Positions 1 to 27,405 of a DNA stretch of 27,405 nucleotides are shown here, piece by piece. Positions within the stretch are counted from its first letter, which is position 1, and each line of letters opens with the position of its first letter. This DNA comes from a virus. A program made the translations under genes and the position numbers. The stretch is taken from positions 1 through 27,405 of IMG/VR virus record IMGVR_UViG_3300006735_000182. The stretch is one strand, 5' to 3'. The notes beneath the pieces are model-generated. The model had not been told where the DNA came from. It searched no databases and saw only the letters and a program-made list of their open reading frames with translations.

Positions 1-187
1 CATCGTAATTAACTTTTGTTACTTGGTTCTCAAGCCTATCCCATTTACGAGCAAGCATCATAAAAGCACCTACACCACCTCGCTTTTTCCAACTATCACC
101 GTAAGATTGCTCAGCTTCATGTAGCCCTTTTACATCTTCGTTTGCTAATGTATTTACTTTTTGTATTATTTTACTTCTAGTACTCAC
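1..187 (-). CDS. Partial Nmad1/DUF1599-like protein (C-terminus off the left edge)
   Basis: The first 62 codons of a protein that runs off the left edge. I chose the GTG at 185-187: it overlaps the upstream thymidylate-synthase-like gene's stop as GTGA and has an AGGAGAG Shine-Dalgarno about 6 nt before it. An in-frame ATG at 206-208 is an alternative start. The visible N-terminus is helical and carries SYGDSWKKRGGVGAF followed by MMLARKWDRLEN (about residues 29-55). From memory this is typical of the phage family DUF1599, also called nucleotide modification associated domain 1, which was named for its co-occurrence with DNA-base modification genes. No catalytic role is known to me. Its place as the last visible gene of the modification cassette agrees with that family name. 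The family call rests on a short N-terminal stretch, so confidence is moderate. Confidence 0.6.
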   Translation of the reverse strand, partial: MSTRSKIIQKVNTLANEDVKGLHEAEQSYGDSWKKRGGVGAFMMLARKWDRLENQVTKVNYD

Positions 188-1167
188 TTCACTCTCCTCT
201 CTAACCATTCTATACAAGCCCTCCTCCAAGCCCTATCCCCTATTAGTTGTGCAAACTTTAATGCAGTGGTCATATCTTTATCTTTCCAGCCTATCCATGA
301 ATCCATCATAGGGGTAGCTGTATTTGTAAGATAAGTATTAGTTAATCCTTCTATTGTATAATCATCAAACCATTTGTACAACTCAGAATCAAAATTATGA
401 GCATTATCTATTAATGGTGGCGAATTATAACTTAGCCCATCTTCAGCTAATAAAAGATAAGGTTCATAATCAGGCTGAAGAGAATACAAGTTTAGTTTTT
501 CTAATACATCTGTATATACATGGAGGTTATTACTTATTTGATAATAAGTACCTATTTTATTACCTGTCATAAGAGCCATATATTCTAATAAAAAAGACAT
601 ATGTACGGCATTCGCTCCATAAGCACCCCAGATCATATCATTACTTCTGTTTACTACACTCATATTAAGGTAACCTTTTCTAGCCCAGAAAAAGACTTGT
701 GTATTACAAGGATAATCTACACCTGTATTTGTTGAAGTTAAATCAACATAAGGATCCCACATACCTATTACAACTCTACGGTCATTGGGGTACTCTACTA
801 ATCTATTTTTAGCTATGTTTAATTGATCTACACCAAAATGTTTTCTCCAACGATATCCGTATGCACCATGAAAAGTAACACCATCATCGCTATAATTATT
901 TATTCTTCCGTTAAATTGGCTAATCCACTCTACATCATTACGACCTGCTAACATCCATAAGCTTTCCATAAAATGAAAATAAGGGTTAGCATCACGTTGA
1001 GGGTAAAACAACACTCTTTCCCAACTGTGTGTGTATTCTGTGCAAACAGGCATTGGAAACTCTAAAGCTTTACCATTTCTAGTGTCTACCTCTACCCCTG
1101 TGTTTTGGATAACCTGTATGCCGTGATATAAAGCCTCACTAACACCTCTACTATATATATTGTACAA
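184..1167 (-). CDS. Thymidylate synthase-superfamily enzyme, candidate dUMP hydroxymethylase
   Basis: A 327-aa enzyme of the thymidylate synthase/dCMP hydroxymethylase superfamily, which transfers a one-carbon unit from methylenetetrahydrofolate to C5 of a pyrimidine nucleotide. Visible landmarks are ESLWML (catalytic-type Glu68), GAYGYRWR (about 101-108), the nucleophile Cys154 in DYPCNTQ, the phosphate-binding VNRSND (172-177), GAYGAN (181-186) and NNLHVY (213-218, equivalent of the His/Tyr that bind the sugar). Asn186 can be aligned with the Asn that selects uracil; hydroxymethylases for dCMP have Asp there. The Trp pair that covers the methylene intermediate in true synthases is replaced by INNYSDD (about 89-95). 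I therefore favour 5-hydroxymethyl-dUMP formation over dTMP synthesis, but a plain synthase cannot be excluded. The start is TTG: a TAG lies just upstream in frame, and AGGAGG sits 5 nt before it. The gene follows the glycosyltransferase after 85 nt. Confidence 0.88.
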   Translation of the reverse strand: MYNIYSRGVSEALYHGIQVIQNTGVEVDTRNGKALEFPMPVCTEYTHSWERVLFYPQRDANPYFHFMESLWMLAGRNDVEWISQFNGRINNYSDDGVTFHGAYGYRWRKHFGVDQLNIAKNRLVEYPNDRRVVIGMWDPYVDLTSTNTGVDYPCNTQVFFWARKGYLNMSVVNRSNDMIWGAYGANAVHMSFLLEYMALMTGNKIGTYYQISNNLHVYTDVLEKLNLYSLQPDYEPYLLLAEDGLSYNSPPLIDNAHNFDSELYKWFDDYTIEGLTNTYLTNTATPMMDSWIGWKDKDMTTALKFAQLIGDRAWRRACIEWLERRVK

Positions 1168-1170
1168 TAT
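1157..1170. promoter_or_regulatory. 14-bp perfect palindrome over the TTG start
   Basis: ATATTGTACAATAT is an uninterrupted 14-bp palindrome that contains the TTG start codon (1165-1167) of the thymidylate-synthase-like gene and lies directly after its AGGAGG ribosome-binding site. It could be an operator-like site or chance in AT-rich DNA; the sequence alone does not decide. Confidence 0.3.
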
Positions 1171-1172
1171 GC

Positions 1173-1178
1173 CCTCCT
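1173..1178 (-). promoter_or_regulatory. Strong ribosome-binding site that decides a TTG start
   Basis: A full consensus AGGAGG on the minus strand, 5 nt upstream of the TTG at 1165-1167. There is no in-frame ATG or GTG between the upstream TAG and this TTG, and the next internal Met is residue 39, inside the enzyme fold. This makes TTG the well-supported start of the thymidylate-synthase-like gene. Confidence 0.7.
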
Positions 1179-1193
1179 ATGGCGAATGAGTTA

Positions 1194-1219
1194 TTATAGG
1201 GTACAAACATACCCTATAA
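1194..1219 (-). promoter_or_regulatory. 10-bp stem-loop in the leader of the TS-like gene
   Basis: A perfect inverted repeat, TTATAGGGTA (1194-1203) and TACCCTATAA (1210-1219), with a 6-nt loop. It lies in the 85-nt gap between the glycosyltransferase stop and the thymidylate-synthase-like start, ending 15 nt before the AGGAGG. On the minus strand no T-run follows, so it is not a classical terminator. It may be an RNA processing, stability or protein-binding element. Confidence 0.5.
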
Positions 1220-1252
1220 GTTAATTGTGACAGTCAGAGCCTAATCGAGTGG

Positions 1253-2248
1253 CTACTCAATGTTTAAGAACTGCCTGTATTGGTTACCTATTATTATAGG
1301 GTCGTGTAATTTAAGAGCATTATACCCATTTTCTCTAATTGATGGTATAGAATCAGAGTAAGCCCCATTGAGTATAGTAGCCAACTCTTCTGCAGATCCA
1401 ACAGCAAAACAATTATAATCAGGCTTCATATCATCAGGTTCGTCAAGTATCCACTTATTATGTATTATAGGAACACATCCTGCGTTCCAAGATTCTAAAG
1501 CTGTGTATTGTGTTCCACCACCATCACCCACTATTTGCGTCATATCTACATTAAACACATAATCTTGCATTAACTTAAACGCAAAATCATTTTCTCTAGG
1601 GTAATGGGCTTTAGATTGTACCCACTCTGGATACTTTGGCACAATTTTAAACCGAGTAAAAATTCTGTTTTCAAAACCTCTTATATTTATTTTCTTATCT
1701 TCAGCTAATAACCTATTAGTATCTAATAATATTTCAGTATGCTTATCAAAATCAATACGCGAAGTACTTACAGCCCCCTTTCTATCAAGGTTAGTATGTT
1801 TAGGAAAAGGTGTATAAGGGTGACGGATAAAGGTTGCTCCCTTAAAAGTTCTTGCACCTATTTGTCTAATAACAACGCACCTTTTAGGGTCTAAATCAAC
1901 AGGTAAGTTTTTTAATTCAGTTGGGTCATGAACAACTATACTTGCACCTATATCGTATAGCATTTGTGTTTCTTCTTTAAACTGCTTTGCCCCAGCGACA
2001 ACTAACTTAATCGTTTCTTTGTACTCGTTGTTTACAATAGTTTTACGATTCTTAGCCTCAGCCATAGAAATATTTCTATAATGTTTACCATAACCAAACT
2101 CACGGCTTTTGCGTTCACTCTTTGGTCTTATCTTAAACAGAGTACACTTAATATCTACGGCATTAAGGGCTTCCATCAAATGATTAGTATAAGTTACCCA
2201 ACCTCCATACGGATTAGGGCTTAAATAAAATAAATCTACATGTGTCAT
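1253..2248 (-). CDS. GT-B fold glycosyltransferase (GT4-like), probably DNA-base modifying
   Basis: A 331-aa protein with the layout of a GT-B, GT4-type glycosyltransferase. The N-terminal half opens with hydrophobic VDLFYLSPNPYGGW (4-17), the usual first strand and glycine loop. The C-terminal nucleotide-sugar half has GGGTQYTALESWNAGCVPI (243-261), which contains the E-x4-G pattern (Glu252, Gly257) that contacts the sugar nucleotide in this family. No signal peptide or membrane segment is visible, so it is cytoplasmic. The ATG overlaps the aGPT-PPlase-family stop as ATGA and has AAGGAC about 8 nt upstream, so the two are probably translationally coupled. Phage glycosyltransferases can modify DNA or cell-surface glycans; the direct coupling to base-modification genes makes DNA the likelier acceptor. 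Donor sugar and acceptor are unknown. Confidence 0.82.
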   Translation of the reverse strand: MTHVDLFYLSPNPYGGWVTYTNHLMEALNAVDIKCTLFKIRPKSERKSREFGYGKHYRNISMAEAKNRKTIVNNEYKETIKLVVAGAKQFKEETQMLYDIGASIVVHDPTELKNLPVDLDPKRCVVIRQIGARTFKGATFIRHPYTPFPKHTNLDRKGAVSTSRIDFDKHTEILLDTNRLLAEDKKINIRGFENRIFTRFKIVPKYPEWVQSKAHYPRENDFAFKLMQDYVFNVDMTQIVGDGGGTQYTALESWNAGCVPIIHNKWILDEPDDMKPDYNCFAVGSAEELATILNGAYSDSIPSIRENGYNALKLHDPIIIGNQYRQFLNIE

Positions 2249-3153
2249 GCTACAGGTCCTTCCAATGTTTTGTTGTAATTTAAAAGTGAATTAAGATGGG
2301 CATCATACTTACTACGAGGTGTACCTTGCCCTAATCTAACTCTTTCATACTTATCCCACTCACATAAGCTATGCTCTATTGTTCGCATGTCTACATTTTC
2401 AATGGAGACTACATTTCTAGTACCCTGTGCAATATCTAATACTTTTTTCATTTCTATATTAGACTGAACAGCAGTTAGTCCTTTGTTAAGGGGTCTATTG
2501 TATAATCTGTTTAACCCTCGTTTTGCTCCTGGACCTGCGTTCGCCCAAGTAAAACGGTCTGTCGCCTCGTCCAGTATGCGTGTGTAGTTGAGATCGGTAA
2601 CCACTTCGTAAGACATAAAGCCCCCTCCACCCCACCCACGATAGGCAGACATCGCATGGTGTAAGGCTTGTAACGACTGAGTGTTGGTCGCAATCTTGGC
2701 AAGCTTTTCTTTGCTTTCCCAAATAGGGGTGAGGAAATGGTCAACTACAACTTCTCCTTTAGGTAACTTTAACCCTTGATTAGTTATAATATATGCCCCT
2801 GTAAAAGTTCGCAACTTCTTAGCCAATCGTTCGGCGATTAATTGCTTAGTATATTCAGGATCCCACTTTGAAGCCCAACCATGAGCCTCAGCAAACTCAG
2901 TCGTACCAACCATTCTAAACAAACAACAGTTAAATATTATTTCGCCATCGGGTTTATTATGGTTTGGGTTTGTCCAGTTCTGACGCATCCATATAGTAAC
3001 CTTATCGTTTTCACGGAAAGGGTTTGTAAATTTATACTCCTGGAGTATTTTATCTTTTGTAAAGGGAGGTGGATCACCAATTACTTTTTTTCGGTAAATA
3101 GCATGTCGCTCATTTATCCAATAAAAGAACCTTTCTAAGTTCTCTATATTCAC
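2245..3153 (-). CDS. aGPT-PPlase / amino acid:DNA transferase family protein (HMUDK helical-domain superfamily)
   Basis: A 302-aa all-helical protein that I recognise as the alpha-glutamyl/putrescinyl-thymine pyrophosphorylase superfamily, described by comparative genomics in phages with hypermodified thymine. Members are thought to replace pyrophosphate on 5-(pyrophosphoryl-oxymethyl)uracil in DNA with another group. Supporting segments are ERHAIYRKK (15-23), then FTKDKILQEYKFTNPFREND (31-50) and KVT; a glycine-rich turn YRGWGGGGFMSYEVVTDL (171-188) reminiscent of helix-hairpin-helix DNA glycosylase relatives; NAGPGAKRGL (205-214); and IEHSLCEWDKYERVRLGQG (259-277). The start is GTG (3151-3153) with GGGAGAG upstream, 2 nt after the preceding stop; the next Met is residue 56. 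Part of the gene (about 2520-2700) is unusually GC-rich. Family call is firm, exact reaction is not. Confidence 0.82.
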   Translation of the reverse strand: MNIENLERFFYWINERHAIYRKKVIGDPPPFTKDKILQEYKFTNPFRENDKVTIWMRQNWTNPNHNKPDGEIIFNCCLFRMVGTTEFAEAHGWASKWDPEYTKQLIAERLAKKLRTFTGAYIITNQGLKLPKGEVVVDHFLTPIWESKEKLAKIATNTQSLQALHHAMSAYRGWGGGGFMSYEVVTDLNYTRILDEATDRFTWANAGPGAKRGLNRLYNRPLNKGLTAVQSNIEMKKVLDIAQGTRNVVSIENVDMRTIEHSLCEWDKYERVRLGQGTPRSKYDAHLNSLLNYNKTLEGPVA

Positions 3154-3155
3154 AA

Positions 3156-3767
3156 TTACTCTCCCATACCTAGCTGGATTACTTTGTTTTGAATAGCAAT
3201 AGTAATATCTCTAGCACTTCCTGGAGAAGGCTCTAACTTACGCAAAGATTGTAATGCTTCACCTAAAGTATCAGAGTTTAAAATAACCATCATATTTCTA
3301 TAACGATTTGTACCCTCACGCATAGGGGGTGAATCCATAAGCTTTTTTATCTTTACATGAGGTTCTAACTTATGAATAGGCATAGATGTCAATGTTCCAT
3401 CAGCAACTATGTTTAAGAATTCTTTGGTGGCTTCTGGTGTTAAATCAGTCATTTTCTTTCCTTCTGTTTTTTCTATAGTTTTATATTTTTTGGAGTGTGT
3501 TTCCACATATTCAAAAAAATTAATATAATGTTGGTCTTCGTTATACTTGTGGAAATGATATTGGTTACAGGCTACAAGAATCCACTTTAAATCTTCAGCA
3601 GAATAATCCCTTCGTAACTGTTGTATATCAGAGAAGACAATACTATACTCATTAACTTCTTTGCACTCTTTACTTGCACTTAATGTAGGAAAATGAAAAA
3701 AGCTGTAAGCTGTATTTTTCCCACTATTATTATCGTTTTCTAAAACGATATACACTTGTCTTGCCAT
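3156..3767 (-). CDS. Unknown protein, first gene of the modification cassette
   Basis: A 203-aa protein I do not recognise. I start it at the ATG of MARQVYIVLE (3765-3767), which has AAGGAAAG about 7 nt upstream. The longer reading frame from 3797 would begin inside an intrinsic terminator stem and has no ribosome-binding site. The N-terminal half (about 1-100) is rich in aromatic residues and contains HFHKYNEDQHY. The C-terminal half begins at MTDLTPEATKEFL, is predicted helical by eye, and ends VIQLGMGE. That internal Met (ATG at 3450-3452) has its own AAGGA, so a separate 98-aa product from 3156-3452 is possible. It sits 2 nt upstream of the aGPT-PPlase-family gene, so a role connected to base modification or simply to DNA metabolism is possible by position only. 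Confidence 0.7.
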   Translation of the reverse strand: MARQVYIVLENDNNSGKNTAYSFFHFPTLSASKECKEVNEYSIVFSDIQQLRRDYSAEDLKWILVACNQYHFHKYNEDQHYINFFEYVETHSKKYKTIEKTEGKKMTDLTPEATKEFLNIVADGTLTSMPIHKLEPHVKIKKLMDSPPMREGTNRYRNMMVILNSDTLGEALQSLRKLEPSPGSARDITIAIQNKVIQLGMGE

Positions 3768-3790
3768 GTATCTTTCCTTTCTATGAAAAA

Positions 3791-3828
3791 ATGCCAATGT
3801 TCATATTCTGCAATATGCACATTGGCAT
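3791..3828 (-). terminator. Intrinsic terminator after the DUF932 gene
   Basis: A long near-perfect hairpin: ATGCCAATGT (3791-3800) pairs with ACATTGGCAT (3819-3828), and inside it CATATT (3802-3807) pairs with AATATG (3812-3817) around a 4-nt loop, with a single mismatch between the stems. On the minus strand it is followed at once by TTTTTT. It stands 22 nt after the DUF932 stop. No T-run follows on the plus strand, so it acts in the minus direction only. Confidence 0.85.
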
Positions 3829-3850
3829 GACAAGGTTTATTTTGTCGGTA

Positions 3851-4873
3851 TTAAGATGCGTACTCTAGCACTTTAGTTAATGCTTTTCTCTTAGTATTAG
3901 CACCTGTCCCAAACCATGCAGAGTGTAAAGAGTTACCTATTACATTGGACTTTTTCTCATGGTCAACTACATAAGTCACTGCATTCAATGCTCCCCACCA
4001 AGTACCTTTAGCAGACTTTAGCTGGGATCCTGGGGAAGTTTCTATAGCATCAAGAACATTTTCAGCAGTACGAGAAAACTCATCTCGTAGGGGTGGTAAA
4101 CTTTCAAAGCTATCGGACTTACCTCGCTCTATAAGCAATTTAGGTTGAAGTAACTCAGCAATAAAATTATCAAGGTCAGCAGATTTGTACTGTTTACTAG
4201 ATAAAAACTCCGATTGCTCTTGGAAAGCTTTCATTTGTTGCCCTGAAAGACCTAATGCTTCCTCAGCAGCTTTTATAATTTCTTCGTCGAACATTTGTAA
4301 ATGTAGAACTCTGAAACGTTCACCGTCAGCACCGAGTGCCATTGTTAATGTATTGTTACAAACAACTCGTATCGGTGTAAACATAATAGTCATAGCTTTA
4401 CCAACTTGGTGACTATTGTTTATCAATAGGTAACCTTTAACTTCGTCGTCACCTGAAAGCTTAAACTTGTCAGTTAGTTTTGCTAACCCCCAAATGTCCT
4501 TGCCCTCTTTTAAGCTTCCTGCAGTTTCCATTTGCATTTGTCCTGCATCAGTAAACTTTTTGAAAAAGTCCATAACTTCTGCATTTTGAAATGGTACATA
4601 ACCATCACCACAGGAACTTAGTACTTTGTTGTCACTGTCACGCACTAAATGGTAACTGTCAGGGCAACGAATAAAGTTCGCTTCGCCTGAAGGGTCAAGT
4701 ATATTCCAAACATTTGCTTTGTCTGGAACGTAGGAAGGTCGCTTGCTAACTGTCCAGTTCAACTTCGCAGCTTCTAACATTTGTTCAGGTGTCATGTCTG
4801 ATGAAACCTGTTCGCCTAGACCATGCCATGGAACGTTTCCTGCATAAGCCATTGTTTCTATTTCGTGTGCCAT
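3851..4873 (-). CDS. DUF932 (phage/plasmid-like) protein
   Basis: A 340-aa protein of the DUF932 family, found on phages and plasmids, with no firmly established function. Recognisable features are the N-terminal VPWHGLGEQV (14-23) and internal motifs such as SCGDGYVPFQN (about 87-97), VKGYLLINNSHQVGKAM (about 145-161) and IRVVCNNTL (about 168-176). The C-terminal TWWGALNAVTYVVDHEK is also typical of the family. The ATG at 4871-4873 has AAGGAG 9 nt upstream. The gene ends just before a strong terminator, so it closes the replication transcription unit. In phages the family tends to sit with replication and recombination genes, as here, which suggests a DNA-metabolism role; that is inference from context. 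Confidence 0.85.
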   Translation of the reverse strand: MAHEIETMAYAGNVPWHGLGEQVSSDMTPEQMLEAAKLNWTVSKRPSYVPDKANVWNILDPSGEANFIRCPDSYHLVRDSDNKVLSSCGDGYVPFQNAEVMDFFKKFTDAGQMQMETAGSLKEGKDIWGLAKLTDKFKLSGDDEVKGYLLINNSHQVGKAMTIMFTPIRVVCNNTLTMALGADGERFRVLHLQMFDEEIIKAAEEALGLSGQQMKAFQEQSEFLSSKQYKSADLDNFIAELLQPKLLIERGKSDSFESLPPLRDEFSRTAENVLDAIETSPGSQLKSAKGTWWGALNAVTYVVDHEKKSNVIGNSLHSAWFGTGANTKRKALTKVLEYAS

Positions 4874-4889
4874 AATAATATACTCCTTT

Positions 4890-5186
4890 CTAATGAGTAG
4901 TTGGTTGATGTTGCACAGTTGGTAGTGAATTGAAGGTTTTAAAAGGTATATCTAAAAACCCCCTTTGCCCCTCTGCACCAAGTAATACTTCTACACGCAT
5001 TTCATGGTCATTGTGGGGCATACTAAATGTAATAGGAAACTTAACTTCATCACCATAAGTAAAGATTAATGTACTAAGGGCTTTTTTGTCAAGTGCTCTA
5101 TTGCGTTTAGTTTTGATGGCTACATTATTTGCTCTAGTAAGACTTTGCTTAGTAAAGTATTTGTAGCTGTCTTGTAATGTAAGCAT
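4890..5186 (-). CDS. Unknown small protein between helicase and DUF932
   Basis: A 98-aa protein starting at MLTLQDSYKYF. I chose the ATG at 5184-5186 because GAAAGGAATATA directly precedes it; the upstream in-frame ATG at 5201 would place that Shine-Dalgarno inside the coding region. The N-terminal 40 residues are basic (KTKRNRALDKK), and the rest alternates hydrophobic and charged residues as in a small beta fold. I do not recognise the family. It lies 16 nt upstream of the DUF932 gene and downstream of the UvrD-like helicase, so it is most likely an accessory protein of the replication block. Confidence 0.7.
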   Translation of the reverse strand: MLTLQDSYKYFTKQSLTRANNVAIKTKRNRALDKKALSTLIFTYGDEVKFPITFSMPHNDHEMRVEVLLGAEGQRGFLDIPFKTFNSLPTVQHQPTTH

Positions 5187-5260
5187 TATATTCCTTTCCA
5201 TAATGTTTTGTTGCTATTAAGTATTTTTAAAACATTTAGTTTAGATTGATAACTCTTTTG

Positions 5261-6778
5261 TTATCCAGTTGGTATTGAATACCCACGACTAAACATTGGA
5301 TGAATCAAATGTAGGTTTTGCTTGGCTCTTGTTAAACCGACATACCAAACTCTGGCTTCATCTTCATCAAAAGTACTGATCTTCCTCCACATAGAATAAG
5401 GTCTACGCATAGTATCTGTTAAAAGCATTACATTTGTAGCTTGAGCTCCTTTAGCTGAGTGAATAGTAGATATCCGTATGCGTGGATCCTCTGTTAATGA
5501 TTCACCTTTTTTCAAACAAGCTTTTATATAAGACCTATCTTTTTGTGGAATCTTACCTAAACTTTCATCCCATGGACGAGTATGTAAAAGACCATGCTCT
5601 TTTAATAAATCTTCTATACTATACATTACTCCCTGTTCGCCATTAGGCATCGCCTTATAGCCGTAAGCAACCTCTGTGTTAAATAACATCTGTTTAAACA
5701 CTACTCGGACTTCATCAGCCGATTTTTTATCCCCTTTACGCAAGGACTCCCAGATGCGAACACTTTCCAATACTTTACTATCTATACTTTTAGAGCCATT
5801 ATAAATATAAAGGTGTCCACGTCTGCGAACTTCTTCCTCAATTTGTTGAGCTCCTTTAGTTGTTCTACTAAGAAGTAACCAATCACCTTGTGCTAAATCA
5901 ACTTCTTCGGAGTGCCTATGCCAATCCAAATAACCCAACTCATCTTTTGGTTGAAAGGATTTTTCCCTGCGACCAACAACCCTCTTGATAACTTCATTAC
6001 ACAATGCGTGATGCTTGGAGGGGATTCTATAACTTTGTTTGAGAAAAGTGACATGACCAACCAAGTTAACAAAATGAGATACATCTGCTCCTGCATAACG
6101 GAAGATGGCTTGATCATCGTCTCCTGCAACATAGCAGACCTTGCTGTTAGCCTGTAATAAACTCACCATTTTCCATTGTAAGGGGGATAAATCCTGTGCT
6201 TCATCTATAAAAACAACTTCTAGTTTAGGTGCAAGATTTCTTTCTACAAAAGTTTCTAACATATCTGTATAATCAAATAAGCCAAATGAATTTTTCCAAT
6301 GGGCTAATCCTCTATGTACATAATCTACCCTAGACCAATCTGTTTTCAAGGGGACTATACTTTCATTATAGACTTTCCTCAAAGGTTGCTGTAAGATTCT
6401 TGATATGTTTATAATTTCCAAAAATTTATCACCATAACCAAAATCCTTGTATGGACCTTGATCAGTAGAATCGCTGTAAAAGCCCCCTATCTTTAACCAG
6501 TCAGCTATCTCCTGGTACTTCTCACCTGTAATAATCTGGCTGTGAGTTAGTCCAGCTTGTAAAAAAGCTAAACTATGTAGAGTTCTAAAAAAAGGTAATT
6601 GTTTTTTATTGAAATTAAATTTAAGGCAAGCCCGATCAATAGCTTCAGTCGCTGCTCTGCGTGTAAAAGCAAAATACCCTATCCTATCAGGGGCTACTCC
6701 TGAGCCTAAATATTGTTCTACTAAATTCAATAGCTTAGTAGTCTTCCCTGTTCCAGGAGGACCGAGTACTATCTTCAT
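5261..6778 (-). CDS. UvrD/Rep-like superfamily 1 DNA helicase
   Basis: A 505-aa SF1A helicase that would unwind DNA 3'-5' with ATP during replication, repair or recombination. The full motif set is visible: Walker A GPPGTGKTT (6-14), the following FAFTRRAATE (37-46), RTLHS (65-69), Walker B IDEAQD (191-196), motif III GDDDQAIFRYAGAD (219-232), motif IV QSYRIP (248-253), motif V STIHSAKGAQATNV (437-450) and motif VI VWYVGLTRAK (477-486). It is shorter than cellular UvrD (about 720 aa), with reduced 1B and 2B insertions, which is common in phage versions. The ATG at 6776-6778 follows the preceding gene's stop by overlap. All catalytic residues look intact, so the call is firm; whether it is the replicative helicase or a recombination helicase is not resolved. 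Confidence 0.93.
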   Translation of the reverse strand: MKIVLGPPGTGKTTKLLNLVEQYLGSGVAPDRIGYFAFTRRAATEAIDRACLKFNFNKKQLPFFRTLHSLAFLQAGLTHSQIITGEKYQEIADWLKIGGFYSDSTDQGPYKDFGYGDKFLEIINISRILQQPLRKVYNESIVPLKTDWSRVDYVHRGLAHWKNSFGLFDYTDMLETFVERNLAPKLEVVFIDEAQDLSPLQWKMVSLLQANSKVCYVAGDDDQAIFRYAGADVSHFVNLVGHVTFLKQSYRIPSKHHALCNEVIKRVVGRREKSFQPKDELGYLDWHRHSEEVDLAQGDWLLLSRTTKGAQQIEEEVRRRGHLYIYNGSKSIDSKVLESVRIWESLRKGDKKSADEVRVVFKQMLFNTEVAYGYKAMPNGEQGVMYSIEDLLKEHGLLHTRPWDESLGKIPQKDRSYIKACLKKGESLTEDPRIRISTIHSAKGAQATNVMLLTDTMRRPYSMWRKISTFDEDEARVWYVGLTRAKQNLHLIHPMFSRGYSIPTG

Positions 6779-7423
6779 TTACTTTTCTCTCTTAGTCTTC
6801 CAAAAATACTCATCAGTATCGCCCAATCTAGTATTGTTACCATTCTCTACCTGATAAAAAACTGTACTCACTTTAAAGTCGGGATTGATAGGTTTTTCAG
6901 GTGTCAGACTATTATCATATACTCGCATTCTATTATTAGGGTACAAGCAAAACTGTCCATTTTCTAACTCTAATAAGTTAAAAGATTTATGCTCCTCGGG
7001 GTTCTCACTTGTACTATAATCAATCGAGTCGGGATCAGCATGGTAATTATCTATTGTACAAATGTAATATCCTTTTTGTATACCAAAGTCTCTGGTTAGT
7101 ATCTCAAAATCCATTGAGCCAATAAACTGTTTTTGAATAATCGTAACTCCATAATCCATACAGTTCCAAAACTGTAAATTGTTAAGAGGCATATCGGGTT
7201 TTGGTGGTTCTTTAGAAGTAACAAAAGCACTGATTGGTAACTTATCAAACAAAGCACCATAATCAGGTAAGTAAGTTTCAAAGTAAAATGCTCTTCCAGG
7301 AATGGATTTACAAGAAGCCCATACCCCAGCGACATATTCACCAAACCCATCTTCATGGTCTCTTAAATATTCTTTTCTAACCCATACTTTTTGTGCTGGA
7401 AGATTACATATCAACTCTGCCAT
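6779..7423 (-). CDS. Unknown protein upstream of the UvrD-like helicase
   Basis: A 214-aa soluble protein of unknown function. It is rich in aromatic residues (for example VWVRKEYLRD at 13-22, GRAFYFETYLPDYG at 43-56, QFWNCMDYGV at 84-93) and has an acidic middle and a basic C-terminus (FWKTKREK). No signal peptide, membrane segment or nucleotide-binding motif is visible. The ATG (7421-7423) overlaps the stop of the 80-aa gene, with GAGGAG about 11 nt upstream, and its stop abuts the helicase start, so it is transcribed and probably translated together with them. The fixed placement between primase and helicase suggests a replication accessory role, but that is positional only. Confidence 0.75.
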   Translation of the reverse strand: MAELICNLPAQKVWVRKEYLRDHEDGFGEYVAGVWASCKSIPGRAFYFETYLPDYGALFDKLPISAFVTSKEPPKPDMPLNNLQFWNCMDYGVTIIQKQFIGSMDFEILTRDFGIQKGYYICTIDNYHADPDSIDYSTSENPEEHKSFNLLELENGQFCLYPNNRMRVYDNSLTPEKPINPDFKVSTVFYQVENGNNTRLGDTDEYFWKTKREK

Positions 7424-7665
7424 TAATCAACAAACTCCTCTAATGCTGTTTTTAATGAATGAAGATGAACAAATACAGGGGTATCTTCACCAACCCATGC
7501 ACCAATAACATTGTAAGACATCCATTCTTCTGCTTCATCTTCACTCATCTTGTCTCGTTTCATTAAAATTTTTACACATTTAGAGTAATCATAAACAGCG
7601 ACAACGATATTAAATCTGCAACCTGTGCCAATAAAAGCTTTCTCAAATCCATCAGCTAACATCAT
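7423..7665 (-). CDS. Unknown small acidic protein after the primase
   Basis: An 80-aa acidic protein (MMLADGFEKAF to EEFVD). The pattern is alternating strands and helices: a strand-like FNIVVAVYDYSKCVKIL (18-34), then a charged helix KMSEDEAEEWMSYNV (39-53) and VGEDTPVFVHL (58-68). The compact EDEAEEWMSYN segment resembles small phage proteins commonly found in replication operons, but I cannot name the family. It overlaps the primase stop by one base and the following gene by three, so it is part of a tightly coupled set. No clear Shine-Dalgarno is seen, so translation probably depends on the upstream primase. Confidence 0.7.
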   Translation of the reverse strand: MMLADGFEKAFIGTGCRFNIVVAVYDYSKCVKILMKRDKMSEDEAEEWMSYNVIGAWVGEDTPVFVHLHSLKTALEEFVD

Positions 7666-9188
7666 TATATCAAGCCTGAACCTTTGGGTAGGTCGGGAAT
7701 TTTTATTTCAACATCATCAGTGTCAAAATAATCCTGTGGTAAAGACCATACATGTATGCCCTTGTTTTTAATTCTCCAAAACATTTTATCTGCCCCTAAA
7801 TCTCTTAACCTTAATGTTATCTTATTAGAAGTATAATGGTTAAAATCGTTTACAGACAAATGTTTTTTAACATCTTTTATCTGGAAATAAACTCTACCAT
7901 CAACCCATACTGCAACCCCTTGAATAATTTCCTCTTTCTCTTCACCTTTGGCTCTTTCACAACAAAAGGCATGAAGCAAATCTTCAAACTCACCTTTAAG
8001 GGTAGCATCAGGTGGTACTTCTACAATAGTAACTTTATCTAATAAAGCCTGTATTCTTGTTTGCCAAGCCCTTTGACTAATAGTAATCGGGAATTTATTT
8101 ATTTGTGCAACACACTCCCTTTGAAACTGAGTCTGTGCTGTCAACCCACTTGTAGATAATTCAACCCTTTGATCATCTACATTTAATATCCATATAGCAG
8201 GATCACCATCTATTTTAGTTAAGCTACTCAAATCATTACTAACTGTATTCGGACCTACACCATACTTCCGTGTCTTACAAACTTCTTTATCGCAAAAAGG
8301 TTTTATTGGTTGGTCTTCACATTTATAAAAATATTCTTTTTTGTTAAGCTGTTTGATAACAGTACCTACTTCACTATGACTCAAGGGTGGGGAAAAATAA
8401 TCTATGTTATATTTTTGTATTAAAGTTTCCCAATTATTTTCATCAAACCTTCTAGCATAAACACCTAAGTTAAACAGAGCATTGTTGCGTGAACCCTCAG
8501 CAAAACCTTTACTACATAGATGTTGTAAGCATGGTGGACCTTCTTCAAGAACACCCTCTTTTACCCCAAAACTAAATTGTAGCTTCATAAATTCTTTAGG
8601 GGTAATCCTGTTTCTCTTTGCATACTCTATAAAAGCTGTTGTTAACATTGTTATGCCTTTTTCATCAAAAGCATAACGAGTAGTTTTATCTCCTGCGTGA
8701 TAAGGCATATTTAAAAAGTTACCTGTATCTCCTCGCTCTACTAATATAGTAGATTGCTTAGGAAATATCTCACAACCAGAATGACCTAAAGCTGCTGACA
8801 ACTCTGTCATTTTACGTTGCATATCAATAGCTTCAATAGACTCTGTTAAAAATACCCATACATGAGCTCCACCACTTTTAGTCCTGCCTACAACAGCAGG
8901 GATATTATTGTTATGTAAAATATCGCATAATTCTTTATGGTCAATATCATACTTATCAATATCTATTGCACCCCATTGACATTGGTTATCGCTTCGTATT
9001 GGGATAATACCTATACCTGTTCCTCCTGTTAGATGTTCTTTCCACATATCAACAGTAGTAGGCTCTTTTATAACCTTTGCAGTACCTTGTTTTTTACCAC
9101 CTCCAGGACGGCTTGTGTTTACTATAAATGTTCCATGAGCAATATCACTGCCCTTAAACAAGTCAAAAAATTCTTGTGCTAAATCCAT
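7665..9188 (-). CDS. Archaeo-eukaryotic-type DNA primase with C-terminal cysteine cluster
   Basis: A 507-aa primase of the archaeo-eukaryotic (AEP) superfamily, close in pattern to the primases of TOTE-type systems and many marine phages. In 507-residue numbering: the first metal-binding motif WGAIDID (72-78, Asp76 and Asp78), the second motif SGGAHVWVF (105-113, His109), and a third region around GNFLNMPYH (156-164). A helical part with RNNALFNLGVYAR follows. Cys220, Cys225, Cys290, Cys299 and Cys304 form a cluster suited to a zinc or iron-sulfur site, recalling the PriL domain. No helicase motifs are fused to it. I start at the ATG 9186-9188, preceded by GGAG at 6 nt spacing; an upstream in-frame TTG at 9200 overlaps that Shine-Dalgarno. 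It would make primers for genome replication together with the separate helicases. The gene starts 20 nt after a terminator hairpin. Confidence 0.82.
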   Translation of the reverse strand: MDLAQEFFDLFKGSDIAHGTFIVNTSRPGGGKKQGTAKVIKEPTTVDMWKEHLTGGTGIGIIPIRSDNQCQWGAIDIDKYDIDHKELCDILHNNNIPAVVGRTKSGGAHVWVFLTESIEAIDMQRKMTELSAALGHSGCEIFPKQSTILVERGDTGNFLNMPYHAGDKTTRYAFDEKGITMLTTAFIEYAKRNRITPKEFMKLQFSFGVKEGVLEEGPPCLQHLCSKGFAEGSRNNALFNLGVYARRFDENNWETLIQKYNIDYFSPPLSHSEVGTVIKQLNKKEYFYKCEDQPIKPFCDKEVCKTRKYGVGPNTVSNDLSSLTKIDGDPAIWILNVDDQRVELSTSGLTAQTQFQRECVAQINKFPITISQRAWQTRIQALLDKVTIVEVPPDATLKGEFEDLLHAFCCERAKGEEKEEIIQGVAVWVDGRVYFQIKDVKKHLSVNDFNHYTSNKITLRLRDLGADKMFWRIKNKGIHVWSLPQDYFDTDDVEIKIPDLPKGSGLI

Positions 9189-9207
9189 TAGTTTCTCCAA
9201 AAAAGGT

Positions 9208-9241
9208 GAGGGCTACAAATGAGGTAAAAAATGTAGCCCTC
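9208..9241 (-). terminator. Intrinsic terminator between SSB-like and primase genes
   Basis: A perfect 10-bp GC-containing stem, GAGGGCTACA (9208-9217) with TGTAGCCCTC (9232-9241), around a 14-nt loop. On the minus strand it is followed by ACC and then TTTTTT. It lies 33 nt after the SSB-like stop and only 20 nt before the primase start, so it would reduce primase-block transcription relative to the SSB-like gene unless read-through or antitermination occurs. The plus strand lacks a T-run. Confidence 0.82.
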
Positions 9242-9274
9242 GCAGTTGTAAGGTGATCAGTCCTTCCAACCGAA

Positions 9275-10069
9275 CTAAAATGGTATATCGTCTTTTACTT
9301 CTTGTGAGGCTGGCTCAGCAGAGGGTTCTTTTACTTCTACTTCTCCAGCTTGTACAGATTTAGCAAAAGCTATCGCAGCATCAAACATGTGCTTTTCATG
9401 GTTATCAGCTAAGTCTATTTGTTTTCCTTTATTAATAACCCAACCAAACCAAGAACCCATATCATTCTGCTCGGGAACTGTAGTAAGCTTATATAAATGG
9501 GACATCATAGGTAAAGTGTACGGACCGTTCTTACCCATCGCTGTTAAAGCATTCATTTGTGTAATCCAACGTCTGGACTTCTTTAACTGTGTGCTAGACA
9601 TAGTTATTAAAGCACGACTGAAACTACCATCAGCAGTTGCTAATAATACAAAGTGTTGAGCAGTATTAGAAAGTAGATTACCATTAGGTAATACATCTGC
9701 ATTTTTATCGTTCTTTGTAGTTGTTTTTACTATTGGGTCATCAGGTAAATAACTACCCATATAACCACCACCAGACTCACGAGGTTTCCACTCAATAAAC
9801 CTACGATTAAAATAACAAGGCATCACGGAAACACCTAATTCACCATCGTAAACTTCATTAGCTACTGTATTGTATATCATTCCTGGCTCAGCACCATCGA
9901 CATATGCACCATCTCTTTTGTTTACCTGTGGTGAACCTTTATCAAGAATACGCAAAAATGGTATAGACATATCCTCTGCACTTACTTCAGCAAACCCTGT
10001 TACTGAAACATCTTCAAACGCACTCATTGCAAGCTGAGTGCTTTGCTTTTCAACTATTTCTTTAGCCAT
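9275..10069 (-). CDS. Single-stranded DNA-binding protein-like
   Basis: A 264-aa protein with the hallmarks of a phage single-stranded DNA-binding protein. It has a beta-rich core with many aromatic and basic residues (YFNRRFIEWKPRESGGGY, about 86-103; KKSRRWITQM, about 162-171), an acidic proline-containing linker (EVEVKEPSAEPASQEV), and a C-terminal DDIPF that matches the partner-recruiting tail of bacterial SSB. The length is close to T7 gp2.5-type proteins rather than the about 170 aa of cellular SSB, and I see no close match to either OB-fold signature. It would coat single strands during replication and recruit primase, helicase or polymerase. The ATG has AAGGAAAG just upstream and the gene overlaps the preceding stop by one base. 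A terminator follows, so this product may be made in excess. Confidence 0.75.
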   Translation of the reverse strand: MAKEIVEKQSTQLAMSAFEDVSVTGFAEVSAEDMSIPFLRILDKGSPQVNKRDGAYVDGAEPGMIYNTVANEVYDGELGVSVMPCYFNRRFIEWKPRESGGGYMGSYLPDDPIVKTTTKNDKNADVLPNGNLLSNTAQHFVLLATADGSFSRALITMSSTQLKKSRRWITQMNALTAMGKNGPYTLPMMSHLYKLTTVPEQNDMGSWFGWVINKGKQIDLADNHEKHMFDAAIAFAKSVQAGEVEVKEPSAEPASQEVKDDIPF

Positions 10070-10611
10070 TATCTTTCCTTCCGTTTAATTTTAGTTTTAT
10101 AACCCACATAAACACCAAAGGTATCCATCGGGATTGTGCTTATTTGTTCTTTTGCAAAAGCTTTCAATGTCATTGGCTCAACCCACTTTCTTGTATTTAC
10201 AGGTAAACCTCTGCTATTTAGTTCGTCAGCAAAATCTTCGGCTATTTGTTCTTGTCCACGCACAAAGTTTGTAGAAACAACATTCTTTATAAGGTCGCCG
10301 TGACCATTATTATTAAGCCAAGCAAAAGCTTCATCCTGCTTGTCTTTTGGTATGCTCGCTGAAACATACTCAGATACAGTGATTTCTGCACCATCATGTA
10401 GTTCCAACTTTTTGAGGTTATGCTCCATCATCGCTGCTGGAAGCTGATCCTCCGTTACTTCTCGGTAAGCCTTTTCTTTTTCTTTAAGTTCGGCTTTTAA
10501 CCTTACGATATCTTCTTCCATAGCAGAAGCCATTGTAGCAAGTTTGCTAATCTGGCTCATACCTGTTTCAGTAATACCTTTAAGGTTGTCGGCTGCTGAT
10601 TCAAAGTCCAT
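10069..10611 (-). CDS. Conserved phage replication-block protein with coiled coil, unknown function
   Basis: A 180-aa protein with two parts. Residues about 20-60 form a charged coiled coil (MEEDIVRLKAELKEKEKAYRE), and the rest is a compact domain containing WLNNNGHGDLIKNVV (98-112), LPVNTRKWVEPMTLKAF (about 136-152) and a C-terminal FGVYVGYKTKIKRKER. I associate this arrangement with small phage proteins that sit next to SSB-like genes in marine podophages, but no function is established. The ATG has a strong AAAGGAGG at 5 nt spacing. It overlaps the upstream gene's end by 11 nt and is followed by the SSB-like gene with a one-base overlap, so both are co-expressed. A DNA-binding or recombination-accessory role is plausible given the basic C-terminus. 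Confidence 0.75.
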   Translation of the reverse strand: MDFESAADNLKGITETGMSQISKLATMASAMEEDIVRLKAELKEKEKAYREVTEDQLPAAMMEHNLKKLELHDGAEITVSEYVSASIPKDKQDEAFAWLNNNGHGDLIKNVVSTNFVRGQEQIAEDFADELNSRGLPVNTRKWVEPMTLKAFAKEQISTIPMDTFGVYVGYKTKIKRKER

Positions 10612-10936
10612 TAATACCTCCTTTCGGTTTATAATTACAATCGGCAGTAAGAGGGAAATACTTATTTTCTTGCCTATCCCACTTCAGCATTTTAAACCTT
10701 CCATTATTAGCACGACTCGCTAGTACAGCAGATAAAGCTATCGCTGCTGGATCTCCTGCTAATAACAAATAGTCATCGTCTGTGAACTTATTAAGTCTCT
10801 GTTGTAGCCTACGGATTGTAGGTTGTGTTGAAAAACTTGTTTGTTCACCATCAGGTAATAGTATCTCTAAATCCCCAAAGTTTTGAGCATCTGTAAGATC
10901 CCTACCTCGCATTTCTTGTACAATGTAAACGGTCAT
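10601..10936 (-). CDS. Unknown protein, first gene of the leftward operon
   Basis: A 111-aa protein starting at MTVYIVQEMRGRD. I chose the ATG at 10934-10936 because GGAGAAAGAC precedes it; the upstream in-frame ATG at 10975 lacks such a site. The body has strand-like VYIVQEM, an acidic FTDDDYLLLAGDPAAIALSA region (about 52-71), and a C-terminal FKMLKWDRQENKYFPL. I recognise this as a recurring small protein at the head of marine phage replication operons but know no function. As the first gene after the divergent intergenic region it is likely expressed early. Confidence 0.75.
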   Translation of the reverse strand: MTVYIVQEMRGRDLTDAQNFGDLEILLPDGEQTSFSTQPTIRRLQQRLNKFTDDDYLLLAGDPAAIALSAVLASRANNGRFKMLKWDRQENKYFPLTADCNYKPKGGINGL

Positions 10937-11110
10937 GTCTTTCTCCACATGTTTTAACATAAGTAAACCTAGCATAGTAAAATGCGATTTACGTTTCTTG
11001 TTTTATCTAAACTACTTTTTTCTATAAATAGTTTTACTTATTAGTACCAAAATAAAAAAGTTGTGCTACTTTTTTTAAATCCGTTTTTATCTTGTGACCA
11101 GATATTGTAT

Positions 11111-11139
11111 ATTGTATATCGGAAAAGTTGTGAATACAA
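11111..11139 (-). promoter_or_regulatory. Candidate sigma70-like promoter for the replication operon
   Basis: On the minus strand, TTGTAT (11134-11139) and TACAAT (11111-11116) are separated by exactly 17 nt. The -10 matches the consensus at five of six positions, the -35 at only three. It would start transcription about 165 nt before the first leftward gene. AT-rich DNA yields such matches by chance. Confidence 0.35.
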
Positions 11140-11190
11140 GTTATTAAACTTTTTCATTTCACTCCTATATAGCAAAGTGAGTAAATAGTT

Positions 11191-11219
11191 ATAGCAACTC
11201 TTATACATTTATATATAAT
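11191..11219 (+). promoter_or_regulatory. Candidate promoter for the SNF2 gene
   Basis: A perfect TATAAT -10 box (11214-11219) lies 33 nt before the SNF2 start codon; at 17 nt spacing the -35 would be the poor match ATAGCA (11191-11196). An AAAGGG Shine-Dalgarno (11242-11247) follows, 5 nt before the ATG. The -10 position is reasonable but the weak -35 makes this tentative. Confidence 0.35.
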
Positions 11220-11252
11220 AAAGTAATTACATATTCCGAAGAAAGGGAACGT

Positions 11253-12692
11253 ATGCGTTATAAATTTAAGTTTGAACCATATAAACATCAGTTAGATGCT
11301 TTAACTAAGGCATGGAACAAAGAGTTTTTTGCTTTCTTTATGGATATGGGTACAGGTAAATCAAAAGTATTAATAGATAATATTGGTATACTTTATGATA
11401 AAGGTGAAATAGATTCTGCTCTGATTATCGCACCAAAAGGTGTTTACCATAACTGGACAAGAAAAGAATTACCCACCCACTTACCTGAACATATACATGT
11501 TGATATTGTTACATGGTCTCCTGAGAAAACACAAAAGAAAGCAAAAGAACTTGCTGTGTTAAACCAAGTTACAGATAACCTTGTTATATTTGTTATGAAT
11601 GTAGAAGCCTTATCTACTAAAAGGGGTGTAGCTGTAGCTGATAAGTTTTTGTTAACCCATAGGGCTATGCTTGCTGTAGATGAAAGCACTACTATAAAAT
11701 CTAGAACAGCTTCAAGAACAAAAAATCTTATGAAACTAGGTAAACTAGCCAGTTATCGCAGAATATTAACTGGCTCCCCTGTAACTCATTCGCCCCTTGA
11801 CCTTTATACCCAATGTACTTTTTTAAAAGAAGAAAGTTTAGGGCAGTCTTCATTCTGGACTTTTCAAAACAGATATGCTAAAATGGTTAGGCGAACACTT
11901 GGCTCACATAGCTTTAACCAGATAACAGGTTACCAAAACCTTGAAGAACTAAATGGTATAATAGAACCTTATAGCTTTAGGGTTCGCAAAGAAGATTGTT
12001 TAGATCTGCCAGATAAAGTGTATATAAAAAGATCAGTAGAATTAACTGATGAACAAAAACTATTATATGTTCAGCTAAAAAGTTCAGCTATGGCTTTTGT
12101 AAAAGAGCAAGGGCAAATCACAGCACAAACAGTACTCACACAAATAATTAGATTACAACAAGTATGCTCAGGCTTTGGCAAACTTGATGATGGGCGAATG
12201 GTTGAAGTTTCATCAAACAAACTTAATGAACTAATGTCTGTACTAGAAGAAACAACAGGTAAAGTTATTATATGGGCGAATTTTACACATGACCTACAGA
12301 TAATTTATCAAGCAATAACAAAGGCTTATGGAGCAGATTCAGCTTCTCTTTTTTATGGGGAAACACCTGCTGATGATAGGCAAGATATTGTTGAGCAGTT
12401 TCAAAACCCTAATAGCCCATTGAAATATTTTATAGGGCAACCACGCACAGGTGGATATGGTTTAACTCTTACTGAAGCTAAAACTGTTATATACTATAGT
12501 AATGGATATGATTTAGAAGTTAGGTTACAAAGTGAAGACAGAGCTCACCGTATTGGTCAAACTAATAAAGTTACTTATGTAGATATAGTTACTGAAAAAA
12601 CTATAGATGAAAAAATATTAAAAGCATTACGAGCTAAAATAAATATTGCGAATCAAGTATTAAATGAAGATGCAATGAACTGGATTATTTAG
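11253..12692 (+). CDS. SNF2-family (SF2) DNA helicase/translocase
   Basis: A 479-aa SNF2-type ATPase, the only plus-strand gene in the window. It has the Q-like motif YKHQ (10-13), Walker A MGTGKS (32-37), motif Ia LIIAPKGVYHNW (57-68), a Walker B variant VDEST (142-146) in place of DEAH, motif III LTGSP (172-176), and in the second RecA-like domain motif V around TGGYGLTLTEA and motif VI DRAHRIGQ (429-436). All ATP-binding and arginine-finger residues look present. It is a minimal version without chromatin domains. Phage SNF2 proteins are thought to act as DNA translocases in replication, recombination or repair. It has its own upstream intergenic region, and its 3' end overlaps the convergent 241-aa gene by 8 nt, so it is regulated apart from both neighbouring operons. 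Confidence 0.93.
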   Translation: MRYKFKFEPYKHQLDALTKAWNKEFFAFFMDMGTGKSKVLIDNIGILYDKGEIDSALIIAPKGVYHNWTRKELPTHLPEHIHVDIVTWSPEKTQKKAKELAVLNQVTDNLVIFVMNVEALSTKRGVAVADKFLLTHRAMLAVDESTTIKSRTASRTKNLMKLGKLASYRRILTGSPVTHSPLDLYTQCTFLKEESLGQSSFWTFQNRYAKMVRRTLGSHSFNQITGYQNLEELNGIIEPYSFRVRKEDCLDLPDKVYIKRSVELTDEQKLLYVQLKSSAMAFVKEQGQITAQTVLTQIIRLQQVCSGFGKLDDGRMVEVSSNKLNELMSVLEETTGKVIIWANFTHDLQIIYQAITKAYGADSASLFYGETPADDRQDIVEQFQNPNSPLKYFIGQPRTGGYGLTLTEAKTVIYYSNGYDLEVRLQSEDRAHRIGQTNKVTYVDIVTEKTIDEKILKALRAKINIANQVLNEDAMNWII

Positions 12693-13410
12693 CTATACTT
12701 CTTAAACTTTCCATGATTTGATCTATATTAGGTTCTTTACCATTAGGATTTAAAACACATTTATACTGTTTAGGACACCCTACACGAATATCAGTAAACT
12801 CAAGTTCATAAGTTTTGTTTGCTCCTTGATAAATACAAGCCATTTTATCTTTGTAGACTTTTTGTTTCTTTAGTCTACAGGTTGTCATAGTTGGTAAAAC
12901 TATATCTCCTCTTTGTATTTTTTGTTGTCTCGTATACTCTTTTGCGAATGCTTCGAAATATAGAGCTGCAATAATACCGAGAACAGCAACAACACAAAAT
13001 ACAATCCCCATAGTTTGTAAGGCATCTATTACCTCCTTTTGTTTTTGTCTTGATTCTATTTTGCGTAATCGTTCAGCCTCTTTAGCTTCATTTATTCTGT
13101 TAGCTCTTTCAGCAATTATTTGATCCCAAGCAGTTGGACCAAACCGAAGATTAATTATATTTTTTAATTCATTTCGTTTTTCTTCTAACAATTTTCTGTC
13201 AATAAAATCATTAGCCGTAGACTCAATACCAAACTGTTCTTTTAAGCCAACCTTACCACTCTTCTTGTTCATTTGAGACTCGCCCTCAAAGAACCCATCA
13301 ATTTGTTTAGCTATTCCTGATATGTCGTTTACGGTATCTATATTGCTTTTAATAAATTCTACAGACTTCTGTACTAAAGCAATTCCTGTTAATATTTCTG
13401 CAACAACCAT
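12685..13410 (-). CDS. Single-span membrane protein at the end of the structural operon
   Basis: A 241-aa protein with one clear membrane segment, about residues 133-153 (MGIVFCVVAVLGIIAALYFEA less the last residues). Before it is a long charged helical region (AERLRKIESRQKQKE, about 112-126) likely to form a coiled coil. After it is a C-terminal domain with four cysteines (Cys178, 192, 212, 218), which could form two disulfides if it lies in the periplasm. There is no cleavable signal peptide. The ATG has AGGATGAAG upstream and the gene follows the 1034-aa protein by 8 nt. I do not recognise it. As the last gene of the virion operon it may be a membrane-active virion component or part of host lysis; the position does not distinguish these. 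Confidence 0.75.
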   Translation of the reverse strand: MVVAEILTGIALVQKSVEFIKSNIDTVNDISGIAKQIDGFFEGESQMNKKSGKVGLKEQFGIESTANDFIDRKLLEEKRNELKNIINLRFGPTAWDQIIAERANRINEAKEAERLRKIESRQKQKEVIDALQTMGIVFCVVAVLGIIAALYFEAFAKEYTRQQKIQRGDIVLPTMTTCRLKKQKVYKDKMACIYQGANKTYELEFTDIRVGCPKQYKCVLNPNGKEPNIDQIMESLRSIAK

Positions 13411-13418
13411 TCTTCATC

Positions 13419-16400
13419 CTATACTAGCCCCATAATACCTGATGTTTTTCTTTTTTCAATCGCAGCACTAGTAGGATCAAAAGGAAACAAATCAGTAACA
13501 GAGGTTTTATTTTTTACATTAGTCGGGCTTGGTGCAGGAAGATTATTCGCTGTTGTTATATTGGATTTGATATTTGCCTCTGCTGTTTGTACAACAGGGG
13601 GAGTAACTTCATTTGAACTTATTGGTGCTATTTCTATTTGTACAGGTGGTGCAGAAGGTGGACTCACATCTTCACCAAAAGGAATACCTAAGTTAAATAA
13701 AAATTGATTTAATCTTCTATTTACTTCAGGAATAACTACAGAAGCAGAACCCTCTGGAGATTCTTGTACTAATAGTTTTGCTATTTGTGGATTAAATATA
13801 GCTTCTTGCATTAAGGCATCAGCTCTTATACTGGATTGTTGAGAGATTGCTCTACTTGCAAAATAACCTATCGCAGCCCTCGGACCAAGACGTTTTTCTC
13901 CTACAGCAACTAACCTGTTAGATACGTTTAATGGAGTACTACCAATAAGATTTGCTAATTTGTCGCCCATACCTTTATTTGTTACTCCCTCTCCTAAGTT
14001 TCGTGGGAGTAGGTTCACTCTTTCAATAGCATCAGCTATTAAATAAAGGTTTTCAAAATGTTCTTTACCTAAAGCAACATCTAATACTTTTTCATTTGTT
14101 GATAAGTATTGTTTAAAGGCAGTAGGGTTTGAGGCTAGGTCGGGATTCTTAGCAAATATTCTTTGGAATATCGCAGCATTGAATGCTTCAGTTGCTTTAA
14201 AATCATCTATCTTACCAACTTCCCTTTTCAACACAGACATTAATTTACCGTTCCGTAACGCATCATCAAACATTTTGTCGGGATTTAAATTATCTGTTGC
14301 TAGTAATAAACCTTTGACCATTTTATTATTAGAAATTATTTTTGCTCTATTTGTTAAGTCTAATCTTCTAGTAGCCATGTTTTGTAACAATTGAGCAGTA
14401 TTACCAAACTCATCCATCATACCAATAGTAGTTAGTTTTTCTCTATTAGTGTTTATAAACTTATTTAATTTATCAGCACTTAAACCATTTTTAGTTATCG
14501 CTGCATCATAAGCTTTATCATAAATCGTGCTTTTCATTGCATTCATCATGTTTTCATTCTGTTTAAAAGTAGCAGTAAACTGACCTAAAGTATTATCGCT
14601 TGCAAAAAAAGCATCAGCTACATTTTCATCAGAAGTTTGATAAACAGGATTCTCTTTACTTGATCCTGCTCCTTTTTGCATGACCTGTAAAACAGCACTC
14701 TTTTCATAAGGTTGTATTACATTATTGTAATAACTTTTTCTGTATGCTTCAAAGTTTTCATTTATTTTACCAAAAGATTTACCCATATTATCGAGTTCTT
14801 CTAATAACATAGCTAACTGTTTTACTTGAGGTTTATTGCCTACGGCTGATTGTTTACCTAATTCTGCTCCTGCCATTTCACGGAAGTTTTTCCAATCAAA
14901 AAAAGTAATACCATCTTGACCTTGCTCGGGAAAATATGTAACAAACTTTTTTATTAAACTGTTTACTCCTGTGCCAGAAAGAGATTTTTCATTTATCTCT
15001 TTAATAGTCGCAGTGCCTTTTAATTGTGGAATAAGGTTTTTAATTTTAGCTTGGCTCTTTTTTAAAGAATCTATAGTAGATAAAGTTGTATCATTGTTTA
15101 TACCTAAATCTTTAGCTTCTTTTTCAGCTATCGTTTTTGCATTGTTATAATTCTTTTCTATCGTTGTCCTTATATTTTTTCCAACAATAGATCTATTTGT
15201 TATTTTAGGTAGTAACCCATCTTCAGCATTACTTGCTTCGTCAATTCTATTTACAAGAGTATTATCTTGGTCGGATATTTTACCTAACATACTTGTGTAT
15301 TTTTTAGTAACTAAGTCTATAACATAAGCAGGGGAATCAATTAAGGGGTCACCACTAAAAGTACTAGTTTTAAAATTTTCAATAGCTTCTAAATTAGCTT
15401 TTTTTCTCTCATTGTTTTTCCTAGTAAACTCAGGAGAACCTCTGCCCTCTACATCCCTTTGTGCTTTTATTAAAGCAGGATCCATTGTTTGTTCGGCTGG
15501 ACTAAGTTTTAATCCTGGAACACCACCAATGTTCTCTTCAATTTGTATTGCTCTATCTAAATTTGCTGCTCCCTCGGGATTATCTACTGCTGCTTTGAGT
15601 TGTTTACCAAACTCACCTTTAGCACTTTGCCCTCCAGGCGTTGTGTCATCAAGAACACTTTGCCCTTCTAATATTTTGTTTTGAGCTTTTACATCGGCAA
15701 CAGCATCTTTACCTTTACCAAATGTCCACTTAACTAATCTCGCTGCTGGACTGTTTGTAAATAAATACTTACTTCCAGAAACGATAGCTGGACCAGCTAA
15801 AGGAGCAGCCAAAGCACCTATCCCTGTTTCTGTACCAAACATTTCTTTTTCTGCACTTGCTCCACCACCTGATAATGCACCAAACCCTGATTCTATCCCA
15901 GCCGTCGCTGCTGGAGCTGAAGCATATCCTTTTGTAACAGCATCTTGTAATATTGGAACTACTTTGTCTGATCCTGCTACCGATCCCGTTGTCCCTGTAC
16001 GAACAACAGGTGAACCCAGTTGTGCTGTTCTACCTGATAAGCCAATAAAAGGAGCAGCTAAAGCAGTACCTTGTCCACTTGCTCTGGATATTTTACCTGT
16101 AGTAGTCGTCGGACCTACAAAATCTCCTGTGCCATATTTAATAAATCCTGCTACTGTTTTTGCACCTTCATAATCAGTTGAATTAAATATTCGACTTAAA
16201 AAATTACGGTCAACAGTTCCTGGGTCTACAACTCCTGCTGATTCCATAGCTGACGCAATAGCATTAATCCCAGCATCTGGTAAGGCTAATACAATATCAT
16301 TAAAGCCACCAAAAAATTGTTGAACCATATTGCCGAAATAATTTTGGTCTCGTTCCCCAATAGATTGTTTTTCTACTGTACCAACTAAAGAGTCTGTACC

Positions 16401-16523
16401 AAAAGTTTGACTTTTCTTTTCTTCCGTTGATCGAGAATCAAAAGGTAAAAGACCTCCATACCCATCTTCAGCTTCATAGGCATTTACATCATCTTGACTA
16501 GGAGCAGTTATTTTAAAATCCAT
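13419..16523 (-). CDS. Large virion protein, probable internal/DNA-ejection protein
   Basis: A 1034-aa protein, the largest in the window. The N-terminus is acidic and has a QQFFGGFNDIVLALPDAG segment (about 69-86). Residues about 205-265 form a glycine/alanine-rich hydrophobic stretch (for example GIGALAAPLAGPAIVSG), the middle is long, charged and helical, and the C-terminal 100 residues are proline-rich, ending with LFPFDPTSAAIEKRK. This architecture and size fit podophage internal virion proteins that are ejected with the DNA and help cross the cell envelope. No lytic transglycosylase motif is visible to me. It has the best Shine-Dalgarno of the operon (AAGGAG, 7 nt before the ATG) and lies between other large virion-type proteins. 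The role is inferred from architecture and order, not from a recognised domain. Confidence 0.72.
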   Translation of the reverse strand: MDFKITAPSQDDVNAYEAEDGYGGLLPFDSRSTEEKKSQTFGTDSLVGTVEKQSIGERDQNYFGNMVQQFFGGFNDIVLALPDAGINAIASAMESAGVVDPGTVDRNFLSRIFNSTDYEGAKTVAGFIKYGTGDFVGPTTTTGKISRASGQGTALAAPFIGLSGRTAQLGSPVVRTGTTGSVAGSDKVVPILQDAVTKGYASAPAATAGIESGFGALSGGGASAEKEMFGTETGIGALAAPLAGPAIVSGSKYLFTNSPAARLVKWTFGKGKDAVADVKAQNKILEGQSVLDDTTPGGQSAKGEFGKQLKAAVDNPEGAANLDRAIQIEENIGGVPGLKLSPAEQTMDPALIKAQRDVEGRGSPEFTRKNNERKKANLEAIENFKTSTFSGDPLIDSPAYVIDLVTKKYTSMLGKISDQDNTLVNRIDEASNAEDGLLPKITNRSIVGKNIRTTIEKNYNNAKTIAEKEAKDLGINNDTTLSTIDSLKKSQAKIKNLIPQLKGTATIKEINEKSLSGTGVNSLIKKFVTYFPEQGQDGITFFDWKNFREMAGAELGKQSAVGNKPQVKQLAMLLEELDNMGKSFGKINENFEAYRKSYYNNVIQPYEKSAVLQVMQKGAGSSKENPVYQTSDENVADAFFASDNTLGQFTATFKQNENMMNAMKSTIYDKAYDAAITKNGLSADKLNKFINTNREKLTTIGMMDEFGNTAQLLQNMATRRLDLTNRAKIISNNKMVKGLLLATDNLNPDKMFDDALRNGKLMSVLKREVGKIDDFKATEAFNAAIFQRIFAKNPDLASNPTAFKQYLSTNEKVLDVALGKEHFENLYLIADAIERVNLLPRNLGEGVTNKGMGDKLANLIGSTPLNVSNRLVAVGEKRLGPRAAIGYFASRAISQQSSIRADALMQEAIFNPQIAKLLVQESPEGSASVVIPEVNRRLNQFLFNLGIPFGEDVSPPSAPPVQIEIAPISSNEVTPPVVQTAEANIKSNITTANNLPAPSPTNVKNKTSVTDLFPFDPTSAAIEKRKTSGIMGLV

Positions 16524-16536
16524 TAAATTCTCCTTA

Positions 16537-19023
16537 TCATCGTATCATCATTTGGTTATTTATTCTAATGGTTAATGAACCATCATCATTTGTTTTTAAA
16601 GACTGTGCTGCTGGATTTGCTTGTATGAATTTACTTAAGAAAGAAGCTGGGATATTTAAAAACTTACCATTTAGAGCTTTTTTACTAGGATCATTTTTAG
16701 CAATATTTTGTAGATAAGGTATAACTCCTTGCCTTCCATAATTAAATGGATCGTTTTCTGTTCCTGTAGCAACAGCTTGTAATTCTAAAATAGAAGGATC
16801 CTTAGGATCAATCGTGTTTCTTCTTAAAGCAAGGTCATTAACTAATACCCTACTCAAGTTTTGCATCTTAACTGCCATGCTTCCTGGCTCTCTAAAGAAT
16901 GTTCCATCTTCTATTTCACCTGCTAAGTTTTTCAATATTTGTTGTTCATAAACATTATATCTTTCACTTAACGCAATCGCTTGTACAAGTTTTCTACCAA
17001 AAGTCTGTATTTGATTTCTTCCTCTATCAGTATTATAGTATTTAGCCCATGCGTTACTACCCTCTGGTAATAAAGCAGCGACGTTATTTGTTAAAAAGGC
17101 TTTAACAGTATTAGTCGGACCGTATACATCGCCCAATGCTTCTTTAGTAATTGTTTCAATTTCACTAATAGCAGAGACTAAATAAGGGATTCTGCTTTGT
17201 GCATGTCTGATAATGTTTTCATCTGTTGAAGCATAAGTAACTCCTGACTTACCAATATTTTTAACTAATGGATTACCTGATTTTATTACATTATTTTCAT
17301 ACACAGGGGCTTCTAATGCGTAACCTAATCCACCTGTCATTGGAATAACTTGACCTGTTTCTGAACTTACAATACCCGATAAGAAACTTTTAGTTTTATG
17401 CTTGCCACCTTTTATAGTAACAAAAACTCTTCCAACACCATCAGGCTCGGCTACTTGTAGTATATCTTTTTCGTTACCCTCTAAAAATCCTACAGGAGCT
17501 TTTATTGCATCTCCACCAGCTCCAGGAAAGTAAAAATATCCTGCTCCAGGGATATACTCTCCAGCAACTTGTTTATAGCCACTAATAGATTGACTATCGG
17601 GAATTAATAAATTTTTAGCTTTAGCTTTAGTTCTATCTATTGTTCCATTTTTAAGACCTTTAGCTATAGCAGAATCACCTACTTTTATATAACCATCAGG
17701 TAAAGCTACAAGTTTACCATCTTTTATCATAGCTAACCCATTAGGTGCTTGAGAACCATCAGATAACTTATCTGTCCTACGCACCATGACTGGATCGCCT
17801 TCTATTTTGCCATTCACTACTTTAGCATAAGTCGTTGCATCCATTCCATGGAACTGTAAATCTCTAGCAAAATTTTCAGTTATTATACTATTGTAATTTT
17901 TATTATTAATCTGTGCCTTATTTAACCCAGTTGTTATAGAATCTTTAGCAGCATTAAATACATACTTCTCAAAATCACCTTCTTCTTTATTTTGTGTACC
18001 TATTGCATCTAAAGCAATTTTTAAATTTTGTTCTTCAAGTTGTTCTGATTCTTTTTTAGCTTCTGCTCTCGCTGCTAATTTAATATCTCGTTGGGCTTTC
18101 GCATCAGCAGCTAGTATCTGACTTGTCTCGGGAACTCTATCTACAGCAGCATCAATAACTGCTGTAAGAGGTTTGTCGCCAGATTTAAATATATCTCTTC
18201 CTGCTTTAGCTAATTGTAAATATAATTGCATATCTCTTGCATCAGCATCACCTTTACCTAAACTTTCAACAAGTTCTTGTTCTATCTCAGATGCTGATCT
18301 AGGTTGTTTTAAAAAAGGGGCGAGGGTTGCTTGATTCGCTGCAAGTATTTCTTCAGTAGTTCGTGGTTTAAGGTTCTGTAAAAAAGGTTTATACATTTCC
18401 ATAAACTGTTGAGTATTACCTGTTATATTACCAAAGTCAAGAGTTTTATAATTAGGGACACCTTGCGTAAAAATATTGTTACTAGTAGGAGCTCCAAATG
18501 TAAAATTCATACCTACCTGTTGACCTAAGTTGGGAAACTTTGGAATAACTTCTCCTGATTGACCTGATCCTACTTTTCTATTTACAGGAACTTCGCCCAT
18601 AGCTATTCGTGCAGAAGCTTCATCTGTTCCTGGGGCTTGTACAGGCATAGCTTCATTAATCCCACCTTCTGGTACTTGTTCAGAAGCTTCCAGCATCAAC
18701 ATTGTTGGTTGTAATAAAGTTAAAACAGATTCAGGTGTTTTAGTTGCATCAGCTTTACCTACTAAATCAGCAAGTTCTTTTCTTAAACTTTCTAATGTAA
18801 CATCGCCTCCACGGAGGGCTTGCATAATCGCTTCTGGGTTATCAGCTGAATCTATTTCATTAAATAAATTTTGCATACCCTCTGCTGTATTTGCTAATGC
18901 CTCAGCAGAAACTTGTTTTTCGTTTTCTACTAAACCATCTGTAATACCAACACCTTCACTATTGGCAACTGGCATCTGCCCTTGAAACATGTTTCGTTGT
19001 AATGTAGGATCCATCATAACCAT
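16537..19023 (-). CDS. Large virion protein, probable internal/DNA-ejection protein
   Basis: An 828-aa protein without a recognised domain. The N-terminal 120 residues are acidic and helical. Around residues 310-340 is a charged helix (KAQRDIKLAARAEAKKESEQ) likely to form a coiled coil, and the C-terminal half is a mixed fold with RNQIQTFGRKLVQAIALSER and the end SLTIRINNQMMIR. There is no signal peptide or membrane span. The ATG at 19021-19023 overlaps the previous stop region closely and lacks a good Shine-Dalgarno; Met3 or Met4 are alternative starts. It lies between the 393-aa and 1034-aa proteins, and three consecutive large helical proteins downstream of a tail nozzle is the usual place for podophage internal (ejection) proteins. 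That assignment is by synteny. Confidence 0.7.
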   Translation of the reverse strand: MVMMDPTLQRNMFQGQMPVANSEGVGITDGLVENEKQVSAEALANTAEGMQNLFNEIDSADNPEAIMQALRGGDVTLESLRKELADLVGKADATKTPESVLTLLQPTMLMLEASEQVPEGGINEAMPVQAPGTDEASARIAMGEVPVNRKVGSGQSGEVIPKFPNLGQQVGMNFTFGAPTSNNIFTQGVPNYKTLDFGNITGNTQQFMEMYKPFLQNLKPRTTEEILAANQATLAPFLKQPRSASEIEQELVESLGKGDADARDMQLYLQLAKAGRDIFKSGDKPLTAVIDAAVDRVPETSQILAADAKAQRDIKLAARAEAKKESEQLEEQNLKIALDAIGTQNKEEGDFEKYVFNAAKDSITTGLNKAQINNKNYNSIITENFARDLQFHGMDATTYAKVVNGKIEGDPVMVRRTDKLSDGSQAPNGLAMIKDGKLVALPDGYIKVGDSAIAKGLKNGTIDRTKAKAKNLLIPDSQSISGYKQVAGEYIPGAGYFYFPGAGGDAIKAPVGFLEGNEKDILQVAEPDGVGRVFVTIKGGKHKTKSFLSGIVSSETGQVIPMTGGLGYALEAPVYENNVIKSGNPLVKNIGKSGVTYASTDENIIRHAQSRIPYLVSAISEIETITKEALGDVYGPTNTVKAFLTNNVAALLPEGSNAWAKYYNTDRGRNQIQTFGRKLVQAIALSERYNVYEQQILKNLAGEIEDGTFFREPGSMAVKMQNLSRVLVNDLALRRNTIDPKDPSILELQAVATGTENDPFNYGRQGVIPYLQNIAKNDPSKKALNGKFLNIPASFLSKFIQANPAAQSLKTNDDGSLTIRINNQMMIR

Positions 19024-20205
19024 TTATACAATCCCTGCTTTATTTGCTGCTCCATATAAACCTAACCCTGCGATACCACCACCAAGCACTTGATTAAATA
19101 AACTAGGGTTTGTTGAAGATTGCAAGCTTGTTGTTTGTTGCGTACTTGGAGCTCCTCTTAATATATCACTATAATAACTTAATCTTTGGTAAGGTTCATA
19201 TAGGTTTTGCATATCAGTTTGACGTTTGGCATCTATTTCTCTTTGATCTTGTTGTTGTCTAGCTGCACCTAATGTTTCTAATAAGTTAATATCGGTTATC
19301 CCAGCTTTTTGTGCAAACTCACCTAGAGCAGCTTGCTGTGTGCCTATTTGTCCTAACTGAGCTCCTAACGCACCTTGTTGAGATCCTAATGCTCCTGCTG
19401 TTTGAGCAGCTTGATTTCCAATACCTGCGTAAGTTTGACCTAACTGCCCTGAAGCTAATCCTAAATTTTGTAATCCTTGTCCAGCTTGCATTTGGGCTTG
19501 AGCTGCTGCGAGTTCTCTTGCTTTTTGGTTTTGAAAATTTTGCATAGAAGCTGTTTGAGCTTGTCCAAAATTCCTAGCATAATCTTCAAATATTCTTTTA
19601 CTTGCTACATCAGCTAACTCACCTTGAGCCAATCCTTGCATTATACCTCCACGAGAACCACCAAAAGCCCCTGCTTGTAAGGCTTGTGCGTCCATTCCAG
19701 CTACTTGTCTACCATACTGTTCATTTAAATCAGCTAACGCATTTTGTGTAACTGCTTGTTGGTAAGGATTCATAAAAGCACTTATACCTGTAGGATCATA
19801 AGCACTTGCTGAGCCTATAGCTTGTGTTGCCCCTGTATCATAATAACCTTTAGCTGGATCAAGCATTCCTTGACCTTGCGTCACCATAGCTTGTCCTGTG
19901 GCTGGATCTAAATAATCCATACCTTGTTGTATATCAGCAACTCCTCCTGTAGTTGTCGTTGCTGCTGTACCTAATGTTCCTTCTCCTGTATCTAAATAAT
20001 TTTGATAAGCACCAATCCCTCCATCAGCAGTTGCTTGATTGTACGCATCTATTTGTGCTTGATCTAATTCTGCTACAGAGTAAGCAGGAAGACCCCCTTT
20101 TGGAGCAGTTGCCGTTAAATTCTTAGCTTGTTCTAATAACCCAAGTTTATAAGCCTCTATTTCAGGGGCTTCACGTTGAATAACGGTTTGAGTTTCTTGA
20201 GCCAT
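19024..20205 (-). CDS. Gln/Ala/Gly-rich helical virion protein
   Basis: A 393-aa protein with a strong compositional bias. Residues about 130-330 are rich in alanine, glutamine and glycine, with repeated segments such as QAGAFGGSRGGIMQGLAQ, LGLASGQLGQTYAGIG and ALGSQQGALGAQLGQIG, which suggests an extended helical bundle or trimeric stalk. The C-terminus is short, glycine-rich and hydrophobic (GGGIAGLGLYGAA). I recognise this type from marine podophage virion operons, where it is usually annotated only as a structural or internal protein. Its start overlaps the 481-aa gene's stop, and it precedes the two largest virion proteins. A role in DNA ejection, or as a scaffold inside the capsid, is likely but unproven. 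Confidence 0.75.
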   Translation of the reverse strand: MAQETQTVIQREAPEIEAYKLGLLEQAKNLTATAPKGGLPAYSVAELDQAQIDAYNQATADGGIGAYQNYLDTGEGTLGTAATTTTGGVADIQQGMDYLDPATGQAMVTQGQGMLDPAKGYYDTGATQAIGSASAYDPTGISAFMNPYQQAVTQNALADLNEQYGRQVAGMDAQALQAGAFGGSRGGIMQGLAQGELADVASKRIFEDYARNFGQAQTASMQNFQNQKARELAAAQAQMQAGQGLQNLGLASGQLGQTYAGIGNQAAQTAGALGSQQGALGAQLGQIGTQQAALGEFAQKAGITDINLLETLGAARQQQDQREIDAKRQTDMQNLYEPYQRLSYYSDILRGAPSTQQTTSLQSSTNPSLFNQVLGGGIAGLGLYGAANKAGIV

Positions 20206-21650
20206 TATGCCGCTCCCTTTTCAAAATTACGCATCATAGCATACATTTTCTTTGCTCCTGCTTTTCTATCGCCACCTCCAGCTCCACGAACAGCTTTAGC
20301 ATTCATTACAAATTCACCATCACTTAACATAGCAGGTATAGAATCAGAGGTTGGTGTTCCAGGACCACTTATCTCTCCACCTCCAGCAGCGTAGTATGGA
20401 TTATCCCCATAAAAAATGCTTGGGTCAAAAGCATATTTATATGTACCACTGGCTATATCTTCATCTAACATTATTTTACCAGTAATAGGATCTATCATGG
20501 GTTCTTCTTCTGGCTCGTCAAATGCTCCTAATCCATACGCTAATGCTGTTCCTGCTGTAGTTAATGGAGCATACTTTCTTATTGCTCCAGGAGTATTTTG
20601 TTTAATAAGGTCATTGTATATAGCTGATCTATTTGCATTTGTGTTTATATTAGCAGGAAGTTTAGAAATTTTTTCATTATACTGTTTTAGTACTTCAGTC
20701 ATATCTGGAGACATACTTGGGCGACTTGGACTTAAATATTTTTGATAAGGCTCAACTACATATTGGTTAGCTAAGTCTTTAGCTCGTGAAAATAAATTTT
20801 TATCAGCTACTTGTTCTATGCCTACTTCTTTTGGAAGTGTTGGAAATAACTCAGTCGTAGCTCCACCATCTACTCCCATTACTGTTTTTGCTCCTTCATA
20901 AGGTGGAGCTTTATAAAAATCTTGACCTGAAGCTAAGTTTGCTGTTTTACCCCCTAACTTTCCTGGACTAGAAACCTGTATTCCTTTTACACCACCTTCT
21001 GTTAAAAAAGGATTACTTGCATTACTAGAAGCTAATGTAGGTGATCCTGTTCCTGTAGAACCACCTAATATATTATAATCTGTTGTTAAACCAGATTCAG
21101 CACCTGTCGCACCAAACCCTTTACCAAAAGCCGCTGAACCTATCCCAGCTAATCCTCCTGCTATTACAGCACCCTTTAAAGCATCCATCGGATCTTGTCC
21201 TGCAGCTAATCCTCCTGCAAAACTACCAATACCAGCACTCAAAAATAAAGGCATTGTAGGTAGTAAGTAAGGAGCAACGATAGGAAGTACTATTGGAGCA
21301 ACTTTCTTAACAACCTTTTTTAAACTCTTAAATAATTTTTTAAGAAAAAACTCAGGTTTACCTGTAATAGGATTTATAGAATTTAATTCATTACCAACAA
21401 CATAACGCTCTGGTTCTAAACCCATATCTTCCATTTGTTTAAATAGCATAGTCTTCACGCGAGGGTTAGCTTGCAATACTTCCATAGGTATTACTGTTTC
21501 ACCCTCAGCAGCATGAACTATATATGTATCGCCCTCACGACCAAAGTCAGCCAACATATCGGCTGCTTTTTTAAAATCGTAAACACCTCCTGTTGGAACA
21601 AGAGGTTGCGATTGTACCTCAAAAGGTAATGTTGCTATTCCTGCTGTCAT
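20205..21650 (-). CDS. Virion protein with cationic amphipathic helix and GPGT-type motif
   Basis: A 481-aa protein with several conserved pieces. Residues 42-62 (TYIVHAAEGETVIPMEVLQA) and a C-terminal GPGTPTSDSIPAMLSDGEFV (about 427-446) both resemble short motifs seen in many unrelated phage virion proteins. Between them, residues 101-118 form a lysine-rich amphipathic segment (FFLKKLFKSLKKVVKKVA) followed directly by a hydrophobic, proline- and glycine-containing run to about 175 (including AGGLAAG and AVIAGGLAGIG). That combination suggests membrane interaction, as expected of a protein that helps DNA cross the inner membrane. The ATG has AAGG 8 nt upstream, 37 nt after the 130-aa gene. 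The function is inferred; the structural nature is well supported by context and motifs. Confidence 0.75.
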   Translation of the reverse strand: MTAGIATLPFEVQSQPLVPTGGVYDFKKAADMLADFGREGDTYIVHAAEGETVIPMEVLQANPRVKTMLFKQMEDMGLEPERYVVGNELNSINPITGKPEFFLKKLFKSLKKVVKKVAPIVLPIVAPYLLPTMPLFLSAGIGSFAGGLAAGQDPMDALKGAVIAGGLAGIGSAAFGKGFGATGAESGLTTDYNILGGSTGTGSPTLASSNASNPFLTEGGVKGIQVSSPGKLGGKTANLASGQDFYKAPPYEGAKTVMGVDGGATTELFPTLPKEVGIEQVADKNLFSRAKDLANQYVVEPYQKYLSPSRPSMSPDMTEVLKQYNEKISKLPANINTNANRSAIYNDLIKQNTPGAIRKYAPLTTAGTALAYGLGAFDEPEEEPMIDPITGKIMLDEDIASGTYKYAFDPSIFYGDNPYYAAGGGEISGPGTPTSDSIPAMLSDGEFVMNAKAVRGAGGGDRKAGAKKMYAMMRNFEKGAA

Positions 21651-21687
21651 ATTAGTACCTTAACAGTTTCATAATAATTATACAATC

Positions 21688-22080
21688 CTATATCTGTGAT
21701 ATTGCACTTGTTGTTACTCTTGTTTTAGATAATTCTTGGATATTAGCTACAACATGTAATCTATTCGCAGTCGCAGCTTGAACTTTTAATATTTCACCAC
21801 TTTGTAAGATTAAATCTTTTGTTAACAATTCTATTGTTGTATTAGCCCCTACCGCTTTGACTTTAAACAAACTAAACACAGCATTACTTGTATCAACTAA
21901 GGAGACAGTTAAAGTATCAGCATTACCACTATCTTCAGATACTAATATAGAGTTTACAACAGAAGCATTAAAATCTGCTCCACTCGGTGCTGTATACAGA
22001 GTTGTAAGATTCGTAGTAGTTAAATCTACTTTAGCATTTGTTAAACCTTGTATATATTGTGGGATACTAGTTACTAACAT
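21688..22080 (-). CDS. Small beta-rich virion protein next to the nozzle gene
   Basis: A 130-aa protein with a strand-turn pattern throughout: DLTTTNLTTLYTAPSGADF (19-37), VNSILVSEDSGNADTLTVSL (42-61), then a segment ending in LQSGEILKVQAATANRLHVV. This is the signature of a small jelly-roll or beta-sandwich domain of the kind found in phage tail and decoration proteins. It overlaps the tail nozzle gene's stop by one base (TAATG), so it is probably translated with it and might be a tail adaptor, fibre-attachment or head-tail protein. No transmembrane segment or signal is present. I do not know a name for the family. Confidence 0.75.
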   Translation of the reverse strand: MLVTSIPQYIQGLTNAKVDLTTTNLTTLYTAPSGADFNASVVNSILVSEDSGNADTLTVSLVDTSNAVFSLFKVKAVGANTTIELLTKDLILQSGEILKVQAATANRLHVVANIQELSKTRVTTSAISQI

Positions 22081-24215
22081 TATCGCCTACCATCTGCTCT
22101 AACATCAACTCTAGGTGAGCCTAATTTATACTTTGTACCTAAAGAAGTTGAATCTATTCTTAAACTAAAAGATCTACCTCGTAAACGATAATCTAACTTT
22201 TCAGTAAATTGTTCTACTGGGCTTGTAGCAGATCTCTGTGTTGTGTTTTGTGTAGTCTCACTAAAATTAGATCCTGGAAAATTTTTAGTTTTCATAGTAA
22301 AAGCTACATCAGGGTTTGTTGCAGTAGAACCATCAAAAGTTATATCAGGGATTACTCTTTTTAAAAACACAAACTTATCGCCATCGCCTACATCAACAGG
22401 AGCAGATTCAATAAAAGAAGTCATAGCTGAACCATCATCATCGTACCCTACTTCATGGTTATATAAATATTGACCGCCTGTAGCTATTGGTAATGTTCTA
22501 ATACCTCTATCCATCCATGCTTGACGAGCCATTGTTCCATAGTACCAAATCTTTTCACTATAATTGTAAGCAACATAAGCATCAACTTCTGTACTTGCTT
22601 TTGTTGGATAAAACCATAATAACTCACTGAATTCAGAATTAACACCTACATGAACTTTATCTCGTTCTTCAAAATTAAAATCTAAAAACACTTTATCTTT
22701 CACAGTACAAGGTAATTGTATAGTTTGTCCACTCCCATATACATAAAATGTATCTACACCCATCCAAAAAACACTATCTTCAATAGCAATAGCAGAAGAA
22801 GGACTCATTATTGTTATGTTTTTAGATAATTCTTGTAACCCAAAAGTAAACGGAGGACCTATAAACTTCATACTATGTAATGATTTATTTGTAAAAATAA
22901 GTATTTGTTGTTTTGTTTCCACAGCTTGTACAAAAGTTGATCCACCACCAAGTCTTAAATCACCTGCTGTATTTGTAGCTGTTGGAAACCAATCAATAGG
23001 GTTTTCTTGTGATGAGAAACGTATTAACAAAGGATCTTGAATACCATCACCATCTTCGGCTGTACTGTTACCACCAAAACCATCACACCCAAAAGCAACC
23101 ACATGTCTATCTTGGTCAGATACAAGTACTTGTTTAGCAACTTGTGGAACACTCGTTTTAGTTCCAGTCCGTGTGTTTAATAGAGCAGCTCGTGTTCCAA
23201 AGCCATTTGTCCTATCCCAATAATAGATAGCTCCATCTCTTGGGTTTATTATAAGGTCTTCACCAAAATTATCATGTGACCATAATCTTATTTGTGCTCC
23301 AGGAACAGTAATTGATGCTGCACTACCCCAACCAACAAAATCGGAAGTAGATAAGGTATTTCCTACAGCTAATCGTACTAAGGTATTATCTGCATGAGTT
23401 GCTGCTGTCGTGCCACTATGTCCACGAGTTACAGTCATTGTATTATCATCAGTCGTTGCCGATACAAGCATAAGTTCGTTGTCTACAAGTATGACATCGT
23501 TTGCTGTATTCATACCTGTTTCATCATCCACATCAATAGCAGTTTCACTAGCATCCAATGCTTCATTAAGTTGTGTTGATAAAGCACTAGATGTTGTGCC
23601 ACTCCATTGTCCCGCACCCCAACCAGTTCCACCAACTGTAACATCAAGACCAGTGTTTAATTGATATGCCCCAATAACACTAGAACCACCATTACCAGTA
23701 TCTGATCCATTTGCTGCGACACTAGCTGTAACTGTATATGAGTTAGAACTTATAATCGCTACGATTTGATATTCTATATTTAATATAGTTGCTGTGATAT
23801 TACCACCAAGACTAGCTGCTCCAGAAAAAGTTACAAAATCATTTTCATTTGCACCATGAGCAGGATCCGTAACAGTTATAGTCGCTGAACCACTTGAGGC
23901 AGAAAAAGTAACATCTCCTGCACTTGTTGTGTTTCGTATAGGGGTTATATCATTAAAAGTCTGACCCTCTTCAATATAATATTTAAGGTTTGTTCCAACA
24001 CCTAAAAAGTCAGAACCATCAAGAGCAACCCAATTATGTAATCTTCTTGCTGTTCCCTCATAAGTTGAAGTAGTGTATTTAGCCCACCCTCCTATTTTTT
24101 CTGGGTAACCTAAACGAAACCTTACTTTATCTCCATCTATAAATCCTCCTTCATTACTATAAGAAGTAATATCAGATACGATTCCAGGTTTAAATTGTAA
24201 CTTTGTTAAAGGCAT
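22080..24215 (-). CDS. Tail nozzle/tubular B-type protein with inserted modules
   Basis: A 711-aa tail protein. The N-terminus MPLTKLQFKPGIVSDIT followed by NEGGFIDGDKVRFRLGYPEK (21-40) is the start I associate with podophage tail nozzle or tubular proteins (T7 gp12-like, functionally compared to P22 gp10). The C-terminal two thirds have beta-propeller-like repeats such as IRLWSHDNFGEDLIINPRDG and RHVVAFGCDG. Two extra segments interrupt the N-terminal region: about 100-170, beta-rich and containing TVTDPAHGANENDFVTFSGA, and about 211-282, containing TMTVTRGHSGTTAATHADNT, a pattern common in phage tail proteins. It overlaps the Gly-rich fibre gene's stop and the 130-aa gene's start, placing it in the tail module. 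It would form the distal tube through which DNA exits. Confidence 0.8.
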   Translation of the reverse strand: MPLTKLQFKPGIVSDITSYSNEGGFIDGDKVRFRLGYPEKIGGWAKYTTSTYEGTARRLHNWVALDGSDFLGVGTNLKYYIEEGQTFNDITPIRNTTSAGDVTFSASSGSATITVTDPAHGANENDFVTFSGAASLGGNITATILNIEYQIVAIISSNSYTVTASVAANGSDTGNGGSSVIGAYQLNTGLDVTVGGTGWGAGQWSGTTSSALSTQLNEALDASETAIDVDDETGMNTANDVILVDNELMLVSATTDDNTMTVTRGHSGTTAATHADNTLVRLAVGNTLSTSDFVGWGSAASITVPGAQIRLWSHDNFGEDLIINPRDGAIYYWDRTNGFGTRAALLNTRTGTKTSVPQVAKQVLVSDQDRHVVAFGCDGFGGNSTAEDGDGIQDPLLIRFSSQENPIDWFPTATNTAGDLRLGGGSTFVQAVETKQQILIFTNKSLHSMKFIGPPFTFGLQELSKNITIMSPSSAIAIEDSVFWMGVDTFYVYGSGQTIQLPCTVKDKVFLDFNFEERDKVHVGVNSEFSELLWFYPTKASTEVDAYVAYNYSEKIWYYGTMARQAWMDRGIRTLPIATGGQYLYNHEVGYDDDGSAMTSFIESAPVDVGDGDKFVFLKRVIPDITFDGSTATNPDVAFTMKTKNFPGSNFSETTQNTTQRSATSPVEQFTEKLDYRLRGRSFSLRIDSTSLGTKYKLGSPRVDVRADGRR

Positions 24216-25645
24216 TATGATATATTTCCTGCTACTGTTCCATTATTTGTTAGTGTAACATTACTTTGACCATTAATATACTTCCCTGCTGCTCCACCTG
24301 TTCCCGCAGAACCACCATTTGTTGGAGCGGAAGAAGGATAAGTAATCTCCGAGCCACCCCCATTACCACCAGCAGTTCCATTAGATCCAGCAGCCCCTAA
24401 TGCTCCACCATTACCACCTGCACCACCTGCTCCAGCATTTGTTCCTCCAGCGGAACCACCTGCTCCTCCAGATCCAGCCGAAGCATTATAACTTCCTCCT
24501 ACTCCACCTGCTCCAGCAGCACCACCTGAAGTAATAGTGTTAACAGTAAGATTAAAATTAAAATCAAAATTATTATAATATAAATTTGTTCCACCACCTA
24601 TATTACTTAAATAACCAACTAAATAATAAGTAGTATCTGCAGAAAGATTCATAGTTTGACCACCTGTGTAAGTTCCTCCACCTTGACCTTGACTGGCAGA
24701 AGTATTACTTGTACTTATATTTATTTGTGGACTTCCATACCCAGAACCATAAGTAGAGGTTATTGTTGCACTAGCTAAAGTATATGTGCCTTGTGTGCCT
24801 AATTGGAACGAACAGTAGAAAGGACCTCTGTTTGCAAGAGATCCTCTAAAAGAACTTGATGTTGTAAACAAACCCCAACTTACATTGACTGCTCCAGATT
24901 GAGGAGCATTTCCATCAATACCACCCCATTTTCTGTCGGCAACAACACCTGCACCATTTAAATTATTACTGCCACCATATCCAGGTTTTGACCCTGCATT
25001 AAACCAAGAAGGAGCATCATTATTAGGTGTATTACCACTACCATAAGGTGTTCCACCTTCATCTGTGAAATTATTTAAAGAAGCCTGTACAGGAGTAACA
25101 CCATTACCACCTGCACCACCATTTCCTCCACCACCTCCACCAGATTTAATGTTGCCATTATTAACTACATTACAGGCACTCGCTGCTACAATAGCATCAC
25201 CCCCCACACTACCTGCTGCTCCACCCTTACCATATATATTCCCATTGTTCGTTATAGTAATTGTACCTGCTCCACCAGAGGGAACATTGATAGCTGGAGT
25301 GCTTGTACTTGTACCACCAACAGTTACACCAGAGTTAATAACAACAAGTTTGAGATAATCGAGATCGTAATCATCACCAAAAATAGCTGATAAATTTTGG
25401 TCTGTAGCATCAGAACTTATTGTAAATTGGAAACCTAACCCTGTTCCATAATAATCACTAAGTGCTAATGCACCACTTGTAGGCACAGCCGAAGCTAAAT
25501 GAGTTGCATTGTTATCTCCAGCTTTGGCTTTTATCTTACTGCCTTGACGATAATAATCACCGAGAGAAACAGAAGTATTACTTCCAGGACTAAACTCATC
25601 CCTTATATTGGCAAAACTTATTGCTCCTGATCCCGCTAACGCCAT
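24215..25645 (-). CDS. Glycine-rich tail fibre/adhesin
   Basis: A 476-aa fibre-type protein. The N-terminus has GAISFANIRDEFSPG and SVSLGDYYRQG (about 7-36), then a second shorter ALALSDYYGT (about 59-68), a motif pair I know from phage tail-fibre attachment regions. Two glycine-rich stretches follow: about 130-175 (for example SGGGGGGNGGAGGNG) and about 375-455 (GGAGGNGGALGAAGSNGT and similar). Between them is a beta-rich domain (GPFYCSFQLGTQGTYTLAS to the FDFNFNLTV region) that looks like a jelly roll. Closely spaced Gly-rich repeats are typical of polyglycine-II bundles in phage adhesins such as gp38 of T-even-like phages, which bind the receptor. The ATG has only a weak purine-rich ribosome site. 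Receptor binding is an inference. Confidence 0.78.
   Translation of the reverse strand: MALAGSGAISFANIRDEFSPGSNTSVSLGDYYRQGSKIKAKAGDNNATHLASAVPTSGALALSDYYGTGLGFQFTISSDATDQNLSAIFGDDYDLDYLKLVVINSGVTVGGTSTSTPAINVPSGGAGTITITNNGNIYGKGGAAGSVGGDAIVAASACNVVNNGNIKSGGGGGGNGGAGGNGVTPVQASLNNFTDEGGTPYGSGNTPNNDAPSWFNAGSKPGYGGSNNLNGAGVVADRKWGGIDGNAPQSGAVNVSWGLFTTSSSFRGSLANRGPFYCSFQLGTQGTYTLASATITSTYGSGYGSPQINISTSNTSASQGQGGGTYTGGQTMNLSADTTYYLVGYLSNIGGGTNLYYNNFDFNFNLTVNTITSGGAAGAGGVGGSYNASAGSGGAGGSAGGTNAGAGGAGGNGGALGAAGSNGTAGGNGGGSEITYPSSAPTNGGSAGTGGAAGKYINGQSNVTLTNNGTVAGNIS
24284..24540. repeat. Low-complexity (ACC/TCC/AGC)-type repeats encoding the Gly-rich fibre tip
   Basis: A run of imperfect three- and nine-base repeats (CCACCTGCTCC-like) that encodes GGAG-type glycine repeats on the minus strand. 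A second, shorter patch occurs at about 25095-25145. Such tracts invite slippage and recombination and so could diversify the adhesin. Confidence 0.6.
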
Positions 25646-25647
25646 AA

Positions 25648-26946
25648 TTATTTCTTCTTTAATTCATCGATTTCTGCTTTTAATTCTTTTATACTTTCTA
25701 TAAGTACAGCACATAGTTTGCCGTAATCAACAGATTTAGTTTGCATTTCATCATCAGCCGTCAATACAACCTCTGGTACTATAGTTTCCATATCTTGTGC
25801 TAATACACCTACTTGTTGCCTTGCATCTTCTACATCATTTCTTTTATAGTAAACCCCTTGCATACGCATAACTTTATCTAAACCATTTGCTATAGGTTCT
25901 ATGTCTGTTTTAAGTCTTTTATCAGAAAAGGCAGTTACATCATTATTAAAAGTCGCCGCTCCAGCCGCAGACATATCAAGTGTAAGAACTGTAATGATAG
26001 ACCCACCATCATTACCACTAAAAACTATGTCTTTGTCTGATACACGACTTGACATAATAAAATCACCACCATTAGAATTAAGGATTAGTTTGCCAATAGT
26101 AGTGCCACCATCTTTTAATATTATATCGCCACCGTCTGCGTCTAATGTAAGATCACCTGCAACATCTAGTGTCATGTCTCCAGAAGCATTGGCTATATTT
26201 CCCGTAACTGTTACACCAGTAGCTGAAGTGGCTATCTTAACACTATTGTCGTGATAAAGGGATACAGCACCATTGTCAACAAAAGTTGCCATAGTTTCGC
26301 CTTCATCGGCTCCACCTTTTATATCAACTTGACTACCAGAAAGTTGTAAGTTTCCAGTACCACTATCTCTTATTACACTATTACTTCCATCGTGAAATAT
26401 TTTTAAATCTTGTGATGCTCCGAACTGAAGCGTATCATCTGTTCCTGCTGTTCCTGCATCACCAAAGTTTATATTCTTCCCATTAGTATCTAAATTACCC
26501 CCTAATTGTGGAGAAGTGTCACCTAATAAATCAGTAGATATTGTACCGACATTCGCATTTGATCCAGTACCATCAGCATAAATAATTCCAGATGTTCCAG
26601 CAGCTAAAGTAACAGTAGTTCCTGAACCCCCACCTTGTAATATAGTAGCTATTTGATCAGTAGAGTTTTTAATAAAATAAAGTTTTTGAACATCATTAGG
26701 GGCTATAGTAAGGTTAAAAGCCCCCGATACATTATCTATTAATAATATAACTTTATGGTGTCCATTTGATAATACTCCATCACTTGTGGTTAGAGTAGTA
26801 TTACCAGAAACGGTTATTTCAAGAACACCATTTAACGCATCATCTATAATATCAAAATTTGTATTAGTTGTTGTTCCCCATGTTCCAGCTTGTTCTCCTG
26901 AACCTATTTTTTCTAACCCTGTGTTTCCTGTATATGTACTTGCCAT
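25648..26946 (-). CDS. Tail fibre with C-terminal S74-type intramolecular chaperone
   Basis: A 432-aa tail fibre. The N-terminus MASTYTGNTGLEKIGSGEQA and WGTTTNTNFDIID is a common phage fibre start, followed by a long beta-rich, threonine/glycine/asparagine-rich shaft (for example TLDVAGDLTLDADGGDIILK). From Ser341 the C-terminal 92 residues match the peptidase S74/endosialidase chaperone domain: SDKRLKTDIEPI, then QQVGVLAQDMETIVPEVV, SVDYGKLCAVLIESIKEL and a terminal coiled coil KAEIDELKKK. In this family the domain folds the trimer and cleaves itself off before the Ser of the S-D-x-R-L-K motif, so the mature fibre would end at Phe340. The ATG has GAGG about 5 nt upstream. It lies 7 nt after the upstream fibre gene. 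Confidence 0.92.
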   Translation of the reverse strand: MASTYTGNTGLEKIGSGEQAGTWGTTTNTNFDIIDDALNGVLEITVSGNTTLTTSDGVLSNGHHKVILLIDNVSGAFNLTIAPNDVQKLYFIKNSTDQIATILQGGGSGTTVTLAAGTSGIIYADGTGSNANVGTISTDLLGDTSPQLGGNLDTNGKNINFGDAGTAGTDDTLQFGASQDLKIFHDGSNSVIRDSGTGNLQLSGSQVDIKGGADEGETMATFVDNGAVSLYHDNSVKIATSATGVTVTGNIANASGDMTLDVAGDLTLDADGGDIILKDGGTTIGKLILNSNGGDFIMSSRVSDKDIVFSGNDGGSIITVLTLDMSAAGAATFNNDVTAFSDKRLKTDIEPIANGLDKVMRMQGVYYKRNDVEDARQQVGVLAQDMETIVPEVVLTADDEMQTKSVDYGKLCAVLIESIKELKAEIDELKKK

Positions 26947-26953
26947 GTTTACC

Positions 26954-27405
26954 TCACTGTATTTCTGTCCAGGTTTCTGTACCCGACGGAGTTACTGTTG
27001 TCCAAGTTTCTGTACCACTTGGAGTAATGGTTGTAAATGTTTCTGTTGTTGCACCTGCATTTACTTCTATAAATTTAATATCACCTACAGTTGTCTTTGT
27101 AAAAATAAAACTTTTACTCGCACTAGTTGTTAGTATCATAATACCATTTGACGTTTGAGTAAACTCTGTTGTTAAATCTATTTCAGAAACATCTAATCTA
27201 TTTGCTGCTGTAGTCTGTATAAAATTCATACTTACATCGGTAGATGCACCTGCACTTATGAATGTACCAGTAGATGTTTGTGTAAAATTACCATCAATGT
27301 TAATCTCGCCACCTGTTAGTATTCCAACACCTACAGAAGTCTTAGAGGCAATACCACTCATCTCGGCTACACCAGCTTGTAATATGCCTCCTAAACTATC
27401 GGCAA
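26954..27405 (-). CDS. Partial fibre-type virion protein with C-terminal 11-aa repeats
   Basis: The end of a beta-rich, threonine/serine-rich protein. An ATG at 27359-27361 would give 135 aa, but the frame stays open to the right edge (ADSLGGILQAGVAE before MSGIASK), and no convincing Shine-Dalgarno precedes that ATG, so the real start is probably outside. The visible part alternates strands and turns (INIDGNFTQTSTGTFISAGA, then SEIDLTTEFTQTSNGIMIL), with FTQTS/FIQTT recurring about every 18-23 residues as in a trimeric fibre shaft. It ends in two tandem copies of ETxTTxTPSGT and ETWTEIQ. It is transcribed just upstream of the S74 fibre and is likely part of the same tail-fibre apparatus. The family is not recognised. 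Confidence 0.65.
   Translation of the reverse strand, partial: ADSLGGILQAGVAEMSGIASKTSVGVGILTGGEINIDGNFTQTSTGTFISAGASTDVSMNFIQTTAANRLDVSEIDLTTEFTQTSNGIMILTTSASKSFIFTKTTVGDIKFIEVNAGATTETFTTITPSGTETWTTVTPSGTETWTEIQ
26974..27046. repeat. 33-nt tandem repeat at a fibre gene's 3' end
   Basis: TTTCTGT recurs at 26974, 27007 and 27040, exactly 33 nt apart, with good similarity between the two full units. The unit encodes 11 residues (TPSGTETWTTV). The repeat lies in the last coding part of the partial fibre gene. Confidence 0.75.

Follow-up and report, generated by a model that had tools for sequence, protein, structure and literature searches.

The first 3,153 nucleotides of the viral DNA stretch analyzed here (the window, 27,405 nucleotides, from IMG/VR record IMGVR_UViG_3300006735_000182) raise the question of which modified base, if any, would be made by a cassette that places a TS-type enzyme beside a glycosyltransferase (GT). 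Judged from its sequence, the cassette is best read as belonging to the known 5-hmdU systems, as a branch with a glycosyltransferase. It is carried by an uncultivated, probably aquatic phage, of which HTVC023P is a distant relative by structural gene. The genes concerned are:

2245..3153, minus strand: HMUDK_hel protein (PF18723; formerly aGPT-PPlase1), 302 aa (Pfam)
1253..2248, minus strand: GT-B, GT4-like glycosyltransferase, 331 aa (AF2 model and Foldseek)
184..1167, minus strand: putative TS-superfamily dUMP 5-hydroxymethylase, 327 aa (PF00303)
1..187, minus strand: first 62 aa of a conserved protein of ~108 aa with no assigned function
3156..3797, minus strand: 213-aa protein with no assigned function, a conserved neighbour syntenic in many related loci

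As a preliminary description of this DNA had it, positions 1-3153 hold four consecutive, tightly packed minus-strand genes, with a 4-nt overlap between HMUDK_hel and GT (2245-2248), an 85-nt gap between GT and TS, and a 4-nt overlap between TS and the fourth gene (184-187). The genes stand in this order in many IMG/VR contigs. Since the order HMUDK_hel-GT-TS-small gene recurs in contigs that are independent of one another, with protein identities of 60-98%, and dN/dS values of 0.07-0.20 indicate purifying selection on the cassette genes, the arrangement is not a product of chance. In relatives the conserved order continues into PolA, and a deoxynucleotidase-like gene is linked to the cassette region alongside this phage PolA, as in YuA.

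The two smaller genes are conserved parts of this neighbourhood. The 213-aa gene lies just upstream of the HMUDK_hel gene, across a 2-nt gap, and its product had no convincing match in Pfam or NCBIfam. The fourth gene is cut by the window edge, a full-length copy being present at L007:12062-12388; it has 26 relatives, with 28 invariant columns, and lies near HMUDK_hel and TS in the loci typed. The family matched no Pfam family, and the label first given to it, Nmad1 (PF07659, DUF1599), was dropped after three tests without a family-model match: at E<=1 PF07659 matched none of the 26 relatives, and five related contigs searched with that model gave nothing at E<=10.

The 327-aa protein matches PF00303 (E 7.5e-21) and phrog_5131 (E 1.7e-102), which bears out its designation as TS-like, and it carries the M6/YuA diagnostic residues. 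The enzymes closest to it are the M6/YuA hydroxymethylases, with 42% identity to M6 ORF057 and 42-44% to the M6/YuA/Sonora-type hydroxymethylases. It keeps the catalytic Cys and N177, lacks the W80 position and has Asn in place of H147, the last two features being shared with the YuA and Sonora enzymes and with the SH-Ab 15599 protein annotated as a dUMP hydroxymethylase. A dCMP-specific hydroxymethylase is expected to have Asp at the N177 position, as for the T4 hmC route; the window enzyme has Asn there, which points to dUMP, not dCMP, as its substrate. Were the enzyme to make thymidylate only, the DNA would be unmodified and the cassette either degenerate or serving another role, for example superinfection defence similar to that of bacterial TS/5hmdU-kinase systems. 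TS and 5-hmdU kinase domains are indeed among the domains newly validated in bacterial defence systems (PMC13092281), and TS adjoins HMUDK_hel in bacterial chromosomes, but the hydroxymethylase-like W80 and H147N changes, the purifying selection and the YuA-like linkage to phage PolA and the deoxynucleotidase-like gene render this explanation very improbable.

The 302-aa protein matches PF18723 (Pfam, E 1.6e-46), a family whose present name is '5-hmdU DNA kinase, helical domain' (HMUDK_hel). The earlier aGPT-PPlase label was thus correct as to family, aGPT-PPlase1 being the older name, but its reading as a pyrophosphorylase or amino acid:DNA transferase is not the best one, as the family now denotes the helical component of a 5-hmdU DNA kinase. 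The protein has no P-loop. Its GPGxxRG and CExDKY blocks are invariant and common to the kinase-partnered HMUDK_hel proteins of YuA and Sonora, and residues R16, D50, R80, D187, D199, R212, C264, E265, D267 and K268 are invariant in GT and kinase contexts alike. Its AF2 model (pLDDT 89) gave HhH DNA glycosylases as the top three Foldseek matches, all of them weak (E 0.16-1.1, best prob 0.95). At the sequence level, a profile search of the PDB for a remote link to DNA glycosylases gave no matches, and hhalign against MutY was not significant. HMUDK_hel is probably a DNA-recognition or base-flipping partner for 5-hmdU in DNA. It might also be the catalyst itself, activating 5-hmdU by phosphate or pyrophosphate transfer, with the GT then displacing the group or glycosylating a side chain and the phosphorylated intermediate being kept; the many polar residues invariant in both contexts would suit such a role, as would the family's original name, which proposed a pyrophosphorylase. 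We consider this quite unlikely, given that no nucleotide-binding motif was seen, that the P-loop kinase is a neighbouring protein in the cultured phages examined, and that the weak fold matches are to DNA glycosylases, not kinases.

Searches with the 331-aa protein against phage records, PDB sequences, Pfam and PHROGs gave nothing usable, and so its assignment to GT-B comes from structure. Its AlphaFold (AF2) model (pLDDT 86.6, pTM 0.86) matched 8xsg best in Foldseek against the PDB (E 3.7e-10), with T4 AGT (1xv5, E 8e-8), phage alpha-GTs and two SP-15 glycosyltransferases also among the fold matches, in keeping with the glycosyltransferase label that it already bore. R164, K169, D242 and E252 are invariant. 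By this predicted model the protein has the fold used by DNA glucosyltransferases; the majority of GT-B enzymes do not act on DNA, and that this one acts as a DNA 5-hmdU O-glycosyltransferase is our proposal. GT4-like enzymes often act on cell-envelope glycans, and relatives at 31-37% identity (L014-L021) have no HMUDK_hel or TS matches nearby, as would be expected if the GT happened to lie among DNA-modification genes but acted on a phage protein or on polysaccharide at the host surface, the phage DNA then containing plain 5-hmdU or else a base that HMUDK_hel makes with a host kinase. Weighing against this is the company the gene keeps: the slot between HMUDK_hel and TS is filled by different GT families, including TAGT, whose assigned role in T6-like phages is the glycosylation of DNA bases (PMC13390438), the HMUDK_hel and GT genes overlap translationally, and the kinase and ADDT are missing. 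We thus regard a surface or protein target as unlikely.

The gene neighbourhoods show a GT where M6-type phages have a kinase. Among 54 non-redundant HMUDK_hel contigs, which were chosen from the contigs closest to the window and whose counts are biased accordingly, 44 had a GT of one of four families beside HMUDK_hel (window type, 6; long GT4, 15; TAGT, 19; GTx, 4) and one had a kinase-like gene. The TAGT proteins match their Pfam model, and the GT4 match lies just below the cut-off. The 4-nt HMUDK_hel/GT overlap is seen again with GTs of two different families, and in relatives FkbM methyltransferases adjoin the GT, which would suit sugar tailoring. In the five cultured phages with resolved neighbourhoods (YuA, Sonora, Ab18, RHph_TM26 and Bhz59), a P-loop protein is instead found directly upstream of HMUDK_hel or one small gene away. 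The PF18748 kinase was not found in 28 of the 29 HMUDK_hel contigs searched, G001-G004 being likewise negative, and ADDT (PF18724) was not found in 12 related records, bar a weak cross-match to HMUDK_hel itself (G004); YuA and Sonora were positive in both searches. No kinase-like P-loop ORF was seen in G001, G002 and G004. The relatives without PF18748 and PF18724 include long contigs, one of them apparently circularly complete. A point against this reading is that HMUDK_hel and a hydroxymethylase occur in Acinetobacter phage SH-Ab 15599 without a PF18748 match. In the nearest named relatives by structural gene (HTVC023P, HTVC027P, CRP-901, DSL-LC04 and others) no PF18723, GT or TAGT was found, the GT search having been run without a positive control. 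That each HMUDK_hel has one partner is not a strict rule, as one cluster contains two GT types (L013/G007) and a few relatives have a radical SAM gene as the only partner; the L012 locus comprises HMUDK_hel, radical SAM, GT and TS. Tentatively, HMUDK_hel might be a general, exchangeable adaptor that flips 5-hmdU in DNA or presents it to whichever enzyme neighbours it. In M6-type phages that enzyme would be a P-loop kinase, and in environmental phages, probably aquatic for the most part, a GT of any of the four families.

Taken together, the family assignments, the M6/YuA-like TS residues with N177, the GT-B fold, the conserved order and purifying selection, along with the GT beside HMUDK_hel in most contigs, the missing kinase and ADDT, the P-loop neighbour in the cultured phages, the recurring overlap and the FkbM genes, suggest, with a probability of about two in three, that the cassette makes glycosylated 5-hydroxymethyluracil in phage DNA. 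The TS-type enzyme would convert dUMP to 5-hydroxymethyl-dUMP, a step well supported by family and residues, and host or phage kinases would raise this to the triphosphate, with which the phage polymerase would substitute part or all of T, as in the M6 group. With a nucleotide sugar as donor, the GT would then glycosylate the base in DNA at its 5-CH2OH; the resulting base would resemble J chemically yet be reached by a different synthetic route. In the least secure step, HMUDK_hel would be the partner that binds the DNA or flips the base and so offers 5-hmdU to the GT. A base of this kind would protect the phage DNA against host restriction and 5-hmU glycosylases. The kinase-free, sugar-bearing replacement of thymine envisaged in the preliminary description hence stands as a predicted pathway, backed by the TS residues, the GT-B fold and the long relatives without PF18748 and PF18724.

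If this pathway is correct, sugar-modified thymine would be widespread in environmental phages. It would be made by another route than base J in trypanosomes, and its presence would help to account for the ability of these phages to evade restriction and 5-hmU repair. If the adaptor reading also holds, thymine hypermodification would work as a plug-in system, and phage DNA would commonly contain glycosylated 5-hmdU resembling base J, which was unreported there at the time of a 2019 paper on 5hmdU phages. The cassette offers a direct test of the function of HMUDK_hel, a family annotated first as a pyrophosphorylase and now as a kinase domain, and its enzymes might write sugars onto DNA.

How does this cassette compare with known systems? 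The earlier view that its pathway could not be named and its product may be new is partly overtaken, as TS, aGPT-PPlase1 and a putative glycosyltransferase were noted together in HTVC023P-type pelagiphages in 2022 (PMC9599517). In its passages on these clusters, that account names a glycosyltransferase different from the window GT and does not discuss kinase replacement. Our own search did not find PF18723 in HTVC023P, HTVC027P, 023Pt_psg01 or CRP-901. The glucosylated 5-hydroxymethylcytosine of T4/T6 similarly involves a nucleotide hydroxymethylase and a DNA glycosyltransferase, GT-B (AGT) or TAGT, but N177 of the window enzyme suggests dUMP and not dCMP, T4 AGT has no detectable sequence homology with the window GT, and HMUDK_hel is an extra part. 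Bacillus phage SP-15, with its glycosylated dihydroxypentyluracil, shares the (here predicted) glycosylated thymine-derived base, though its route differs from the window's TS-type cassette in using Thy1-type synthases together with a carbohydrate cluster of 10 genes (PMC5977210). Base J of kinetoplastids is likewise an O-glycosylated 5-hydroxymethyluracil in DNA, as predicted here, but is formed via JBP/TET oxidation of T, and Tet_JBP had no match in 12 related records. Closest is the M6/YuA-type thymidine hypermodification of Pseudomonas phages M6 and YuA and Stenotrophomonas phage Sonora, with which the cassette shares the hydroxymethylase, by homology and residues, HMUDK_hel, the PolA neighbourhood and, in the case of YuA, also an HD deoxynucleotidase-like gene. 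Those phages have the PF18748 kinase and PF18724 ADDT, whereas the window phage's relatives are without both and have a GT inserted; M6 makes an amino-alkyl base, whereas the window cassette is predicted to make a glycosylated one. Most likely, as far as the sequence can indicate, the half of a known thymine-modification machine that recognizes DNA is kept in the cassette, with a sugar-transferring enzyme in the kinase's place.

Four consecutive genes make up the minus-strand cassette, and their coordinates agree with the small overlaps and short gaps of the preliminary description:

3153-2245, minus strand: ORF of HMUDK_hel, the 302-aa helical protein (PF18723)
2248-1253, minus strand: ORF of GT, the 331-aa glycosyltransferase; 4-nt overlap with HMUDK_hel
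1167-184, minus strand: ORF of TS, the 327-aa TS-superfamily protein; 85-nt gap after GT
From 187, off the window edge, minus strand: small gene; 4-nt overlap with TS

In relatives the operon goes on with a small gene, followed by those for DNA polymerase I and for a nucleotidase of HD type that resembles YuA gp18. The record is a fragment of a virus genome (27,405 bases, IMG/VR) whose minus strand holds nearly every gene: the cassette shares it with a primase, an SF1 helicase and a DUF932 protein, and genes for tail and virion lie further up. The contigs G001 (62 kb), G002 (56 kb) and G004 (60 kb) are near-identical or close relatives, and G004 looks circularly permuted and complete because its FkbM gene is split over both contig ends. 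Judged by one structural gene, Phage DSL-LC04 (42% identity), HTVC023P-type pelagiphages and Roseobacter phages CRP-901/902 (29-33%) are distant relatives. The primase (7665-9200) has a match to the archaeo-eukaryotic primase domain of TOTE conflict systems (PF22548, E 1.3e-18), and for a 214-aa protein (6779-7423) the match is to a PHROG with the label ferredoxin (E 3.4e-108), which is listed as an auxiliary gene.

The TS-like label held. The closest relatives of TS are the M6-group enzymes (42-44% identity) and, compared with E. coli ThyA, C146, R126/R127, R166, S167, D169, N177, H207 and Y209 are all kept, while the W80 position is missing and H147 is replaced by Asn. This W80/H147 pattern is identical in YuA, Sonora and the annotated dUMP hydroxymethylase of SH-Ab 15599. 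The retained N177 speaks for dUMP over dCMP. By sequence, the closest solved structure is CMP hydroxymethylase 5b6d, with thymidylate synthases ranking behind.

The aGPT-PPlase label stood only as a former name: PF18723, once aGPT-PPlase1 (as some record annotations still have it), is now called 5-hmdU DNA kinase, helical domain. HMUDK_hel has its invariant blocks in common with kinase-partnered proteins. The profile of ADDT (PF18724, amino acid:DNA transferase) cross-matches it weakly, and the two families may therefore be remote cousins. A fold search with its model gave a weak pointer to HhH DNA glycosylases, a likeness that would fit, though not prove, base flipping.

Among the cultured neighbourhoods covered (Epa5 and phage Simon lay outside the set), YuA, Sonora, Ab18 and Bhz59 have a P-loop protein gene directly upstream of HMUDK_hel, in contrast to the IMG/VR loci, and in RHph_TM26 a single small gene separates the two; SH-Ab 15599 is an exception to this kinase-partner pattern. 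In public records some of these P-loop neighbours wrongly carry the annotation terminase small subunit (L133:7414-7983, L136:5243-5980 and others); sequence and position point to 5-hmdU DNA kinases.

Family-model searches with GT (Pfam, PHROGs) gave no match, and it is the fold that upheld the glycosyltransferase label: the AlphaFold model is confident and its structural matches are GT-B enzymes, T4 alpha-glucosyltransferase standing at rank 34 (E 8e-8), and in the viral library proteins annotated as DNA alpha-glucosyltransferases and two enzymes of SP-15 are among the matches. Across ten viral relatives the blocks SRxDFDKHTEI and DGxGxQYTxLE are strongly conserved and look like the donor-site motifs, Arg/Lys and acidic, found in GT4 enzymes. 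The predicted fold does not by itself specify the acceptor.

IMG/VR holds at least 586 HMUDK_hel loci, of which 80 were fetched and their neighbours typed along with those of earlier-found relatives, leaving 54 loci after clustering at 90% identity. The partner was TAGT in 19 (9 with a radical SAM enzyme), a long GT4 in 15, a window-type GT in 6 (4 with an FkbM methyltransferase), GTx in 4, radical SAM alone in 4 and kinase-like in 1; none was called in 5 (3 without TS nearby), among them L012, an ORF-caller artefact in which GT and radical SAM are actually present. Pfam models confirm TAGT, SPASM/radical SAM and FkbM, as well as the kinase PF18748 for YuA gp13; long GT4 matches fall slightly under cut-off, and for GTx one member alone matches a glycosyltransferase model, below threshold. 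Whole-record searches found PF18748 in 0 of 28 contigs with such cassettes (and weakly in one further contig), and Tet_JBP in none of 12 related records. The sole fetched cassette with a kinase-like gene (L108) has, by eye, methyltransferase-like and sulfotransferase-like genes nearby.

What we observed is which genes are present and in what order, the predicted fold, the residue patterns, the exchange of partners, and the absence of kinase and ADDT. In the mechanism we propose, 5-hmdU would be built into phage DNA and O-glycosylated, HMUDK_hel would take part in its modification, and the modified DNA may be shielded from restriction. FkbM-type methyltransferases are inserted beside GT or TS in relatives (L010:12048-12695, L011, L070, L077) and possibly methylate the added sugar; together with radical SAM enzymes in relatives, they suggest further sugar tailoring in some lineages. 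A longer cluster (L013, G007:38767-44900) encodes HMUDK_hel, window-type GT, a 263-aa protein, TAGT, radical SAM, a HAD-like protein and TS, window-type GT and TAGT thus occurring together; this gene set suggests a multi-step sugar-bearing base.

In T6-like phages, TAGT is credited with putting a second glucose on glucosyl-hmC (PMC13390438), and a 2022 listing of pelagiphage genes has TS and aG/PT-PPlase1 with a putative glycosyltransferase (PMC9599517). The literature searched, with the pathway's three primary papers outside it, yielded no statement of a kinase-to-glycosyltransferase partner switch of HMUDK_hel across phages. In bacterial chromosomes a distant HMUDK_hel gene (~25% identity) adjoins a TS-like gene (L186, L188, L191, L192, L195, L196, L203, L204, L207, L218 and others); since DefensePredictor counts TS and 5-hmdU kinase among the domains newly validated in defence (PMC13092281), these pairs may be related defence operons.

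YuA shares the general gene order of this phage operon, with kinase gp13, HMUDK_hel gp14, TS gp17, gp18 and polymerase gp21, and we therefore regard the window cassette as an altered M6/YuA-type cluster.
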